Source: Acidimicrobiales bacterium (GTDB lineage: Bacteria > Actinomycetota > Acidimicrobiia > Acidimicrobiales > MedAcidi-G1). From it: 64,000 nucleotides of DNA. The position numbers and the translations under genes were made by a program. Positions 1 through 64,000 of the stretch are shown here, piece after piece; position 1 is the stretch's first letter, and the number at the start of each line of letters is the position of its first letter. The DNA lies in the NCBI GenBank assembly GCA_030747595.1, contig JASLKK010000001.1:1-64000 (forward strand). The letters are read 5' to 3'. Under the pieces are notes generated by a model that saw nothing but the letters and a program-made list of their open reading frames with translations, was not told where the DNA came from and did no database searches.

Positions 1-491
1 CCGACAACGTCTTCGTCAGCGACGATCGTCTGGGCAGCCGCCTGGCCACCATCAGCGCTGCAAAGGTCGTCCAGACCGGTACCAATGGTCACGTCGTGAC
101 CGGCAATGGGGCCGTAGTCGGCAACAGCCAACTCAACGCCACGCTGGTTCGGGACACCCAGGAACGCCACATCGCCGGAAATGGCGTTCAGCGAACGAAT
201 CTGGATTTCCTCACCAGCACCGACACGAACCTCGCCGAGGCTTCCATCACCCAGATGGTCGGCAACCGTGCCGACCTCTTCCTGAGCTGGCGCAGCCGTC
301 GTAGCCGGCGCAGCAGTCGTAGCCGGCGCAGCAGTCGTAGCCGGCGCAGCAGTCGCAGCCGGCGCAGCAGTCGTCGCCGAAGCCGAACTACTACCAGACG
401 AAGCACTGTCCGCGCTATCAGACCCACAGGCACCGGCGATCATGGTGAACGCCATTCCCAGGGCAATCAGAACACGTCGATTTCGACGCAT
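1..491 (-). CDS. Branched-chain amino acid-type ABC substrate-binding lipoprotein, N-terminal part
   Basis: The gene runs off the left edge; 163 codons are visible. The protein starts MRRNRRVLIALG with a basic n-region and hydrophobic segment ending in IAGAC, a plausible lipobox with Cys22. It should be exported and lipid-anchored. A Ser/Ala/Thr/Pro linker built on ATTAAP repeats follows. The mature domain then has IQIRSLNAISGDVAFLGVPN and RGVELAVADYG, typical of Leu/Ile/Val-binding (type I periplasmic) proteins. The ATG at 491 is preceded by a strong GGAGGGG Shine-Dalgarno six bases away, which fixes the start. The solute cannot be told from this part, and the transporter partners lie outside the window. 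Confidence 0.8.
   Translation of the reverse strand, partial: MRRNRRVLIALGMAFTMIAGACGSDSADSASSGSSSASATTAAPAATAAPATTAAPATTAAPATTAAPAQEEVGTVADHLGDGSLGEVRVGAGEEIQIRSLNAISGDVAFLGVPNQRGVELAVADYGPIAGHDVTIGTGLDDLCSADGGQAAAQTIVADEDVV
286..375. repeat. 18-base tandem repeat, five units
   Basis: Five consecutive 18-base units based on GCCGGCGCAGCAGTCGTA (286-303, 304-321, 322-339, 340-357, 358-375), the first and the last two slightly diverged. In the leftward lipoprotein gene they encode the six-residue ATTAAP linker repeat just after the lipidation site. The unit is a multiple of three, so copy-number changes would alter only linker length. Confidence 0.9.
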
Positions 492-796
492 GGTCCCCTC
501 CAAGTGTGTTTGCGAATTCAGTGTCTCGGATGTCGAAAAGGGCGAACACACCCGTCGGGAGACGGAGGTGACGCCGGTCACTGCGTTAACGGTACGGTAC
601 GGTACTGTATTCTCCTCGCACCGACAAGGTCCAGACCCAGATTTTGAGAGGAGTATTCCCAGTGGGAGATTCTCCGGCGAAATGTGGGTCTGTCCTGGCC
701 GGCGGAATCGAACACGGTGGCCGCAACCAGTGGTAACGGTAGGCCAAGGGATCGAATGGACGCAATGCTGAGGACGGATTCGAAAGTGACGATCTG
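492..796. other. Divergent intergenic region
   Basis: 305 bases between a leftward lipoprotein gene and the rightward TetR gene. It must hold both promoters. The only structure I see is GGTAC repeated three times in tandem at 591-605, followed by an A/T-richer ACTGTATTC stretch. This could be a regulator or promoter site, but no clear -35/-10 pair stands out. No further gene is seen. Confidence 0.5.
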
Positions 797-1486
797 ATGA
801 CAAGCGTGGAGGATGGAGGCGTATCTGCGGATAGCCCGGGTCCCGAATCCCTCGACGACCCGGCTGGTGCGTCGATTCTGGATGCGGCGATGCGCCTGCT
901 CGCCGAGGGAGGTCTGGCCGCCTTCACCACCGACCGGTTGGCCTCTACAGCCCGGGTGTCTAAGAGCTCCATCTATCGACGTTGGCCGGACAAGAAGTCC
1001 ATCTTCCTGGCCCTTATGAAGCAGTGGGGCCGGCGTGCCGAAGTCGACGATATGGGCGACCTCCGCTCCGAGATAGCCCAGTGGTACGCGGATCGGCAGC
1101 GGACCTACAACAGTCCCGGGTTCCGGCAGGTATCGGCCAGCCTTGTGGAGCTGGCGGCCCATGACAGCGAGATCGATGAAGTCCTGAACACCTACCGCCG
1201 GTCCAGTTGGAACACGGTGCGTGAGATTCTGAAGCGGGCTATCGACCGGGGCGAGATTGCCGCCGGCGGGGGTCTCGAGCGAATGGAGCAGTTCTTCCTT
1301 GGCCCGCTCTACTTCCGGGCGGTTCTCGAGGGCCAGGAGATTGACGATGCGACCGTGGTCGACTTCCAGCGTCTCGCCCTAGCTGCCGTCGGCCTGGGCC
1401 CCGAGCAGCAACCAGGTGTCTGTGTCATGGATCGTGCGGGTGCGGGTGCGGGTGCGGGTGCGGGCGCTGAGCAGCGCAACCCGTGA
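797..1486 (+). CDS. TetR/AcrR-family transcriptional regulator
   Basis: 229 residues. The N-terminal helix-turn-helix is clear: ILDAAMRLLAEGGLAAFTTD then VSKSSIYRRWPDKKSIF at about residues 30-75, the usual TetR pattern. The C-terminal ligand-binding half is diverged, so no effector can be named. The last residues form an odd (GA)n tail encoded by a hexanucleotide repeat. The stop codon overlaps the next gene's start (GTGA), so it is translationally coupled to the amidohydrolase and heads a four-gene rightward operon that it probably controls. The start at 797 leaves about 25 residues before the DNA-binding domain, which is acceptable. Confidence 0.85.
   Translation: MTSVEDGGVSADSPGPESLDDPAGASILDAAMRLLAEGGLAAFTTDRLASTARVSKSSIYRRWPDKKSIFLALMKQWGRRAEVDDMGDLRSEIAQWYADRQRTYNSPGFRQVSASLVELAAHDSEIDEVLNTYRRSSWNTVREILKRAIDRGEIAAGGGLERMEQFFLGPLYFRAVLEGQEIDDATVVDFQRLALAAVGLGPEQQPGVCVMDRAGAGAGAGAGAEQRNP
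1434..1463. repeat. GTGCGG hexanucleotide repeat x5
   Basis: Five perfect copies of GTGCGG in the 3' end of the TetR gene, encoding a Gly-Ala tail. The six-base unit keeps the frame if copies are gained or lost. It lies 20 bases before the overlapping start of the amidohydrolase gene. Confidence 0.9.
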
Positions 1487-3120
1487 GCATCACGGTGTAT
1501 CCGGCGCGACGGATCCACACCATGGATCCGTCGCTGCCCGAGGCCACAGCACTGGCTGTCCGGGGCGACCGGATAGTCGAGGTGGGGACGATGGAGTCGC
1601 TCCGTCCGTGGTTGGACGCCCACGAGCACGTGATCGACAATCAGTTCACCGATTCGATTCTGGTGCCCGGGCTGATTGATCCGCACGTGCATCCGCCGCT
1701 GATGGCCCTGCTCTTGGCCACCGAGTGGATCACCCCGGAGTCGTGGGACTTCCGAGGGCGCGACGTGCCGGCCACTCTGGGTCGCGATGCCTACTTAGAC
1801 CGGCTGGCCGAGTTGGAGGCCCGCTACTCGTCTGACCAGCCGTTCATCACCTACGGATGGCATCGTCAGTTCCACGGTGAGTTGAACCGGGCCGATCTGG
1901 ATGCCGTGTCGGCCATCCGCCCCATCGTGGTGTGGGGCCGTTCGTTCCACGAGGTGTGGTGTAACGGGCCGGCACTGGAGCTGGTGGATGCCGCGGAGGG
2001 CGCGGCCTGGGACCCGAACATCGACCTGGAGACCGGGCGCATGTGGGAGTCCGGCATGGCGTGGGCGCTGCGGACGCTGCGTGAAGTGCTGATCGGCGAG
2101 GGACGGTATGAGGCAATGATGGAGGAGGTGGGCCAATTGGTCCACCGGGGCGGGGTGACGACCATTGCCGACGTCGGTTTCGGAGGGATGGCCCTGCCGG
2201 AGCGTGAACTGGAGGTCCTGGCCCGTGTGCACGAGGGCGACCACGTGCCGTTCCGGCAGTACCTGATTCCCCAGGTGGCCGCCTTCAATAGGGAGTACGG
2301 CGCCGAGGCGGCCGATCGCATGGCCGAGATGCGGGCCCGGGGAACCGAACGGATCCGCTTTCTGGACGCCACCAAGTTCTTCGCCGATGGGGCGTTTATC
2401 GCCCAACTCATGCAGTTGGGTGAGCCCGGCTACATCGACGGACACGAGGGGGCGTGGATGGCCGAACCGGATCGCATCGTGCAGCACATCCGATCCTTCT
2501 GGAACGCTGGGTCACAGGTGAACATCCACGTCAACGGTGACCGGGGGATGGACGCCACGCTGGACGCGATAGCCGAGTTGCTGGCAGAGGCGCCTCGCTT
2601 CGACCATCGGACGGTGTTGCATCACGTTGGCGTATCGACCCAGGCACAGATGCGGCGGGCTGCGGCGCTGGGATGCGCCATTCAGGCCAACGGCTACTAC
2701 CTGCGGTTCTTCGGCGACCAGTTCGCGGCTGAGGGACTGGGTACCGAGCGGGCCTCGCAGATGACCCGCGTGGGTTCGGCTCGCCGCTACGGCATGAGCG
2801 TGTCTCTGCATTCAGACCTGCCGATGGGGCCGCTGGAGCCCCTGTTGGCCGCGTCAGTCATGGCTACCCGGAGGTCGGCGTCCGGTGTGGAGTTCTGTCC
2901 GGAGGAGCGCCTCAGCCCCTACGACGCCATGGCCGCGGTGACTATCGAGGCGGCGTGGCAACTGTTCCTAGATGGAGAGATCGGTTCGCTGGTCTCGGGG
3001 AAGTTGGCTGACGTGACGGTGTTGGCTGAGGATCCCTTCGAGTTGGATCCGCTGGCGTGGCCCGACATCGGCATCAAGGCCACCATGCTGTCCGGGCGGG
3101 TCTACCCGCTGCCCCGCTGA
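1483..3120 (+). CDS. Amidohydrolase family 3 (YtcJ-like) metal-dependent hydrolase
   Basis: 545 residues, cytoplasmic. It has the hallmarks of the YtcJ/amidohydrolase-3 group: an N-terminal composite beta-sandwich (ALAVRGDRIVEVG), the metal-binding DPHVHP at residues 66-71, a second histidine in NIHVNGDRGMDATLDAI, a further conserved SLHSDLPMGPLEP segment, and the C-terminal GSLVSGKLADVTVLAEDPF strand. These enzymes hydrolyse C-N or C-O bonds of formamides, cyclic amides and similar compounds; the substrate here is unknown. The GTG start overlaps the TetR stop by four bases. It is followed 39 bases later by a G3E GTPase gene, which may serve its metallation. Confidence 0.85.
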   Translation: MSITVYPARRIHTMDPSLPEATALAVRGDRIVEVGTMESLRPWLDAHEHVIDNQFTDSILVPGLIDPHVHPPLMALLLATEWITPESWDFRGRDVPATLGRDAYLDRLAELEARYSSDQPFITYGWHRQFHGELNRADLDAVSAIRPIVVWGRSFHEVWCNGPALELVDAAEGAAWDPNIDLETGRMWESGMAWALRTLREVLIGEGRYEAMMEEVGQLVHRGGVTTIADVGFGGMALPERELEVLARVHEGDHVPFRQYLIPQVAAFNREYGAEAADRMAEMRARGTERIRFLDATKFFADGAFIAQLMQLGEPGYIDGHEGAWMAEPDRIVQHIRSFWNAGSQVNIHVNGDRGMDATLDAIAELLAEAPRFDHRTVLHHVGVSTQAQMRRAAALGCAIQANGYYLRFFGDQFAAEGLGTERASQMTRVGSARRYGMSVSLHSDLPMGPLEPLLAASVMATRRSASGVEFCPEERLSPYDAMAAVTIEAAWQLFLDGEIGSLVSGKLADVTVLAEDPFELDPLAWPDIGIKATMLSGRVYPLPR

Positions 3121-3159
3121 TCTGATGCCCGAGCGACATCTCGTGACCTCGGTGGTCCG

Positions 3160-4284
3160 GTGATTGGTGCATCAGACGTGACGATGGCGTCCTCGGATCC
3201 GTCTGTGCCTGGTGGCCCCGGTCCCCGGGTTCCGATGGTCGTGTTGGGGGGGTGGCTGGGAGCCGGCAAGACGACGCTCGTGAACCGGTTACTACGGGCT
3301 ACCAATGGCGAACGCATTGCTGTGGTGGTCAACGACATAGGCGAAGTGAATCTGGACGTCGGACTGATCGCAGCCCGTGACGGTGACACCGTGGAACTCG
3401 CGAACGGTTGCATCTGCTGCTCGATCGGCGACTCGCTGGCCGTGACCTTGCGGGATCTGGTTCTGGCTGGTCAGTCGTCGAACCGGCAACTGGACCGCCT
3501 GGTCGTCGAGGCTAGCGGTGTGGCCGAACCGGATCGGGTGGCCGCCTACGGAGATCGCCGGAGGATCCGGCCTGATGGGATCGTGGTAGCTGTGGACGCC
3601 ACCGATGTGGTGATCCGAGCCGCTGATCCGGCATGTGGCCCGCTGGTGCTACGCCAGATTCGGGCAGCCGACCTGCTCGTGGTGACGAAGGCCGACCTGG
3701 TCCCCGACGGGGGGCTCGGCGCCGTGGCCTGGTGCACCGAACTCGCACCGGACGTGCCCATCGTGATCGCCGATTCGCCGGAAGGGGCGAACCCGGACGG
3801 CGCGGACCGCTGGGTCCAATCGGTCTTGGGAAGCCCAGCCCTAGGCGCATCGTCCGTCGGGAGCACCGATAGCACCGGGGAGGACGGCAACCATGGGGAT
3901 GGCGATTCTTTGGCGGTCGGTCCGGCGTTGGACCTGCCGGTGGAGACCGCCATGTGGCGGGCATCCGGCCCGGTGGACGTTGACCGTCTGGCTGCTTCGC
4001 TGGCTTCCCTGGTCAATCAGTTGGGCCCGGCACTGCTGCGGGCCAAGGCGGTGGTCGAGGCCCTGGACGGGACCACGACAGCCATCCATCTGGCGGCAGG
4101 CAGGGTGACGATCGAACCGGTTATGGCGTCGGTGCCAGAATCAGCGGCGGGTGTGCTGGTGGCCATCACCACCCCCGGAGTGCTCACCTCCCTCGATCTC
4201 ACAGCGGTGCTCGATGCCGGGCTGGCCACCAGAGCTGAAGGAGCCGATCGATCCTTCCAGGAGAACAGGACCACACCATGCTGA
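3160..4284 (+). CDS. G3E-family GTPase (CobW/YjiA-like putative metallochaperone)
   Basis: 374 residues. GGWLGAGKTT at 30-39 is the P-loop, NGCICCS at 82-88 carries the CxCC metal-binding motif of the G3E family, VVEASGVAEP is the Walker B-like element and VTKADLV the base-recognition motif. G3E GTPases deliver zinc, cobalt or nickel to client enzymes. Its place between an amidohydrolase and a serine hydrolase suggests that the metal-dependent amidohydrolase is the client (inference). A low-complexity Ser/Gly/Asp insertion follows the GTPase core and the C-terminal domain is short. The GTG at 3160 is taken as start; ATG at 3184 is equally possible. Its stop overlaps the next start by seven bases. 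Confidence 0.85.
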   Translation: MIGASDVTMASSDPSVPGGPGPRVPMVVLGGWLGAGKTTLVNRLLRATNGERIAVVVNDIGEVNLDVGLIAARDGDTVELANGCICCSIGDSLAVTLRDLVLAGQSSNRQLDRLVVEASGVAEPDRVAAYGDRRRIRPDGIVVAVDATDVVIRAADPACGPLVLRQIRAADLLVVTKADLVPDGGLGAVAWCTELAPDVPIVIADSPEGANPDGADRWVQSVLGSPALGASSVGSTDSTGEDGNHGDGDSLAVGPALDLPVETAMWRASGPVDVDRLAASLASLVNQLGPALLRAKAVVEALDGTTTAIHLAAGRVTIEPVMASVPESAAGVLVAITTPGVLTSLDLTAVLDAGLATRAEGADRSFQENRTTPC

Positions 4285-5627
4285 CTCCGCAACTCGTTGT
4301 GACATTGATATGTCCCGAGACCGGACGGCCACAACCGACCGCGTTGGATGTCCTGCCCGAACCGGTGACAGCTTCCGAGGCCGGACTGATGGCCGGTTCG
4401 CCAGTGCCCGAGGACAAGCGAGTCCATCACGGGAACTGGACGGCGTGGCCCAACACCCGCTGGTCGTTCACCCACATGGACGAGCTACGGGCATCGGCCC
4501 GGATCGCTGCCGGTGGCCCGGCCGGAGACCTGCTGCCGGATGCACACACCTCCAGTGGTCAGGAAGGCGCTGAGAACGAAGCTGACGATGAAGTAGGCCT
4601 TGTCGACCTCGATGAGTTGACCATGGATGACGGCGACGGCGACAACTGGACGCTCGACGAGATGCTCCACCAAACGTGCACCAACGGGTTCTTGGTGCTG
4701 CACCGGGGCCGAGTGGTGGCCGAGCGGTACTTCAACGGTATGGATCGTTCGACCCGCCACATCATGTTTTCGATGACCAAGACGGTGACCGGAGTGCTGG
4801 CTATGGCGGCCGTCGAGTCGGGTGCCATGGCAATGGACGACTTGCTGACCGTGCACGTGCCCGAGTTGGCCGACACGGCCTACGCGCCGGTGACCGTGCA
4901 ACAGGCGTTGGACATGACCGACGGGATCCGGTTCGTCGAGGACTACAGCGACAACAAGTCGGACATCATGCGGTACGCGGTGGCCATGGCATTCACGCCG
5001 GTGCCTGGCAACTGGGACGGTCCGTGCGGGATCCACGAGGCGATCATGGGGTTCACCGAGCGGGACCAACTGCCAGGGGAGTCGTTCCTCTACAAGTCGG
5101 TGACCACCGACGTGCTGTCGTGGGTAACAGCCCGAGCCACCGGTCGACGGTGGGTGGACGGCGTATCCGAGGAGATCTGGAAGCCGATGGGGGCCGAGGG
5201 GGATGCCTCGGTGGTCCTCGATGGCCGTGGGGTCGCCGTCACGTCGGGCGGCATGTCGTGCACTCTGCGCGATCTAGCGCGGTTCGGCCGGATGCTTGCC
5301 CGGTCGGGCCGGGTGGGAGAGGGCGTCGACGAGCGCCAGGCGATCCCGGCGGCGGTGGCCAACGACATAGCGGCCGGCGGCACGCCGTATCCGGGGAGCG
5401 GAGGCGGATACCCAACCCGCGAGGGTTGGACCTTCCATCGGCACTGTTGGAACCTCCAGCAGCCCATGGGCGCGTTCATGCCTATGGGTGTCCACGGACA
5501 GCGAGTGTTTTGCCACCCCGAGAAGGACCTGGTGGTGGCCAAGTTCAGTGCCCACCCGGTGACCGGCAACGTCTACACCGACGTCTCCCATGAGTCGCTC
5601 TACCGGGCCATCCTCGACCGTTGCTAG
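4278..5627 (+). CDS. Serine hydrolase, class C beta-lactamase / NylB-like fold
   Basis: 449 residues. The SMTK tetrad at 165-168 (catalytic Ser and general-base Lys) and a Tyr in YKS at 272-274 match the penicillin-binding-protein/beta-lactamase superfamily. The entry segment NWTAWPNTRWSFTHMDEL resembles 6-aminohexanoate-dimer hydrolase (NylB) relatives, so an esterase or amide hydrolase is likelier than antibiotic resistance. No export signal is evident, which also argues against a lactamase. The ATG at 4278 overlaps the GTPase stop; an internal ATG at 4389 would remove 37 poorly conserved residues and may be the true start. It is the last gene of the TetR-headed operon. Confidence 0.8.
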   Translation: MLTPQLVVTLICPETGRPQPTALDVLPEPVTASEAGLMAGSPVPEDKRVHHGNWTAWPNTRWSFTHMDELRASARIAAGGPAGDLLPDAHTSSGQEGAENEADDEVGLVDLDELTMDDGDGDNWTLDEMLHQTCTNGFLVLHRGRVVAERYFNGMDRSTRHIMFSMTKTVTGVLAMAAVESGAMAMDDLLTVHVPELADTAYAPVTVQQALDMTDGIRFVEDYSDNKSDIMRYAVAMAFTPVPGNWDGPCGIHEAIMGFTERDQLPGESFLYKSVTTDVLSWVTARATGRRWVDGVSEEIWKPMGAEGDASVVLDGRGVAVTSGGMSCTLRDLARFGRMLARSGRVGEGVDERQAIPAAVANDIAAGGTPYPGSGGGYPTREGWTFHRHCWNLQQPMGAFMPMGVHGQRVFCHPEKDLVVAKFSAHPVTGNVYTDVSHESLYRAILDRC

Positions 5628-5883
5628 GGAGCCCGACTGGCTAGCAGTTCGTCCTCGTGGGCCACCTTTCGTGGACCAGGTGGCGGGTAGAACAGTGCAG
5701 TACGAGGTCACCGGCCGTCAGGTTGTCGGCGGCGAAATCGGCGAGGCGTGTACGTGCGGAACGGATAAACGCCCGAGCGGTTGAACCGCGGTGGGGCCGG
5801 AGGTGGAGAGGGTGGCCGTCGCATCCATGGACCCATCACGACGGCGGAGTGTGACAGGGCTTCTAGGAGTGAGGGGCTTCTCG
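5628..5883. other. Convergent intergenic region, no gene seen
   Basis: 256 bases between two convergent genes. Short open frames here lack recognisable protein features, and I do not see a convincing hairpin followed by a T-run. Confidence 0.5.
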
Positions 5884-7482
5884 TCAGGCCCGGTACTCAA
5901 CCACGCCACCGACCACGGTGGCCTGCACCGAGATGTCCCTGATGGACATCGGATCGACCTCGAACGGGTCGGCGTCTAGCACCACCAGGTCGGCCAACTT
6001 TCCCACCTCGAGGGTCCCCTTGTCGTACTCCTCCATGTTCACGAAGGCCGCGGCCGACGTGTACCCGGCCACCGCATCGGTGACCCGGGCCCGTTGATCG
6101 GGGCCGAGCAACTCGCCATCTCGAGTGACCCGGTTCACGGCCGTCCAGATGGTGAATAGCGGGTCGAGCGGTGTGACCGGCATGTCACAGTGCAGGGCGT
6201 GCACGATGCCGTGGGCTGTGAAGCTGGCCAGCGGATCGATGCGGGACCCCCGCTCCGGACCAAGGAACCGGTCACGATGACGGTCACCCCAGTACCAGAT
6301 GTGGTTGGCGAACACGGAAGCCAGTACTCCGAGACGGGCCATGCGTTCCAGTTGGTCTTCGCGAGCCGTCTGGCAGTGCTCGATCCGGTGGCGGTGGTCG
6401 TCTCGGGGATGGGCGTCGAGTGCCGCCTCGATGGCATCCAATGTGTTGTCGATCGCCGCGTCGCCATTGGCGTGGACGGCTACCTGCCAACCCTTGGCAT
6501 GGGCGTCGGTGACCAGTTCGATGAGCTCGGCGGCCGGGATGACCTCGTAGCCGTTCACGTCGGGCCGGTCGTGGTATCCCTTGCAGAGGCACGCGGTGTA
6601 CCCCTGAATCGAACCGTCGGAGATGAACTTCATGGCGCCAATGGACAGCCGCTCATCGCCGATGCCGGTGCGGAACGGTAGGTCGCCGGCGGTCCCCCAG
6701 ATGGGAAACACCCGGGTTCTGACTCGGATCGAGCCGTCCTCGATGCCCTGCTGGTAGGCGGCATACATGTCCGGGGATCCGACCGCAGCATCGGTCATGG
6801 TTGTGGTCCCGACCGACAGGCAGTAGTCGGAGATGGCTCGGGCACCGGCGGCCATGTCGGACAAGGTGCCCTGGGGGAAGGTCGCCGCGACGGCGAATCC
6901 GGCCGTTTCCTCCATGCAGCCGTTGGGCCGACCTGATGCCTCCCGCTGGAAGACGCCGCCCACCGGATCCTTGACGTCGTCGGTGATGCCGGCCATCTCG
7001 AGGGTGCGGTCGTTGGCGTACGAGAGGTGTCCCGAGATGTGCCTGATGAGGATGGGGTGGTCGGTGCTGGCCCGGTTCAGGTCGTCACGCGAGAGGTGTC
7101 GGTCGTCGACCATGAGCGAGTCGTCGTATCCCCAGGCCTGGATGGCCTCACCGGACGGAGTGATTGCGGCCCGTTCGGCGAGGGCGGCCACCACGTCATC
7201 AATGTTCCGGCAGTCCGGATAGCCGATCTGAGGAGCGGTCATCGTCACCCCGGCGGCAATGGGGTGCATGTGCGTCTCGATGAACCCGGGCAGCACAGTG
7301 GCTCCGTCGAGGTCGACTACCTCGGTTTTCGGTCCTATTAGCGGTTCGGCGTCGGCACGGCTGCCTACGGCGATGATGCGACCCCGCCAAGAGGCCAGTG
7401 CCTGGGCAGGCGATCCATCAGGCGATGTCGAATCGAGGGTGTGGAAGGTGGCGTTAATGAACAGGCGGTCGGCGATGGGCAT
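5884..7482 (-). CDS. Amidohydrolase family 3 (YtcJ-like) metal-dependent hydrolase
   Basis: 532 residues, a second member of the YtcJ group but clearly diverged from the copy at 1483. It has the N-terminal strand SWRGRIIAVGSRADAEPLIG, the metal ligands in LPGFIETHMHP (HMH at 71-73), VAVHANGDAAIDNTLDAI, RHRIEHCQTA, HALHCDMPVTPLDP, and the C-terminal GTLEVGKLADLVVLDADPFEVDP. These support a binuclear or mononuclear metal hydrolase of unknown substrate. It lies nine bases downstream of the crotonase gene on the same strand, so the two are probably co-transcribed and may act in one degradation route. Confidence 0.85.
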   Translation of the reverse strand: MPIADRLFINATFHTLDSTSPDGSPAQALASWRGRIIAVGSRADAEPLIGPKTEVVDLDGATVLPGFIETHMHPIAAGVTMTAPQIGYPDCRNIDDVVAALAERAAITPSGEAIQAWGYDDSLMVDDRHLSRDDLNRASTDHPILIRHISGHLSYANDRTLEMAGITDDVKDPVGGVFQREASGRPNGCMEETAGFAVAATFPQGTLSDMAAGARAISDYCLSVGTTTMTDAAVGSPDMYAAYQQGIEDGSIRVRTRVFPIWGTAGDLPFRTGIGDERLSIGAMKFISDGSIQGYTACLCKGYHDRPDVNGYEVIPAAELIELVTDAHAKGWQVAVHANGDAAIDNTLDAIEAALDAHPRDDHRHRIEHCQTAREDQLERMARLGVLASVFANHIWYWGDRHRDRFLGPERGSRIDPLASFTAHGIVHALHCDMPVTPLDPLFTIWTAVNRVTRDGELLGPDQRARVTDAVAGYTSAAAFVNMEEYDKGTLEVGKLADLVVLDADPFEVDPMSIRDISVQATVVGGVVEYRA

Positions 7483-7491
7483 GGTTGATAC

Positions 7492-8298
7492 CTACTTCTG
7501 CTTCTTAGCCTGGAGGCGCTCCATGTAGGACTCGCGTGACGCGCGGCCCTCAGGGTCGCGTAGTGCGGCGGTAAGACCGTCGGCATCGGACCACGAACGG
7601 CCGGTGCCCACCATTTGGTCGGTGACCGCGTTGACGTGCCGCTTGGTAGCCAACACGGCGCCGCGGGGTCGACTGGCCACAGCCTCGGCAAGTTCTTCGA
7701 CTGCCGCGTCGAGTTCGTCGGCGGGCACGACCCGGTTCAGGAACCCAGCGGCCATGGCTTCTGCGGCGCTGAAGGGACGGCATGTCATAACCAGTTCCTT
7801 GGTGAGGGCCGGGCCGATCTCGCGTACCAGGCGGGGAATGCCGCCCCAGGCCAACGGGATGCCCAGGTCGACCTCGGGGATGGAGAACGACACGTCGGCT
7901 GTGGCGATACGCAGATCGCATGCCGCGCCGATGACGAGACCCCCGCCCACCACGTGGCCGTGCATGGCGGCGATAAGTACCGGTGAGGTTCGCTCCAGGG
8001 CGTCGGCCATGAGGCGCCCGGTGTCGGATGGGACTCGTCCTCCGGCCGGCGACGGTCCGTCGTCGCCGAACACCGTGAGGTCGAATCCCGCGCTGAACGC
8101 TCGACCCTCGCCGCGCACCACCACTACCCGCAGGTCGGACTGGTGGTCGAACCACGCCGCGGCGTCGGCCACTTCGGCCATCAGTTCGTTGGAGAGCGCG
8201 TTGAGCCGGTCGGGCCGGTTCAACGTGAGGGTGCCCCGTCGGCCGTCGCAGGTGACGGCGATGGTGCGGAAGTCGGGTGGGGAAGTGGTGTCGGCCAT
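7492..8298 (-). CDS. Enoyl-CoA hydratase/isomerase (crotonase) family protein
   Basis: 268 residues, crotonase fold. AFSAGFDL at 67-74 and HGHVVGGGL at 113-121 form the oxyanion hole that stabilises the acyl-CoA enolate. PEVDLGIPLAWGG at 141-153 holds Glu142, equivalent to Glu164 of rat enoyl-CoA hydratase. The other hydratase glutamate (Glu144, in GGGCE) is replaced by Val122 in GGGLV. A classical two-glutamate hydratase is therefore unlikely; isomerase, hydrolase or another crotonase reaction fits better. The C-terminus ends in the Lys-rich AKKQK. It precedes the amidohydrolase gene by nine bases. Confidence 0.85.
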   Translation of the reverse strand: MADTTSPPDFRTIAVTCDGRRGTLTLNRPDRLNALSNELMAEVADAAAWFDHQSDLRVVVVRGEGRAFSAGFDLTVFGDDGPSPAGGRVPSDTGRLMADALERTSPVLIAAMHGHVVGGGLVIGAACDLRIATADVSFSIPEVDLGIPLAWGGIPRLVREIGPALTKELVMTCRPFSAAEAMAAGFLNRVVPADELDAAVEELAEAVASRPRGAVLATKRHVNAVTDQMVGTGRSWSDADGLTAALRDPEGRASRESYMERLQAKKQK

Positions 8299-8331
8299 GG
8301 ACCGATCCTGCCTGAGGATCCGGATGTTGCC

Positions 8332-11025
8332 CTAGTCGGCTGAGGGTTCGGCGGCTTCCGGTCTGTGCTCGGTTGGCGCCAGCTCGACGTGGACCGACAG
8401 GGTGTCGCCTTCAGACAGGTGGATGTCGGTGGCCCGGGCGGCCGCGGCGACGTCTCCAAGGGCGGGACGCAGCAAGGCGAGTCGTTCCGGTGTGTCGGTC
8501 AGCGTGCAGGCGATGACCGGGGTGGCCAGCGAGCGTTTCTCGGTCGTCTTGTGGCGGCGGATCTCGACCAACGCGGCAGCGGCCACTTCGGCAATCGCTG
8601 GGTCCACGGGATTGTTGTCGGCACCGTCGCCGGTGCCCTCGGCGGCGGCCCGCAGTTCATCGGCCGACGGCCAAGACTGGCGGTGGATGGAACCGCCCTG
8701 CCACCACGACCAGACCTCCTCGGTCACGAAGGGGAGGAACGGGGCGAACAGGCGAAGCAGTGTCGACAGGGCGAGACGTAGGGCATGGCGGGCCGATTCA
8801 GCGCCTGCTTCGTCGCCCTCGTAGGCCCGGTTCTTGACCAACTCGACGTGGTCGTCGGTGAATGTCCAGAACCACGTTTCGGTGCGCTCGAGTGCCCGGG
8901 CGTAGTCGAACCCGTCGAAGGCTCGGGTGGCCTCGTCGACCAAGTCGGCCAGTCGCAGGAGCATGGCCCGGTCGAGGGGATGGGTGATGGCTGCCGGGTC
9001 GATGGCCAGCGGCGTGTCGCCATCGGCACCGAAGCCCAGCGCGAACCGGCTGGCGTTGAGCACCTTGATGGCCAGCCGTCGACCGATCTTCATCTGGTCG
9101 TCGTCGAAGGCCGTGTCGGTACCGGGTCGGCCCTTGGCGGCCCAGTAGCGAACGGCGTCCGACCCGTGCTGGTCGAGCAGGTCAACCGGGGTCACGACGT
9201 TTCCCTTGGACTTGGACATCTTCTTGCGGTCCGGGTCGAGAATCCATCCCGACAAGGCGCAGTGGCCCCACGGGGCGGTGTCGGCCTCGAAGTGGGATCG
9301 CACGGCCGTCGAGAACAGCCACGTCCGGATTATGTCATGGGCCTGGGGGCGGAGGTCCATGGGGTAGGTGCGGGCGTAGAGGTCGTCGTCCTCTTCCCAG
9401 CCGCAGGCGATCTGGGGGGTCAGCGATGAGGTGGCCCATGTGTCCATCACGTCGCTGTCGCCGATGAAGCCATTGGGTTGGCCGCGCTGGGATTCGTCGT
9501 AGCCGGGGGCGGCGTCCGATGAGGGATCAATGGGGAGGTCGGCTTCGTCAGGGGTGATGGGGGTGTCGTGGACGGGCTCGCCGTCGGCGTCCAGTTGGTA
9601 CCAGAGCGGCAGGGGCACGCCGAAGAAGCGTTGGCGGCTGACCAGCCAGTCGCCGTTCAGGCCGTCGATCCAGTTTGTGTAGCGGGTCTGCATGTAGGCG
9701 GGGTGCCACTGCATCTGGTCGCCCCGGGCCACGAGCTCGGCCCGCAGGTCGACGTCGCGGCCGCCGTTGCGGATGTACCACTGGCGGCTGGTGACGATCT
9801 CGAGCGGCTTGTCGCCCTTCTCGAAGAACTTGACCGGGTGGGTGATGGGTTCGGGCTCGCCGATCAGATCGCCGGCCTCACGGAGGAGTTCGACCATCTC
9901 GGCCTGAGCGGAGAAGACCGTCTTGCCGGCCAGGCGGGCGTAGGCGGCCAGTCCGGCGTCGGTCTCGATGCCCGGCGGCGGTTCGGGGTTCACCCGGCCG
10001 GCACGGTTGATGATGGCCCGGACGTCAAGGTCGAGCTCGCGCCACCAGGTGACGTCGGTGGTGTCGCCGAACGTACAGATCATGGCGATGCCGGTGCCCT
10101 TGTCGGGGTCGGCCAGCTCATGGGCCATGATCGGCACCTCGACGCCGAACACCGGCGTGGTGGCTGTGGTGTCGAACAGCGGCTGGTAGCGCTCGTCGTC
10201 GGGGTGGGCCACCAGGGCCACGCAGGCGGCCAACAGCTCGGGGCGGGTGGTGGCGATGTGGAGGTCCCCACTGCCGTCGTGGTTGGTGGTGCCGGTTGGC
10301 AGGTGGAAGGCGAGCCGGTGGTAGGCGCCGGGACGTTCGCGGTCCTCGAGTTCAGCCTGGGCGACCGCGGTGCGGTGGGTGACGTCCCAAAGCGACGGTG
10401 CCTCGATCTGGTACGCCTCGCCGCGAGCCAGATTGCGTAGGAAGGCCCGTTGGGAGACCCGTTGGCAGCGTTCGTCGATGGTGGCGTAGTGCTGGGTCCA
10501 GTCGACGGACAGGCCGAGACGGCGAAACAGGGCCTCGAAGGCCTGCTCGTCTTCGGCGGTGAGGACGTGGCAGAGCTCGATGAAGTTGCGGCGACTGATG
10601 TCGATGTCGCCGCGCTTCTTGATGGCCTTGGGGTCGCCGGCATCGTCGGGGGCGGCGAAGTTGGGGTCGTACGGCAGCGCGGGTTCGCAACGGACTCCGA
10701 AGTAGTTCTGGACCCGACGCTCGGTCGGCAGGCCGTTGTCATCCCATCCCATCGGGTAGAAAACCTCGCGGCCGGCCATCCGTTGGTAGCGGGCAATGGT
10801 GTCGGTGTGCGTGTAGGAGAAGACGTGTCCGACGTGGAGTGATCCGCTGACCGTGGGTGGCGGCGTGTCGATGGAGAAGACGTCGGCGCGGACCTTCGTG
10901 CGGTCGAAGTGATAGGTACCCCGCTCTTCCCAGATGGCGTCCCATAGGTCCTCGAGGCCCTCGAGTCCGGGGCGGTCGGGGATGGTGGGGGCGGGCGCGT
11001 CGGCCGAGGAGTCGGGGTGGCTCAT
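8332..11025 (-). CDS. valS: Valyl-tRNA synthetase, archaeal/rickettsial type
   Basis: 897 residues, class Ia synthetase charging tRNA-Val. HVGH at 64-67 is the HIGH motif and KMSKS is at 602-606. A CP1 editing domain lies between them (IATTRPELLAACVALVAHP, DKGTGIAMICTFGD). The N-terminal block TPPPTVSGSLHVGHVFSYTH and PMGWDDNGLPTERRVQNYFG matches the group shared by archaea and rickettsiae rather than the usual bacterial ValRS (NVTGSLHMGHAF..., GTDHAGIATQ). The long C-terminal coiled-coil arm of bacterial enzymes is short or absent. Ends normally with no frameshift. It is divergent from an MFS gene; no T-box leader is seen in the 51-base gap. Confidence 0.93.
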   Translation of the reverse strand: MSHPDSSADAPAPTIPDRPGLEGLEDLWDAIWEERGTYHFDRTKVRADVFSIDTPPPTVSGSLHVGHVFSYTHTDTIARYQRMAGREVFYPMGWDDNGLPTERRVQNYFGVRCEPALPYDPNFAAPDDAGDPKAIKKRGDIDISRRNFIELCHVLTAEDEQAFEALFRRLGLSVDWTQHYATIDERCQRVSQRAFLRNLARGEAYQIEAPSLWDVTHRTAVAQAELEDRERPGAYHRLAFHLPTGTTNHDGSGDLHIATTRPELLAACVALVAHPDDERYQPLFDTTATTPVFGVEVPIMAHELADPDKGTGIAMICTFGDTTDVTWWRELDLDVRAIINRAGRVNPEPPPGIETDAGLAAYARLAGKTVFSAQAEMVELLREAGDLIGEPEPITHPVKFFEKGDKPLEIVTSRQWYIRNGGRDVDLRAELVARGDQMQWHPAYMQTRYTNWIDGLNGDWLVSRQRFFGVPLPLWYQLDADGEPVHDTPITPDEADLPIDPSSDAAPGYDESQRGQPNGFIGDSDVMDTWATSSLTPQIACGWEEDDDLYARTYPMDLRPQAHDIIRTWLFSTAVRSHFEADTAPWGHCALSGWILDPDRKKMSKSKGNVVTPVDLLDQHGSDAVRYWAAKGRPGTDTAFDDDQMKIGRRLAIKVLNASRFALGFGADGDTPLAIDPAAITHPLDRAMLLRLADLVDEATRAFDGFDYARALERTETWFWTFTDDHVELVKNRAYEGDEAGAESARHALRLALSTLLRLFAPFLPFVTEEVWSWWQGGSIHRQSWPSADELRAAAEGTGDGADNNPVDPAIAEVAAAALVEIRRHKTTEKRSLATPVIACTLTDTPERLALLRPALGDVAAAARATDIHLSEGDTLSVHVELAPTEHRPEAAEPSAD

Positions 11026-11076
11026 GACGGCCTGAGGCTACTGGCGAGAGTTCGGGCCGCCGCTAGCGTGCCCGCC

Positions 11077-12300
11077 GTGAAGCGTCACGATGATGGCCAT
11101 TCTCCGGGCAGCGGGTCGCGCCCGAAGGCTCCTCGGGGATTCGGTGTGGTGTGGGCCACGGTGGCCATGGACATGGTCGGATTCGGCATCCTGCTGCCGG
11201 TTCTACCGTTGTACGCCGAGGATTTCGGCGCGTCACCGGCCACCGCTGCGGCGTTGGTGGCCGTGTTCTCGGCAGCCCAGATGGTGGCCGCTCCGCTCTG
11301 GGGTCGATTGTCAGACCGGATCGGCAGGCGGACCGTGCTGGTGGCTGCGCTGGTCGGGTCCTGTCTGGGGAGCTTGGTGACCGGGCTAGCCGGGGCGTTG
11401 TGGGTGTTGTTCGCCGGCCGGATCTTGGACGGATTCTCGGGATCGTCGTACGCGGTAGGCCAGGCGGCGGTGGCCGATTTGGCCGAACCTGAAGACCGCC
11501 CGAGGCTGCTGGGACTGCTCGCTGCGGCGTTCGGTGTGGGGTTCGTGGCCGGGCCGCTTATCGGATCAATTGCCGCACTGGGCAGTCGGGAGCTCCCGTT
11601 CTTCGTGGCGGCTGCCTTGGCTGGAGCCAATGCGATGATGGCGTTGGTGCGCCTTCCCGGCGGTCGACCGGTTGCTTCCGGTACGTCGTCACCGGCGCCG
11701 ACTCCCAATCGGATCGTCCTCTGGGGGTCAGCCGGGCTGGCGGTTCGTCGCCTCGCTCTGTTGTCGCTGGTCTCGATGATCGGGTTCGCAGGGTTCGAGG
11801 CGACGTTCGCCCTGCTGGTGGAACGACGCTTCGAAGCGGTTGGTGATCCGACGGTGTATGGGTTGTTTGCGACGATCGGCGTGCTGATGGTCCTGGTCCA
11901 GACCCGTGTGGTTGGACCAGTCAACGCCCGGATGGGGAGCCGTCCGGCGCTGCGTGCCGCGTTGGTGTCGGTGGCCACCGGAATGGCGGTGCTCTCGTTC
12001 GGCGGTGGGTGGGCCGGGCTGGCCGTGGCTCTCGTGCTGCTGGTGGTGGGCCAAGGGGTCTTCGGCCCGACGCTGTCCAACGCCACGGTCGAGACGGTGG
12101 GTAATGGTGCTCGCGGGACGGCCCTAGGCCTGCAACAGGGGGCGGGGGCGCTGGGTCGAATCATCGGCCCGCTGCTGGCTGGGGTGCTGATGGATCAGAT
12201 AGGGGTGGGGGCGCCTTACCTGGTGGCCGCCGCACTGGCCATGGTGTCCATCGCCCTCGTTCCCGTATCTCAGGTGCCGGTTGCCGAAGATCAGGTTTGA
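11077..12300 (+). CDS. MFS transporter, DHA1 (TetA-like) drug/solute exporter
   Basis: 407 residues from the GTG at 11077 (VKRHDDGH). An upstream in-frame ATG at 11017 would overlap valS and add an unlikely leader. About twelve hydrophobic segments are present. Motif A is GRLSDRIGRRTVL after TM2, and a motif C-like GVGFVAGPLIGSIAA segment lies in TM5, typical of proton-driven antiporters. The substrate cannot be assigned. It is integral to the inner membrane and stands alone; the next gene starts 96 bases later behind an operator-like inverted repeat. Confidence 0.8.
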   Translation: MKRHDDGHSPGSGSRPKAPRGFGVVWATVAMDMVGFGILLPVLPLYAEDFGASPATAAALVAVFSAAQMVAAPLWGRLSDRIGRRTVLVAALVGSCLGSLVTGLAGALWVLFAGRILDGFSGSSYAVGQAAVADLAEPEDRPRLLGLLAAAFGVGFVAGPLIGSIAALGSRELPFFVAAALAGANAMMALVRLPGGRPVASGTSSPAPTPNRIVLWGSAGLAVRRLALLSLVSMIGFAGFEATFALLVERRFEAVGDPTVYGLFATIGVLMVLVQTRVVGPVNARMGSRPALRAALVSVATGMAVLSFGGGWAGLAVALVLLVVGQGVFGPTLSNATVETVGNGARGTALGLQQGAGALGRIIGPLLAGVLMDQIGVGAPYLVAAALAMVSIALVPVSQVPVAEDQV

Positions 12301-12320
12301 GGTCTGTACTGGCGCTACAA

Positions 12321-12336
12321 GTTACCAATGGGTAAC
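12321..12336. promoter_or_regulatory. Inverted repeat, candidate operator before acyl-CoA dehydrogenase
   Basis: GTTACCAATGGGTAAC: six-base arms GTTACC/GGTAAC around AATG, 61 bases before the TTG start at 12397. The size and position suit a TetR-type repressor site. There is no T-run, so it is not a good terminator for the MFS gene. Confidence 0.4.
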
Positions 12337-12396
12337 CTGCTGGCGTCCGCCCGCTAGCCATCCGGCCGTGGAGCCACTGACATCGGGAGCAACACC

Positions 12397-13611
12397 TTGA
12401 ACGAGTTCAGCCTCACCCTGACTGACGAGCAGGAGCAGTTGCGCGACTGGATCCACCAGTTCTGCGTGGACGTGGTCCGACCGAACGCCGAGGAGTGGGA
12501 CGAGCGCGAAGAGTTCCCGTGGCCCATCGTGCAGGAGGCGGCGAAGATCGGCCTGTACGGCTGGGACTTTCTGGCCCAGGGAATGATCGGCGACAAGACC
12601 GGCCTGACCATGCCGGTGGCCATCGAGGAACTCTTCTGGGGCGATGCCGGTATCGGCATGGCCATCATGGGTTCCGGCTTGGCCGCTGCGGGAATTGCCG
12701 CATCGGGCACGCAGGAACAGGTCATGGAATGGGTACCGCAGTGCTACGGGACCCCGGATGATGTGCGTCTCGGGGCGTTTTGCGCCAGCGAGCCGGATGC
12801 CGGATCAGACGTCGGCGGCTACCGCAGTCGGGCCGTCTACGACGAGGGGACCGATGAGTGGGTGCTGAACGGCACCAAGGCGTGGATCACCAATGGCGGG
12901 ATCGCCGACATCCACGTGGTGGTCGGCGTGGTCGACTCGGAGCTCGGATCGAAGGGGCACGCCTCGTTCATCGTGCCGCCCGGGACGGCGGGCCTCAGTC
13001 AGGGCCAGAAGTACAAGAAGCACGGGATCAAGGCCAGTCACACCGCCGAGGTGGTGCTCGACGACGTGCGGGTGCCGGGCCGGTGCCTGCTGGGCGGCAA
13101 GGAGAAGCTCGACGAGCGCCTGGCTCGGGTGCGTCGTGGCGAGAAGGGCAACGCCCAGGCAGCCATGCAGACATTTGAGGCGACCCGTCCGGCGGTGGGT
13201 GCTCAGGCGCTCGGTGTCGCCCGGGCTGCTTACGAGTACTCGCTGGAATACGCCAAGGAGCGCCACGCGTTCGGTCGGCCGATCATCGCGAACCAGGGGA
13301 TCGCCTTCATGCTGGCTGACATGGCCACCGAGATTGATGCCAGCCGGCTGCTGGTGTGGCGGGCCGCGTGGTTGGGCAAAAACGGTTCGTTCAAGAACGC
13401 TGAAGGTTCGATGGCGAAGTTGAAGGCGGCCCGGACGGCGACGTGGGTGACCGAGCGGGCTATCCAGATCCTCGGCGGGTACGGCTACACCCGGGAGTAC
13501 CCGGTGGAGCGGTGGCATCGGGATGCGAAGATTCATGACATCTTCGAGGGCACGGAGCAGATCCAACAGCTGGTGATCAGCCGGGCCATCTCCGGCATGC
13601 GCATCGAGTAG
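12397..13611 (+). CDS. Acyl-CoA dehydrogenase
   Basis: 404 residues with a full three-domain acyl-CoA dehydrogenase layout: N-terminal helices (LTDEQEQLRDWIHQF), the FAD-contacting FCASEPDAGSDV and WITNGGIADI middle domain, and the C-terminal helical domain with QILGGYGYTREYPVERWHRD. IFEGTEQIQ near residue 384 carries the catalytic Glu of the medium-chain type. It oxidises an acyl-CoA to the 2-enoyl-CoA, passing electrons to ETF; chain length is unknown. The start is TTG, with GGGAG eight bases upstream (ATCGGGAGCAACACC). It is monocistronic, preceded by an inverted repeat at 12321-12336. Confidence 0.9.
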   Translation: MNEFSLTLTDEQEQLRDWIHQFCVDVVRPNAEEWDEREEFPWPIVQEAAKIGLYGWDFLAQGMIGDKTGLTMPVAIEELFWGDAGIGMAIMGSGLAAAGIAASGTQEQVMEWVPQCYGTPDDVRLGAFCASEPDAGSDVGGYRSRAVYDEGTDEWVLNGTKAWITNGGIADIHVVVGVVDSELGSKGHASFIVPPGTAGLSQGQKYKKHGIKASHTAEVVLDDVRVPGRCLLGGKEKLDERLARVRRGEKGNAQAAMQTFEATRPAVGAQALGVARAAYEYSLEYAKERHAFGRPIIANQGIAFMLADMATEIDASRLLVWRAAWLGKNGSFKNAEGSMAKLKAARTATWVTERAIQILGGYGYTREYPVERWHRDAKIHDIFEGTEQIQQLVISRAISGMRIE

Positions 13612-13676
13612 CTGTCGGTATCGGGATGCCGGTACCGGTAGATCCGCCGGGTGGAACACCATGGCGCGGGCCAGCC

Positions 13677-14507
13677 TCAGGCTGATTTAGACCAGCCCAG
13701 CGGGAAGCGGTCATCGTCGGCGGGGTACTCGCCGGGGACGGAGGTGGTGTCGGCCTGGGTGACCGTCGGATCGCACCCCGGGTGCGGGTGCCAGACGGCG
13801 TCGTCGCCTAGCCACCGGGTGGACAACGCGACCCGCCGACCGGCTCCGGCGTTACCGGGTGAACCGTGGACGATCCACGATGAGAACACGATGGCGTCAC
13901 CCGGCTCCACGTCGAAGCCCATGATGTCGTATCCGTCCCGGTCGGACTCGATGTCGGGCATTGGCTCGCCGTCGAAGTCGTCGGTCCATCCGGCGGTCCC
14001 GTCAAACGACTCGGGGGCGAAGTACTTCTCCCAGCGGTGCGAACCCCGAACGAACTCCAGTGAACTCTCCTCGACGGTGGACGCCGAACAGGCCACCCAC
14101 ACCGAGCAGATCGACTGACCGAGGAACGGCCAGTATGGGATGTCCTGGTGCCATGGGGTGGGCGACTCGGTCCTCGGTTCCTTGACCAGCAGATGGTCGA
14201 AGTAGAGGCGAGCCGATGACGACCCCATGCAGGTAGCGGCCAACTCGGCTACCCCCGACTCGAAGGCAAATCGATTCACCACCGGTTCGTCACGCCACAG
14301 GTAGCGCGACGTGAAAAGCCGACCGGGGACCGGGTCGTCGGCCGTGTCGGTCACCCACGGACCGGGATGTGCCAGCTCGCGGTCGGCCAGGGCGAGGACC
14401 TCGTCGATCAGGTCGGTGTCCACGGCACCCGGCACGTGGACCACCCCATCGGCGGCGAAGGCCTCGACCTGGGCTGTGGTGAACCTGTCGGCTCCGTGGG
14501 TGGTCAT
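13677..14507 (-). CDS. Phytanoyl-CoA dioxygenase (PhyH) family Fe(II)/2-oxoglutarate oxygenase
   Basis: 276 residues. The facial triad is visible: His120 and Asp122 in PTPWHQDIPYW, and His214 in WIVHGSPGN, with Arg225 in GAGRRVALSTRW for 2-oxoglutarate. The flanking EESSLEFVRGSHRW segment is typical of bacterial PhyH proteins. The family hydroxylates or halogenates diverse small molecules; here a hydroxylase of an acyl or secondary substrate is most likely. The two adjacent genes point away from it, so its operon gives no clue. Confidence 0.85.
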   Translation of the reverse strand: MTTHGADRFTTAQVEAFAADGVVHVPGAVDTDLIDEVLALADRELAHPGPWVTDTADDPVPGRLFTSRYLWRDEPVVNRFAFESGVAELAATCMGSSSARLYFDHLLVKEPRTESPTPWHQDIPYWPFLGQSICSVWVACSASTVEESSLEFVRGSHRWEKYFAPESFDGTAGWTDDFDGEPMPDIESDRDGYDIMGFDVEPGDAIVFSSWIVHGSPGNAGAGRRVALSTRWLGDDAVWHPHPGCDPTVTQADTTSVPGEYPADDDRFPLGWSKSA

Positions 14508-14579
14508 GGCCGCACCGTACGACAGGTGCCGGGTCGGTGGCCCTTACCGGTCCCCACCCCGGACCAATAGCCTTGGGTT

Positions 14580-15140
14580 ATGACCGATGCCGTGTATCCA
14601 ACCGAACCCACCCTCGAGGCCGCTGCCTGGTGGACCCGCGGCAAGGCCGCCATTATTGATGCACTGATCTTCTTCGCAGCCTTGATCGCTCCGATGGTCC
14701 TGACCACCATCGGATTCGTCGTGGCGTGGGATGAAAACCGGGACGACTTTGACTTCACTGCGGCCTCGGTGCTCATGGTCATCCTCGGCCTGGGATTGGC
14801 GGCTGCCGTGGTCGTTTGGGGTGGTTGGCTGTTCGGCTACCGGCAGGGCATTACTGGGCTCACGCCGGGCAAGCGTCGTCTGCGGATCCACCTCGTTGAC
14901 GCCGACACCGACAAGGTGCCCGGCGGGGCCAAGGGAGTGGGGCGCTGGCTGGTGCCCCTCCTCATCGGTTTCGTCCAGGGCTTCGGCACCGTGATCCAGC
15001 TCATCGACATCCTGTGGCCGCTGTGGGACTCGAAAAATCAACGCCTCATCGACAAGGTGCTCAAGACCAGAGTGGTGGTCGGGCAGCCGTCCGACGGGAC
15101 CGACGACGGGCCAGCGCCTCCGGTCAGCCCCATCAGCTGA
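14580..15140 (+). CDS. RDD family membrane protein
   Basis: 186 residues. The pattern fits the RDD domain: WWTRGKAAIIDALIFFAAL with the arginine and aspartate in TM1, a second long hydrophobic segment, GLTPGKRRLRIHLVDADT between membrane segments, then ILWPLWDSKNQRLIDKVLKTRVVV with the second conserved aspartates. About three to four transmembrane segments. The function of the family is mostly unknown; some members affect ion or sodium homeostasis. It starts 72 bases from a divergent PhyH gene. Confidence 0.8.
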   Translation: MTDAVYPTEPTLEAAAWWTRGKAAIIDALIFFAALIAPMVLTTIGFVVAWDENRDDFDFTAASVLMVILGLGLAAAVVVWGGWLFGYRQGITGLTPGKRRLRIHLVDADTDKVPGGAKGVGRWLVPLLIGFVQGFGTVIQLIDILWPLWDSKNQRLIDKVLKTRVVVGQPSDGTDDGPAPPVSPIS

Positions 15141-15190
15141 CGCAGTCGCCCGCTGGGAGGCGGGCAGGAGGAGAGTCCTAACCTCCGGCC

Positions 15191-15865
15191 ATGCCACGAC
15201 TGCGGAGGGTCCGACGGGCCGATCTCCATCCGGGCGCCCAGCCTGTGTTCCAGATGCTCTTCGGCGACCGCGACCCGATCGACGAGCCCGGGACGCCGAC
15301 CGGTACTCCCGGAGACTGGTGGTCCACCTTCGCCCTTGTGCCAGACGTGTTTGACCACGCCCTGGAGGGCATCGCCCTGTATCGGAGCCCTGAGCGCCTC
15401 CTCGACCCGAAGCTACGTGAGCTTGGTCAGACACGGGTCGGATGGTGCGTGGGCAGCCGGTTCGTCTATTCACAGCACCGCAAGGCGTGCCGCACCGTTG
15501 GCCTGACCGACGAGCAGATTGACGCCATCGAGGCGTGGGAGACCGCCGAATGCTTCGACGGTGCCGAACGGGCCGTCTTGGCCTATACCGATGCCCTGTC
15601 GATCCAGCACGGGCGGGTACCGGACGGCGTGTTCGACGCTCTTCAGGCCCATCTCACCGACGAGGAGATCCTTGAGCTGACCTACATCGTGGGGACGTAC
15701 GCCATGCACGGGGCCATGAGCCGGGCGTTGCGCCTCGAGTACGACAATGACCCGCCGGTGCTCGTCGAGGAGCCCGGTGACGAGGAGAGTCTCAGCGACG
15801 AGCACACCCGTCGGGAGTTTCGACGGGCTCTGCGGCTCGTCGGCGAGGAACCCGGCGACGGCTGA
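15191..15865 (+). CDS. Carboxymuconolactone decarboxylase/AhpD-like protein
   Basis: 224 residues. The helical core LRELGQTRVGWCVGSRFVYS QHRKACRTVGLTDEQIDAIE and the later DGAERAVLAYTDAL, LTDEEILELTYIVGTYAM match AhpD-like CMD proteins. The CxxC redox pair normally before the histidine is missing: the segment reads SRFVYSQH, with one cysteine earlier (GWC) and one after the histidine. It is therefore probably not a peroxidase of the AhpD type. The acidic tail (about 35 residues) is not part of the domain. It follows the RDD gene by 50 bases on the same strand. Confidence 0.75.
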   Translation: MPRLRRVRRADLHPGAQPVFQMLFGDRDPIDEPGTPTGTPGDWWSTFALVPDVFDHALEGIALYRSPERLLDPKLRELGQTRVGWCVGSRFVYSQHRKACRTVGLTDEQIDAIEAWETAECFDGAERAVLAYTDALSIQHGRVPDGVFDALQAHLTDEEILELTYIVGTYAMHGAMSRALRLEYDNDPPVLVEEPGDEESLSDEHTRREFRRALRLVGEEPGDG

Positions 15866-15909
15866 GCCACCGGTTCTCGCCCCCCGTCGGTGGAGCGTTT
15901 ACCCCGAAC

Positions 15910-17229
15910 TCAACCGTTCACCGAGAACGACGAGTTCGGGTTGATTTCCCGGTTTCGTCGGTAAAAGCCCATGTCCATCTCGAGTCCGGTGTACACACCG
16001 GCGACCACCAGCGGATCGGCATCGTGGTCGTGGCCACCCTCGACCGCCTCGATCAGCTCGGCCATGCAGTACGCGGCCACCGGGGCGTTCTTGAACTGGT
16101 TGCCGCTTGAGCCGATCGCCACATAGAAGCCGTCCAGATCGGTCCGGTCGTAGATGGGAATCCAATCGTCGGACACGTCGTACAGGTCGACGATGCCCTT
16201 CTTCTCTGACGGCACACCCAACTCGGGCATACGGCGGGCCAGGCGAAGCACCTGAGCGTTCCACTGCTCGTCAGACACCACGGTGTCGTAGTCGTCCGGA
16301 TCGTCGATCCAGACCTGCGGGTCACACGCAGGGTCCTCAGAGCCGATCAGGATGTTGTTGCCCGACTCGGGTCGGACGTAGATGGCCAGATCTGAATCCG
16401 ACGAGTGCAGGCCATCGACCTCGAAGTCGATGCCCTCGGGTGAGGGCACGTGGTGGACCTCGTGGCGCAGCGCCTTCGTCTTGATGTTCATCGAGTCATA
16501 CACGCCAGCCATCTTGTTGATGACGAAGGAGTGTGGGCCGGCCACGTTGACCACCACCGGGGCGTCGACCTCGGTGCCGTTGGACAGCGTGATGCCAGCC
16601 ACCCGACCGTCGAAGCGGCGAACGTCGACCACCTCGGTATTGAAGCGGAACTCGCCACCCTTGGCCTCCGCGGCCCGCTGCAGGTTGTGGCTGGCCAGCT
16701 GCGGGTCGGACACGTAGCCCGAATCCGGGGTGTACAGCGCCCCTACCAGCTTCCCCTCCGGCTCGGCCCAGAAGCGGTCGTCCTCGGGGCGGCACGGCTC
16801 ACCGTGAGTGCCGTGCTCGTAGAACGGGTACCGCTCCCGGAGCTCCTCGTTGGTGAGGACCTCGTAGGGCACGCCGACCTGGTCGAACAGAGGTAGGACC
16901 TTCTCGTGGTGGCCGCCTTCCAGCATGAACAGCACGGTGCCGCACTGCATGTAAACGGCGTGGCCGCGCTCGTCCTCGCTCTCGAGATAGTTCGACCAGT
17001 CCTTCCAGTAGGAGAAACCCTCGTAGGCCATGGCTACCCCGTCGAAGGTGGAGTAGTGGGCACGCACGATGGCACAGGAGTTGCTGGTCGAGCCGTAGCC
17101 CGAGGCGGGCAACTTGTCGACGTTGAGGGTCTTCCAACCCTTCTTGGCCAACTCGAAGGCCAAGGCGGAACCGATCACCCCGGCGCCGACGATGATCGCG
17201 TCGTAGGACAGCTGTTCTGAGTCGCTCAT
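15910..17229 (-). CDS. FAD-dependent oxidoreductase, DAO (sarcosine/dimethylglycine dehydrogenase-like) family
   Basis: 439 residues. The N-terminal dinucleotide-binding motif VGAGVIGSALAFELAKKG (about 15-32) is followed by YGSTSNSCAIVRAHYS, the position where DAO-family enzymes bind FAD. GGEFRFNTEVVDVRRFDGRV and VVNVAGPHS complete the FAD domain, and FYVAIGSSGNQFKNAPVAA is the C-terminal flavin contact. Enzymes of this family oxidise N-methyl or secondary amines or 2-hydroxy acids. It is the last gene of a leftward set with a Fe/2OG dioxygenase and a hydroxyisobutyrate-dehydrogenase-like gene; a 101-base gap separates it from the dioxygenase. Confidence 0.85.
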   Translation of the reverse strand: MSDSEQLSYDAIIVGAGVIGSALAFELAKKGWKTLNVDKLPASGYGSTSNSCAIVRAHYSTFDGVAMAYEGFSYWKDWSNYLESEDERGHAVYMQCGTVLFMLEGGHHEKVLPLFDQVGVPYEVLTNEELRERYPFYEHGTHGEPCRPEDDRFWAEPEGKLVGALYTPDSGYVSDPQLASHNLQRAAEAKGGEFRFNTEVVDVRRFDGRVAGITLSNGTEVDAPVVVNVAGPHSFVINKMAGVYDSMNIKTKALRHEVHHVPSPEGIDFEVDGLHSSDSDLAIYVRPESGNNILIGSEDPACDPQVWIDDPDDYDTVVSDEQWNAQVLRLARRMPELGVPSEKKGIVDLYDVSDDWIPIYDRTDLDGFYVAIGSSGNQFKNAPVAAYCMAELIEAVEGGHDHDADPLVVAGVYTGLEMDMGFYRRNREINPNSSFSVNG

Positions 17230-17330
17230 TGCTTCTGCTCCGGAAATCAGGTGCGGCTGTGTCGCCCAGTGACGGCGTTGCCGCTCGATGGCCGGACGCT
17301 AGATGGATCTGGCGGCCAACGGAAGGGCTG

Positions 17331-18218
17331 TCAGTCCTTCAATTCGTCGCTTCTGCTCCGATTGCGTTCGGCCTCTTCATGGGCGGGGAGGGCCCGGCCG
17401 AACAGTTGTCTCGTCCGCTCGAGGCGGCCAATCACGTCCGGCTTCTCGGTGTATGCGAGCACTGCGGTGTGCCGAGCCGGTGAGTTGTCGGCCACCTTGG
17501 TCACGCGGTGGAGGGAGAATCGGCCGCGGAAGATCTGGAGGTCGCCCGGTCGGATTTGCAACGTTCGGACCGTCGTCAGGTCCTCGTTCTGGCAGGAACG
17601 GACACCGTCGAAGTTCTCGTCTCCGGCCGTCCGGATGTTGGGCGAGTACTGGAACAATCCGCCCTCGGAGGCCTCGTCCACGAGGATGGTTACCGCGAAG
17701 TCGTTGGTGTCGTAGTGCCAGGCGAACTGCTGGCCGGGGTCCAAGACATTGATGGTCAGGCCGGCCAGCGGATCTGCGTAGCAGTAGACCTCCGGGAGGT
17801 CCAGACAGTCGGCGATAAAGGCCAGCAGCGGTGGCCACTGGTAGACGGCGTCGATAGCGCTCGTGGCAGCGAAGGCATCACGGGGGATGAACCCACCCGA
17901 CCGCTCGGCGAACGTGTTGATGGCGTGGTCCTTGGGTAGCGATGAGTCACCCTCGGAAAAATATGGGTTGATGTGGATCTTCGACTCGTGAAGGAACGGT
18001 CGGATCCCGAGGATCTCGGAGCTCATAACGGGCAACGCCTTGCCGTGGAGCAACTGGGGGATCACCGCACAGCCGTCATCGTCGAGTTTGGCCCGAGTCT
18101 CGGCGACCAGCGCGGCGTATCGGGGGGAGTCGGGACGGTCAACGGGATGCCGGTCGAGGTTGATCAGTTCAGCGACGGGAATCGGGCATGGGTGCTGCGG
18201 CTGGGCGGAGAGGGTCAT
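17331..18218 (-). CDS. Fe(II)/2-oxoglutarate-dependent dioxygenase
   Basis: 295 residues from the ATG at 18218, chosen because AGGAGG sits seven bases before it; a longer reading frame to 18317 overlaps the upstream gene and looks non-coding. Metal ligands are His168 and Asp170 in FAWHYDTNDF and His237 in FSLHRVTKV; Arg249 (PARHTAVLAY) should bind 2-oxoglutarate. Spacing suggests a hydroxylase or halogenase of the ArpA/HalD-like group, but that subgroup call is tentative. Its start lies ten bases after the stop of the dehydrogenase at 18229, so the two are co-transcribed and may share a substrate. Confidence 0.8.
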   Translation of the reverse strand: MTLSAQPQHPCPIPVAELINLDRHPVDRPDSPRYAALVAETRAKLDDDGCAVIPQLLHGKALPVMSSEILGIRPFLHESKIHINPYFSEGDSSLPKDHAINTFAERSGGFIPRDAFAATSAIDAVYQWPPLLAFIADCLDLPEVYCYADPLAGLTINVLDPGQQFAWHYDTNDFAVTILVDEASEGGLFQYSPNIRTAGDENFDGVRSCQNEDLTTVRTLQIRPGDLQIFRGRFSLHRVTKVADNSPARHTAVLAYTEKPDVIGRLERTRQLFGRALPAHEEAERNRSRSDELKD

Positions 18219-18228
18219 GGGTGGCCTC

Positions 18229-19155
18229 CTACTGCTCCCACGGTGGCGTCCAGTCGCCGTCGAGGCGGAACGACAGGCTGGTCTCGTCCTCAATGCGGCG
18301 GGCCACGTGGAGTTCACCGACGTCCGGCCCGTAGCGGTCGGCGGCCCGGGCGAAGGTGGCGGCTGCCGCTTCGGTCATCGGGAGGTCGGTGCTCAGTGCG
18401 GCCGAAAGTTCACCGATGAGTCCGAGGTCCTTGTTGCAGAGGCCGAGAGTGAACGACGGGTCGTAGTGGCCGGCGAAGATCGACGGGGCGTCGTGGCGAG
18501 CCACGAATGAGTCACCAACACTGTCGGTGATGGCGTCCCACAGGACCGACAGTTCGACCCCGTTGTCCATACCGAGGGCGAACCCCTCGCCAATGGCCGC
18601 CGCGGCGATAAACCACAGCTGGTTGGTCACCAACTTCACCACGTTGCCGGTGCCCAGTGGGCCGCAGGCGATGACCCGCCCGAGATGCTCGAGGATGGGT
18701 GTGGCCCGGGCGACGATCGTGTCGTCGCCACCGATGAACAAAGTGAGCCGGCCATTTCGGGCTCCGTCGACTGCGCCGGTGAGTGGTGAGTCGGCCACCG
18801 TGACCCCGGCGGGCGCAGCATCGGCCAGGCGTTGGACCAGCTCACGGCGATTGGTGGTCAGGTCGACCCAGCACGAGCCGGGACGAAGCGCAGCTAGCGC
18901 GCCGGCTCCCTCCATGACGGCCTCGACGTGGTCGGGGCGGGGCAGCGAGGTGAGGAGCACGTCGCAGGTGGCGGCCACCTCGGCCGCGCTGGATGCGGGG
19001 GTGGCTCCGGCGGTGGCCACCTCGGTAAGTGCCTCGTCGACCAGGTCGTAGGCGACAATGTGGTATCCGGCCTCCAGCAGTCGATGGCACATAGGTCGAC
19101 CCATGTTGCCCAGACCGATGAAGCCGACCGTTTCTGGTGTGGCGGTCTCGGACAC
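18229..19155 (-). CDS. NAD(P)-dependent beta-hydroxyacid dehydrogenase (3-hydroxyisobutyrate dehydrogenase family)
   Basis: 308 residues. GFIGLGNMGRPM at 11-22 is the Rossmann glycine motif. VADSPLTGAVDGARNGRLTLFIGG at about 120-143 is the substrate-binding signature. GTGNVVKLVTNQL carries the catalytic Lys174 and Asn178. These define the beta-hydroxyacid dehydrogenase family, which oxidises 3-hydroxy acids or reduces the semialdehydes. The exact acid is unknown. It is first of a leftward operon followed by a Fe/2OG dioxygenase, so the dioxygenase product could be its substrate (inference). Confidence 0.88.
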   Translation of the reverse strand: MSETATPETVGFIGLGNMGRPMCHRLLEAGYHIVAYDLVDEALTEVATAGATPASSAAEVAATCDVLLTSLPRPDHVEAVMEGAGALAALRPGSCWVDLTTNRRELVQRLADAAPAGVTVADSPLTGAVDGARNGRLTLFIGGDDTIVARATPILEHLGRVIACGPLGTGNVVKLVTNQLWFIAAAAIGEGFALGMDNGVELSVLWDAITDSVGDSFVARHDAPSIFAGHYDPSFTLGLCNKDLGLIGELSAALSTDLPMTEAAAATFARAADRYGPDVGELHVARRIEDETSLSFRLDGDWTPPWEQ

Positions 19156-19211
19156 GGGTTTCTCCTTAGGACAGGTCGGTGGTCGTCATGGCGTCCAGTC
19201 TCGTCCTCTAC

Positions 19212-20450
19212 TCAACCGATAGAGGAAGCGGGACCAGCGAACGAAACGGCCACTTGGTCGGCGATTAGTGCGCCGATCTCCAGGGACGCGGTAGCTGCAG
19301 GTGAGGGGGCGTTCAGCACGTGTAGCGACCGGTCTCCGTCGACCAACGCAAAGTCGTCGAGGAGGGAGCCACGGCGGTCCACGGCTTGGGCACGCACCCC
19401 GGCTGGCGCCCGTCGGAGGTCAGCCCTGTCGAGGTCGGGTACGAGCCGTCGGGCGGCGGACACGAACCGTCGGCGACTGAGTGACCGGAGCAACTCTTCG
19501 AGTCCGGGCCGCCAGTAGCGGCCGATGAGGCGGGTCGTGCCCGGCCAGGCCACCGCGCCGAGCAGGTCGCGAATCGAGGCATCGGACCACCGGTAGCCCT
19601 CGCGGGCCATGGCAAGCACGGCATTGGGACCGGCGTGCACGTGGTCGTCGAGCCCCCGGGTGAGGTGTACCCCGAGGAACGGGAAGCGGGGGTCGGGAAC
19701 GGGATAGACGAGGCCCCGAACCAGGTCGGCTGACGGTCCGGTTACGTCGAGGTACTCGCCACGGAACGGGAGGATCCGGGCGTCAGGGCGTTGCCCGGCG
19801 GCCCTGGCCACCCGGTCGGCGTGTAGTCCGGCGCAGCCCACGAGGAACCGGGCATTGAGCGGTAGCCCGTCGGTTTCGATCCTCCAGCCGGTGGCCGTGG
19901 AGGTGGCGCGTCCGGCCCGAACCCCGGTACGGATCTCGCCACCAGCGGCGCTGACCCGTCGGGCCAGGGCAGTAGCCACACCGGTGAAGTCGGCCCGCCC
20001 CGTAGCCGCCACATGAAAGGCCGCGATCGCTGCTACGTGGGGCTCGTGCTCGTGTGCCTGTTCAGCGGTCAGGTCAGTGATGGTCACACCGTTGGCCCGG
20101 GCCCGCTCCGCCAACGCGGTCAGGCGGGGCACCTCGTCGTTGGAGGTGGCCACCACCAGTTTCCCGCACCGGTCGTGGGCCACGTTGTGCTCGGCGCAGA
20201 ACTCGACCATCCGTGCCCCGCCCCGTGTGGCCAACTCGGCCTTGAGTGATCCCGGGGCGTAGTAGAGGCCCGCGTGGATGACGCCGCTGTTGCGACCGGT
20301 CTGGTGGGTGGCGACCACGTCCTCCTTCTCGAGGACGACGATCGACGTGCCGGGCAGACGGGCCTGAAGGGCGTCGGCGGTGGCCAGTCCGAGGATCCCG
20401 CCGCCGATTACCACCACATCCACCGTGACGCCGGCGCGGGTTCTCCTCAT
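19212..20450 (-). CDS. lhgO: L-2-hydroxyglutarate oxidase/dehydrogenase family flavoprotein
   Basis: 412 residues from the ATG at 20450; an upstream ATG at 20504 adds 18 unconserved residues. VVIGGGILGLATADALQ (13-29) binds FAD and HQTGRNSGVIHAGLYYAPGS (49-68) is the diagnostic block of L-2-hydroxyglutarate oxidases. FRGEYLDVTGP and GPNAVLAMAREGYRW also fit. The enzyme converts L-2-hydroxyglutarate to 2-oxoglutarate, a metabolite-repair role, with electrons to the membrane quinone pool or oxygen. Upstream of the dehydrogenase/dioxygenase genes by 56 bases, and possibly in the same transcript. Confidence 0.85.
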   Translation of the reverse strand: MRRTRAGVTVDVVVIGGGILGLATADALQARLPGTSIVVLEKEDVVATHQTGRNSGVIHAGLYYAPGSLKAELATRGGARMVEFCAEHNVAHDRCGKLVVATSNDEVPRLTALAERARANGVTITDLTAEQAHEHEPHVAAIAAFHVAATGRADFTGVATALARRVSAAGGEIRTGVRAGRATSTATGWRIETDGLPLNARFLVGCAGLHADRVARAAGQRPDARILPFRGEYLDVTGPSADLVRGLVYPVPDPRFPFLGVHLTRGLDDHVHAGPNAVLAMAREGYRWSDASIRDLLGAVAWPGTTRLIGRYWRPGLEELLRSLSRRRFVSAARRLVPDLDRADLRRAPAGVRAQAVDRRGSLLDDFALVDGDRSLHVLNAPSPAATASLEIGALIADQVAVSFAGPASSIG

Positions 20451-20577
20451 GGGTCGGACGCTAGCCCCGGTCGAAAATGGAAGACCCCGGCGCCAGATCA
20501 CCACATTCGTGGGGCGTTCGATGCCGGGTTGTCTCGACGGTCGGTCGCTCCAGGGGGGCGACCGCAGTGTGGAGGTC

Positions 20578-21699
20578 CTACCGGGCAGCGAGGGCGATCA
20601 GCGGCTCGATGTACTCGAGGTCGAACGTCTCTGCAACGGCTCGATCGGTCACCTTGCCAGCGCACACGTTGAGGCCGTTCATGAGGTGCGGGTCGGCCTT
20701 GAGTGCGGCGTCGGTTCCCTTGTCGGCCAGCGCCAGGGTGAACGGCAGGGTGGCGTTGGAGAGTGCCTGGGTCGAGGTGCGTGACACCGCACCCGGCATG
20801 TTGGCCACGCAGTAGTGGACGACCCCGTCGACCACGTACGTCGGGTCGGTGTGGGTGGTGGCCTTGGTGGTCTCAAAGCAGCCGCCCTGATCGACGGCCA
20901 CGTCGACGATGACCGAGCCGGGCCGCATGCGCCCGAGCATGTCGCGGGTGACCAGATGGGGGGCTCGGGCACCCTTGACCAGCACGGCACCGATGACGAG
21001 GTCGGCGTCGAACACCGAGGCGTCCAGTTCGGCCTTGGTGGAGTACACGGTCTTGACCCGGCCAGCGAAACGCTTGGCTAGCCCATCGAGAACGACGGGG
21101 TTGCGGTCCAGCACGGTGACCTCGGCGCCCAGGCCGACGGCCATCTCGGCGGCGTTCTCGCCGACCACACCACCGCCGATGACCACGACCTTGCTGGGGC
21201 GCACGCCGGGCACACCGCCCAGCAGTAGCCCGGCACCGCCCTGGGTGGCCTCGAGCGCGTGGGCGCCGGCCTGGATGGACATGCGACCGGCAATGGCCGA
21301 CATGGGGGCCAACAGGGGCAGGCGGCCGGCATCGTCGGTCACCGTCTCATAGGCGATGCAGGTGGCTCCACTGGCTAGCAGGTCGTCGGTCTGGGGGCGA
21401 TCGGCTGCCAGGTGGAGATAGGTGAAGAGGGTGTGGTGAGGCTGCAGGCGGGCCCGCTCGGCGGCGAGGGGCTCTTTGACTTTGACGATCATCTCCGAAT
21501 CGGCGAAGACGTCGTCGGGGGTCCCGGTGATGACCGCGCCGGCCTCCTTGTAGGCGCCGTCGTTGAAGCCGGCGCCGTCGCCGGCACCGGTCTCGATGGA
21601 GACCTTGTGGCCTCGGTTCACCAGTTCACCGGCGGTGGCCGGGGTGAGCCCAACCCGCCGCTCGGCCGTCTTGATCTCTCTGGGGACTCCGATCTCCAT
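20578..21699 (-). CDS. ald: Alanine dehydrogenase
   Basis: 373 residues, the family length. It starts [20 protein letters not shown] with no leader. Lys75 (IVKVKEP) and His96 (YLHLAAD) are the catalytic residues. [20 protein letters not shown] is the NAD-binding site, and [19 protein letters not shown] with [20 protein letters not shown] complete the signature. It interconverts L-alanine and pyruvate with NAD, used in alanine catabolism and redox balance. It is divergent from an Lrp/AsnC regulator with a 177-base gap holding two matching sites, as in the ald-aldR pair of mycobacteria. Confidence 0.95.
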
Positions 21700-21806
21700 G
21701 GTGCGCTCCTGTGATTGGTTCTGGTGGTCGTTCCGGTGGCTGCCGGGCGTTCGGTGGACAGCAATCCGCTTTCCGATGGGGTAACGGTAGGGATCGGGCC
21801 ACGCTG

Positions 21807-21814
21807 TTTGATTG
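21807..21814. promoter_or_regulatory. Lrp/AldR-type site 1 (TTTGATTG)
   Basis: TTTGATTG recurs at 21848-21855. The 41-base spacing is close to four helical turns, as expected for cooperative binding by an Lrp-family multimer wrapping DNA. It lies between the divergent ald and regulator genes. Confidence 0.45.
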
Positions 21815-21844
21815 TGGAGTTCGGCGTAAAAAGGGCATGAGACA

Positions 21845-21855
21845 CAATTTGATTG
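21845..21855. promoter_or_regulatory. Lrp/AldR-type site 2 (CAATTTGATTG)
   Basis: An inverted repeat CAAT-TTG-ATTG containing the same TTTGATTG octamer as the site at 21807. It sits 22 bases before the regulator ATG, so binding could repress the regulator and control ald. Confidence 0.45.
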
Positions 21856-21876
21856 CGTTGAAATAGGATTAGAGGC

Positions 21877-22350
21877 ATGTCAGATGCACTGTCGGTCATG
21901 GATGCCGTGGATCGTGCCATTCTAGGTCTACTCCAGAAGGATGGCCGGATAGCCAACGTGGACCTGTCTGAGGCCGTTCACCTCTCTCCGTCAGCCTGCC
22001 TGCGGCGGGTCCGGCGTCTGGAGGAAGTCGGCCTGATCGACCGGTACGTGGCTCTCGTTGATCCGTCGGCTGTGGGCCTGGGAACCGACGTGTTCGTGGA
22101 GATCACGCTCACGGGTCAGGACGAAACCACCCTCGAAGCGTTCGAACAAGCGGTTACCCGCCGGCCGGAGATCCTGAGCTGCCACCTGATGGCCGGCGAC
22201 TTCGACTATCTGGTCCACGTGGTGGTTCACGACGTGGCCGACTACGAGGTGCTCCACCGAACCCACCTCGCCCAGTTGCCGGGGGTGGCCCGGATGGTGT
22301 CGAGTTTCGCTCTCCGTCCGATCTGCGCCCGGACCGCGTATCCGCTCTAG
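21877..22350 (+). CDS. Lrp/AsnC-family transcriptional regulator (AldR-like)
   Basis: 157 residues. The N-terminal winged HTH is VDRAILGLLQKDGRIANVDLSEAVHLSPSACLRRVRRLEEVGLI at about 9-52, with the family's SPSACLRRVRRLE recognition helix. The C-terminal RAM ligand-binding domain spans about 65-150 (DVFVEITLTGQDETTLEAFE, CHLMAGDFDYLVHVVVHD). Divergence from ald points to an alanine- or amino-acid-responsive AldR-like regulator of ald. Its stop TAG shares the CTAG tetranucleotide with the stop of the convergent TetR gene. Confidence 0.9.
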   Translation: MSDALSVMDAVDRAILGLLQKDGRIANVDLSEAVHLSPSACLRRVRRLEEVGLIDRYVALVDPSAVGLGTDVFVEITLTGQDETTLEAFEQAVTRRPEILSCHLMAGDFDYLVHVVVHDVADYEVLHRTHLAQLPGVARMVSSFALRPICARTAYPL

Positions 22351-22931
22351 GCCGGGCCCGGGGGCTGGGTGCCAGCCTGGCTGATGCCATCGATGAGTAG
22401 GTCGATGAGAAAGGCAAAGTCTGCGTCGTGGTCGCCGCGTCCCATGTTGTCGGCGTTCTCGAGACGGGAGAATCCGTCCAAGGCCGACCGGAGCGAGCGC
22501 CCGGCCTGAATGGCTGACGTTTCGTCGATGCCGAAGCCCCGGATCACGGCCTGAACGGCGCCGAGGGCCAGGCGGGCACCGGCCCGACGTTCGTCGTCAT
22601 CGGCGGCGATGGGGAGCAGCGTCATCTCGTAGCGCCCGGGGAACCCGGTGGCCCACCTTCGGTAGGCGTCAGCAAACGACCGGACGGCGTCGGGGCCACT
22701 GCGACCGAGCACCGAATCGCGTAATACCTCTCCGAACTCGACGGTCGTCGTATGGGCGAGATCGCGTTTGAGGCCGGCCAGCCCGTCGACGTGGGCGTAC
22801 AACGACGGAGGGCGCACATCGAGTCGTTCGGCTACGGCGGCAAGGCTCACCGCGTCGATGCCGGCGTGGTCGAGGACGGCCAGACCGGCAGTGACCACGT
22901 CATCGCGTCCAAGCCCCCGCTTGCGTGCCAT
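22347..22931 (-). CDS. TetR/AcrR-family transcriptional regulator (WHG-type C-terminal domain)
   Basis: 194 residues. The HTH spans residues 8-52: LGRDDVVTAGLAVLDHAGID then RLDVRPPSLYAHVDGLAGLKRD. The C-terminal region with SFADAYRRWATGFPGRYEMTLLP resembles the WHG-domain TetR subgroup. The ligand is unknown. It is divergent from the amidohydrolase at 22988, with a 56-base gap containing an ATGATCAT-centred palindrome, so it likely represses itself and that gene. Confidence 0.87.
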   Translation of the reverse strand: MARKRGLGRDDVVTAGLAVLDHAGIDAVSLAAVAERLDVRPPSLYAHVDGLAGLKRDLAHTTTVEFGEVLRDSVLGRSGPDAVRSFADAYRRWATGFPGRYEMTLLPIAADDDERRAGARLALGAVQAVIRGFGIDETSAIQAGRSLRSALDGFSRLENADNMGRGDHDADFAFLIDLLIDGISQAGTQPPGPA

Positions 22932-22952
22932 GCACTAACGATAGCCGGGGTT

Positions 22953-22964
22953 GCATGATCATAG
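22953..22964. promoter_or_regulatory. Palindromic candidate TetR operator
   Basis: GCATGATCATAG, with the perfect eight-base palindrome ATGATCAT (22955-22962) flanked by TTGC and GGCAA half-sites, in the short gap between a TetR gene and a divergent amidohydrolase gene. A second near-palindrome with ATGCAT follows at about 22974-22986. Confidence 0.4.
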
Positions 22965-22987
22965 GCAAATGTCTACGATGCATAGTC

Positions 22988-24178
22988 ATGAGCACCAACT
23001 ACACCCTGATCTCGTCGGACTGCCACGCCGGCGGCAACATGAAGGCCTACGAGGAGTACCTCTCCCCGTCGTACCGTGAGGCGTTTGCCGAGTGGCGGGG
23101 TGCCTATCGGAACCCGTTCCGCGACCTGCAGGACGACGGACGGTCGCGCAACTGGGATGACGATCGGCGCAATGGCGATCTCGATGCCGAGGGTGTGGCC
23201 GCCGAGATCGTTTTCCCCAACACCGTGCCGCCGTTCTTCCCGACCGGAGCGCTCATCACCTACCCGGCCACCGACCGGGACGAGTACGAGCGGCGCCTGG
23301 AGGGCATCCGGACTCACAATCGCTGGTTGGCCGACTTCTGCGCCGCCCACCCGGAGCGTCGCTGCGGGCTGCCCCAGGTGTTTCTTAACGACCTCGACGA
23401 CACCATTGCCGACCTCGAGCTGGCGGCTGCCAACGGCCACTCCAGCTTCATGCTCCCAGCGGTGCCGCCGGATTCGGGTATGCCCGGGCTCTACCACCCG
23501 GTGTACGACCGTGTGTGGGCGGCGTGTCGCGACCTCGACCTGACCATCACCCAGCACGGTGGATCGGGCAACCCCAGCTACGGCGATGCCCCGGCAGCCA
23601 GCCTCATGTTCCTGTTGGAGGTGCCGTTCTTCGCCCACCGAAACCTGTCGCACCTGATCATGTCGGGCGTCTTCGACCGGTTCCCCGAACTCCGCTATGT
23701 GATGACCGAACAGGGTGTGGGTTGGGTGATCGAGGACCTACGAAGGATGGACGGCTACCACGCCCAGATGGCGTCAGGCCGGGTCGGCGAGTTGGGCTTC
23801 CCGGCCGAACTGGTACTACCCGACAAGCCGAGCGACTATTTCGCACGCAACGTCTGGATCGGGGCCAGCTTCCCCAGTCCGTCAGAGGCCTCGGCGATGA
23901 AGAAGGTCGGCGTCGACCGGATGATGTGGGGAAGCGATTACCCACACAACGAGAGCACCTTCCCCTACAACCGGCTGCACCTGCGTCGGTCGTTCAGCGA
24001 CTGGGACGAGGCCGACCTGCGGAAGGTCTTTGCCGAGAACGCATCGAAGGTCTACCGGATCGACATGGATGCCCTGGCCCCGTTGGCCGATCGCATCGGC
24101 CCGTCGGTCGAGGAGGTGGCCACGGCGCTTGACGAGGTGCCCCGCGACGCCTTCAGCCCCGCCTTCACCCGTTCCTGA
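22988..24178 (+). CDS. Amidohydrolase-2 family protein (ACMSD-like TIM barrel)
   Basis: 396 residues from the ATG at 22988; an upstream in-frame ATG at 22925 would overlap the TetR gene. It starts STNYTLISSDCHAGG, where Asp-Cys-His replaces the usual DxHxH metal entry. LTITQHGGSGNP holds a second ligand, FPELRYVMTEQGVGWV is typical of the family, and VDRMMWGSDYPHNESTF carries the conserved aspartate. Such enzymes are decarboxylases or hydrolases of aromatic or cyclic acids. The reaction here is unknown. The divergent TetR gene with an operator-like palindrome suggests substrate-inducible expression. Confidence 0.85.
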   Translation: MSTNYTLISSDCHAGGNMKAYEEYLSPSYREAFAEWRGAYRNPFRDLQDDGRSRNWDDDRRNGDLDAEGVAAEIVFPNTVPPFFPTGALITYPATDRDEYERRLEGIRTHNRWLADFCAAHPERRCGLPQVFLNDLDDTIADLELAAANGHSSFMLPAVPPDSGMPGLYHPVYDRVWAACRDLDLTITQHGGSGNPSYGDAPAASLMFLLEVPFFAHRNLSHLIMSGVFDRFPELRYVMTEQGVGWVIEDLRRMDGYHAQMASGRVGELGFPAELVLPDKPSDYFARNVWIGASFPSPSEASAMKKVGVDRMMWGSDYPHNESTFPYNRLHLRRSFSDWDEADLRKVFAENASKVYRIDMDALAPLADRIGPSVEEVATALDEVPRDAFSPAFTRS

Positions 24179-24226
24179 TTCCGATCCCCTGTCCGGGCTA
24201 CCGGTGCCCCGCCGGAGATTGAGCAA

Positions 24227-25438
24227 TCAGGCGGTGATGCCGAAGCGTTGGAGGCCAAATGCCTCGATCGCGTTGCCCCGCATCAGTTTGTAGATCTCGC
24301 CGTCATCGAGCCCCGCTCTGGCACAGATTTTCGTCGCCACGTCCAGGGTATGGGGGTAGGTCGTGTCGGCGTGGGGGAAGTCGACCTCGAAGCAGATCTG
24401 GTCCATGCCGATGACGTCCCGGTTCTTGAGGCCCGTCTCGTCGTCGAAGATGCAGCCCCAGATGTGTCCCGGGATGTACGTACTGGGCGGCTCGGGAAGG
24501 TCGATGCCGAAGCTCGCGTCGCCCCGTTCCTCCCAGATCTTGTCCATGCGCTCGATGACGTAGGGCATCCAGCCCACCTGGCCCTCGGCGTAGGCGATCT
24601 TCAACTTGGGGAACCGGACGAAGGTGCCCGAAAGGATGTAGTCGCACATCGAACCCATGGCGTTAGCGAATGTGATGGTCGAGGACACTGCGAACGGGGC
24701 GTCCGGCGAGGTCGTCGGCATCTTGGAGCTCGACCCGATGTGCATGTTGACAATGGTGTCGGTCTCCTCACAGGCGAGGAGGAAGGGGTCCCAGAAGCGG
24801 TCCTTGTCATGGATAGACGGGAGACCAAGCGGGTGCGGGTTCTCCGAGAAGGCCACGGCGAACGAGCCCTTCTCGGCGCAGCGGTACACCTCGGCGGCTG
24901 CGGCGATGGGGTCCCAGAGGGGGATGAGGGTGAGCGGGATGAGTCGGCCGTTGCCGTCGCCGGCGCACCACTCGTCGATCATCCAGTCGTTGTACGCCTG
25001 GACGCAGAGCAGGGCGAGTTCCTTGTCCTCGCGCTCCAGGAAGGCCTGGCCGCAGAACCGAGGTAGCACATTGGGGAAACAGATCGATACGTCGACATGG
25101 TTCTCGTCCATGGCGATCAGGCGGTCGGCCTGCTTCCAGCCCGCGGGGTGGATCTCGTCGAAGGTGACGGGGACGATGTCGAGTTCGTCAAATCCGGCGG
25201 CTGCTGAGAGCTTGGGGAACGGGTAGACGAGGTCGTCGTACATCCACCAGTCGCACATCTGACCGCCCTCAACGCCCTTTTCGTAGGAGAAGACGCCGCC
25301 CTCGAAGTTGAACACGGCGGTGTCGCGCTCGACCCGGGGGCCGCGATCGCTGTACTTCGCCGGCAGACGTGATGTCCAGAGGTCGGGGGGTTCGACCACG
25401 TGGTCGTCGACCGAGATGATGCGGGGGATGGTCGTCAT
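24227..25438 (-). CDS. Amidohydrolase-2 family protein
   Basis: 403 residues. Metal entry is ISVDDHVVEPPDLW at 8-21, followed by NMHIGSSSK, FPKLKIAYAEGQVGWMPYVIERMD and ICFEVDFPHADTTYPHT, all typical of the large amidohydrolase-2 group common in actinobacteria that degrade xenobiotics, steroids or aromatics. The substrate is unknown. It is distinct from, and convergent with, the family member at 22988. Eighteen bases before its ATG is a 17-base perfect palindrome (25457-25473) that also occurs, in its core, before the methylmalonyl-CoA mutase gene. Confidence 0.85.
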   Translation of the reverse strand: MTTIPRIISVDDHVVEPPDLWTSRLPAKYSDRGPRVERDTAVFNFEGGVFSYEKGVEGGQMCDWWMYDDLVYPFPKLSAAAGFDELDIVPVTFDEIHPAGWKQADRLIAMDENHVDVSICFPNVLPRFCGQAFLEREDKELALLCVQAYNDWMIDEWCAGDGNGRLIPLTLIPLWDPIAAAAEVYRCAEKGSFAVAFSENPHPLGLPSIHDKDRFWDPFLLACEETDTIVNMHIGSSSKMPTTSPDAPFAVSSTITFANAMGSMCDYILSGTFVRFPKLKIAYAEGQVGWMPYVIERMDKIWEERGDASFGIDLPEPPSTYIPGHIWGCIFDDETGLKNRDVIGMDQICFEVDFPHADTTYPHTLDVATKICARAGLDDGEIYKLMRGNAIEAFGLQRFGITA

Positions 25439-25456
25439 GGAGACTCCTGAGACGTT

Positions 25457-25473
25457 TCTGACGGTCCGTCAGA
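25457..25473. promoter_or_regulatory. 17-base palindromic operator TCTGACGGTCCGTCAGA
   Basis: A perfect inverted repeat around one central T, immediately upstream of the leftward amidohydrolase start. The core TGACGGNCCGTCA recurs at 62798-62810. Size, symmetry and position suit a TetR-type repressor site. Confidence 0.65.
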
Positions 25474-25728
25474 TTTGACTACACCATAGCGTCGCCCCCT
25501 CCCCACCGTCGGGCTGTGGCAAACGAGACGAGAACAGGGTGACCGACAAGCACCATGCTGGTCAGTGTGTCGGCTGGAACCAGCCGGGTGTCACCGCTCG
25601 GCTGATGGGGATCCTTGACGAGGCCTGGGCTGAGATGTGAGACATCGAGCAGTTGGTGTTCTGGGGTCGCCTCGACGACCGACCGGTTCCCGGAGGCCAG
25701 TTGCCGGCGATGGGTTGCGGGAGGCTGC
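25474..25728. other. Intergenic region, no gene seen
   Basis: 255 bases between two leftward genes. Apart from the operator at its left edge I see no recognisable gene or repeat. It should include the promoter of the amidohydrolase and the 3' end of the LLM transcript. Confidence 0.4.
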
Positions 25729-26640
25729 TTACACGAGGCTGGTGAGCAGGGCCCGGGTGCGGGCGGACTCGTCGGGGTTGGTCCCGAACTCAAGGGCTGA
25801 AAAGTCGGTGACCCCGGCGTCGGCCAACGCTGATAGGCGGGCTGCTACTTGCTCCTCGTTGCCGATGACCGCCACGTCACCCGGCCCGGCCGCGCCTTCA
25901 CGGTCGAGCATGGCCCGGTACGACGGCAGGAGGCCGTAGATCTCGAACACGGCGTTCGCAGCGGCCCGTGCCGCATCGACGTCACTGGTCACGCAGGTAG
26001 GCAAGCTGCAGATGATGCGAGGTGCCGATCGGCCGGCGGTATCGGCGGCCTCGTTCAGGCGCGGGGCAATGTGGTTGGCCACCGTCCGTTCGCCGACCAT
26101 CCAGAGAATCGAACCGTCGGTACGGCGCCCGGTAACTCGGAGGGCCTGTTCACCGAGAGCGGCCACCATCACCGATGGTGGCCGGTCGGCGGGGCGACCG
26201 GTCGCGATGTGGGCGGTGAACGCCTCACCGTCGTAGTCGACCGATCCGCTCTCCAGTAGTGGCTGGAGTACCTCCAGGTAGTCGATGAGGTGGCGGATCG
26301 GCTTCTCGAACGAGAGGCCAAGCATGTCCTCGATCACCGGGCGGTGCGAGAGGCCGATGCCCAGCACCAGCGGACGATCGCCAAGGGCCGCCGCCGTGGT
26401 CAAAGCCTGACCGGCGAGCGCTGTCGGATGCCGGGGAAAGGTCGGGATGACGGCGGTGCCGAACTCCATGCCGGGGGCGACGTCGGCCAGTGCGGTGAAC
26501 GCCGTGAGGGCGTCGATCAGCCCCGTCTGGGCCAGCCACCACCCGGAGAAGCCATCCTCAGCGGCCTGGACAGCGTGAGCGCGGAGTCGACCGAGGTCGG
26601 TGTGCTGTAGTTCGGCTGAAGCATTGATGGCGATACGCAT
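25729..26640 (-). CDS. LLM class F420-dependent oxidoreductase
   Basis: 303 residues in the luciferase-like monooxygenase fold. MRIAINASAELQHTDLGRLR opens the barrel, then GFSGWWLAQTGLIDALTAFTALADVAPGMEFGTAVIPTFPRHP and RPLVLGIGLSHRPVIEDMLG, the block typical of F420-binding actinobacterial members. It would reduce or oxidise an organic substrate with coenzyme F420; the substrate is unknown. The next gene upstream, an SRPBCC protein, ends 50 bases before it on the same strand. Confidence 0.85.
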   Translation of the reverse strand: MRIAINASAELQHTDLGRLRAHAVQAAEDGFSGWWLAQTGLIDALTAFTALADVAPGMEFGTAVIPTFPRHPTALAGQALTTAAALGDRPLVLGIGLSHRPVIEDMLGLSFEKPIRHLIDYLEVLQPLLESGSVDYDGEAFTAHIATGRPADRPPSVMVAALGEQALRVTGRRTDGSILWMVGERTVANHIAPRLNEAADTAGRSAPRIICSLPTCVTSDVDAARAAANAVFEIYGLLPSYRAMLDREGAAGPGDVAVIGNEEQVAARLSALADAGVTDFSALEFGTNPDESARTRALLTSLV

Positions 26641-26690
26641 GTGGGTTCTCTCTCCTGGGCTAAGGCCCGGTTGTTTCAGACTGGCTTGGA

Positions 26691-27170
26691 TCAGACGGCT
26701 TCAGCGCGAGCCTTCACGTCGTCGGCGAAGCGGGTTAGGAACGATTCCGCATGGGCCAGGAAGGTGTCCGACGCGCCGTCTGCTAGGGGATCCACCACGA
26801 TCGACCAAGCCATGAGGCAGCGGTCGCCCTGATCGGTGAATGCCGTGGTTCCCTGATAGAGGGCCACCGGGGCGCCAGAGAGTTCGTACACCCGGCGCCA
26901 CGGTGGCTCAAAGGAGATGACCTCTTCGGAGAGGTCCAGATCGCCGAGCGTGAACTCGAAGCGGGCACCCAGACCGTGGGGTTCGGGGCTGCCGTCCTCT
27001 ACCGGGCCTCCGGTCGCCTCACTGATCAGGGCGCAGGCCGCGTCGAAGGCAACCGCCCGGGGAGCGGCGATTCCCCGCTCGGCCACGAACGTCGTGTACT
27101 GCTTCTTCGGGTGGGGGTCCCCGCCGATCTCACCGTCGACCAGGTCACGGTCCGAATCTTGGTTGTGCAC
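26691..27170 (-). CDS. SRPBCC (polyketide cyclase/START-like) family protein
   Basis: About 159 residues from the GTG at 27170; longer frames to 27248 would run into the divergent MFS gene. KKQYTTFVAERGIAAPRAVAFDAACAL, FTLGDLDLSEEVISFEPPWRRVYELSG and MAWSIVVDPLADGASDTFLAHAESFLTRFADDVK follow the strand/helix order of SRPBCC proteins, which bind hydrophobic ligands in a helix-grip pocket. The role is unknown. The start codon choice is uncertain. Confidence 0.6.
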   Translation of the reverse strand: MHNQDSDRDLVDGEIGGDPHPKKQYTTFVAERGIAAPRAVAFDAACALISEATGGPVEDGSPEPHGLGARFEFTLGDLDLSEEVISFEPPWRRVYELSGAPVALYQGTTAFTDQGDRCLMAWSIVVDPLADGASDTFLAHAESFLTRFADDVKARAEAV

Positions 27171-27193
27171 CGACTGGACCGTACTGTGCGCCG

Positions 27194-28384
27194 ATGGCGG
27201 GACCAGCAACGACCGGACCAGAGGCGGGTGACCGGCTGGCCACCCCACGATTCCTCGTGTTGTGCCTGGCGTCGTTCGGCTACTTCACCGCACTGGGCAG
27301 TACTTGGCCGGTCGTTCCGGCCTTCGTGGAACACGACCTCGGGGGAGGCGGCGTGGCCGTCGGCCTGTCGGTGGGGGCATTCGGCTTTTCCGCAGCGTTG
27401 CTGCGGCCCCTCATTGGGCCGCTGGGCGATCGACGAGGCCGCCGATTCCTCCTACTTTTGGGTTCAGTCGGGGTCTCGACCTCGTTGTTGCTACTGGTGC
27501 CCGCCACCTCGGTGACCATGGTGGTGGCCGCCCGACTGGTGCTGGGCATGGGCGAGGCTGCCTTCTTCATCGGCATCTCGTCGGCCATTCAGGACCTCTC
27601 GCCGCCCGATCGCCGGGGCGAAGCCACTAGCTACTTCACCGTCACCCTCTACACCGGCCTGGCCCTTGGTCCGGCCCTCGGCGAGTGGCTAATGGACAAC
27701 GGTGGGCCGGACCGGGCGTTCGTGGTGGCCGCCGTGTTGGGAGTGGTGCCGGTCCTGCTAGCCCGAGCTGCACCGGGCCGACCGCTTGACCCGCCCGACG
27801 TGCCGCTGTTCCGGTGGCGGCTCCACCCGGCGGCCATCCGTCCCGGGGTGATGCTGTTCGTCGGCCTGCTGGCCTACTCGGGCTTCCTGGCTTTTATGGC
27901 CCTGCACGCCGCTGACGTGGGCGTCGCTTCGTCAGGCACGGTGTTCGCGGCATTCGCGGGGCTCGTGGTGGCAGTCCGACTGTTCGGAGCGAAGATCCCC
28001 GACCGGTTGGGATCGTTGGCCACCACCCGGCTGTCCATGGGATTTACGGCGGCCGGGATGTTGGTCCTTGGCCTGTGGACCCAACCAGCGGGCGTCTACG
28101 CCGGAGCGATGGTCATGGCCCTCGGACAGTGCTTCCTGTTTCCAGCCCTCTTCGTACTGGTGGTGGACCGTGCACCTGACGTCGAACGCAGCCATGCCAT
28201 CGGGTCGTTCAGCATCGCGTTCGACCTGGCTATCGCAGTGGGTGGCTTCCTGGTGGGGGCCGTGGTGGCGCTCACCGACCGACCCGGTGGCTTCCTGTTC
28301 TGCGCGGCAGTGGCAGCCGGGGCGTTGGCCCTCACCGGTCCGGTGCTGGGTAGCGTCGGTGCGATAGCTCGCTCCGAAGCCTGA
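27194..28384 (+). CDS. MFS transporter
   Basis: 396 residues with about twelve hydrophobic segments. Motif A is RPLIGPLGDRRGRRFLLLLG, and RLVLGMGEAAFFIGISSAIQDLSPPDRRGEATSYFTVTLYTGLALGPALGE spans TM4-TM5 with an antiporter-like glycine/proline pattern. It resembles uncharacterised MFS_1 proteins of actinobacteria. The direction and substrate of transport are unknown. It starts 23 bases from a divergent SRPBCC gene. Confidence 0.8.
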   Translation: MAGPATTGPEAGDRLATPRFLVLCLASFGYFTALGSTWPVVPAFVEHDLGGGGVAVGLSVGAFGFSAALLRPLIGPLGDRRGRRFLLLLGSVGVSTSLLLLVPATSVTMVVAARLVLGMGEAAFFIGISSAIQDLSPPDRRGEATSYFTVTLYTGLALGPALGEWLMDNGGPDRAFVVAAVLGVVPVLLARAAPGRPLDPPDVPLFRWRLHPAAIRPGVMLFVGLLAYSGFLAFMALHAADVGVASSGTVFAAFAGLVVAVRLFGAKIPDRLGSLATTRLSMGFTAAGMLVLGLWTQPAGVYAGAMVMALGQCFLFPALFVLVVDRAPDVERSHAIGSFSIAFDLAIAVGGFLVGAVVALTDRPGGFLFCAAVAAGALALTGPVLGSVGAIARSEA

Positions 28385-28571
28385 GACGGGTTCACCGACC
28401 AGTTCCTCAGTACTGGTCGCCGGGCACTGGTGTCGACGACGCACTGACAGGTTGGCTTCCCGCCGGGGTGGCCCCGCCCCTATCGGGCTGGGAAGATCAC
28501 GCCCGTAGACCCACACGCTCCTCACCGGGGAGCATCCGTAGAGACAGACATCGAACAGAAAGAGTCATCCG

Positions 28572-29729
28572 ATGGCGACCGATCAGGCGCTGGCTGACGA
28601 GATCGTCGGCACCATCCGATCGTGGGTGGACCGCGACGTCATCCCGAACGTGGCCGAGTTCGAACATGCCGACGAGTTTCCGCAGGCCATGTTCGACCAG
28701 ATGTGCGAGTTCGGCCTGTTCGGCTCGACCATCCCCGAGGAGTACGGCGGCCTAGGCCTCGACATCACCACCTACGCCCGGATCATCGAGGAACTGTCGC
28801 GGGGCTTCATGTCGCTGGCCGGAATCCTCAACACCCACAAGATCGGCGTCACGATGATCGGCCGGTTCGGAACCGACGAACAGAAGCAGCGGCTCCTGCC
28901 GCGGATGTGCGACGGCTCGTTCCGGGCCGCCTTCTCGTTGTCGGAGCCTGACGCGGGCAGTGACACCGGGGCCCTTCGCTGCAAGGCCGAGCGGGACGGC
29001 GACGAGTGGGTGGTGAACGGCACGAAGATGTGGGTCACCAACGGTGTTCGGGCCTCGCTGGTCATGTTGATGGTCCGCACGCCGGACGACCGCATCACCT
29101 GCCTGTTAGTTGAAAAGGAGCCCGGCGAGACCTTCGAGGGCATCTCGGTATCCAAGAAGATCGACAAACTGGGCTACAAGGGCCTCGAGACGGTCGAAAT
29201 GTCCTACGTAGACCACAAGGTTCCGCACGCCAACGTGCTGGGCGGCGACGAAGGCATCGGCCACGGCCGCCAGTACGCACTCTCGGCGCTCGAGTTGGGT
29301 CGCATCAACATTGCCTCGCGTGCCGTCGGCGTAGCCCAAGCGGCGTTTGAGGCGGCGATGCGGTATGCCCAGCAGCGTGAAACGTTCGGCAGGCCCATCT
29401 ACGAGCATCAGGCCATCCAGTTCAAGTTGGCTGAGATGGCAACCAAGCTTCAGGCGGCCCGGCTCATGACGTATGACGCGGCCCGGCGGGCCGACGAGGG
29501 CGAGCGAGTCGACATGGAGGCCGGCATGGCCAAGCTGTTCGCCTCCGAGGCGGCGTTTGAGATCGCCACCGATGCCCTGCGGATTCACGGCGGCAACGGC
29601 TACACCGCCGAGTTCCCCGTGGAGCGCTACTTCCGTGACACCCCGCTGATGATCATCGGCGAGGGCACGAGCGAGATCCAGAAGATGGTGATAGCCCGTA
29701 AGTTGCTCGAGCGTTATCCCGCCGAGTGA
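28572..29729 (+). CDS. Acyl-CoA dehydrogenase
   Basis: 385 residues, standard family length. FSLSEPDAGSDTGAL and MWVTNGVRASL form the FAD/substrate middle domain. GIGHGRQYALSALELGRINIASRAVG begins the helical domain, ALRIHGGNGYTAEFPVERYFRD is the C-terminal signature, and Glu364 in IGEGTSEIQ is the catalytic base position of medium/short-chain enzymes. It heads an operon with an aminotransferase (GTGA overlap), an omega-amidase and a polyprenyl synthase, so its acyl substrate may come from amino acid breakdown (inference). Confidence 0.9.
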   Translation: MATDQALADEIVGTIRSWVDRDVIPNVAEFEHADEFPQAMFDQMCEFGLFGSTIPEEYGGLGLDITTYARIIEELSRGFMSLAGILNTHKIGVTMIGRFGTDEQKQRLLPRMCDGSFRAAFSLSEPDAGSDTGALRCKAERDGDEWVVNGTKMWVTNGVRASLVMLMVRTPDDRITCLLVEKEPGETFEGISVSKKIDKLGYKGLETVEMSYVDHKVPHANVLGGDEGIGHGRQYALSALELGRINIASRAVGVAQAAFEAAMRYAQQRETFGRPIYEHQAIQFKLAEMATKLQAARLMTYDAARRADEGERVDMEAGMAKLFASEAAFEIATDALRIHGGNGYTAEFPVERYFRDTPLMIIGEGTSEIQKMVIARKLLERYPAE

Positions 29730-30904
29730 CCGTCGTGCCCGATCGTCCGAACGCCCATCTGGTGTCGCGGATGCAGGGTCACCGGCTGTCTATCTTTGCC
29801 GAAATGTCGACGCTGGCCGTCGAGACGGGGGCCATCAACCTCGGGCAGGGATTCCCCGACACCGACGGTCCGGCCGAGGTCACCGCGGCGGCCATCCAGG
29901 CCATCCGGGACGGCTTCAACCAGTATCCGCCCGACCGGGGCATCCCCGAGTTGCGCCGGGCCGTGGCCGACCATCAGGCCCGATTTTACGGCCAGCAGGT
30001 CGACCCCGGCGACGTCATGGTTTCCACCGGCGCATCCGAGGCCATCGGGGCGGCGATCATGGCCCTTGTCGAACCGGGTGAGGAGGTGGTGGTCTTCGAG
30101 CCCTACTTCGACCTGTACGCGGCGGTCATCGAGCTGGCCGGGGGCGTCCGGCGAGCCGTCACCCTGCGGACGCCCGACTATTCGTTCGACCCGGACGAGC
30201 TCGAGGCGGTCATCAACCCGTCCACGCGACTGATCCTGATCAACACGCCACACAACCCGACGGGCAAGGTGTTCTCCGAAGCCGAACTGGCCGAGATCGC
30301 CCGCCTGGCCATCACCCATGACCTGTTGGTGGTGACCGACGAGGTCTACGAGCACATGACCTACGACGCGACCCGCCACATCCCGTTGGCGACCCTTCCT
30401 GGCATGGCCGAGCGAACGGTGACCATCTCGTCGGGGGGCAAGTCGTTCGGGTTGACCGGCTGGAAGGTGGGGTGGGCCCATGGCCCCACGGAGCTGGTCA
30501 ACGCGGTGCACACCGTCAAACAACACCTGTCGTTCACCAGCGGGGCCCCATTCCAGCGGGCCATGGTGACCGCCCTGACCCTGGGTGACAGCTACTTCAC
30601 CGTGCTGGCCGACGACCTGTGTGCCAAGCGTGACCTGGTGGCCGACGGGCTGCGTTCGGTAGGCCTCGACGTGTTGCCAGCGCAGGGGACCTACTACGTG
30701 ACGGCCGACGTGGCACCGCTGGGCTACGACGACGGCATGGAGTTCTGTCGTGACCTGCCCGGGCGGTGTGGCGTGGTGGCCATCCCCAACCGGGTCTTCT
30801 ACGACGATGAGTCGGCTGGGCGTTCGATCGTCCGGTTCGCCTACTGCAAGCAGTTCGAGGTGCTCCACGAAGCCGTCGATCGCCTGTCCCGTCTGACAGC
30901 CTGA
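29726..30904 (+). CDS. Class I aminotransferase, YbdL/glutamine transaminase K-like
   Basis: 392 residues. PLP binds Lys239 in TISSGGKSFGLTGWKVGW; NTPHNPTGKVF and VVTDEVYEHM are further PLP contacts. The N-terminus (IFAEMSTLAVETGAINLGQGFPDTDGP) and CGVVAIPNRVFYDDE match E. coli YbdL and kynurenine/glutamine transaminase K. It should transaminate 2-oxo acids such as ketomethylbutyrate with glutamine or methionine as donor. The next gene is a YafV-like omega-amidase, the known partner that hydrolyses 2-oxoglutaramate. GTG start, overlapping the dehydrogenase stop by four bases. Confidence 0.85.
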   Translation: MTVVPDRPNAHLVSRMQGHRLSIFAEMSTLAVETGAINLGQGFPDTDGPAEVTAAAIQAIRDGFNQYPPDRGIPELRRAVADHQARFYGQQVDPGDVMVSTGASEAIGAAIMALVEPGEEVVVFEPYFDLYAAVIELAGGVRRAVTLRTPDYSFDPDELEAVINPSTRLILINTPHNPTGKVFSEAELAEIARLAITHDLLVVTDEVYEHMTYDATRHIPLATLPGMAERTVTISSGGKSFGLTGWKVGWAHGPTELVNAVHTVKQHLSFTSGAPFQRAMVTALTLGDSYFTVLADDLCAKRDLVADGLRSVGLDVLPAQGTYYVTADVAPLGYDDGMEFCRDLPGRCGVVAIPNRVFYDDESAGRSIVRFAYCKQFEVLHEAVDRLSRLTA

Positions 30905-30908
30905 TCAC

Positions 30909-31685
30909 ATGAAGATCGCCGCCCTGCAGCACAACATCGCCTGGGAGGACGCGCCAGCCACCTGTACCCGGGTGGCTCCGATGATCGCCGAGGCGGCTGC
31001 CGACGGGGCCGACATGGTCCTGCTGACCGAGATGTTCGGACCGGGCTTCTCGCTGGCCGCCGACCGGATCGCCGAACCGCCGGGTGGACCGACCGAGCAG
31101 TTCATGGCCGGACAGGCCGCGGTCCACGACATCTGGGTGGGTGGATCGATTCCGACACGTGACGATCCGGACGGCGAGCCCGGGGCGCTGCCGGTGAACC
31201 GGTTCCTGCTGGTCGGCCCGGACGGCACCCAGCACCACTACGACAAGCTTCATCCGTTCACGTTCGCCGACGAGCACGAGGCCTACCGGGCCGGTGACAC
31301 TCCGGTCACCGTCACCATCGACGGCCTCCGGCTGACCCTGTTCGTCTGCTACGACCTGCGGTTCGCCAACGCCTTCTGGGATCGGGCGCTGGACACCGAC
31401 GCCTACCTGGTAGTGGCCAACTGGCCCGAGTCGCGGCGCGACCACTGGAGTGCCTTGCTGGTGGCCCGGGCCATCGAGAACCAGGCGTACGTAGTGGGCG
31501 TCAACCGGGTGGGGGAGGCCAACGGGCTGACCTACTCGGGTGACACGGTGATCGTGGACCCGTCCGGCGAGGTGGTGGCCGAGGGCGTCGACTACACCGA
31601 GGGTGTAGTCATGGCTGACGTGAATCCGGCCCGGGTGGCTGAGGTACGCGACGCTTTTCGCTTTTTGCCCGACCGGCGGGACTGA
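30909..31685 (+). CDS. Nitrilase-superfamily omega-amidase, YafV-like
   Basis: 258 residues. The catalytic triad is Glu41 (LLTEMFGPGF), Lys113 (YDKLHPF) and Cys147 (FVCYDLRF). ARAIENQAYVVGVNRVG and FTFADEHEAYRAGD are close to E. coli YafV and mammalian Nit2. Omega-amidase hydrolyses 2-oxoglutaramate or 2-oxosuccinamate to the dicarboxylate and ammonia. It lies four bases after the YbdL-like aminotransferase, so the pair forms a glutamine transaminase/omega-amidase route, likely repairing 2-oxo acids such as the methionine-salvage keto acid. Its TGA shares a base with the next ATG. Confidence 0.88.
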   Translation: MKIAALQHNIAWEDAPATCTRVAPMIAEAAADGADMVLLTEMFGPGFSLAADRIAEPPGGPTEQFMAGQAAVHDIWVGGSIPTRDDPDGEPGALPVNRFLLVGPDGTQHHYDKLHPFTFADEHEAYRAGDTPVTVTIDGLRLTLFVCYDLRFANAFWDRALDTDAYLVVANWPESRRDHWSALLVARAIENQAYVVGVNRVGEANGLTYSGDTVIVDPSGEVVAEGVDYTEGVVMADVNPARVAEVRDAFRFLPDRRD

Positions 31686-32722
31686 TGGCGGCGGTTCCGG
31701 CGGTCCTCGTACGGGCCCGAGAGTTGGTGGAACCGGCGCTAGTGGCTGCCGTGGATCGCCTGTGCGACGAGCTTCGCCTACCCGCCCGTTACCACTTCGG
31801 ATGGGTGGAGGCCAATGGGTCGCCGTCGACGGCCGGACCAGGTAAGGGCCTGCGTCCTGCCCTGGCAGTGCTATCGGCCGAGGCGGTAGGCGCCGATGGT
31901 GCGGTGGCGGTGCCCGGAGCGGCCGCTGTGGAACTGGTGCACAACTTCTCTCTGGTGCACGACGACATCGTCGACGGCGACGTGGAGCGACGGCACCGTC
32001 CGACGGTGTGGGCAGTCTTCGGGGTGGACGACGCGGTGATCTCGGGCGACGCCCTTCACAACCTGGCCTTCCAAGTACTGCTCGACACGCCTGCTGGTCA
32101 GTCCGGCGGAGAGCCCTCAGCCGAGCGAGTGAGGGCCACCATCCGGCTGTTGACGGCTACCACGGCGATGATCGCCGGTCAGTCCGCCGACATGGCCTTC
32201 GATGACCTCCCCGAGGTTGACCTAGCGGCCTGCCTGGCCATGGAAGCCGACAAGACCGGCGCCCTACTCGGGTACTCGGCATCGGTCGGTGCCGTGCTTG
32301 CTGGGGCGCCCACCGACCAGGTCGACGCGTTGGAGGTCTACGGGCAGGAACTTGGCCTAGCCTTCCAGGCCGTCGACGACGTGCTGGGCATCTGGGGAGA
32401 CCCGTCGGTGACCGGTAAGGCGGCCGGCAACGACCTCCGGGAACGTAAGAAGTCGATGCCGGTGGCCTGCGTGCTGTCCGGCGGAGGAACAGCGGCCGCC
32501 GAACTCCGGGCCGTCTACAACGTGGCTGGCGATCTCTCCGATGATGACGTAGATCGGGCCTCTGCTGTCATCGAGGCAGCCGGTGGCCGAGAGGACACGA
32601 TTGCTGAAGCCCGCCGCCGCCTGGACGCTGCACTGGCCGCCATTGACGGGGTAGGTCTGGAGGTCGGAGCAGTTGACGAGTTGACCGGCCTGGCCCGTTT
32701 TGTGGCCGAGCGGGAGTTCTAG
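31685..32722 (+). CDS. Polyprenyl diphosphate synthase (trans-isoprenyl synthase)
   Basis: 345 residues. The first aspartate-rich motif DDIVDGD (93-99) with the preceding LVHNFSLVH is intact. The second reads DDVLGIWGDP (231-240), in place of DDxxD, followed by TGKAAGNDLRERKKSMPV. This DDxLGIWG form is common in actinobacterial geranylgeranyl-type synthases. It condenses isopentenyl diphosphate with allylic diphosphates; product length is uncertain. It is the last gene of the operon and overlaps the YafV-like stop as TGATG. Its TAG shares CTAG with the stop of the convergent helicase gene. Confidence 0.85.
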   Translation: MAAVPAVLVRARELVEPALVAAVDRLCDELRLPARYHFGWVEANGSPSTAGPGKGLRPALAVLSAEAVGADGAVAVPGAAAVELVHNFSLVHDDIVDGDVERRHRPTVWAVFGVDDAVISGDALHNLAFQVLLDTPAGQSGGEPSAERVRATIRLLTATTAMIAGQSADMAFDDLPEVDLAACLAMEADKTGALLGYSASVGAVLAGAPTDQVDALEVYGQELGLAFQAVDDVLGIWGDPSVTGKAAGNDLRERKKSMPVACVLSGGGTAAAELRAVYNVAGDLSDDDVDRASAVIEAAGGREDTIAEARRRLDAALAAIDGVGLEVGAVDELTGLARFVAEREF

Positions 32723-35397
32723 AGCCGACGGATGGCACCGAGGCGGACCACGGCCCGGCCTTCTTCGCGGCTGGCCTCCAGGTCGACCTGACCCTCGAGC
32801 ACCCACTCGTCGTGCCCCTTGGGATCGGCAATGGTCTGGACGACCGGCCAGCGGGCGGCCCCTACTCCACCAGAGTCATCGAGCACAAAGAACGTGCCTC
32901 CCCGGGCGTGGCTGTCGGTGGGAAGCACGGAATGCTCCTCCCAGTAGGGGGCAATGGCCTCGGCGACGTCAGCGCCGGTCCGGCGGGCGTCGTCGACCGC
33001 GGGAACCTCGGCCAGGGATTCGTGGTCATCGAGACGACGGCGCGACAGCAACTGCACCCAGCGGAACACCTCGTTGCGGACCATGATCTTGAAGGCCCGG
33101 GCATTGCGGGTCACGTCGGGTCGTTCTGGGCCAGTGTCGGCTGCTTTGCCCTCGGGCGATGGGTCTTCGGGGTTGCGGAGCTTCTCCCACTCGTCAATGA
33201 GGCTGGAGTCGACCTGACGAACCATCTCGCCCAGCCACGCCTCGATGTCTCGGATCGCCTCGGTTCGGCAATCTTCGGGCACCGTCTGGACCAGTGCCTT
33301 GTAGGCCTCGCCGAGGTAGCGAAGCACCGTGCCCTCAGAACGCTTCAGGCCATGGTGTTCGATGTACTGGCGGAAGTCGAAGCCAGTCTCGTAGAGCTCA
33401 CGGGCCACCGCTTTGGGCTTCACGTTCTCCGTGCCCACCCATGGGTGGTGGCTTCGGAAGACGTCGAAGGTTCCGTACAGGAACTCCTTGAGGGGGCGGG
33501 GTTGCTCGACTTCGGCGAGCCGTTCCATCCGCTCTTCGTACTCGACGCCTTCCATCTTGAGACGGGCCACCAGCTCGCCCTTCATCTGATGGATCTGGGC
33601 GGCGATGATCACGCCCGGATCCTCCAGCACTGATTCGATCACCGACAGCACGTCCAGCGCGTGTTCGCGAGCTGAGGCATCCGGATCAGCATGGCGGGCG
33701 GCCTCGCTGGCGGCCTGCCTGACGGCCTGCTTCTGATCCTCAGCGTTCTCGCTCGGTTCAGGGTCGGATGCGGGTTCGGGCTCCGGGCGGTCGGCCAGTT
33801 CGGGAATGACCTCCAGAGCGAACAGCGAGAGCGGTTGGTGGAGAGCGAAGTGATTCTGGAGATCCATACCGACAGAGACGAGACGCCCCTGGCCGTCCGG
33901 CTGGTCGAGTTCCACGATCACCCCGGCATCACGCAACGACCGGTAGATGCCGATGGCCCGTCGGATGTGATGTCGCTGGCGGTCCCGGGGCTCGTGGTTG
34001 TCCAGCAGCAGGCGCTTCATGTCCTGTCGGCCGTCGCCTGGCCTTGACAACATGTTGAGAACCATTTGGTGGGTCACGTCGAAGCTCGAGATCAACGGCT
34101 CAGGGGTGCCGTCAACAAGCTTCTGGTATGACACCTCGTTCCAGTGGGCGTAGCCACGATCGGGTGGCTTCTTCTTCACCAACTTCTTCTTCTTGCCGGG
34201 GTCGGCCACCACCTTGGCCTCGGCCCGGCGGTTCTCGATCCAGTGGACCGGCGCCTGCACCCAGACATGGCCCTCGTCGTCGAAGCCCCGTCGCCCGGCC
34301 CGGCCGCTGATCTGGGCAAACTCCCGGTTACCGAGCAGGCGGGTCGAGACGCCGTCGTACTTGCAGAGCTGTGTGAACAGCACGGTGCGGATCGGCACAT
34401 TGACGCCCACCCCAAGGGTGTCGGTGCCGCAGATGAGCTTCAGTAGTCCGGCCTGGGCCAGCTTCTCGACTAGTAGGCGGTAACGGGGGAGCATCCCGGC
34501 ATGGTGCAGGCCGATGCCATGACCGATAAACCGCTTCAGGTCCTTGCCGATCGGCGTGTCGAACCGGAACCCGCCCACCTCGGAGCGCACAGCGGCCTTT
34601 TCGTCTTTGGTGAGCACATCGAGGCTGCAAAGATCCTGGGCCTTCTCGGAGGCGGCCTTCTGGGTGAAGTGGACGATGTAGACGGGCGCACGGTCGACGT
34701 CGACCAGTTCGGTGATCGATTCGTGGAGCGGGGTCTCGCGGTATTCGAAGGTGAGCGGTACCGGTCGGACCGTGCCGGCCACCGTCACTGCTGAGCGGCC
34801 GGTGCGTCGGGTCAGGTCCTCGGTGAAGCGGGCCGTCGGGCCGAGGGTGGCCGACATGAGTAGGAACTGGGCGTTGGGCAACTCCAATAGAGGAACCTGC
34901 CATGCCCATCCCCGTTGGGGGTCGCCGTAGAAGTGAAACTCGTCGGCCACCACCAGGCCAAACGGGCACTCGGCCCCTTCCCGGAGGGTCTGGTGGGCGA
35001 GGATTTCGGCGGTGGCGCAGATGATCGGGGCACCCGGGTTGACCGAGGCGTCGCCGGTGACCATTCCGACGTGTTCAGGGCCGAAGTCGCGGGCTAGAGC
35101 GAAGAATTTCTCGCTGACTAGAGCCTTGATGGGTGCGGTGTAGATGCTTCGCTCCCCCCGAGCCATCGCTGCTGCATGGGCAGCGGTAGCCACCAGAGAC
35201 TTCCCCGAGCCGGTGGGGGTAGCCAAGACCACATGCGTGCCCGACAGCAGTTCGAGGATGGCCTCTTCCTGGGCCTCGTAAAGCTCCAGGTTCCGCTCGG
35301 CGGCCCAGTCCACGAACAGGTCGAGGAGTAGGTCGGGGTCGGTCCCCACCGGGATGCGGTCGGCCAACGTGATGGCCTGGGCAGCGGCGTCGGTCAT
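32719..35397 (-). CDS. DEAD/DEAH-box helicase, Ski2-like with DUF3516-type C-terminus
   Basis: 892 residues. ATPTGSGKS at 59-67 (motif I), ADEFHFYGD at 151-159 (motif II, DEFH), LLMSATLG (motif III), LICGTDTLGVGVNVP and REFAQISGRAGRRGFDDEG (motifs V and VI) define a superfamily 2 helicase of the Ski2-like type. The long C-terminal half (EVFRWVQLLSRRRLDDHESL, WVLEGQVDLEASREEGRAVVRLGAIRRL) matches the uncharacterised DUF3516 region of actinobacterial proteins. RNA processing or repair is likely but unproven. The ATG overlaps the LLM stop by four bases, as the third gene of a leftward coupled operon. Confidence 0.87.
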   Translation of the reverse strand: MTDAAAQAITLADRIPVGTDPDLLLDLFVDWAAERNLELYEAQEEAILELLSGTHVVLATPTGSGKSLVATAAHAAAMARGERSIYTAPIKALVSEKFFALARDFGPEHVGMVTGDASVNPGAPIICATAEILAHQTLREGAECPFGLVVADEFHFYGDPQRGWAWQVPLLELPNAQFLLMSATLGPTARFTEDLTRRTGRSAVTVAGTVRPVPLTFEYRETPLHESITELVDVDRAPVYIVHFTQKAASEKAQDLCSLDVLTKDEKAAVRSEVGGFRFDTPIGKDLKRFIGHGIGLHHAGMLPRYRLLVEKLAQAGLLKLICGTDTLGVGVNVPIRTVLFTQLCKYDGVSTRLLGNREFAQISGRAGRRGFDDEGHVWVQAPVHWIENRRAEAKVVADPGKKKKLVKKKPPDRGYAHWNEVSYQKLVDGTPEPLISSFDVTHQMVLNMLSRPGDGRQDMKRLLLDNHEPRDRQRHHIRRAIGIYRSLRDAGVIVELDQPDGQGRLVSVGMDLQNHFALHQPLSLFALEVIPELADRPEPEPASDPEPSENAEDQKQAVRQAASEAARHADPDASAREHALDVLSVIESVLEDPGVIIAAQIHQMKGELVARLKMEGVEYEERMERLAEVEQPRPLKEFLYGTFDVFRSHHPWVGTENVKPKAVARELYETGFDFRQYIEHHGLKRSEGTVLRYLGEAYKALVQTVPEDCRTEAIRDIEAWLGEMVRQVDSSLIDEWEKLRNPEDPSPEGKAADTGPERPDVTRNARAFKIMVRNEVFRWVQLLSRRRLDDHESLAEVPAVDDARRTGADVAEAIAPYWEEHSVLPTDSHARGGTFFVLDDSGGVGAARWPVVQTIADPKGHDEWVLEGQVDLEASREEGRAVVRLGAIRRL

Positions 35398-36422
35398 TGT
35401 CCGGGCGTCGCCGGAGGGATTAAGCCGAACTGCTGGGCTAACAGTTCGTAGGACCGGACGCGAGCCTCGTGGTCATGGCAGATGGTGACCACCATGACTT
35501 CTTCGGCGCCGATGGCCTGGTTCATCTCGGTGAGCCGGGTCGATACCCGATCCGGTGTGCCGGTGGCGATCGACCGGCGGCCCGGCTGGACTGTCAGCGG
35601 TGCCGGTGTGACCGGCGGTGTCGCTTCGTCGGAATCCGAGGTGGCACGGGCGGCGGGCACCGGTCCCCGGAGGCCGGAGGCCCGCCACGTCCGGACGGCA
35701 GCCACGATGATCTCAGCTTCCTCGTCGGTGTCGGCGCACACCGCGCTGGCACACAACAGAACCCGTGGTTCGGCACAGCGGGCCGACGGGCGGAATTGGC
35801 GGCGGTATGCGTCGATGATCGGGGCGCCGTCCACCTGGGCGATGAAATCGGCCCAGCCCAGCGGCAGGCCGAAGTGGGCGGCAAAGGCCGCTGAGTCAGC
35901 GCTCGACGCCAGCAACCAGATCTCCGGCGGCTCGTCGGGTCGGGGTGTGGCCCGTACTCCCTGGATCGGGCTATGGGCGGGCAGCGTGTCGTCGACCAGG
36001 TCGACCAGTTCCTGGACCTGGTTCGGGTAGTTCTCCAGCGGCGTGCGTGCACCACCGCGGGCCAGGGCAGCGGCGGTGAGATGGTCTGAGCCCGGCGCCC
36101 GACCGACGCCGAGGTCGATGCGACCCGGGTGAAGCGAAGCCAGCACGCAGAATGACTCAGCGACCTTCAACGGGGCGTAGTGGGTGAGCATCACGCCGCC
36201 AGAGCCGACCCGAATCCGGTCGGTTGCTCCGGCGATCGAGCCGATGAGCGCCTCGGGGCTGGAGCCGGCCAGCCCGGCCATGCCGTGGTGCTCGGCCACC
36301 CAGTACCGGTGGTAACCCATGGCCTCGGTGCGACGGGCCAGGTCGAGCGTGTTTCGCAGGGCATCGCCGGCGGTCGAGCCCTCGGGCACCGGCGACTGGT
36401 CCAGCACTGAGAGGCGAATCAC
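35394..36422 (-). CDS. LLM class flavin-dependent oxidoreductase (luciferase-like)
   Basis: 342 residues. It starts with IRLSVLDQSPVPEGSTAGDAL and has YHRYWVAEHHGMAGLAGSSPE, RIRVGSGGVMLTHYAPLKVAESF and GRIDLGVGRAPGSDHLTAAAL, the pattern of MsnO8-like FMN-dependent monooxygenases rather than the F420 type. The substrate is unknown. The GTG start overlaps the tag stop and its own stop overlaps the helicase start, so the three genes are translated in a chain. Confidence 0.85.
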   Translation of the reverse strand: MIRLSVLDQSPVPEGSTAGDALRNTLDLARRTEAMGYHRYWVAEHHGMAGLAGSSPEALIGSIAGATDRIRVGSGGVMLTHYAPLKVAESFCVLASLHPGRIDLGVGRAPGSDHLTAAALARGGARTPLENYPNQVQELVDLVDDTLPAHSPIQGVRATPRPDEPPEIWLLASSADSAAFAAHFGLPLGWADFIAQVDGAPIIDAYRRQFRPSARCAEPRVLLCASAVCADTDEEAEIIVAAVRTWRASGLRGPVPAARATSDSDEATPPVTPAPLTVQPGRRSIATGTPDRVSTRLTEMNQAIGAEEVMVVTICHDHEARVRSYELLAQQFGLIPPATPGQ

Positions 36423-37114
36423 GGTGTTGTTGCCGGGTCGACGTGCGGTACCGGTCGGACGAGGGCCGCCCGCTCAGCGGCCACCACGGCGTGCAGGTCA
36501 CAGCCGGGGAGGTGATCGTTGACCATGCCCATGGCCTGCATGAGGGCGTAGATCGTGGTCGGGCCCACGAACGACCAGCCACGGTGCTTGAGGTCGTGGC
36601 TGAGTGCGGTGGACTCCGCGGTGGTGGCCGGAATGTCGTCTTGGGTGGCCCGGACCGGACTGTCGGGTTCGAAGCTCCACATGTAGGCGGCCAGCGAACC
36701 GAACTGGTCGATGATCTCCAGAGCGCGGGCAGCGTTGTTGATGGTCGACTCGATCTTTCCCCGGTGGCGGACGATGCCCGCGTCGCCCAGGCATCGCGCC
36801 ACGTCGGCATCGGTGAAGTGGGCCACGACCGCCGGGTTGAAGCCGGCGAAGGCGGCCCGGAAGTTATCCCGCTTACGGAGGATGGTCAGCCACGACAGAC
36901 CGGCCTGGAATCCCTCCAGGGAAGCCTTCTCGAACAGGCGGACGTCGTCGACCACTGGTCGGCCCCACTCGTCATCGTGGTAGGTGCGGTAGTCGGCGTG
37001 GTCGCCGGGCCAGGGGCAGCGGGTCACGCCATCGGCGCCGGTGACCGCTCCGTAAGTGGCTGAGCGGTCAGTAACCGGGACCTCAGCCACAGGATCTCCG
37101 CTTCCGTCAAGCAT
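36419..37114 (-). CDS. tag: DNA-3-methyladenine glycosylase I
   Basis: 231 residues. The core RCPWPGDHADYRTYHDDEWGRP (from about residue 32) has the zinc-binding Cys and His. LFEKASLEGFQAGLSWLTILRKRDNFR is the substrate-recognition block with catalytic Glu, and GWSFVGPTTIYALMQAMGMVNDHLPGCDLH ends with the other zinc ligands. The enzyme excises 3-methyladenine from alkylated DNA. The first 29 residues are outside the family core, so a GTG at 37027 may be the real start. It heads the tag-LLM-helicase operon. Confidence 0.92.
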   Translation of the reverse strand: MLDGSGDPVAEVPVTDRSATYGAVTGADGVTRCPWPGDHADYRTYHDDEWGRPVVDDVRLFEKASLEGFQAGLSWLTILRKRDNFRAAFAGFNPAVVAHFTDADVARCLGDAGIVRHRGKIESTINNAARALEIIDQFGSLAAYMWSFEPDSPVRATQDDIPATTAESTALSHDLKHRGWSFVGPTTIYALMQAMGMVNDHLPGCDLHAVVAAERAALVRPVPHVDPATTP

Positions 37115-37169
37115 TGGGGCCGAGAGTACGCTTCGCCCCGTTCCAAGAGACCCTCGGAGGCCCTAGTCC

Positions 37170-37472
37170 ATGATCATCATCGCCGGTTCCATATCGATTG
37201 ATCCTGAGCGGGTCGACGCCATGTTGGAGGCCGTCGTTCCTTTGATGCAGGCCACCCACGCCGAGGAGGGCTGCATCGACTACGTGCTGAGTGCCGACCC
37301 GGCAGAGGCCGGCAAGATCAGGATCTTCGAGAAGTGGGCGTCCGACGAGGCGCTGGGGGCGCATATGACGGCCCCCCACATGGGTGACTTCCAGAAGGCG
37401 CTCAAGACCGTTGGCGTGACCGGCATGTCGGTCCAGCGCTTTGACAACGCCGAGGAATCCAAGCTCTTCTAG
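37170..37472 (+). CDS. Antibiotic biosynthesis monooxygenase (ABM/YgiN-like) domain protein
   Basis: 100 residues, single ABM domain. IIIAGSISIDPERVDAMLEAVVPLMQATHAEEGCIDYVLS and IRIFEKWASDEALGAHMTAPHMGDFQKAL follow the beta-alpha-beta ferredoxin-like pattern of the small cofactor-free quinol monooxygenases. It probably acts as a dimer in the cytoplasm. Divergent from tag by 55 bases; no partner gene is evident. Confidence 0.8.
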   Translation: MIIIAGSISIDPERVDAMLEAVVPLMQATHAEEGCIDYVLSADPAEAGKIRIFEKWASDEALGAHMTAPHMGDFQKALKTVGVTGMSVQRFDNAEESKLF

Positions 37473-37496
37473 GCGGCTCTTGCGAGCCGTGGCCGG

Positions 37497-38549
37497 TCAG
37501 TCGGCGTCGGCGAGGTGGCGAGCCACGTCGGACCAGCGGTCCAACAGGTCGGGATCGCTGCGCCAGTGGTCGAGCGCCGTGTAGGTCATGACTCTGGTGT
37601 GAGGGGCCATGCCCCGGTAGCGGTCGGCCAGCACCCCACCGAGGTCAGACCACGTCGCTGACACGGTGTAGTGGTCCAGCACGTCGTCGTCCACCAAGCT
37701 GATCATGGTGGCCATGTCGCCCGATCGCTGGCAGGCGTTCAACTCGCCCTGCAGGCCGTCGAACCCGTGATGTTCCAGCACCGGCGCGTAGTTGGGTGTC
37801 GATCCGTAGAAGGCGATGGTGGCTCGATTGGCGTCGCGGGCTGCGGCGATCTCCTCGTCAGTGTCGCCGACGGCGATGATCACCGGGCATACCACCATCA
37901 CGTCTTTCATTGACCGCCCGGCCGACGCCGCGCCAGCAGCCACCTCTGGGAGCTGCACGTCGGCGAGCCAGCCCGGGGAGTGCATGGGGTGGATATGGAT
38001 TCCGTCGCATTCCGCGCCGGCCATCCGGCTCATCCACGGCAGCACGGCCGAGATGTAGACGGGCGGATCGGCGACATCGATGGGGCCCGGTGACCACATT
38101 CGGGGTAGGAGGTTGAACGAGTAGTGCTCGCCTTCGAAGGTCAACTTCTCCTCACCCCGGAAGGCCCGGAAGATGGCTTTCATGGCCCGGACATATTCGC
38201 GAAGACGGGGCCCTGGTGGCGCGTAGGGACTGGAGTAGCGGCGCTCCACGTGGGCCTTCACCTGGGTGCCCAGGCCGACTACGTAGCGGCCGCCGGTGGC
38301 CTCGGCCAGTTCCCAGGCCATCTGGGCCGTGACCATCGGGCTACGGGGGAAGGCCACGGCAATGGCCGTACCTAGGCCGAGCCGTTCGGTGGCCAACGCG
38401 GACGCGGCGCACGACAGCGAGGCGGTCCGCGCTCCCTCGGTGAACCACATGGCTCCAAAGCCCGCCGACTCGGCCCGCCGGGCCAGATCGCCGACCTGTC
38501 GTAGCGGCAGGGGCGAAGCCATCATGTCGAGTGTCAGGTTGGTGGCCAT
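37497..38549 (-). CDS. LLM class F420-dependent oxidoreductase
   Basis: 350 residues from the ATG at 38549; the extra upstream frame to 38675 overlaps the divergent ligase gene and is non-family. NLTLDMMASPLPLRQVGDLARRAESAGFGAMWFTEGARTAS opens the barrel. AIAVAFPRSPMVTAQMAWELAEATGGRYVVGLGTQVKAHVERRYS is the F420/phosphate-binding block, and GIHIHPMHSPGWL is typical of one actinobacterial subgroup. The substrate is unknown. Start codons of this and the ligase gene are 114 bases apart on opposite strands. Confidence 0.85.
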   Translation of the reverse strand: MATNLTLDMMASPLPLRQVGDLARRAESAGFGAMWFTEGARTASLSCAASALATERLGLGTAIAVAFPRSPMVTAQMAWELAEATGGRYVVGLGTQVKAHVERRYSSPYAPPGPRLREYVRAMKAIFRAFRGEEKLTFEGEHYSFNLLPRMWSPGPIDVADPPVYISAVLPWMSRMAGAECDGIHIHPMHSPGWLADVQLPEVAAGAASAGRSMKDVMVVCPVIIAVGDTDEEIAAARDANRATIAFYGSTPNYAPVLEHHGFDGLQGELNACQRSGDMATMISLVDDDVLDHYTVSATWSDLGGVLADRYRGMAPHTRVMTYTALDHWRSDPDLLDRWSDVARHLADAD

Positions 38550-38662
38550 GGACGGACGGTAGTTGCGGTCCAGCGGCCTGCCCGCAATCGGCCAATCTCG
38601 CCGCCGCCAACCCTTCTGCACGCCTTTCTGGGGGCGAGCGAGCCGGTGTAGGTTCACCGACC

Positions 38663-40219
38663 ATGGACTCTTCACTGGTTAAGAATTTCGCCGACATCAT
38701 TGATCTTGGAGCCGCGGCCCGTGGCGATCAGGACATGTTCGTCCTTGGAGACGACCGGATCTCGTGGAACGAGATGCAGGCCCGGGCCGGCAAGGTGGCC
38801 AACGCCTTGGCCGCCGAGGGCGTGGGCAGCCAGGACCGCGTGGCGTTCATCGACAAGAACTCTGTCGAGTACTTCGAGGTCCTGTACGGCTGCGCCTATC
38901 GAAACGCGGTGACCGTCGCCGTCAACTGGCGTCTCGCCCCGCCGGAGATGGCGTACATCGTCAATGATTCACAGGCCACGGTGCTGGTCATCCACGAGGA
39001 GTTCGCCGACCATCTGGCCGCCTTCCGTGGCGATCTAGCCCATGTCACGACCGTCGTGGTGATCGGCGATGGTGGTGATGACGCGTCGTACGCCGCCTGG
39101 AGCGACGCCTACGGCCCCGAGTGTGAGAAGACCCCGTCGAGTGACGACGATGTCTGCTCCCAGCTTTACAGCTCCGGCACCACAGGTCATCCCAAGGGTG
39201 TGCAGAGCACCAACGCCAACTTCCAGGCTCTATTCGCCACCGTGGACTGGGACATGGACGAGGAATCCCGAAACATGGCAGTGCTGCCGTTCTTCCACAT
39301 TGGTGGGGGCGGCTGGGCGCTGTTCGGGATGGTCAACGGGGCCACCACTTTCACCGTGCGTGACTTTGACCCGGCGGGGGTACTTCGGGGGATCGAGACC
39401 GAGGGCATTACCCATGCCATCTTCGTGCCCGCCATGCTGCAGTTCTTCCTGATGGTGCCCACCGACTCGATCGACCTCTCGTCGATGGAGCGCATTGCCT
39501 ACGGTGCCTCGCCGATCACCGAAGACGTCCTGGTCAAGTCGATGGCGCAGTTCGGCTGCGAGTTCTTCCAGGTGTACGCCATGACCGAGACGACCGGCGC
39601 CGGAACCACCCTGCCGCCCGAGGACCATGGGGGCGACGCCGATCCCAAGCTCCTGCGGTCGGCTGGCAAACCCATCCGCGGCATGGAGATGAAGATCGTC
39701 GACCCGGAGACAGGCGAGGAGGTGCCCGACGGCGAGGTGGGCGAGGTCTGGATGCGCCACGGCGGGAACATGTTGGGCTACTGGAACCTTCCCGAGGAGA
39801 CGGCCAAGGCTCTGCCCGGGGACGGCTGGCTGCGGTCTGGTGACGCCGCCTACCTAGAGGACGGCTACCTCTACATCCACGATCGGGTGAAGGACATGAT
39901 CGTCTCCGGTGGCGAGAACGTGTACCCGGCCGAGATAGAGAACGCCCTCATGTCCCATGACGGGATTGCCGATGTGGCGGTCATTGGTGTACCCGACGAA
40001 CGGTGGGGCGAGGCCGGCAAGGCCCTAGTCATAGCGGTGCCCGATTCAGGGGTGACCGCTGATGACATCCTCCTCCACGCCCGCCAGCACCTGGCCGGCT
40101 TCAAGTGCCCTAAGACGGTCGAGTTCGTCGAGGAGATCCCCCGCAACCCGTCCGGCAAGATCCTCAAGCGCATCCTCCGTGAACCCTATTGGGAGGGTCA
40201 CGACCGCCGGGTCGGCTGA
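38663..40219 (+). CDS. Acyl-CoA synthetase (AMP-binding, class I adenylate-forming)
   Basis: 518 residues from the ATG at 38663. The P-loop YSSGTTGHPKGV is at 169-180. YAMTETTGAG is the A5 motif, GWLRSGDAAYLEDGYLYIHDRVKDMIVSGGENVYPAEIE the hinge and A8 region, and PRNPSGKILKRILRE holds the catalytic A10 Lys. The enzyme activates a carboxylic acid to its CoA thioester through an acyl-AMP. It resembles FadD3/fatty-acid-CoA ligase-like enzymes; the acid is unknown. A short-chain dehydrogenase follows 73 bases later. Confidence 0.9.
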   Translation: MDSSLVKNFADIIDLGAAARGDQDMFVLGDDRISWNEMQARAGKVANALAAEGVGSQDRVAFIDKNSVEYFEVLYGCAYRNAVTVAVNWRLAPPEMAYIVNDSQATVLVIHEEFADHLAAFRGDLAHVTTVVVIGDGGDDASYAAWSDAYGPECEKTPSSDDDVCSQLYSSGTTGHPKGVQSTNANFQALFATVDWDMDEESRNMAVLPFFHIGGGGWALFGMVNGATTFTVRDFDPAGVLRGIETEGITHAIFVPAMLQFFLMVPTDSIDLSSMERIAYGASPITEDVLVKSMAQFGCEFFQVYAMTETTGAGTTLPPEDHGGDADPKLLRSAGKPIRGMEMKIVDPETGEEVPDGEVGEVWMRHGGNMLGYWNLPEETAKALPGDGWLRSGDAAYLEDGYLYIHDRVKDMIVSGGENVYPAEIENALMSHDGIADVAVIGVPDERWGEAGKALVIAVPDSGVTADDILLHARQHLAGFKCPKTVEFVEEIPRNPSGKILKRILREPYWEGHDRRVG

Positions 40220-40292
40220 GCCGATGAGCTGACGTGAGCCTCTCCGCTCCCGCTTCGGGTAGGCAGAGGGGGTCCCCCTAGGGTCGCCGTCC

Positions 40293-41054
40293 ATGGACAT
40301 CAGACTGGACGGCAAGGTCGCCATCGTCACCGGCGGCTCACGGGGAATCGGTCGGGGCATCGCCGCGGCTATGGCGTCGGCGGGGGCGAAGGTGATGATC
40401 ACCAGCCGGAACGAGGAGTCGTGCGCGACCACCGTCGAGGAGCTTCGGGCTTCGACCGGCGGTGACCTTGCCTACGTGGCCGGCCACGTAGGCAAGGTCG
40501 AGGATATGGATCGGGTACTGGACAGCACACTGGAGGCCTTCGGGGCCATCGACGTGCTGGTCAACAACGCTGCGACCAATCCCTATGCCGGTCCTGTCAT
40601 CGACATTGATGTGCCGCGCTGGGATAAGACGTTTGCCACCAATCTGACCACCCCGCTGGTGTGGACCCAGGCGTGTTGGAACCGGTGGATGAAGGAGCAT
40701 GGCGGCTCGGTGGTCAACATCTCGTCGGTTGGGGCCTTCGGTACCAACGCCATCCTCGGCGTCTACGACCTGACCAAGCGGGCGCTCATCCACTTGACCG
40801 AACAGCTGGCCGCTGAGGTGGGTCCAGGCGTGCGGGTCAACGCAGTCTGCCCGGGCCTTATCCGGACCGACTTCGCCAAGGCGTTGTGGGAGGACGGCAG
40901 GGGCGACGCCATTGCAGAGGCGCTTCCCATGAAGCGGCTCGGTGAGCCGGAGGACATCGCCAACACGGCGCTCTTTCTGGCGTCGGATGCGGCCTCGTGG
41001 ATGACCGGTCACGCCGTGCTGGTCGACGGTGGTCAGCTCATCAACATGAACTGA
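40293..41054 (+). CDS. Short-chain dehydrogenase/reductase
   Basis: 253 residues, classical SDR. TGGSRGIG at 13-20 binds the cofactor, NNAATNP at 91-97 is the NNAG equivalent, and Ser144 or Ser145, Tyr158 and Lys162 (NISS...YDLTK) are catalytic. The C-terminus WMTGHAVLVDGGQLINMN is standard. It oxidises an alcohol or reduces a ketone; substrate unknown. Codons 58-69 coincide exactly with a 36-base perfect DNA palindrome, yet the encoded DLAYVAGHVGKV fits the family's fold at this position, so the gene looks intact. Confidence 0.9.
   Translation: MDIRLDGKVAIVTGGSRGIGRGIAAAMASAGAKVMITSRNEESCATTVEELRASTGGDLAYVAGHVGKVEDMDRVLDSTLEAFGAIDVLVNNAATNPYAGPVIDIDVPRWDKTFATNLTTPLVWTQACWNRWMKEHGGSVVNISSVGAFGTNAILGVYDLTKRALIHLTEQLAAEVGPGVRVNAVCPGLIRTDFAKALWEDGRGDAIAEALPMKRLGEPEDIANTALFLASDAASWMTGHAVLVDGGQLINMN
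40464..40499. repeat. 36-base perfect palindrome inside an SDR gene
   Basis: Left arm 40464-40481 (GACCTTGCCTACGTGGCC) and right arm 40482-40499 (GGCCACGTAGGCAAGGTC) are exact reverse complements with no spacer. It is in frame, covering codons 58-69, and so reads the same 12 residues on both strands. It could extrude as a cruciform or fold as an 18-base-pair RNA hairpin with minimal loop. Confidence 0.95.
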
Positions 41055-41097
41055 CCCTTATTGCCGGGACCGAGCTGGGAGACACCGGGGGTGGATC

Positions 41098-41331
41098 GTG
41101 GAACTGGTCATGTTGGGTACTGGTGGCCCGTTACCTGACGTCCGTCGAGCCGGTCCGACCAACCACCGTCTGGGACGCCCAACAGTGGCTGACGCGGCCC
41201 GAGTCGTAGTGGGCGCCCTGACGCTAAACCACTGCGTCTCGCCGGTCGGCGTGGCCCCGGACACGGCGAACGGCCGTGTCGAGTGGTTGGCCCTGGCCGC
41301 CGCTCAGAATCGAATCCCCGTCGGGAACTGA
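41098..41331 (+). pseudogene. Relic of an MBL-fold (ribonuclease Z-like) hydrolase N-terminus
   Basis: A 77-residue frame from a GTG start. MELVMLGTGGPLPDVRRAGP matches the start of RNase Z-like metallo-beta-lactamase-fold hydrolases (LLGTGGP, RAGP), and VADAARVVVGALTL with SPVGVAPD resembles the following strand/helix. The frame stops before the HxHxDH metal motif and the rest of the roughly 250-residue domain is absent. I read it as a decayed fragment. It sits 43 bases after the SDR stop and seven bases from the convergent nitronate monooxygenase. Confidence 0.5.
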
Positions 41332-41338
41332 GTCCGCT

Positions 41339-42469
41339 TCAGACCTCGAGTTGGGCGGCTACGGCCTGGGCGGCGTCGATGAACTCCTCGACCATGTCCA
41401 TCACCACCTGGCCGGCACCCCGGCTGCGGTTCATGGTGCCCACGACCTGGCCCACGAAGTAGGTGGCCAGGTCCTCGGCGCCCGATCCCTCGTGGTGGGC
41501 GGCACGGTTGATCCGATCGATGGCCGCGCCGGTGAGCATTGGCTGAAGCGGCATGCCCAACGGGGCGGGCGTGTCGTCGCGGTCCCACTCCTCGGTCCAC
41601 GCGGTGCGCAACATGCGGGCCGGCTTGCCGGTCATGGACCGTGAGCGAAGCGTGTCGCCTGAACCGGCAGCCAGCATCTTGTCCTTGACCACCGGGTGAG
41701 TTTCGGCCTCCTCGGTGGTCAGCCACACCGAGCCGCACCACACGCCTGCCGCGCCGAGGGCCACGGCGGCGGCCATCTGACGACCTCGTCCGATTCCTCC
41801 CGCGCCGAGTACCGGCACCGGGGCCACCGCGTCGACTACCTCGGGCAGCAGCACCATGGAGCCGATATGGCCGGTGTGGCCTCCACCTTCGGTGCCCTGA
41901 GCGATGATGATGTCGGCGCCGGCGGCCACATGGCGTTCGGCATGGACCTTCGTGCCGGCCAGGGCGCCCACCTTGACGCCGGTCGCGTGGCAGCGTTCGA
42001 CCATGTCTCGTGGTGGCGGGCCGAGGGCGTTGGCCACGAGAACGGGGCGGTGGGCCAGAGCGATGTCCAGCTGCCGGTCGGCCCGGTTGGCCGAGAACGG
42101 GGCGTCACCGGGGCGTTCGGCCCATCCGGCGGAATCCGGATTTTCGGGCACGCCGTACCGCTTGAGCAGCTCGTCGAGGAATTCGCGGTGGGCACCGGGG
42201 ATAGTGGACACGAGGTCGGCCACCGAGAGTCCGCCCTCGTCGGATCCGGCATAGCGGGCCGGAACGATCAGGTCGATGCCGTAGGGGCGGTCGCCTAACT
42301 CGTCTTCGATCCAGGCTAGGTCGGTCTCCAGTTGGGTGTCGCTGTGGGCCACCGCGCCCAACACGCCCAGACCACCGGCCTTGGAGACGGCGACCACCAC
42401 GTCACGGCAGTGGGTGAAGGCCACGATGGGGAACTCGATGTCGAACATCTCGGTGATCGGGGTCTGCAT
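41339..42469 (-). CDS. Nitronate monooxygenase (2-nitropropane dioxygenase-like) family
   Basis: 376 residues, FMN-binding TIM barrel. EFPIVAFTHCRDVVVAVSKAGGLGVLGA opens the fold. AGADIIIAQGTEGGGHTGHIGSMVLLP holds the catalytic His region, and VPVLGAGGIGRGRQMAAAVALGAAGVWCGSVWL is the phosphate-binding end. Members oxidise alkyl nitronates, or act as enoyl reductases in some pathways. The start has AGGAG before the ATG. It follows the thiolase-like gene on the same strand, with a 55-base gap filled by tandem repeats. Confidence 0.85.
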   Translation of the reverse strand: MQTPITEMFDIEFPIVAFTHCRDVVVAVSKAGGLGVLGAVAHSDTQLETDLAWIEDELGDRPYGIDLIVPARYAGSDEGGLSVADLVSTIPGAHREFLDELLKRYGVPENPDSAGWAERPGDAPFSANRADRQLDIALAHRPVLVANALGPPPRDMVERCHATGVKVGALAGTKVHAERHVAAGADIIIAQGTEGGGHTGHIGSMVLLPEVVDAVAPVPVLGAGGIGRGRQMAAAVALGAAGVWCGSVWLTTEEAETHPVVKDKMLAAGSGDTLRSRSMTGKPARMLRTAWTEEWDRDDTPAPLGMPLQPMLTGAAIDRINRAAHHEGSGAEDLATYFVGQVVGTMNRSRGAGQVVMDMVEEFIDAAQAVAAQLEV

Positions 42470-42494
42470 GGGATCTCCTGATTCTCGGAATGGG

Positions 42495-42524
42495 TTCTCT
42501 CTGGCTGGGCTCTCTCTGGTTGGG
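42495..42524. repeat. 15-base tandem repeat between thiolase and nitronate monooxygenase genes
   Basis: Two adjacent 15-base copies (42495-42509 and 42510-42524) of YTCTCTCTGGYTGGG, with a weaker third copy toward 42480. CTCTCTCTG (42510-42518) and CAGAGAGAG (42526-42534) also form a perfect nine-base-pair stem with a seven-base loop that spans the thiolase stop codon. Confidence 0.7.
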
Positions 42525-44030
42525 TCAGAGAGAGATCAGACCGGTGGGGTCTAGATCGCACGGCTGGCCGACGCGGTCTCCGTCCAGCAGCGTGTCGAGC
42601 GTGGCACGGTCGGTTGTACCGCCCCACACCCGGGAACTGTCGCTGTCACTTTTACTGTCGCTGCCAGGGGTGAGGGCAGCAACCAGAGCCTCGGTTGGTT
42701 GACCGTGGCGGTCGTGGCGGACGGTGTAGCCGTTCACGATGGCCGCTCCGGCGAAGTCGGGGTCAGGGGTCCTGGTGGGCTGGTCGGCCACCTTGGCTGC
42801 GCCATCGATCGACTGGAACGTAGTGGCCGGCGGCTCGGTGCCGTAGATCCCGAAGGCGTGTTTGCCGAGATATCCGCCGTTGGCGTACAGCAGGCCGGTT
42901 CCGGGAACCTCGCGGAGTCGACCCACGAGGGTGGCCAGCGATTGGCCGACCGAGTTGGAGTGTGGACCGCCGGCAAAGGTCAGCCCGCCGTTGGTGGTCA
43001 ACGGTCGGGTCTCGCTGTCCACATCGAGGCCCAGTTCGGTGGCGCACACCTGGACCGAGGAGGGAAAGCAGGCGTACAGATCCAGATGATCCACCTCGTC
43101 GAGGTCCAGGCCCGCTGCTGATAGGGCGCTGGTACCGCTGATCCGGATGCCTGGCGATCGATGGAGGTACATCCGGGCGCTCGGCGACCCCGGGTCGTCG
43201 GCCCGGGTGGCCACATGGGGGAACACCCACCGGTCACGGGGTACGCCGAGGGCTTCGGCACGGGCTACCGAGGTGACCAGTACGGCACTGGCTTGGTCGA
43301 CGTTGTTGTTGGCCATCATGGCCCGGGTATACGGGGCGGCGACCATGCGGTTGTTGCCCGTCGGGGTAGTGATGGCCTCGGCGTCCATGGGGGTGCGACT
43401 GGCTGCATGGGGGTTGGTGCACGCCACCTTGTTGAAACGGGCCCACAGAGCGCCAACCCGTTGACGGTGCTGGTCGATGGTTTCGCCCCGGGCATGGCGA
43501 ATGGCCGACTCGGCCACCGGATAAAACACGCCTGGCTCGACCAGGCCACGGGATTCCTCGTGAGGGGTGGACATGTCTAGGCCGTCCTCGAATCGTTTGG
43601 CCGGCGCCAGGGATTCGTCGACGTCGCGGCGGACGGCCACGTCTAGTCGGCGGGCCCGGCGTCGAGACCGGAACACCTCGCCGCCCACCATGAGCGCTGC
43701 GTCGAGTTCACCGGCGGCGATGCGTGTCGAGAGGTGCGCCAGCAGGCGTTGAGGTGAGGTGCCCGACAGTCCGGTGAGCAGCGTGGAGGCTGCTGATGCG
43801 CCAAGGGCGCCGGCTACCTGTCGTCCCGGATCTCGGTAACTCCAGATGCCGCCGACCACGGCGACGATGTCCACCGAGGCTTCGCTTCCGGCGGCGCCGG
43901 CGTCGATCACGGCTGAACGGCTGGCATCGATCATGAGTTCCAACGCGGTTCGGGCCGTTGACGGATCGTCGACACGGTCGGTGACCTGGGCGACACCGAC
44001 GATGACCGGGGTACGGGGGTCCAGTGGCAC
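42525..44030 (-). CDS. Thiolase-family acetyl-CoA acetyltransferase-like protein
   Basis: 501 residues. TPVIVGVAQVTDRVDDPSTAR is the family N-terminus. AAALMVGG-like DAALMVGGEVFRSRR, DHLDLYACFPSSVQVCATELGL and TFAGGPHSNSVGQSLATLVGRLREVPG with the conserved His mark the SCP2-like thiolase domain. The last roughly 100 residues match the additional C-terminal domain seen in mycobacterial type I thiolases (GAAIVNGYTVRHDRHGQP). The nucleophilic Cys of true thiolases is not obvious, so catalysis may differ. Probably acts in acyl-CoA breakdown together with the downstream nitronate monooxygenase gene. Confidence 0.8.
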   Translation of the reverse strand: MPLDPRTPVIVGVAQVTDRVDDPSTARTALELMIDASRSAVIDAGAAGSEASVDIVAVVGGIWSYRDPGRQVAGALGASAASTLLTGLSGTSPQRLLAHLSTRIAAGELDAALMVGGEVFRSRRRARRLDVAVRRDVDESLAPAKRFEDGLDMSTPHEESRGLVEPGVFYPVAESAIRHARGETIDQHRQRVGALWARFNKVACTNPHAASRTPMDAEAITTPTGNNRMVAAPYTRAMMANNNVDQASAVLVTSVARAEALGVPRDRWVFPHVATRADDPGSPSARMYLHRSPGIRISGTSALSAAGLDLDEVDHLDLYACFPSSVQVCATELGLDVDSETRPLTTNGGLTFAGGPHSNSVGQSLATLVGRLREVPGTGLLYANGGYLGKHAFGIYGTEPPATTFQSIDGAAKVADQPTRTPDPDFAGAAIVNGYTVRHDRHGQPTEALVAALTPGSDSKSDSDSSRVWGGTTDRATLDTLLDGDRVGQPCDLDPTGLISL

Positions 44031-44080
44031 TGTGCCATCATCGCCGTCTCCATGGTTCGACAGCGCACCGGAGGGGTGTG

Positions 44081-44094
44081 TTAGGTGCGCTTCA
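44081..44094. promoter_or_regulatory. Weak half-match to the island's metal-box motif
   Basis: TTAGGTGCGCTTCA has one good half-site (TTAGGT) and a degraded other half, 27 bases before the ATG of the epimerase-dtxR operon. It could be a weak autoregulatory site, but the match is poor. Confidence 0.2.
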
Positions 44095-44120
44095 CATCGA
44101 AAGGCTTACACTGCCCCGGG

Positions 44121-45140
44121 ATGATGCAGCCACACCACCATCGGGTTACTTACCTAGTTACTGGTTGCGCCGGTTTCATCGGCTCGACTTTGGTCGATCG
44201 CCTGTTGGTCAACGGGCATCCGGTGGTGGGGGTTGATTGTCTGACGCCTACCTACGAAGTGGCGGTTAAGGAACGCAACCTCACCGGTGCGATTGAGCAT
44301 CCAGGCTTTTCAATGCGGCGAGATGACCTAGCCGTGTCGGATCTCGAACCCTTGCTGGATGGAGTGGACACCGTGTTTCATCTGGCTGGTCAACCGGGCG
44401 TTCAGACTTCGTGGGGGACAGGCTTTGCTGACCACTTGGAGCGAAACGTATTGGCTACCCAACGTCTGATGGAAGCCTGCCTAGCCACTGGCGTACGGCG
44501 GGTGGTGTTGGCATCGACCTCGTCGGTTTACGGAGCGGTCGACGGGGCAACAACGGAGGAAGTTCCACCGCTCCCACTGAGCCCCTATGGCCTTTCGAAG
44601 TTATCGATCGAGTACCTCGGTGCGCTGTATGGCGCCCGCGGTTTGGACGTGGTGCCGTTGCGGTTCTTCACCGTTTATGGCCCACGCCAAAGGCCTGACA
44701 TGGCCTTTCACCGGATGGTTGAAGCAGCCCTTGGTGGGCCGGCTTTTCCATTGCGAGGCGACGGTAGCCAACGGCGGTCCTTCACCTTCGTGGACGACGT
44801 AGTAGATGCTGTGGTCCGGATAGCCATGGAACCGGGTGCGTCAGGCACGGTGTTCAATGTGGGTTCGTCGATCGCCACGCCTCTTATTGACGTTGTGGAC
44901 CTAGTTGGTCGCCTTGTTGGCCATCCGGTCCCCGTTGAGTACCACGAGCGCCTGCCTGGGGATCCTGATTTAACGCACGCCTGTGTGGATCGACTGCGAG
45001 ACGCCATTGGCTGGGTGCCCACCACCACCTTGGAAGATGGTCTGGCAGAGCAGGTCGCCTATCACCGGGCCACTCGAAGTCTGAGAGGGTCGACCATCTT
45101 CGGAAGCGATTTCCCGCTGTCAGATAGCGTGATGGTGTGA
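44121..45140 (+). CDS. NAD-dependent sugar nucleotide epimerase/dehydratase
   Basis: 339 residues from the ATG at 44121 (a second ATG follows at once); an in-frame start at 44085 is less likely. TGCAGFIG at 14-21 binds NAD, Ser133-135 (ASTSSVYG) with Tyr156 and Lys160 (SPYGLSK) form the extended-SDR catalytic set, and RFFTVYGPRQRPDMAFHRMV is typical of GalE/UDP-glucuronate-epimerase-like enzymes. It should convert a UDP- or dTDP-sugar. Its TGA overlaps the GTG of dtxR, so a sugar-nucleotide enzyme is made together with the metal regulator. Codon use is less GC-biased than in the genes to the left. Confidence 0.85.
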   Translation: MMQPHHHRVTYLVTGCAGFIGSTLVDRLLVNGHPVVGVDCLTPTYEVAVKERNLTGAIEHPGFSMRRDDLAVSDLEPLLDGVDTVFHLAGQPGVQTSWGTGFADHLERNVLATQRLMEACLATGVRRVVLASTSSVYGAVDGATTEEVPPLPLSPYGLSKLSIEYLGALYGARGLDVVPLRFFTVYGPRQRPDMAFHRMVEAALGGPAFPLRGDGSQRRSFTFVDDVVDAVVRIAMEPGASGTVFNVGSSIATPLIDVVDLVGRLVGHPVPVEYHERLPGDPDLTHACVDRLRDAIGWVPTTTLEDGLAEQVAYHRATRSLRGSTIFGSDFPLSDSVMV

Positions 45141-45808
45141 CTTACGAGACTCCTGAGTACCACCCGGCGTTCGAGGAGTATTGCGAGACCATCTTCGAGT
45201 TAGCTGAAGACGATGTTGACGTAATCCAAGCCCGCATCGCCGAACGACTCGAGGTATCTCGGCCTGCAGTGTCCGAGATGGTTCGTCGCATGGAGAAAGA
45301 GGGCATGGTCTCAGTCGACGACGGCACGATTGCCTTGACCAGCGACGGTGCAAGACTTGCCAGACAGGTGGTGCGGCGCCACCGGCTGGCTGAGTGCTTC
45401 CTGACCGACATCCTGGGTTTGTCGTGGACCGATGCCCACCACGAGGCCGGTAGGTGGGAGCACGTCATCTCCGGCCCGGTTGAGGAGGCCCTGATGCGTG
45501 TCCTCGATGGCCCCATGACCTGCCCCCACGGCAACCCCATCCCTGGAGCCGGCTATCAGGAGCCTGAGAATTCCGCTGTGCTTAGCGACCTAAGGCCGGG
45601 TGTGGAGTTCACTGTGGAGCGGATTCCTGAGGAGTTGGAGTTTCGAGATGGTCTGCTCGAGTTCTTAGAAGGCGCAGAGATCAAGCCGGGGAACAGGGGT
45701 CGGGTGACCGCCAGTTCACCAGATGGCACTACCACCATCGAGATCGCTGGCGACTTTGTCGGCGTTGGCGCCTTCGCTTCGGCTCGCATCCTCGTCGCCC
45801 TCGACTGA
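45137..45808 (+). CDS. DtxR/IdeR/MntR-family metalloregulator
   Basis: 223 residues: winged HTH at 8-72 (QARIAERLEVSRPAVSEMVRRMEKEGMV), metal-binding/dimer domain 73-147, and a C-terminal FeoA/SH3-like domain at about 152-222. Compared with C. diphtheriae DtxR, ancillary ligands are kept (His82, Glu86, His101 for H79, E83, H98). The primary site is altered: Met10 is Glu14, Cys102 is Gly105, while Glu108 and His109 remain. Glu14 and Glu17 instead resemble MntR. It may therefore sense iron, manganese or both. The GTG start overlaps the epimerase stop; its 3' end overlaps the convergent membrane-protein gene by 93 bases. Confidence 0.88.
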   Translation: MTYETPEYHPAFEEYCETIFELAEDDVDVIQARIAERLEVSRPAVSEMVRRMEKEGMVSVDDGTIALTSDGARLARQVVRRHRLAECFLTDILGLSWTDAHHEAGRWEHVISGPVEEALMRVLDGPMTCPHGNPIPGAGYQEPENSAVLSDLRPGVEFTVERIPEELEFRDGLLEFLEGAEIKPGNRGRVTASSPDGTTTIEIAGDFVGVGAFASARILVALD

Positions 45809-47191
45809 CGCGCGACGGCCCGCCAGGACGGCCCAGGCCAGCAGGACCAGAGTCCAGACGAAGGCCCACAACAGGTCGCTGGCCGAGCTCCGTTGCAGGT
45901 CGGGGAACAGGCGAGAGAACCACCGGTAACCAACCCACGATGTCTCGGTGACGTCGACTGCTAAGGCCCGACGGCCAGTGGAAGCCTCGATGGCCACCCA
46001 GATCCATCCAGCAGCTCCCACGGTTGCTGACGCGACGAGCGGGAGAAGCATTCGGCGTGCCCGGTCCACTGCTATGGCAATGACCACTACGACGAGTGGG
46101 AGAATGACGACGACCTGACGCCCCGGCCACCACCAGCCGTGCATGGTGAGTGCCAACCAGGTTGCTGTAGCCCAACCGGTGGCAATCGGAAGCGCCAGAA
46201 GCGACCATCCGGCGGAACGGCGGGCCAGCAGTGCACCGAGGGCTGGCGCCATTGCCAGCCAGGCGGGGGACCACGAGGCCAGACCAAACGGCCGATCGAT
46301 GAGAAGGCCGACCAGACGTCGGGACCGACCCCAGTAGTCGGGATCGAAGCCCACGACTCCGAACTCGCTGGTCACGAAGTGGTCGCCAGCTGAGTAAACG
46401 GTCCATCCACCGTAGACCTGCACGTGGAATACGACATAAAGGATGCCCATGGCCGACAGGGCCAGACCGCCGATTAGAAGGAGACGCCGCTGCCCTAAGC
46501 GCCAGAGGTTCCTAGCGGCGATTCCGACCACAGCAGCGGTAGTTGGGACGTACTTCACCGACAGCCAAGGCAGGGCAGTCGCGGCCACTACCAAGGCCAT
46601 GAGCAACTGGGTCCGAGACCTCGTTTCAGCCGCTTCGACTTGGAGGCCCGAAACCGCTCCGACAGCAACCACCATGGCTAGGGCGGCGGGCAGTTCTGGA
46701 TAGATCTGACTGCCGTAGGCAGTCAGCGGCGGTGTTGCCGATAGAACACCCACCACCCAGGCTCCGGTTCGTGTTGATACACCGAAGCGACGGACGGCCA
46801 CCCACAGGGTCGCCGCCGCGAGCAGGCCAGCAAGGGCCGCGATCGAGGCTCGGGCTGCCACCCAACCGCCGACACGCATGGGCAGGGCCAACATCGCTGG
46901 CAGGAGGGGGTCATGGGGGCTGATCCGTTGACCCTGATCGTTGAGGTCGATGGTCTGAGTGTTAAGGCCAATCTGATGGAAGGGTAGGTATCGCTCTTCG
47001 TCGATCTCGTCGGACACATCCAGATCGAAGTCTTCGCCCAAGCTGATGGCGGTCATCAGGTACTGGGGTTCGTCCACACTGACCTGAGCTCCATAGGTGG
47101 TCCGCGCCGGGATGCCTACGGCGGCGGTAATGGTGGCCACCATGCCTACGGCCACCATTGCCCGGAGGAGACCTCTTTTCGCCAAGGTCAT
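45716..47191 (-). CDS. Polytopic membrane protein, GT-C (GT39-like) glycosyltransferase candidate
   Basis: 491 residues with about eleven to twelve hydrophobic segments. The first large extracytoplasmic loop has VSVDEPQYLMTAISLGED, an acidic DE motif after TM1 like that of GT-C glycosyltransferases (ArnT/PMT type), followed by ISPHDPLLPAMLALP. These enzymes use polyprenyl-phosphate sugars outside the membrane. The family call is moderate because no full signature is visible. It follows fbpB by eight bases, so it belongs to the fbpA-fbpB transcript. The C-terminal 31 codons overlap the 3' end of dtxR on the other strand. Confidence 0.65.
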   Translation of the reverse strand: MTLAKRGLLRAMVAVGMVATITAAVGIPARTTYGAQVSVDEPQYLMTAISLGEDFDLDVSDEIDEERYLPFHQIGLNTQTIDLNDQGQRISPHDPLLPAMLALPMRVGGWVAARASIAALAGLLAAATLWVAVRRFGVSTRTGAWVVGVLSATPPLTAYGSQIYPELPAALAMVVAVGAVSGLQVEAAETRSRTQLLMALVVAATALPWLSVKYVPTTAAVVGIAARNLWRLGQRRLLLIGGLALSAMGILYVVFHVQVYGGWTVYSAGDHFVTSEFGVVGFDPDYWGRSRRLVGLLIDRPFGLASWSPAWLAMAPALGALLARRSAGWSLLALPIATGWATATWLALTMHGWWWPGRQVVVILPLVVVVIAIAVDRARRMLLPLVASATVGAAGWIWVAIEASTGRRALAVDVTETSWVGYRWFSRLFPDLQRSSASDLLWAFVWTLVLLAWAVLAGRRASVEGDEDASRSEGANADKVASDLDGGSAIW

Positions 47192-47199
47192 GACCCGTG

Positions 47200-48906
47200 T
47201 CAGTCGAGGTGATCAGCCCGGCGGACCACCAAGAACCAGGTGAGAGCACCAGACAGAATCACTAAGACCATTGCCAGCAGGCCAGCCTCGGCCACGAAGG
47301 CGTCTTCGAACGACTGGAAGATCTTGGTGGTCAGTGTGGGGAAGTCAAACGGTGCCACCAGAAGGGTGATTGGCAACTCCTTCATGGTCGATAGCAGCAC
47401 TAGGCCACCGCCGGCGACTAGCCCGGGGGTCACAAGCGGAGCGTCCACTGTGGCCAGACGGCGGAAAGACCCAGCGCCAAGCACCCTTGCTGAATCGTGC
47501 AGACGGTCAGGCACGGCGGCTACTGCTATTTGAGCAGCGCCGAGGGCTTGGGCCCCGAAGCGGACCATGTAGGCGAACACCAGCACGATCAGGGTGCCGC
47601 GGAGGTGCTCGGCTGCCCAACTGCTACGAAGGGTCCAGAAGAACATGGCCAGAGCGATGAGCAGACCGGGCATAGCAAAGGTCGAGATGATCACGTTGCC
47701 GGTGATCGGGCCAACCCGAGAGTGGTAACGAGCCAGCAGTACCGCAGTGGGCAGGACGGCAACAACGGCCACGCACGCGGCCACCACGCTTACCCAAACA
47801 GTGTTCCAGGCCGGGCCGACGATATCTGAGGCGTTGATAGCCAGAGAACGGCCGCCGGTTGCGTCTCGCACCAGACCTGAGATTCCCCAGTCGGCCAGAG
47901 CTGCAGCCGGAGCAACCAAAGCGAGACCGATCGTGCCGACGACCAGAGCCAGCCCAGGCAGCCGCCAACGATCTAGTGGCGTGGTAAAGAGTCGGCTGGT
48001 GGAGGCGCGCGCCGGTGGTCGCTCACTGAGCCGGCGGCTACCGAGGCGCTCACCGCCGACCACGACCACGGCAAGAACAAGCAGGATGGCCGAAAGGGCG
48101 AACGATGTGGGCTGGTCTGCCAGACGGGTCGTCCAGATCGCACGGGTCAAGGTGTCGTAGCGCATGAGCTGGACGGCTCCGAAGTCACTGATGGTGTAAA
48201 GGCCGACCAGTAGTGCCCCTGAAGTGATGGCGGACGCAGTCTGAGGAAGAACGACTCGACGGAAGGTGCTGAACCCGGAGTCGCCAAGAAGTCGGGCACT
48301 TTCTTCTAGCGATCCCGGAAGGCTGCGAAGTCGTGCGGCAACTGGGAGGTAGACGTATGGGTACGTGAACAGGGTGAGAACTAGCCAGGCGCCGAACAGC
48401 CCGCGTAGTTCGAACGTATGGTTGATACCAACTGCTTGCAGGAGGTCGTTGGCCAGTCCGCCTGGATTGAGGGTGCGGATAAATGCCGCCGCCCCGACGA
48501 ATGTCGGATAGGCCAGCGGCAGGGGTAGTAGCACCCGCCACATGCGGCGACCCGGGAGGTCGGTGCGGGCGGTCAGCCAGGCTAGAGATGTCCCCAATAC
48601 GGCAGTGCTGGCGGATACGAGGGCGGCAAGTACCACACTGCGGCGCAGCGGCTCCAGGGTGCGTGACGAGGTCAGTAGCCCCAACGGGTCGCTGTCGCTG
48701 GTGATATTGCGCCAGATCAGATATAGGGCCGGAAAAGCGAAAAGGACGCCAACGGTAAACGCCGCAGCCGTCACCGTCAGCGGTGCCCGCTTCCGACCTT
48801 TGACCCTCCGCTCCGGCGGGCCAGCGGTTCCGGGACCCCAAGCGGGGTCAGCCGGCGAGGATTCCACTCTCCCTGATGATGCGCTCCGTCTCCTCGAAAC
48901 CGCCAC
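47200..48906 (-). CDS. fbpB: Ferric iron ABC transporter permease, fused double domain (FbpB-like)
   Basis: 568 residues with about twelve membrane segments in two homologous halves, each with an EAA-type cytoplasmic loop: LEESARLLGDSGFSTFRRVVLP in the first half, LHDSARVLGAGSFRRLATVDAPL in the second. This two-in-one permease is typical of FbpB/AfuB/ThiP iron and thiamine importers. With the FbpA-like binding protein next to it, iron is the likely solute. The ATG at 48906 overlaps the fbpA end by 59 bases; a GTG at 48867 would shorten the overlap to 20. The ATPase lies apart at 53174. Confidence 0.88.
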   Translation of the reverse strand: MAVSRRRSASSGRVESSPADPAWGPGTAGPPERRVKGRKRAPLTVTAAAFTVGVLFAFPALYLIWRNITSDSDPLGLLTSSRTLEPLRRSVVLAALVSASTAVLGTSLAWLTARTDLPGRRMWRVLLPLPLAYPTFVGAAAFIRTLNPGGLANDLLQAVGINHTFELRGLFGAWLVLTLFTYPYVYLPVAARLRSLPGSLEESARLLGDSGFSTFRRVVLPQTASAITSGALLVGLYTISDFGAVQLMRYDTLTRAIWTTRLADQPTSFALSAILLVLAVVVVGGERLGSRRLSERPPARASTSRLFTTPLDRWRLPGLALVVGTIGLALVAPAAALADWGISGLVRDATGGRSLAINASDIVGPAWNTVWVSVVAACVAVVAVLPTAVLLARYHSRVGPITGNVIISTFAMPGLLIALAMFFWTLRSSWAAEHLRGTLIVLVFAYMVRFGAQALGAAQIAVAAVPDRLHDSARVLGAGSFRRLATVDAPLVTPGLVAGGGLVLLSTMKELPITLLVAPFDFPTLTTKIFQSFEDAFVAEAGLLAMVLVILSGALTWFLVVRRADHLD

Positions 48907-49945
48907 CCAGCGAGTCGAAGTCGACTGATCCGATCTCTAGAGCGGTCAGCGCTGGAAGGATCGGGTTGGGCTTTATGTCGGCACCAAGTGGGTACTCGAA
49001 TGTTTGATTAGTGAAATACAACTGGGCCTTAGGGCTGAGTAGGTAGGCAAGCAGCTGGTGAGCGGCGCTGCGTTCCTCGGTCGCCCCCAAGATAGTGGCA
49101 GCTGTGATGATCAGGAGCGAACCGATGTCGTTGGGACCGAAGTCGTGGTTCTCGGCCCGGTGAGCGTCGCCGGCCGCCGCTGCCTCCTGGTACTGGTAGT
49201 AGTGGTTGACGAGGCCCATATCAATCTCGCCCCGGCCCGCAGCCTCCACGATCGCCCTGTTGTTGGGGTAGTACTCGGCATCGTTGTCCACCATGTCGTG
49301 TAGCCATTGAGTGGCCACTTCTCCACCGTGTTCATCGCGGAATACGGTGAACCAGTCCTCAAATGATCCGTTGGTCGCCGGTATCCCGACTCGTCCTCGG
49401 TAGCGATCCTCAGTGAGGTCGAAGACGGATTCCGGGAGTTCGCTATCTGATACCAGGTCGATGTTGCGGACCAGTACCCGCTTGCGGCCCGAGAATCCGA
49501 TCCAAGAACCGCTAGAGGCGCGGTTCTGTTGATCAACGAGTTCGAGAACCTCGTCGTCGATAGTTCCGAGGAGGCCGCGACTCTCGAGGAAACCAACTGG
49601 CCCGGGTGATCGTGAGAGGAAGACATCAGCTTCAGTGGCGTTGCCTTCCTCGCCGATGAGAATCGCTAGGTCAGTGGAGTTGCCCCAGCGGACTCGGACG
49701 TCAATTCCCGTTTCGCAGGCGAAAGCTTCGATGATGGGCCTAATCAGGTACTCGGTGCGGCCTGAGTAGATGGTTACCGTTTCGTCGCGTTGGTCGCGAC
49801 ACTCCCCGGTCACTATGGCGGCGGCCTTTTCGGAGAGCTCTTGCTTATTGCTACTGCCGCAGGCGGTTGTGAAAGTGGCCGCGATGGCGATGGCGACAAC
49901 GGTCGCAGTGATGTGACGCAGAGTTGAGTCTTCGGGCTTGCTCAT
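48848..49945 (-). CDS. fbpA: Ferric iron ABC transporter substrate-binding lipoprotein (FbpA-like)
   Basis: 365 residues from the ATG at 49945; an upstream start at 50017 would run through the putative regulatory box. The hydrophobic leader ends in FTTAC with Cys29 for lipidation. VTIYSGRTEYLIRPIIEAF (Tyr60) and VNHYYQYQ with the twin Tyr249-Tyr250 match the tyrosine iron ligands of FbpA transferrin-like proteins. It should capture Fe3+ outside the membrane and hand it to FbpB. It is first gene of the leftward fbpA-fbpB-GT-C operon; the shared 13-base motif lies 37-49 bases upstream. Confidence 0.9.
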   Translation of the reverse strand: MSKPEDSTLRHITATVVAIAIAATFTTACGSSNKQELSEKAAAIVTGECRDQRDETVTIYSGRTEYLIRPIIEAFACETGIDVRVRWGNSTDLAILIGEEGNATEADVFLSRSPGPVGFLESRGLLGTIDDEVLELVDQQNRASSGSWIGFSGRKRVLVRNIDLVSDSELPESVFDLTEDRYRGRVGIPATNGSFEDWFTVFRDEHGGEVATQWLHDMVDNDAEYYPNNRAIVEAAGRGEIDMGLVNHYYQYQEAAAAGDAHRAENHDFGPNDIGSLLIITAATILGATEERSAAHQLLAYLLSPKAQLYFTNQTFEYPLGADIKPNPILPALTALEIGSVDFDSLGGGFEETERIIRESGILAG

Positions 49946-49979
49946 GGCGGGGAGTGTAGCGAGTGCTAGACGGAATCCG

Positions 49980-49994
49980 TAAGGTGTACCTAAC
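49980..49994. promoter_or_regulatory. Candidate DtxR-type metal box 1 (TAAGGTGTACCTAAC)
   Basis: Lies between divergent fbpA and the flippase/GT2 gene. The 13 bases AGGTRTACCTAAC (49982-49994) recur at 54327-54339. Half-sites resemble DtxR/IdeR boxes (TTAGGT/ACCTAA), but the spacer is two bases rather than the seven of the classical 19-base box. Confidence 0.6.
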
Positions 49995-50044
49995 GAACCG
50001 TCGACTACCAATGCCAACTGGCCTAGCCGGAGAGGGAGATAGGG

Positions 50045-51682
50045 ATGCTGCGTTCCGAAGCCGGCCGCGGATTGGGGACACGATGGTGGCCGGCTCTCGT
50101 GGTTGGACTGCTCGCCTTGGTGGTAGCGGCAGCGGCAGTTACCGCTGCTGTTGATGTGGACGCGCTCCGACGCGCTTGGGACAGGGCAATCGGTGACCCG
50201 GTTGGCGTGGTGGTTGCTTGTGCAGCCTTCGGCCTCGCTTTTGTCTTGCGGGCTTTAGCCTGGCGGCGGGTCTTGCCGGGGCTGCCCCTTGGGCAGGCAT
50301 TGGCAGGCATCCATCTTGCCTTCGGCGCTAACCACTTATTGCCATTCCGCCTTGGTGAACCGCTGCGAATTCTGAGCGTGACTCGGCGTACGCCGGTTGG
50401 TCTTGAGGCTGCCACTGCTTCCACAGTTGCTTTGCGCGCTGCTGACATCGCAACCGTGGCAGGGCTGGGCTGGTTGATAGCACCGCGCGCCTTTTCCCGA
50501 TTAGTCGGTGGATGGGCCTGGCTACTAGCGACTGTTGTGCTCGTTGCCGGCGTATTGGCTTGGTTGTCTCTGCGTCGGCTTTCTCGACTCGATCTGTCAC
50601 AGGTTCGCCTTCCGGGACCCGTCGCCTTCGTCATGACCGTGGCGGCATGGCTTTTGGAGGCGGTTCTGGTGTGGCAGTGCGCTCGATGGGCGGGCATCGA
50701 GTTGTCAGCATTTGACGCTGTACTAGTTACGACGGTGGCTGTCTCGGCACAGATTGCGGCTATTGCTCCGGGTGGATTTGGGACTTATGAGGCGGCTTCC
50801 GTGGCCGCCTACGCGGTGCTCGGTCATGGTGCTAAAGATGCCTTGGTTGCTGCCTTGGCCGCCCACGCTCTTAAGACGGCATGGTCGCTGTTGGTCGGTG
50901 CTGTCGCCGTGTGGTGGCCCCAGCCCGGCGTGTTGGGCCGTTTCCGACTGCCGGCTCACCTGCCACTGGCGCCTGATCCTGCTCCGGCGGGGCCTGTCGA
51001 CGCACCCGTGCTGCTATTCATGCCGGCCCTGAATGAGGAGGCGACCGTAGGTCGCTGTGTGGAGCGGGTGCCCTCAGAAGTTTGTGGGCGCCGAGTTGAG
51101 GTGCTCGTAGTCGACGACGGATCCACTGACCGGACCGCTGAAGTGGCCCAAGCGGCTGGTGCCACGGTGGAGTCCTTCCCTTCTTGTCGCGGTCTCGGTG
51201 CTGGAGTGCGCTACGGGTTGTCCGTCGGTGTGGCGAATGGGGCTGCAGCCATCGCTTTTTGCGATGCTGATGAAGAGTACCCACCGGAGGAGTTGGAGAA
51301 CTTGGTCGCTCCGATTCTTGCTGGTGAGGCTGATTATGTGGTGGGTAGTCGCTTTGCCGGGACTATCGAGCACATGCGACCGCACCGACGCTTCGGGAAC
51401 AAGGTTTTGAGCCGTCTACTTTCGATCGTGGCTCGACGCCGAATAAATGACGGGCAGACCGGTTACCGGGCCTTTTCTCCGGCAGCGGCTCGAGCCGCCG
51501 AGGTGGTGCATGACTTCAACTACGCCCAGGTTCTGACTCTGGATCTTTTGGCCAAGGGTTTCCGGTACCACGAGGTGCCTATCAGCTACTGCTTTCGGAC
51601 CACAGGCGAGAGTTTCGTAAAACTGGGCCGCTATCTGCGCAAGGTTGTTCCTGCCGTCTATCGGGAACTGAATACCGCTTGA
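50045..51682 (+). CDS. Fusion of LPG-synthase/UPF0104-type membrane domain and GT2 (polyprenyl-P-mannose synthase-like) domain
   Basis: 545 residues. Residues about 15-290 form seven to eight membrane segments with FGANHLLPFRLGEPLRI and AAIAPGGFGTYEAA, the pattern of the lysylphosphatidylglycerol-synthase/UPF0104 flippase-like family. Residues 320-545 are a GT2 domain: VLLFMPALNEEATVGRCV, VVDDGSTD (355-362), the DxD-like CDADEEYPPE at 406-415 and GSRFAGTIEHMRPHRRFGNK, as in dolichol/polyprenol-phosphate mannose synthases. It may make a polyprenyl-phosphate sugar and move it across the membrane. It is divergent from fbpA across metal box 1. Confidence 0.82.
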   Translation: MLRSEAGRGLGTRWWPALVVGLLALVVAAAAVTAAVDVDALRRAWDRAIGDPVGVVVACAAFGLAFVLRALAWRRVLPGLPLGQALAGIHLAFGANHLLPFRLGEPLRILSVTRRTPVGLEAATASTVALRAADIATVAGLGWLIAPRAFSRLVGGWAWLLATVVLVAGVLAWLSLRRLSRLDLSQVRLPGPVAFVMTVAAWLLEAVLVWQCARWAGIELSAFDAVLVTTVAVSAQIAAIAPGGFGTYEAASVAAYAVLGHGAKDALVAALAAHALKTAWSLLVGAVAVWWPQPGVLGRFRLPAHLPLAPDPAPAGPVDAPVLLFMPALNEEATVGRCVERVPSEVCGRRVEVLVVDDGSTDRTAEVAQAAGATVESFPSCRGLGAGVRYGLSVGVANGAAAIAFCDADEEYPPEELENLVAPILAGEADYVVGSRFAGTIEHMRPHRRFGNKVLSRLLSIVARRRINDGQTGYRAFSPAAARAAEVVHDFNYAQVLTLDLLAKGFRYHEVPISYCFRTTGESFVKLGRYLRKVVPAVYRELNTA

Positions 51683-51742
51683 CCTCAGCTCACCTGATCG
51701 GAGAACGGGCTGTTGGCCTCTTCAGCGGGTATGCCGATGGTC

Positions 51743-53146
51743 TCAATCCTCGACCACGAATGTCTCGAACTCGGCGAGAGCCGTCTGCCAGGCCTCGTGA
51801 TCGAAGGAGCCGTCAGTCTTGAGGGCGTCGGCGGCACTGACCCCCATGCGCAGTACGTGGTGAAGGTTGTCGGGGGTGTACAGACCTTGCCGTCCGAGGA
51901 CCACAAGGCGGTCGAGGCTGTCGGTCCACTTGGCGATGGTGCCGAGATCGTTGGCATAGCCGGTTCGGTAGATCGGGTAGACGTGGGTCAGCCTCCTGGT
52001 CTCGGTGGCCACCAGAAGGGGCCGTGGCAGACCTTGGCCGACAAGGGAATCGGCCATCCAGTCGCCCAATTCGTTGTCAGTGGCCGCCCATATCTCGTCG
52101 CCTACTCGGCATGGAAGTTCGCAGCACAGCACGGTTCGGCCTTCGGGGTCAGGGCCGTCTCGGTAGTTCCGGGGCTCTGAGAGTCGGCTGATTGGCGTTT
52201 CGGGCGATGGGAGGTAGTGGGCGTCGTAAGGCGTGTACTGGTCTTGGTCACAGACCAAGAACACCAGAACCATGGCCCGGTGTTCCAATCGGCCCACGGC
52301 CTCGATCACAGATTGGGGCGGTCTTGGCGACACAAGGTTGATCAGGGCGGTGCTGTTGAGGGTCGATAGCACCCGATGTGCTGGGAGATCCCCATCCGTC
52401 AGTTTGATCGTCGCAGAGCCGTCGTTGAGTCGGATGCCGGTGATCTCGGTTGAAAGCTGGATGTCCACACCCGATTCGATGGCTGACTCAGCTAATCGTT
52501 CGCAGATACGCCCGTAGCCGTCGCGCGGGTATAGAAACGTTCGACCCGTCGGAGAGACACCGCGTGCAATTTTACGGATGATTGCTAGTGGTGAGCCGGC
52601 AGATACTCGACGGCGGGCCAGGGAGGCGTCGAGTTCGTCGGCGCTGACTCCCCACAGCTTCGTGGCGTACGGTTCATAAAATGCTTGACTGACCGTAGGT
52701 CCGAGCCCGGCTCGGAGGTGGGCAGCGAAGGTGTCGGCACGGGGTCTTCGCAACGGTGATGTCATGGCATCTAGCGCGGCACCGAGGGCGAACTTAGGAC
52801 TCACACTGCGTAGAAGGTCCAAGGTCCGTAGCGGGAACGCGATCCATCGATCGTCGAGACGGATGCGGCCGTTGCGAGTGCGGACCTGCAACTCGTCTCC
52901 GAGAAGGTCCCTAAGGTCGGCGAGAATCTCTGGCTCGATCGAGGGGTGGAGACGGTGCGAACCTAGATCAACCCTTTGGCCCGCGATGGTAGGGCTGGCA
53001 GCCATACCTCCGACTTCGTCGGCCCTTTCGAGGAGGACTACTCGGTGGCCGGATTGCGCGGCCCGACGGGCGGCCGCCAGTCCGGTTGGACCTGCGCCGA
53101 TAACTACTACCGGGTGTTCTGAGACAGTCGGCTTGGCGGCGCCCAT
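51743..53146 (-). CDS. FAD-dependent oxidoreductase, UDP-galactopyranose mutase/protoporphyrinogen-oxidase-like
   Basis: 467 residues. VVVIGAGPTGLAAARRAAQSG at about 13-33 and VVLLERADEVGGMAAS bind FAD. RVDLGSHRLHPSIEPEI and FYEPYATKLWGVSADELDASLARRR are shared by UDP-galactopyranose mutases and the related amine-oxidase-like proteins of polysaccharide clusters. The C-terminal GRQGLYTPDNLHHVLRMG is the second FAD contact. A role in sugar or glycolipid modification is likelier than haem synthesis because of the neighbours, but is not proven. It follows fbpC by 27 bases on the same strand, in one transcript. Confidence 0.78.
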   Translation of the reverse strand: MGAAKPTVSEHPVVVIGAGPTGLAAARRAAQSGHRVVLLERADEVGGMAASPTIAGQRVDLGSHRLHPSIEPEILADLRDLLGDELQVRTRNGRIRLDDRWIAFPLRTLDLLRSVSPKFALGAALDAMTSPLRRPRADTFAAHLRAGLGPTVSQAFYEPYATKLWGVSADELDASLARRRVSAGSPLAIIRKIARGVSPTGRTFLYPRDGYGRICERLAESAIESGVDIQLSTEITGIRLNDGSATIKLTDGDLPAHRVLSTLNSTALINLVSPRPPQSVIEAVGRLEHRAMVLVFLVCDQDQYTPYDAHYLPSPETPISRLSEPRNYRDGPDPEGRTVLCCELPCRVGDEIWAATDNELGDWMADSLVGQGLPRPLLVATETRRLTHVYPIYRTGYANDLGTIAKWTDSLDRLVVLGRQGLYTPDNLHHVLRMGVSAADALKTDGSFDHEAWQTALAEFETFVVED

Positions 53147-53173
53147 GGGATTCAGCGAACCGGTGGTGGCTGG

Positions 53174-54244
53174 TCAGACCCTAGGAAACGCGGTCGTCGG
53201 TAGACCCCGGTAGGTAACGACTACCCGGTCGCCTCGGACGGCTGGAGAGACGGGCCCGGTGCGGATCCGGAGGCCAGACCCATCGTCGAGGCGGACTAGG
53301 ACCATGGCGTCATGCCCGTAGTACTCGACGAGCTCGACCGAGCCGTGCCCGGGGACGTCATCCGAGGGGCTGCTGTCGACCTTGGCAACCAGGAGGTCTT
53401 CTGGTCGGAGCAGCACCTCTACCGGCCCATCGTTGTGGCCATCGGCATTACGCAGGAGGGAGACATCACCGAAGGGGAGGTGGGCGGTGGCGTCGCTGGC
53501 CTCGGCCCCGAAGAGGTTGACCTCGCCCACGAAGGAGGCGATCCACCGGCTGGCTGGACGTGTATAAATCTCGGATGGAAGGGCGAGTTGCTCAATTCGG
53601 CCATCGTTCATTACGGCGATCCGGTCACCTAACACGAAGGCCTCTTCCTGATCGTGGGTAACAAACACAGCGGTGATGCCGAGCTCGGTGAGAAGTCGGT
53701 GTACTTCGGTGCGAATCTCTGTGCGAAGTCCGGTATCGAGGTTGGAGAACGGTTCGTCGAGTAAAAGAACCTCTGGCCGGGGAGCTAGGGCCCGTGCGAG
53801 AGCCACGCGCTGTTGCTGTCCACCGGAGAGGGTGGCCGGTGAGCGATCTCTGAACCCTGTGAGGCCGACAGTTTCCAGGACTTCGTCAACGCGGCCATTG
53901 TTTCGTTGGTCGCGAGGGAGACCGTAGGCCACGTTTCGGGCGACTGTGAGGTGGGGAAACAGCGCCCAGTCCTGAAAGACCATCCCGATCCGTCGCCGGT
54001 CTGGCGGTACCCAAGTCCCCGGGCCGACCAGCGTTCGTTTATCAATGACCACCGAGCCGGCCTCGGGACGTTCCAAGCCGGCCATGGTTCGCAGGAGCGT
54101 GGTTTTACCGCAACCGCTTGGTCCCAGGAGGACAAGGACCTCACCGGATTCGACGAGGAGGTCCACTCCCTTCAGTATCGGTGTGTTGTTCAAGGCAACT
54201 TGGATGTTGCTAATCAGAAGCTTCGGAGCCGATCTCGTTTCCAT
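53174..54244 (-). CDS. fbpC: Ferric iron ABC transporter ATPase (FbpC-like)
   Basis: 356 residues. Walker A is GPSGCGKTT at 41-49, the Q-loop is in MVFQDWALFPHLTVARNV, the signature is LSGGQQQR at 139-146, Walker B is LLLDEP at 160-165 and the H-loop His197 is in VTHDQEEAF. The last 110 residues are a TOBE-type domain (LRPEDLLVAK, VELVEYYGHDAMVLVRLDDG), as in FbpC/PotA-like importers. It should energise FbpB, though it is encoded 4 kb away and on a separate transcript with the UGM-like flavoenzyme. It is controlled from the region containing metal box 2. Confidence 0.9.
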   Translation of the reverse strand: METRSAPKLLISNIQVALNNTPILKGVDLLVESGEVLVLLGPSGCGKTTLLRTMAGLERPEAGSVVIDKRTLVGPGTWVPPDRRRIGMVFQDWALFPHLTVARNVAYGLPRDQRNNGRVDEVLETVGLTGFRDRSPATLSGGQQQRVALARALAPRPEVLLLDEPFSNLDTGLRTEIRTEVHRLLTELGITAVFVTHDQEEAFVLGDRIAVMNDGRIEQLALPSEIYTRPASRWIASFVGEVNLFGAEASDATAHLPFGDVSLLRNADGHNDGPVEVLLRPEDLLVAKVDSSPSDDVPGHGSVELVEYYGHDAMVLVRLDDGSGLRIRTGPVSPAVRGDRVVVTYRGLPTTAFPRV

Positions 54245-54323
54245 GACCCCTGCAGGGTATCGGCCAGATTTCTTTGATGAAAAGGTTGCTATCTCAATTA
54301 GGAGAACTAGCCTCTCGCTCTGT

Positions 54324-54339
54324 AGTAGGTATACCTAAC
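54324..54339. promoter_or_regulatory. Candidate DtxR-type metal box 2 (AGTAGGTATACCTAAC)
   Basis: Lies between divergent fbpC and the FEA1-like gene. It includes the perfect 12-base palindrome TAGGTATACCTA (54326-54337) and the 13-base AGGTRTACCTAAC shared with box 1, in the same orientation. The half-site spacer is two bases. Confidence 0.62.
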
Positions 54340-54395
54340 AGACGCTAGAAAGCGAAGCGTCTAGCCCACCTGATCGTTTCGGAGGAGAGACACGG

Positions 54396-55637
54396 ATGAG
54401 TGAAGTCCAGACTTTGGAAAGAGCAAAGAAAGTAGTGAAGGCAAGTCGTCGATCGAAGATCATCGGCGCGTTCATGGTGCTTTCAATGGCTGCAGCCGCC
54501 TGTGGCAGCGATGACGGGGCTGCTGTTCGCGAGATTGGCTCAACTAGTGCCTCCTCTTCCGGTTCCGGTTCTGGCTCTGGTTCCGGTTCTGGTTCCGGCT
54601 CGGCTTCCGGCCCAGCCTCGGCTTCCGGCTCTGGTTCGGCGAGTGGTAGTGCCAGCGCCTCAGCGGCCGCTTCTGCCGCAGATCGCACCGTAGGTGACGA
54701 TGGTTATGACTATGCCTCTGATGTGAGTAGTCACCGCATGATCCCGGCAGATGTCTGTGACGTGAACGCTTTGCTGCCCAAGGGTGAGGCGATCGATTGG
54801 GCAGCTGTCGAGGCCGTCTACCAAAACGGCGGTAACTCGGTGAAGTCGAGCGGAGCCGTCCGGACCTTGGCAGGTTTCGCTTCCGGTGAGGGCAAGAAGC
54901 ATGGTGTCGACGAGTACTACGGCACTGCCACGCCTCTGGATGATTTCGTGTCATCGGCGATCCAGGGAACAGGAGAGTTCGCTGGGGAGAGTGACTCGGT
55001 TAGACGCCAGGGTGTCCAAAAGGGCATTCAGAACCAGATCTTGGTTGCGTGGACAGTTCACGAGTTGCACGCGGCACTGGCCAAGGCTGTTGATGGAAAC
55101 TTCGATGCAGAGTCAGGTGCTCCCCACAACTGGGACGAGGGCTGGGCGTTCTATTCCGGGGCCGAGCCGGGTTGCGCCGCTTACGGGACCGGCAACAAGC
55201 GAGGCAAGGACTTCGGAACCCTTTCTGATGATGGTGAGACCAGTGTTGCTAACGCAAACATCCTTGCTCATTTCATTGCTGGCCGGGATGCCTTGCTGGC
55301 GGGTGATGCTGCCGGGGCTCAGGCAGCGGCTGATGAGATCAAGCGCAGTTTGGTTGTCATCTATTCCCAGGCGTCGCTGAAGTACGCCAAGAAGGTCGAT
55401 AGTGACTTGGCTGGTGGTGATCAGGAGGCAGCAAGGATCCATCAGGCTGAGGGCTACGCCTTCTGGCGGGTTCTTGCTCCGATGGTCGCAGGCGCTGGAG
55501 CTGATACCGCCACTGTGGATGCCTTTTACAGCCTTTCGGCGCAGCCTGCCGCAGGTGGCTACGACCTAATCGCTGACGCCATCGCCCCGGCACTCGAAGC
55601 CCACGGGATTGGTTGGACAGACCTTGGGGAGTACTGA
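54396..55637 (+). CDS. FEA1-like iron-assimilation lipoprotein
   Basis: 413 residues. A basic n-region and hydrophobic stretch end in SMAAAAC, giving a lipidated Cys36. Residues 49-93 are a Ser/Gly/Ala-rich linker. The rest is a helical domain with VAWTVHELHAALAKAVDG, PHNWDEGWAFYSG (241-253) and HQAEGYAFWRVLAPMV, which I match from memory to the low-iron-inducible periplasmic FEA1 family of algae and its bacterial relatives; a distant imelysin-like protein is the alternative. It should bind or deliver iron at the cell surface, feeding FbpABC. A strong GGAGGAG Shine-Dalgarno precedes the ATG, and metal box 2 lies 56 bases upstream. Confidence 0.72.
   Translation: MSEVQTLERAKKVVKASRRSKIIGAFMVLSMAAAACGSDDGAAVREIGSTSASSSGSGSGSGSGSGSGSASGPASASGSGSASGSASASAAASAADRTVGDDGYDYASDVSSHRMIPADVCDVNALLPKGEAIDWAAVEAVYQNGGNSVKSSGAVRTLAGFASGEGKKHGVDEYYGTATPLDDFVSSAIQGTGEFAGESDSVRRQGVQKGIQNQILVAWTVHELHAALAKAVDGNFDAESGAPHNWDEGWAFYSGAEPGCAAYGTGNKRGKDFGTLSDDGETSVANANILAHFIAGRDALLAGDAAGAQAAADEIKRSLVVIYSQASLKYAKKVDSDLAGGDQEAARIHQAEGYAFWRVLAPMVAGAGADTATVDAFYSLSAQPAAGGYDLIADAIAPALEAHGIGWTDLGEY
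54540..54672. repeat. Low-complexity Ser/Gly/Ala coding repeat
   Basis: Imperfect GGTTCC/GGTTCT/GGCTCT hexamers followed by GCCTCGGCTTCC-like units, encoding the SGSGSG...SASAS linker of the FEA1-like lipoprotein. Such linkers separate a lipid anchor from its domain and can carry O-linked sugars. Confidence 0.85.
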
Positions 55638-55651
55638 GCGCAGTTGATGTT

Positions 55652-55688
55652 CCGGCTCGCTCGCCACCTTCCTTAGTGGGCGAGCCGG
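55652..55688. terminator. Strong hairpin after the FEA1-like gene
   Basis: CCGGCTCGC (55652-55660) pairs exactly with GCGAGCCGG (55680-55688), and CCAC/GTGG inside can extend the stem after a small bulge. It begins 15 bases after the stop codon. No T-run follows, which is common for actinobacterial terminators. Confidence 0.6.
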
Positions 55689-55803
55689 ACGGGATCCGGC
55701 GGGATCCTGCGTCTACCGGTCCCGGGCGGGGGCTGGTGGATTGCCGGCGGTTTCGTGGCGTCGAGGCACCACGGAACCGCCGGCCCGTTCGCGTCTCTCG
55801 ACT

Positions 55804-55944
55804 ATGGATCCGGTGGACGCCGCGCTCCTCCAGATGGCCATCCTCCTTTTGATCCTTGGGACGGCAGCGGTGAACGGTCTTGTTGTCTTTGTCGGCGTTC
55901 GCCGGTTCCTAGTCGACGGCCGGCTCGCTCTACCTAGGTACTGA
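55804..55944 (+). CDS. Small single-pass membrane protein, hypothetical
   Basis: 46 residues from ATG at 55804: a short acidic start, a hydrophobic helix LLQMAILLLILGTAAVNGLVVFVG and a basic C-terminus (VRRFLVDGRLALPRY), so the positive-inside rule puts the C-terminus in the cytoplasm. There is no clear Shine-Dalgarno and no family is recognised. It lies in the 323-base gap between the FEA1-like gene and maf, after the hairpin. It may be a chance frame. Confidence 0.4.
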   Translation: MDPVDAALLQMAILLLILGTAAVNGLVVFVGVRRFLVDGRLALPRY

Positions 55945-55960
55945 ATAGACGTTGGCAGAG

Positions 55961-56533
55961 CTAGACGGCGCTGGCGATCTCGACTGAGGCCAACAACTCC
56001 AGTGCGATGGTCACCGGTAGACCGACCACGTTGTCGCGGCTGCCCACTAGCGAAGTCACGAAGTCGGCGGCCCCGCCTTGTATGCCGTAGCCGCCAGCTT
56101 TGTCCAGGGGCTCACCAGTGGCCACATAGGCAGTGATCTCGTTTTCGGATACAGGCCGCCAAGTAACTTCGGTCCACGCCGTCGTTGAGGCTGTACCGCC
56201 GGGGCCAGCCACAGCTACACCAGTCACTACGTGGTGCCCCCGTCCGGACAGACGCCGGAGCATGTCGGTCGCCATTTCGACGTTCTCCGGCTTGCCGAGG
56301 ACGACACTGTCCAGTACCACGACTGTGTCAGCGGCTATGACCAGTTCACCGCGGAGAGCTACGGCATCGCGTTTGTCCCGGGCCAGACGTTCCACCATGG
56401 CGGCTGGGCTCTCGCCGGGTCGCCGGCCCTCGCAGACGTCAGCGGGTCGGACCTCAGGCACCAAGCCGACCGATTGCAATAGGTCCAATCGGCGTGGCGA
56501 TGCCGAGGCTAAGACCACTGGAAGCGAGAACAC
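55961..56533 (-). CDS. maf: Maf-family nucleoside triphosphate pyrophosphatase
   Basis: 190 residues. LPVVLASASPRRLDLLQSVGL at 4-24 is the Maf signature. ELVIAADTVVVLDSVVLGKP holds the metal/nucleotide site, and DKAGGYGIQGGAADFVTSLVGSRDNVVGLPV the C-terminal block. Maf proteins hydrolyse dTTP, UTP and modified pyrimidine nucleotides to the monophosphate, a house-cleaning role. It follows dusB by 30 bases on the same strand. Confidence 0.93.
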   Translation of the reverse strand: MFSLPVVLASASPRRLDLLQSVGLVPEVRPADVCEGRRPGESPAAMVERLARDKRDAVALRGELVIAADTVVVLDSVVLGKPENVEMATDMLRRLSGRGHHVVTGVAVAGPGGTASTTAWTEVTWRPVSENEITAYVATGEPLDKAGGYGIQGGAADFVTSLVGSRDNVVGLPVTIALELLASVEIASAV

Positions 56534-56563
56534 TGCTACCGGTGAACGGGTAAAGGGCCTGTA

Positions 56564-57766
56564 TCAGCCGCCAGACACCAAAACTTCGGCATCAGCTGGC
56601 GGAGGTGTGGCGTCGTCTGGGTCATCCAGCCATCCTGCCGGGAGGAGCACGGGTTTCGGTCCATTGCGGTGGCTGCGAGGGACCCGGAGAGATGCAGGAT
56701 CCAGGGTCATCGCTGGATCGACGGATTTGAGAAGGCTGGTTAGAAGAGCATTGAGGTGGTCGAGGTCGCGGACCTTCTGCAGGGTGTCCCGGACCTGTGG
56801 ACCGGTGGCGTAACCCTTTAGGTACCACGAGGTGTGTTTGCGGAAGTCCTTGATGCCGTGGGGGCCGGCCCACTCCACCAGGAGTCGTGCATGGCGGGCC
56901 ATCGCCCGAGTCACGTCGGCCAGTACCGGTGGCCGTCCGGGTTCGGCTCCCCCAGCGTCTGGGTGGGGGCCGAAAACAGTGGCAAGGTCGCCGAACAGCC
57001 ATGGTCGACCTAGGCAGCCACGGCCCACCACCACGCCGTCACATCCGGTGGAGCGCATCAGCCGAAGGGCATCCCATGGCTCCCATACGTCACCGTTTCC
57101 GAACACCGGGATGGAGGTCACCACAGCCTTGAGCGCAGCCACGGCGGTCCAGTCGGCCTCGCCGGAGTAGAGCTGCTCGGCGGTACGGGCATGCAGGGAC
57201 ACGGCCGAAGCACCCACCGCCTCAGCGATGCGGCCCGCCTCGAGGAAGGTGAGGTGATCGTCGTCGGTTCCCTTGCGGAACTTGACCGTCACGGGCACGT
57301 CCCCGGCCCGGTCCACAGCGGCCCGCACGATGGACTCGAACAACCGGGGCTTCAGAGGGATGGCCGCGCCGCCACCCTTGCGGGTCACCTTGGGCATGGG
57401 ACAGCCGAAGTTCATGTCGATGTGGTCGACCCGGCCCTCGCCGACCAGCATCTTGGTCGCTCGGCCGATGCTCTCGGGTTCGGTGCCGTAGAGCTGGATA
57501 CTGCGGGGTGTCTCGTCGGGATCGAAGTGGGCCAGTCGTGACGTTTTAAGGTGCCCGTCGACCAGGCCGCGGGCGGTGATCATCTCGCTTACGTAGAGCC
57601 CAGCACCGAACTCGCGACACAGGGACCGGAACGGTGCGTTAGTGACCCCTGCCATGGGGGCCAGCACGACGGGAGGCCAGACCTCCAGTGGGCCGATCCG
57701 GGGTACGGCGAACTCGCCGGAGGCAGCCGGCTTGACGTGTTCGTTCACCTCGGATCGCAGGCCCAT
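56564..57766 (-). CDS. dusB: tRNA-dihydrouridine synthase
   Basis: 400 residues from ATG at 57766, which begins just after the upstream gene's end; a longer frame to 57913 would overlap that gene. VVLAPMAGVTNAPFRSLCREFGAGLYVSEM is the FMN-binding start, IDMNFGCPMPKVTRKGGGAA carries the catalytic Cys, VSLHARTAEQLYSGEADW and VFGNGDVWEPWDAL, GRGCLGRPWLF complete the TIM barrel. It reduces uridine to dihydrouridine in tRNA with NADPH. About 50 extra C-terminal residues (Pro/Asp-rich) follow the domain. Confidence 0.93.
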   Translation of the reverse strand: MGLRSEVNEHVKPAASGEFAVPRIGPLEVWPPVVLAPMAGVTNAPFRSLCREFGAGLYVSEMITARGLVDGHLKTSRLAHFDPDETPRSIQLYGTEPESIGRATKMLVGEGRVDHIDMNFGCPMPKVTRKGGGAAIPLKPRLFESIVRAAVDRAGDVPVTVKFRKGTDDDHLTFLEAGRIAEAVGASAVSLHARTAEQLYSGEADWTAVAALKAVVTSIPVFGNGDVWEPWDALRLMRSTGCDGVVVGRGCLGRPWLFGDLATVFGPHPDAGGAEPGRPPVLADVTRAMARHARLLVEWAGPHGIKDFRKHTSWYLKGYATGPQVRDTLQKVRDLDHLNALLTSLLKSVDPAMTLDPASLRVPRSHRNGPKPVLLPAGWLDDPDDATPPPADAEVLVSGG

Positions 57767-57788
57767 TCTGTTAAGGCTACGGGTCGGA

Positions 57789-58652
57789 TCAGGTAGCGAT
57801 CCGGAAGCCCTGATGGCCGGTGGTGCTGTCCGGGGTGCTGGACGTCCGGGCGGCCAGTCGGTAGCGGTGGCAGTAGCTGTCGTGACAGAGGAACGAGCCA
57901 CCCTTGAGGACACGGTTTACTCCCATTGGCGGTCCGTTCGGGTCGACCAGCGTCCCGTCGGATCCGTCGGGACGGTGGCTGGCCGTGAACCAGTCAGCGG
58001 TCCACTCCCACACATTGCCCGAGCAGTTGTAGAGGCCGTAGCCGTTGGGTTCGAAGGCATCCACCGGGCATGTCCCGGCCCAGCCGTCAGCGCCATCGTC
58101 GTGGCTCCAGAACGTGCCGGTGAAGATGTTGAACCGGTGGTCGTCAGCGCCGCCGGGCTGGTTTTCGTCCCCCCACGGGAGGCGCTTGTGCTCAAGTCCG
58201 CCCCGGGCCGCGTACTCCCACTCGGCCTCTGTGGGAAGCCGTCCGCCGACCCATTTGGCGTAGGCCACGGCATCGAACCACGACATGTGAACCACCGGAT
58301 GGTCACCCCGGTCAGCAAGATCGCTCTGCGGGCCCTCGGGATGGCGCCAGTCGGCACCGAATACCTGACGCCACCATTCGGCGCCCACCACGCCTCGGGT
58401 CTCGTCGAAGTTGTCGGGAAGGTGACCGGCGAACACGAATGACCATCCCTCCAGTTCGGCGGTGGTCCGGTGGCCGGTGGTGTCCACGAAGGTCGCGAAC
58501 TCGGTGGTGGTCACCGAGGTGGACGAGATGGCGAACGGGGAGAGGTGGACGGAGCGGACCGGGCCCTCACCGTCGGCTGGGTAGGCGTCCTCCTCGTTGC
58601 CCATGAGGAAGCTGCCCCCGGGCAGGTCAATCCGACGGTCGGTGGCCACCAT
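57789..58652 (-). CDS. Formylglycine-generating enzyme (sulfatase-modifying factor)
   Basis: 287 residues. LPGGSFLMGNEEDAYPADGEGP and VSWFDAVAYAKW-like MSWFDAVAYAKWVGGRLPTEAEWEYAARGG mark the FGE-sulfatase fold. The active-site pair Cys256 and Cys261 in KGGSFLCHDSYCHRYRLAAR is intact, which separates real copper-dependent formylglycine-generating enzymes from the many inactive relatives. It converts a cysteine of type I sulfatases to formylglycine. No sulfatase is in the window, so its client is elsewhere. Its stop lies 22 bases before the dusB start on the same strand. Confidence 0.92.
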   Translation of the reverse strand: MVATDRRIDLPGGSFLMGNEEDAYPADGEGPVRSVHLSPFAISSTSVTTTEFATFVDTTGHRTTAELEGWSFVFAGHLPDNFDETRGVVGAEWWRQVFGADWRHPEGPQSDLADRGDHPVVHMSWFDAVAYAKWVGGRLPTEAEWEYAARGGLEHKRLPWGDENQPGGADDHRFNIFTGTFWSHDDGADGWAGTCPVDAFEPNGYGLYNCSGNVWEWTADWFTASHRPDGSDGTLVDPNGPPMGVNRVLKGGSFLCHDSYCHRYRLAARTSSTPDSTTGHQGFRIAT

Positions 58653-58698
58653 GGAACGATCTTCGCGCCTACGGGCTGGCTTCGGATCGGGTAGCCGC

Positions 58699-59436
58699 TC
58701 AGGCCAGACCGGCGATGAAGCGACGAACGGCCGCTGCGCACTCGGAAGGCGCCTTCACGTGGACCATGTGTCCCTGGTCCGGAACGACTACCGACTCGCG
58801 CACGTCGAGATCCCGTTCGAAGAGGCTGGCCGACGCGGCGAAGCGCTTATCGTGCTCACCCAGTAGGACCAGCACAGGCACCTGGATCTCGGCCAGGTGG
58901 TCGATGACGTACGAGTCGTGGTGCATGGAGATCTCCTCGGACCCCGGAGGCACCCCGATCTTGACGGCTGACTCGCGAACCGACTCGTTCCACTGTTCGC
59001 GGGCCTCAGCCTTGCGGAAGCCCGGCCCGGTGGCCACCAGCACCAGTCCGGCCACCTCGTCGGGATGATCCACGGCGTGCGCTAGGCACAGGAAGCCGCC
59101 GAGGCTGTGGCCCATGAGGATGGCCGAGCCGCCGCCAGAGCCGACCGCGTGATCGCGCACGGCGGCAAGGTCGGCCAGCACATGTTTCCGCGAGTAGGCG
59201 CCCGGCGGTGGAGCATCGCTGTCGCCGTGGCCCCTGAGGTCCCAGGTCACGACCTGATGCCCACCGGCCGGTTCTCCGACGAGTTCCCCGACGAGGGGCG
59301 TCCAGACCGAGCGGTCGTTGGCCCAGCCGTGGGTGGCAACGATGGGCGGCCGGCCCGCGGCCCCGGCATCGCCCGATGAATCCACCGCGATCGAGATCCC
59401 GTCGGCGGCGGTAATTCTCAGGGCTTCAGTGCCCAT
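58699..59436 (-). CDS. Alpha/beta hydrolase
   Basis: 245 residues. THGWANDRSVW provides the oxyanion region, MGHSLGG the nucleophile Ser111, GEHDKRF the acid Asp196 and DQGHMVHV the base His223. It is a soluble esterase/lactonase-type hydrolase of unknown substrate. The ATG shares a base with the TAA of the epoxide hydrolase gene upstream (TAATG), so the two hydrolases are coupled. Confidence 0.88.
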   Translation of the reverse strand: MGTEALRITAADGISIAVDSSGDAGAAGRPPIVATHGWANDRSVWTPLVGELVGEPAGGHQVVTWDLRGHGDSDAPPPGAYSRKHVLADLAAVRDHAVGSGGGSAILMGHSLGGFLCLAHAVDHPDEVAGLVLVATGPGFRKAEAREQWNESVRESAVKIGVPPGSEEISMHHDSYVIDHLAEIQVPVLVLLGEHDKRFAASASLFERDLDVRESVVVPDQGHMVHVKAPSECAAAVRRFIAGLA

Positions 59437-60599
59437 TAGAGCCCTCGGAAGAATTCGCGGAGATCGGCGACCAGTTCGACGGGCCGCTCCATCGCGGCGA
59501 AGTGGCCGCCGCGATCGTGCTCGCGCCAGAAGGTGACGTTGCGGTCGGCCTCCACCCAGCGGCGCCGACCCACCATGAGCTCCATGGGGAAGGCCGAGAC
59601 GCCGAGCGGAACATCGGGGTTGGGCGGCGGGAGCTTCCCAGCCGCCAGGTCCTTCCCGAACTCGAAATAGAAGCGGGTCGACGATGTGATGGTCCCGGTG
59701 AACCAGTAGGTGGCGACGTTAGCCAGCAGTTGGTCACGGTCGACGACGTCCAGTGCATCGCCATCGTGGTCGGTCCAGCCGTGGAACTTCTCGCCGATAT
59801 AGGCCAACAGCCCGACCGGCGAGTCGTGGAGGCCGGCACCCACCGTCTGGGGACGGGTGCGCTGGATCTCGAAGTAGCCGCTGTCCTCCTTCTGGTACCA
59901 GGCGACCCGGTCGAGGTGCTGCTGTTCGGCCGGCGTGATGTCGGCCAGATCGTCGTCCCTTCCAGGGGGAAAGGCGGCGACCATGTTCAGGTGGCAGCCG
60001 GTCACGTGGTCCGGAGCATGGCCTGCTACGTGCTGGGAGATGATCGACCCCCAGTCGCCGCCTTGGACGCCGTAGCGGTCGTAGCCCAGCCGGGCCATGA
60101 GCGCGGCGAAGGCACGTCCGGTGCGGTCGGGCCCCCAGCCCCGTTCGGAGGTCGGGCCCGACCAGCCGTAGCCGGGAAGCGACGGGGCGACCACGTGAAA
60201 GGCGTCAGCGGGGTCTCCACCGTGGGAGGCCGGGTCGGTCAGCGGACCCAGGACCTCGAGAAATTCGACGATCGAGCCGGGCCAGCCGTGCGACAGCAGC
60301 AGGGGTCGGGCGTCGGGTTCGGGAGATCGGTGGTGGATGGCGTGGATCTGCTGGCCGTCGATAGTGGTGACCAGTTGCTCAAAGGCGTTGATCCGAGCCT
60401 CGGCGGCCCGCCAGTCGAACCCATCGGCCCACCAGCCGGCCAGATCACGCAGCCAGCGTTGGTCACAGCCGTAATCCCAGCCGGTGTCGGGAATCTGGTC
60501 AGGCCAACGGGTGTCGGCCAGACGGCGTCTCAGGTCGTCGATCGCCTCGTCGGTGATCGACACGGTGAACGGTTTGATCAGATCGATTTCGGGGGGCAC
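59436..60599 (-). CDS. Epoxide hydrolase (EHN-type N-terminal domain)
   Basis: 387 residues from the GTG at 60599; the frame continues to 60767 but that part overlaps the divergent SDR. IDLIKPFTVSITDEAIDDLRRRLADTRWPDQ is the EHN domain of microsomal-type epoxide hydrolases. LLSHGWPGSIVEFLEVLGPL (HGWPGS at 104-109), the nucleophile Asp182 in GVQGGDWGSIIS, and a His in DRGGHFAAMERPVEL near the C-terminus complete the catalytic set. It opens epoxides to diols, probably of xenobiotic or lipid origin. Confidence 0.9.
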   Translation of the reverse strand: MPPEIDLIKPFTVSITDEAIDDLRRRLADTRWPDQIPDTGWDYGCDQRWLRDLAGWWADGFDWRAAEARINAFEQLVTTIDGQQIHAIHHRSPEPDARPLLLSHGWPGSIVEFLEVLGPLTDPASHGGDPADAFHVVAPSLPGYGWSGPTSERGWGPDRTGRAFAALMARLGYDRYGVQGGDWGSIISQHVAGHAPDHVTGCHLNMVAAFPPGRDDDLADITPAEQQHLDRVAWYQKEDSGYFEIQRTRPQTVGAGLHDSPVGLLAYIGEKFHGWTDHDGDALDVVDRDQLLANVATYWFTGTITSSTRFYFEFGKDLAAGKLPPPNPDVPLGVSAFPMELMVGRRRWVEADRNVTFWREHDRGGHFAAMERPVELVADLREFFRGL

Positions 60600-60706
60600 C
60601 GGGCGACCGTACCCGTGGTGAGTGGTCGGCTGGAAAGCCGGACCGGAATGGGGATTACGGTCGATAAAGGGCCCGATCAGGGGACGACGGAAACAGGACG
60701 AGGAAC

Positions 60707-61516
60707 ATGGATCTGAATGGCGCACGGGTACTGGTGACCGGCGGTTCGAAGGGGATCGGGGCCTCACTGGCCCGGGCCTACGCTGCGGCCGGTGCCAACG
60801 TGGTGGTGGCCGCCCGTCCGTCAGACGAGTTGGATGCGGTGGCCACCGAGGTGGGCGGTCACGCCGTGGCCGTCGACCTGACCGACGCGGCAGCCGTCGA
60901 GGATTTCATCCCGGGCGTGGAGGCCGACCTCGGACCGGTCGACGTGCTGGTCAACAACGCGGGCATGGAGACCATCGACATGGCGGCGGTCATCGACCCG
61001 GCGGTCATCCGGGCCACCACCCGGCTGAACCTCGAGGCGCCCATGGTCCTAACCCGACATGTTCTGCCTCAGATGCTGGAACGCGGTCGGGGGCACTTGG
61101 TGTTCCTGTCGTCGATCGCCGGCACGGCCGGGTTCCCGACCATGGCCACCTACTGCGCCACCAAGGCAGGGATATCCAACTTCGTGCGGGCGCTCACCCT
61201 GGAACTCAAGGCGACGTCGATCGGCACGACCACCGTGGCGCCGGGGCCGGTAGCCACCCGCATGTGGGAGGCCGTGGAGTCCACGTCACCGAGCGGCCAG
61301 AAGGTGCTGGACCGAATGAACGCCGTCCGGATGCTCCCCATTGCCGACCCGGATCGGCTGGCCCGCAAGGTGGTGGCGGCTACCCAACGGGGGACCCGTC
61401 ATGTCCGGACGCCACGGCGCCTCATGGGCAACTTCCTGATGGCCGAAGGGGCGAACCGGATGACCGGTGCCCTGCTGGCCGGGGTAAAGCTCGACCCCAC
61501 GGACAGCCGACGGTGA
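60707..61516 (+). CDS. Short-chain dehydrogenase/reductase
   Basis: 269 residues. TGGSKGIG at 11-18, NNAG at 83-86, Ser136 and Tyr149-x3-Lys153 (YCATK) form the classical SDR set. The C-terminal tail after APGPVATRMWEAVE is longer than in simple oxidoreductases and has MGNFLMAEGANRMTGALLAGVKLD, as in some lipid-acting SDRs. Its substrate is unknown. It is divergent from the epoxide hydrolase and ends directly against the convergent LLM gene (TGA then TCA). Confidence 0.88.
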   Translation: MDLNGARVLVTGGSKGIGASLARAYAAAGANVVVAARPSDELDAVATEVGGHAVAVDLTDAAAVEDFIPGVEADLGPVDVLVNNAGMETIDMAAVIDPAVIRATTRLNLEAPMVLTRHVLPQMLERGRGHLVFLSSIAGTAGFPTMATYCATKAGISNFVRALTLELKATSIGTTTVAPGPVATRMWEAVESTSPSGQKVLDRMNAVRMLPIADPDRLARKVVAATQRGTRHVRTPRRLMGNFLMAEGANRMTGALLAGVKLDPTDSRR

Positions 61517-62554
61517 TCAGGCGTGTTCGGCGAGCTCTCGGAGGCGACCCAGCACGGTGGCGGCTTCGCCACCGATCGGTGTGACGTTCAGCGATGTCAC
61601 GCCTGCGTCCTTGTAGGCGGCCAGACGGTCGACCACGTAGGCCTCGTCGCCACACAGTGACGTGTTCTCGATGAGCTCGTCGGGGAGCAGGCCGGCGGCC
61701 TCCTCCTTGCGCCCGTCCAGGTAGGCGTCTTGGACGGCGGCCGCCTCGTCGGCGAAGCCGTACTGGCGGCACACGTCGTTGTAGAAGTTCTTCCCGCGGG
61801 CGCCCATCCCACCGATGTAAAGAGCGGCCATGGGCCGGCCTAGGTCGCGGTACTGAGCTGCATCGTCGCCAATGGCCACTAGGCCACCGGCCACCACGTC
61901 GAAGTCATCGAGCGCCGCATCGCGCCGGGCGAGCCCTGCGTTTACCGCGTCGCCCCACACCTGGGCCATGCGCTCCGGGTAGACGAGGAACGGCAGCCAG
62001 CCCTCGCACGACGCAGCGGTCTCTTCGACACTCTTCTGGCCGAGGGCGGCAATGTAGATCGGGATCTCGGCGCGCTTCAGATGGTTAATGATCTTCAACG
62101 GCTTGCCGAGGCCGGTGCCCTGGTCGGGCGGCAGCGGAAGGGTGAACACGTTGCCGTCGTAGACGAGGGGTTCGCGGCGCCACGCCGAGCGGCAGATCTC
62201 GATGATCTCCTTGATCCGGGTCAGGGGCTTGGCATAGGGCATACCGTGGAAGCCCTCGATGACCTGGGGGCCTGAGGCCCCCAACCCGAGCACGAAGCGG
62301 CCCTCGGACAGCGCATCCAGACCGGCAGCCGTCTGGGCCAAGAGGGCCGGGGTGCGGCTGTACGTGTTGAGGATTCCGCTGCCCAGTTCGACGGTTGACG
62401 TGCTAGCTGCCAGGTAGCCGAGCAGGCTTACGGCATCGAAGCCGTAGGCCTCGGGGATCCAGATACGGTCGACGCCGGCCGCTTCCAGTTCCCGAGCCTG
62501 AGCGGCCGCGGTCTGGGGGTCGGTGGCGTAGTTGAGGCTGGTGGAGATGCGCAT
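61517..62554 (-). CDS. LLM class F420-dependent oxidoreductase
   Basis: 345 residues from ATG at 62554. MRISTSLNYATDPQTAAAQARELEAAGVDRIWIPEAYGFDAVSLLGYLAA, LGSGILNTYSRTPALLAQTAAGLDALSEGRFVLGLGASGPQVIEGFHG and IPIYIAALGQKSVEETA are typical F420-binding LLM segments of the large actinobacterial family. The physiological substrate is unknown. The frame upstream of 62554 is not family-like. It lies downstream of an MFS relic and a hairpin on the same strand. Confidence 0.87.
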   Translation of the reverse strand: MRISTSLNYATDPQTAAAQARELEAAGVDRIWIPEAYGFDAVSLLGYLAASTSTVELGSGILNTYSRTPALLAQTAAGLDALSEGRFVLGLGASGPQVIEGFHGMPYAKPLTRIKEIIEICRSAWRREPLVYDGNVFTLPLPPDQGTGLGKPLKIINHLKRAEIPIYIAALGQKSVEETAASCEGWLPFLVYPERMAQVWGDAVNAGLARRDAALDDFDVVAGGLVAIGDDAAQYRDLGRPMAALYIGGMGARGKNFYNDVCRQYGFADEAAAVQDAYLDGRKEEAAGLLPDELIENTSLCGDEAYVVDRLAAYKDAGVTSLNVTPIGGEAATVLGRLRELAEHA

Positions 62555-62594
62555 GGCACCGAGCCTCGCAGGTGTGAATGGTCTCTGAGGAACC

Positions 62595-62624
62595 GGTCCC
62601 TGAGGAACCTGTTGTTCAGGGACC
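62595..62624. terminator. Nine-base-pair hairpin between LLM gene and MFS relic
   Basis: GGTCCCTGA (62595-62603) pairs exactly with TCAGGGACC (62616-62624). CTGAGGAACC also occurs twice in direct repeat (62584-62593, 62600-62609). It may terminate transcription from the right, or be part of the LLM leader. Confidence 0.45.
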
Positions 62625-62637
62625 CTTGGTTGAATGA

Positions 62638-62775
62638 TCAGTCGCGGGGAAACCAGCGCAGGATCACGGCTGACGCTGAGATCAGCATGGTGGCTCCGAC
62701 CAGGATGGCCAGCGAGTAGCCGTCGGCGAACGCAGACCGGGCCACGGCCATAAGACCGGGTTGGAGGCAGGTCAT
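62638..62775 (-). pseudogene. Relic of a DHA2-type MFS transporter C-terminus
   Basis: 45 codons: MTCLQPGLMAVARSAFADG then a single hydrophobic helix and a final ILRWFPRD. This ARSAFxxG...helix...RFxPR pattern is what one finds as the last membrane segment of DHA2 (EmrB-like) drug exporters. An in-frame TGA lies two codons upstream of the ATG and no other transporter parts are present, so I read it as the remnant of a deleted gene. A genuine small membrane protein is the alternative. Confidence 0.5.
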
Positions 62776-62797
62776 GAGTCACACGGCCCCGAGGACC

Positions 62798-62810
62798 TGA
62801 CGGACCGTCA
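62798..62810. promoter_or_regulatory. Palindromic operator TGACGGACCGTCA
   Basis: A perfect inverted repeat around one central base, 14 bases before the methylmalonyl-CoA mutase ATG. The same core precedes the amidohydrolase gene at 25459-25471. Confidence 0.6.
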
Positions 62811-62824
62811 CCTACCATCTGCGC

Positions 62825-64000
62825 ATGGATCCGCACGCCCTGTCGACTGACGGCTTCGTCACGGTTGACCGCGCCGAATGGGTGGCCCTCGCCGAGGCGG
62901 GGCTGCAGGGCCGCACGCTGGCGTCGCTGGCCACCATCACGGCCGACGGCATCGAGATCGCCCCCGTTTATTCGCCGGACGCCGACCGAGATCCGAACGG
63001 CTCCGACGATCGATTCGGACTTCCGGGTTCCGGCGACCGGACCCGTGGATCATCGGCTGCGGGACGGACGACCAACGGGTGGGACGTGCGGGCCCTGGTG
63101 GCTGACGACGGCCCGGACGCCGCCAACGCCACGGTGCTCGATGAACTCGAGCGGGGCTCCACCTCAGTGCTGCTCGACGTGGAGGCAATCGGCATCCGGT
63201 CGCTCGATGACCTCGACACCGTGTTGGCCGGTGTGCACCTCGAGATGGCGACCGTGGCCCTGATGCCCGGTCCGACCAGCGTGGCGGCCGCCGGATGGCT
63301 GCTCGACCTCTGGGAACAAAGGGGCACGCCGACCGATGAACAGGCCGGCCTCCTGGGTCTGGACCCGCTGGGTGTGGCAGCCCGTCACGGTGGTGAGCCA
63401 GACGTCGGTGATGGCGTGCTCGCCATCGTGGACCGTGCCCGGGGACTGCCCGGCGTTCGGGCGTTCACGGTGGATGGCACGGTGTTCGCCGACGCCGGGG
63501 CGAGCGACGCACGGGAGCTGGGCTGGACCACGGCCGGTGGGGTGGCCGTGCTACGGGCACTGGTCGATCATGGGTTGACCATCGACGAGGCTCTCGACCA
63601 GCTTGCCTTCACGTGGTCGGCCGATGCTGACCAGTTCCGGACCATCTGCCGGCTCCGAGCGGCGCGCCGACTCTGGGCCCGGGTTGCGGAGACAAGCGGC
63701 GCGGACACTGCCCATCGGGGACAGGTCCAGCACGCTATGGGTTCGGCGGTCGACCTGACCCGTCGGGATCCGTGGGGCAACCTCCTGCGGGGCACGGTGG
63801 CCGCATTCGCGGCTGGCATCGGTGGGGCCGACGCAGTGACGGTTCGTCCCTTCGACTCGGTTCTTGGTCGGTCCGACGCGTTCGGCCGACGAACGGCCCG
63901 CAATACCCAGGTACTTTTGCTCGAGGAGAGCGCCCTAGCTTCGGTCGTCGATCCGGCCGGTGGGTCCTGGTATGTCGAGGACCTGACGTCTCGCATGGCC
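62825..64000 (+). CDS. mutA: Methylmalonyl-CoA mutase small (beta) subunit, N-terminal part
   Basis: 392 codons to the window edge, no stop. LQGRTLASLATITADGIEIAPVYSP resembles the substrate-barrel entry, NGWDVRALVADDGPDAANATVLDELERGSTSVLLDV and the later RGLPGVRAFTVDGTVFADAGASDARELGWTTAGGVAVLRALVDHGLTIDEALDQLAFTWSADADQFRTICRLRAARRLWARVAE fit the mutase barrel. NLLRGTVAAFAAGIGGADAVTVRPFD and NTQVLLLEESALASVVDPAGGSWYVE are standard. The small subunit partners the catalytic MutB in converting methylmalonyl-CoA to succinyl-CoA (propionate route). mutB should follow beyond the window. Confidence 0.88.
   Translation, partial: MDPHALSTDGFVTVDRAEWVALAEAGLQGRTLASLATITADGIEIAPVYSPDADRDPNGSDDRFGLPGSGDRTRGSSAAGRTTNGWDVRALVADDGPDAANATVLDELERGSTSVLLDVEAIGIRSLDDLDTVLAGVHLEMATVALMPGPTSVAAAGWLLDLWEQRGTPTDEQAGLLGLDPLGVAARHGGEPDVGDGVLAIVDRARGLPGVRAFTVDGTVFADAGASDARELGWTTAGGVAVLRALVDHGLTIDEALDQLAFTWSADADQFRTICRLRAARRLWARVAETSGADTAHRGQVQHAMGSAVDLTRRDPWGNLLRGTVAAFAAGIGGADAVTVRPFDSVLGRSDAFGRRTARNTQVLLLEESALASVVDPAGGSWYVEDLTSRMA

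Follow-up and report, generated by a model that had tools for sequence, protein, structure and literature searches.

An FEA1-related lipoprotein gene clustered with genes for an FbpABC-type importer, a DtxR-family regulator and two putative glycosyltransferases in a MedAcidi-G1 bacterium

The window, that is, the whole analyzed stretch of 64,000 nucleotides (positions 1 to 64,000 of contig JASLKK010000001.1, assembly GCA_030747595.1, Acidimicrobiales bacterium), contains an uninterrupted open reading frame for an FEA1-related lipoprotein (hereafter FEA1), which lies in a cluster with fbpABC and a DtxR-family regulator gene, DtxR-like boxes, and the genes denoted GT2 and GTx (Table 1). The frame starts with ATG, its translation begins with MSEVQTLERAK, and GGAGGAG is located at 54381–54387, 8 bases 5′ of the start codon. 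The initial annotation, made from the letters alone, described a lipobox, a long Ser/Gly/Ala linker, and a PHNWDEGWAFY-type motif, all of which were recovered. Inspection by eye and by pattern located a hydrophobic segment ending in A-A-A-C at Cys36, the arrangement of a bacterial lipoprotein, for which acylation is predicted. It is followed by a stalk in which 25 of the 63 residues (37–99) are Ser/Thr and 28 are Gly/Ala, and PHNWDEGWAFY occupies residues 243–253. The observation is hence confirmed.

The assignment of the domain to FEA1 was also upheld. Pfam Fea1 (PF07692) covered residues 82–410 with 89.1 bits (profile 8–334 of 359; cut-off 25 bits), and NCBIfam NF038033, named “FEA1-related lipoprotein”, matched over profile positions 2–406 of 406 (E = 2.4e-178), well above its cut-off. 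The HMM check against the Fea1 and imelysin families, proposed at the outset, thus returned Fea1 and no imelysin match at E ≤ 1 in the Pfam search; lack of a Fea1 match or a clear match to another family, either of which would have spoken against the assignment, did not occur. PF07692 was matched by all 37 aligned domains, consisting of that of the window and 36 related ones. The protein therefore belongs to a family that is already named and does not represent a new category. The name, as shown in the NF038033 entry, carries no described function, and a literature search confined to open-licence papers found no paper on the role of prokaryotic FEA1.

Table 1. Features of the FEA1 gene cluster in the window.
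Feature	Position	Strand	Basis or remark
NAD-dependent sugar epimerase	44085..45140	+	Pfam Epimerase 1.5e-48
DtxR-family regulator with FeoA domain	45137..45808	+	Fe_dep_repr_C 4.1e-28; NF053665 170 bits, cut-off 290 (below)
GTx, GT-C-fold membrane glycosyltransferase	45716..47191	-	Starts 8 bases after fbpB
FbpB, two-domain permease	47200..48906	-	Pfam BPD_transp_1, 2 stretches
FbpA, ferric-iron-binding lipoprotein	48848..49942	-	5.3e-67 to solved iron-utilization protein
Second DtxR/IdeR-like box TAAGGTGTACCTAA, between fbpA and divergent GT2	49980..49993	.	
GT2, LPG_synthase_TM fused to family-2 glycosyltransferase	50045..51682	+	Pfam; near FEA1 in relatives
FAD-dependent amine-oxidase-like protein, putative	51743..53146	-	Pfam Amino_oxidase 2.2e-20; weak UDP-galactopyranose mutase similarity
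FbpC-type ABC ATPase with TOBE domain	53174..54244	-	Pfam ABC_tran 4.3e-39, TOBE_2 3.3e-7
DtxR/IdeR-like box GTAGGTATACCTAA, between fbpC and FEA1	54325..54338	.	57 bases 5′ of FEA1 ATG
FEA1-related lipoprotein, 413 aa	54396..55637	+	Pfam Fea1 4e-25; NCBIfam NF038033 592.9 bits, cut-off 250
Lipobox Cys36 codon, AAAC	54501..54503	+	Translation, position
Ser/Gly/Ala-rich stalk, residues 37–99, proposed O-glycosylated	54504..54692	+	Composition; archaeal stalk/glycosyltransferase-neighbour association
FEA1 domain, 316 residues, all-helical model	54687..55634	+	AlphaFold2 mean pLDDT 97.0, pTM 0.94
UPF0014/FetB-like permease gene relic	55741..55944	+	Frame reading; relatives

FEA1 is divergent from fbpC across a metal-box-like palindrome, as had been stated in the initial annotation, whose reading of the gene as an FEA1-like iron lipoprotein is supported by its surroundings: a ferric-type FbpA, the DtxR-family regulator, and the boxes back an iron role separately from the domain itself. 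Among the PDB sequences matched by FbpA at E ≤ 1e-4, 25 of 28 are named for iron, and the remaining three are YfuA, sfuA, and an “extracellular solute-binding protein, family 1”. The nearest named NCBIfam models for FbpA, FbpB, and FbpC are those of 2-aminoethylphosphonate transporters, all matching well below their cut-offs. The ferric-type FbpA, the two-domain permease, and the ATPase in one cluster make up an FbpABC ferric importer, whose transport activity is predicted. As listed, the fbpB frame shares 59 bases with fbpA and is followed after 8 bases by GTx, which was counted in favour of an operon. Downstream of FEA1, both ends of the UPF0014/FetB-like gene are legible and its middle is absent (or misassembled); longer open copies lie downstream of FEA1 in L024, L025, L026, L028, L029, and L030.

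The palindromic box upstream of FEA1, together with the regulator in the cluster, has the make-up of a DtxR/IdeR regulon, in which binding of the regulator is predicted. Seven sites with at most one mismatch to TTAGGN4CCTAA, including both boxes of the window, were found in the genome (2.46 Mb). The Poisson chance of two of these seven falling in the 253 intergenic bases concerned is 2.6e-7 for this post hoc pattern, which was chosen after viewing the promoters of the window and of archaea; the box test on relatives is hence taken as support and not as an independent prediction. The reversed control pattern gave 26 genome sites against 7, so the box is not enriched genome-wide. No recognisable iron-uptake gene was seen by eye at the other five sites, at least one of which (on contig C5) falls within a long frame, and no wider regulon is therefore claimed. 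When the 19-base IdeR consensus was used with at least 14 matches, only the box between GT2 and fbpA was found within the window.

For the relatives, 280 bases upstream of the lipobox codon were searched, and random windows from the same loci were used as controls. The exact box was located upstream of 30 of 38 archaeal FEA1 genes and a box with at most one mismatch upstream of 36 of 38 (0.9% and 1.5% of random windows); the corresponding numbers for bacterial genes were 6 and 15 of 33 (0.4% and 1.6%). When domains of at least 95% identity were counted once, these became 22/29 and 28/29 for archaea and 5/28 and 13/28 for bacteria. Nine of 80 loci were left out (L094, L100, and seven bacterial ones with an open 5′ end or no lipobox match); in certain GC-rich frames the first lipobox match may be placed too far 5′, and related genomes are non-independent. 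No box with 0–2 mismatches was present in eight of the nine Chloroflexi loci tested.

Structure prediction, which had been suggested as a check, was performed for the FEA1 domain with AlphaFold2 using the 37-row alignment, and the confident all-helical model (Table 1) is built of fourteen helices and lacks any strand of at least three residues. Transferrin-type folds consist of alpha/beta lobes, and such a fold was rejected for the modeled domain. Profile searches detected no solved relatives; the best sequence matches (E = 9e-4), to dihydrodipicolinate synthase over 63 residues and to Ser/Gly linkers, were taken as chance or composition. Foldseek gave no match among solved structures at E ≤ 0.001. 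A second structure comparison placed alpha-catenin in the top rows (Z = 6.4) and an imelysin chain at rank 12, and both were read as sharing common helical arrangements with the model. Scans of viral contigs revealed no FEA1 homologues, and viral structure models gave no Foldseek match to the domain at E ≤ 0.001. DUF4856 weakly matched 8 of the 37 rows (best 9.3e-6) and may be a distant relative.

Nine residues (H113, D119, R156, R203, E223, H244, N245, D247, and E248) are invariant in 37/37 rows, and H222 (34), E352 (36), Y104 (36), Y142 (36), Y323 (34), and Y330 (36) are nearly so; the conservation of GAPHN..DE is to some extent a product of the scan, in which that string was a search pattern. 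Such a set of His, Asp, Glu, and Tyr residues is what would be expected of a metal site, whose putative position is drawn from this conservation. A duplication within the domain received weak support from hhalign (probability 35%, E = 4e-4, versus E = 0.06–0.38 for three control pairs).

GT2 gave NCBIfam matches to AglJ and to a dolichyl-phosphate hexose transferase, both below cut-off, and is likely a polyprenyl-phosphate sugar synthase. GTx matched no Pfam family. Its model, built from a 17-row alignment (pLDDT 81.8), clearly has the GT-C fold: Foldseek gave two matches at E ≤ 0.001, both to ArnT, and the top structure rows were tied among Pmt4 (9i5l_A, Z 22.7, rmsd 3.9, 361 aligned), ALG12 (22.1), ArnT (22.0), and Pmt1–Pmt2 (21.9), with AftB-type enzymes also among the matches. 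D40 and E41 are invariant in 17/17 rows, and we take this pair to be the GT-C acidic motif in the first outside loop. Owing to the tie, GTx is called GT-C-fold and not Pmt-like, and its fold cannot separate protein from lipid acceptors.

An association between stalk and transferase was observed among the relatives. At 12 of 40 archaeal loci, the divergent neighbour of FEA1 belongs to a single group, the representative of which matches PMT_2 (4.3e-10). Archaeal stalks accompanied by this neighbour (10/10 readable of the 12 loci) are 71–104 aa long with 35–67 Ser/Thr, versus 13–27 aa with 2–7 Ser/Thr for those lacking it (26/26, at least 2 kb upstream); four loci were left out, namely L061 and L094 owing to masking, L091 for its short upstream sequence, and L100 as truncated. 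Counting near-identical domains once leaves 8 archaeal loci with PMT_2 and 19 without. The four PMT_2-bearing rows of the tree form one clade (98/91), so that the comparison probably amounts to a single evolutionary contrast. Bacterial stalks with GT2 or GTx nearby (24 loci) are 41–126 aa long and contain 9–51 Ser/Thr. Only two bacterial loci lacking both genes could be evaluated; their stalks measure 22 and 31 aa, and their Ser/Thr counts (9 and 12, respectively) fall within the lower part of the range seen with GT2 or GTx. Fourteen loci were excluded because of open ends, masking, or short flanks. Taken together, the GTx fold, the similarity of GT2, and the stalk–transferase association suggest that the transferases modify the FEA1 stalk. 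A fusion of LPG_synthase_TM, type I phosphodiesterase, and family-2 glycosyltransferase (group of L041:4503-7691) was also observed upstream of FEA1 at 7 of 10 Chloroflexi loci.

Among 48 genomes of the family, 7 have an FEA1 gene scoring above cut-off, and PF07692 is matched in 3 of a sample of 396 genomes from the phylum; both counts include the genome of the window. Only fragments at contig ends were seen in G026 and G030, and several genomes have a contig break within the FEA1 gene near the repetitive stalk, which makes absences uncertain. A scan of a genome collection (84,980 species, one genome each) with two peptide patterns, around QKGI and GAPHNxDE, yielded 77 FEA1 loci; relatives with neither pattern are missed. 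The Acidimicrobiia group was defined as 23 of these, labelled Acidimicrobi- (16), Candidatus Microthrix (4), or only Actinobacteria/Actinomycetota (3), and the others are labelled Chloroflexi/Dehalococcoidia (10), Euryarchaeota/Poseidoniales (39), or otherwise (4: L056, L098, L099, and L101). L079 is labelled Rhodobiaceae and was counted with the archaea (40 loci) on its archaeal-type sequence and neighbours. In a tree of 37 domains, for which only a midpoint root was available, the archaeal genes form one clade (100/100) within a 25-row group that includes 12 Acidimicrobiia rows (100/100). This suggests a transfer of FEA1 from Acidimicrobiia-like bacteria to archaea.

Linkage was counted at loci having at least 5 kb on both sides. 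For the Acidimicrobiia group, GT2, FbpA, and FbpB were each found at 11/11 loci, FbpC and FAD at 10/11, and GTx at 9/11, with FbpA and FbpB being distant relatives only (22–31% identity) at L031, L032, and L044. The Chloroflexi likewise showed GT2 and GTx at 8/8, FbpA at 7/8, and FbpB and FbpC at 2/8 each; over all ten Chloroflexi loci, FbpB/FbpC are nearby in only three. At the thresholds used, none of GT2, GTx, FAD, FbpA, FbpB, and FbpC was found near FEA1 at the 40 archaeal loci. Those with both flanks (n = 18) instead carry a PF01497-type binding protein (13), a FecCD-type permease (12), a CREG/HugZ-type protein (13), and flavodoxin (7), each neighbour group being named from one representative. 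At least one iron-type or Phn-type transport neighbour is present at 27/40 archaeal loci, and no iron-type neighbour was found at 13/40, several of which are on short contigs. These lineage-specific neighbour sets indicate that FEA1 is paired with different importers in different lineages.

Of 17 genomes from the genus of the window, the same 4 carry FEA1, GT2 (E ≤ 1e-80), and the FAD gene (E ≤ 1e-100); two such sets of four would agree by chance once in 2380 cases, kinship being ignored. FbpA is 75–100% identical in these four genomes. Ten of the 13 FEA1-less genomes possess only a more distant FbpA (47–52% identity), and three of the 13 have none at E ≤ 1e-10; in G015 both kinds are present, the second of them incomplete.

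Further neighbours were observed near FEA1 in relatives. One group (L081:3707-5812; also L059, L061, L063, L077, L078, L082, and L092) at 8/40 archaeal loci encodes a transferrin-like protein beside the FEA1 gene, the representative of which matches Phosphonate-bd (4.8e-40), Transferrin (2e-27), and, by phmmer, lactoferrin (1.6e-24). Another (L080:9159-11591), at 21/40 archaeal loci, follows FEA1 directly or one gene later; its members are mostly about 770–810 aa long and of no clear family, with a weak CarboxypepD_reg match below cut-off. At L098:7923-11651, labelled Deltaproteobacteria, FEA1 is directly 5′ of a TonB-dependent receptor gene, which is another iron-type context.

On this basis, we propose that FEA1 is an iron-regulated surface lipoprotein whose sugar-coated stalk bears a domain that captures ferric iron and delivers it to FbpA, an account that we hold to be probable by a modest measure. 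When iron is scarce, the DtxR-type repressor would leave the boxes, and FEA1, fbpC, fbpA, fbpB, GTx, and GT2 would be produced. GT2 would load polyprenyl phosphate with sugar inside the cell, and GTx would transfer this sugar outside to Ser/Thr of the FEA1 stalk, which may raise and shield the helical domain. Iron binding and stalk glycosylation are both postulated from sequence: Fe(III) would be held by conserved His, Asp, Glu, and Tyr residues, the candidates being H113, D119, H222, E223, H244, D247, E248, and E352, and would then be passed to FbpA for import by FbpB and FbpC. The FecCD-type importers, flavodoxin, and HugZ/CREG-type genes near archaeal FEA1 were regarded as separate support for an iron context. 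Weighed against this account were the Chloroflexi loci, mostly without a box (eight of the nine tested) and with few FbpB/FbpC, and the 13 archaeal loci without an iron-type neighbour. The same applies to the long-stalk contrast of archaea, probably that of one clade, to the Ser/Thr overlap in bacteria, and to the matches of GTx to ArnT and ALG12, whose substrates are lipid-linked glycans.

The sugar genes could alternatively serve another structure: FEA1 would partner FbpABC in iron capture, and GT2, GTx, the epimerase, and the FAD protein would build a surface polysaccharide or glycolipid unrelated to the stalk. This fits the epimerase and UDP-glucose dehydrogenase-like genes that are nearby at some loci, and the similarity of GTx to ArnT, ALG12, and AftB-type enzymes, the first two being tied with Pmt4. 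It does not, however, account well for a GTx gene placed only 8 bases after fbpB, or for a GT2 that, at E ≤ 1e-80, is confined to the FEA1-bearing genomes of the genus. Chloroflexi moreover keep GT2 and GTx by FEA1 (8/8 with full flanks) even without FbpB/FbpC nearby, and archaeal stalk length tracks the PMT_2 gene; we consider this division of labour rather unlikely.

The metal held by FEA1 could also be other than ferric iron, e.g., Mn, Zn, or Co. The DtxR family includes Mn sensors, MntR models match the regulator of the window below cut-off, and Ot-Fea1 is also zinc-responsive according to the accessible text of PMC4855317. Against this stand the ferric-type sequence of FbpA, the FecCD-type, flavodoxin, and HugZ/CREG-type contexts of archaea, and the finding of iron with Ot-Fea1 in PMC4855317, and another metal appears quite improbable. 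That the protein is an imelysin/EfeO-like (M75) iron-linked helical protein and not an FEA1 member is very improbable: the model is indeed all-helical and imelysin chain 3n8u appeared in the structure comparison (Z 5.3, rmsd 4.9, 128 aligned), but unrelated helical bundles in that list score similarly, and the imelysin family is absent at E ≤ 1 where both Fea1 and NF038033 exceed their cut-offs.

The account of a ferric catcher on a sugar-coated stalk may be extended to planktonic bacteria and archaea jointly. FEA1 would then be the prokaryotic counterpart of the phytotransferrin system, that is, an iron-regulated helical ferric catcher on a stalk that is sugar-coated by a dedicated, co-regulated protein O-glycosyltransferase, delivering iron to whichever importer is present (Fbp, FecCD, or Phn-type). 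The stalk and transferase module would have had two or more origins involving distinct GT-C enzymes, GTx for bacteria and PMT_2 for Poseidoniales, and the archaeal genes would derive from Acidimicrobiia-like bacteria. We put this wider scheme forward tentatively, as a possibility short of even chances. The evidence across the cluster, foremost the stalk–transferase link and the box common to bacterial and archaeal genes, makes the find itself worth testing.

Growth is iron-limited across large parts of the sea, and FEA1/ISIP2a proteins are one important means by which algae cope with this. A prokaryotic version in uncultured plankton, linked to an ABC importer and possibly to an enzyme that adds sugar, would, if true, offer a simpler system for testing the debated job of the FEA1 domain, and would bear on the origin of the algal proteins. 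The stalk correlation furthermore provides a concrete and falsifiable client for a GT-C family without a Pfam name.

Algal FEA1/FEA2, Ot-Fea1, and diatom ISIP2a contain the same Pfam domain, PF07692, as the window protein. In the available parts of PMC4855317 and PMC7676907, the algal FEA1/ISIP2a proteins are described as iron-regulated. Iron was detected with Ot-Fea1 on native gels, and the role of Chlamydomonas Fea1 is called debated (available text of PMC4855317) or proposed but never demonstrated (excerpt of PMC7676907). ISIP2a-type phytotransferrin binds Fe(III) with high affinity in a carbonate-dependent manner (same excerpt). Domain duplication is common to Ot-Fea1 (as given in that part of PMC4855317) and prokaryotic members, namely L047, a 771-aa frame with two FEA1 domains, and L005, in which the first copy is cut by the contig edge. 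The window FEA1 differs from the algal and diatom proteins in being prokaryotic, predicted to be lipid-anchored, borne on a Ser-rich stalk, and modeled as all-helical, and its gene adjoins those of an ABC importer, endocytosis being the route of diatom ISIP2a in the portion of PMC7676907 at hand. The archaeal gene encoding CREG_beta-barrel/DUF2470 (HugZ-like; group of L075:12851-13753), present at 16/40 FEA1 loci, loosely recalls the CREG partner of diatom phytotransferrin. According to the accessible section of the CREG paper, sequences with extra domains, HugZ included, cluster apart from CREG1. The extra domain of the archaeal protein, together with the window genome having no CREG match at E ≤ 0.001, argues against a close parallel with phytotransferrin.

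NF038033 matches the window protein over nearly its full length, and the linkage to fbpABC, DtxR, and glycosyltransferase genes is absent from its entry. FbpA, the two-domain FbpB, and FbpC of the FbpABC (SfuABC/HitABC) systems are all present in the window cluster, with FbpA being of the ferric type. To our knowledge, FbpA is the sole extracytoplasmic binder of the classical systems, whereas the window cluster adds a second lipoprotein and two glycosyltransferase genes. Actinobacterial protein O-mannosylation relies on Ppm1 and Pmt, the latter modifying other proteins, as far as the consulted parts of PMC5882110 and PMC12757957 (the second for the Pmt targets only) describe. The window genes would resemble this pair as a lipid-linked sugar synthase and a membrane transferase of GT-C fold acting outside; GTx differs in lacking a Pfam family, in a Pmt4 match tied with ArnT and ALG12, and in its location in an iron-uptake operon. 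New here is the clustering of FEA1 with the likely lipid-linked-sugar synthase GT2 and the GT-C-fold transferase GTx.
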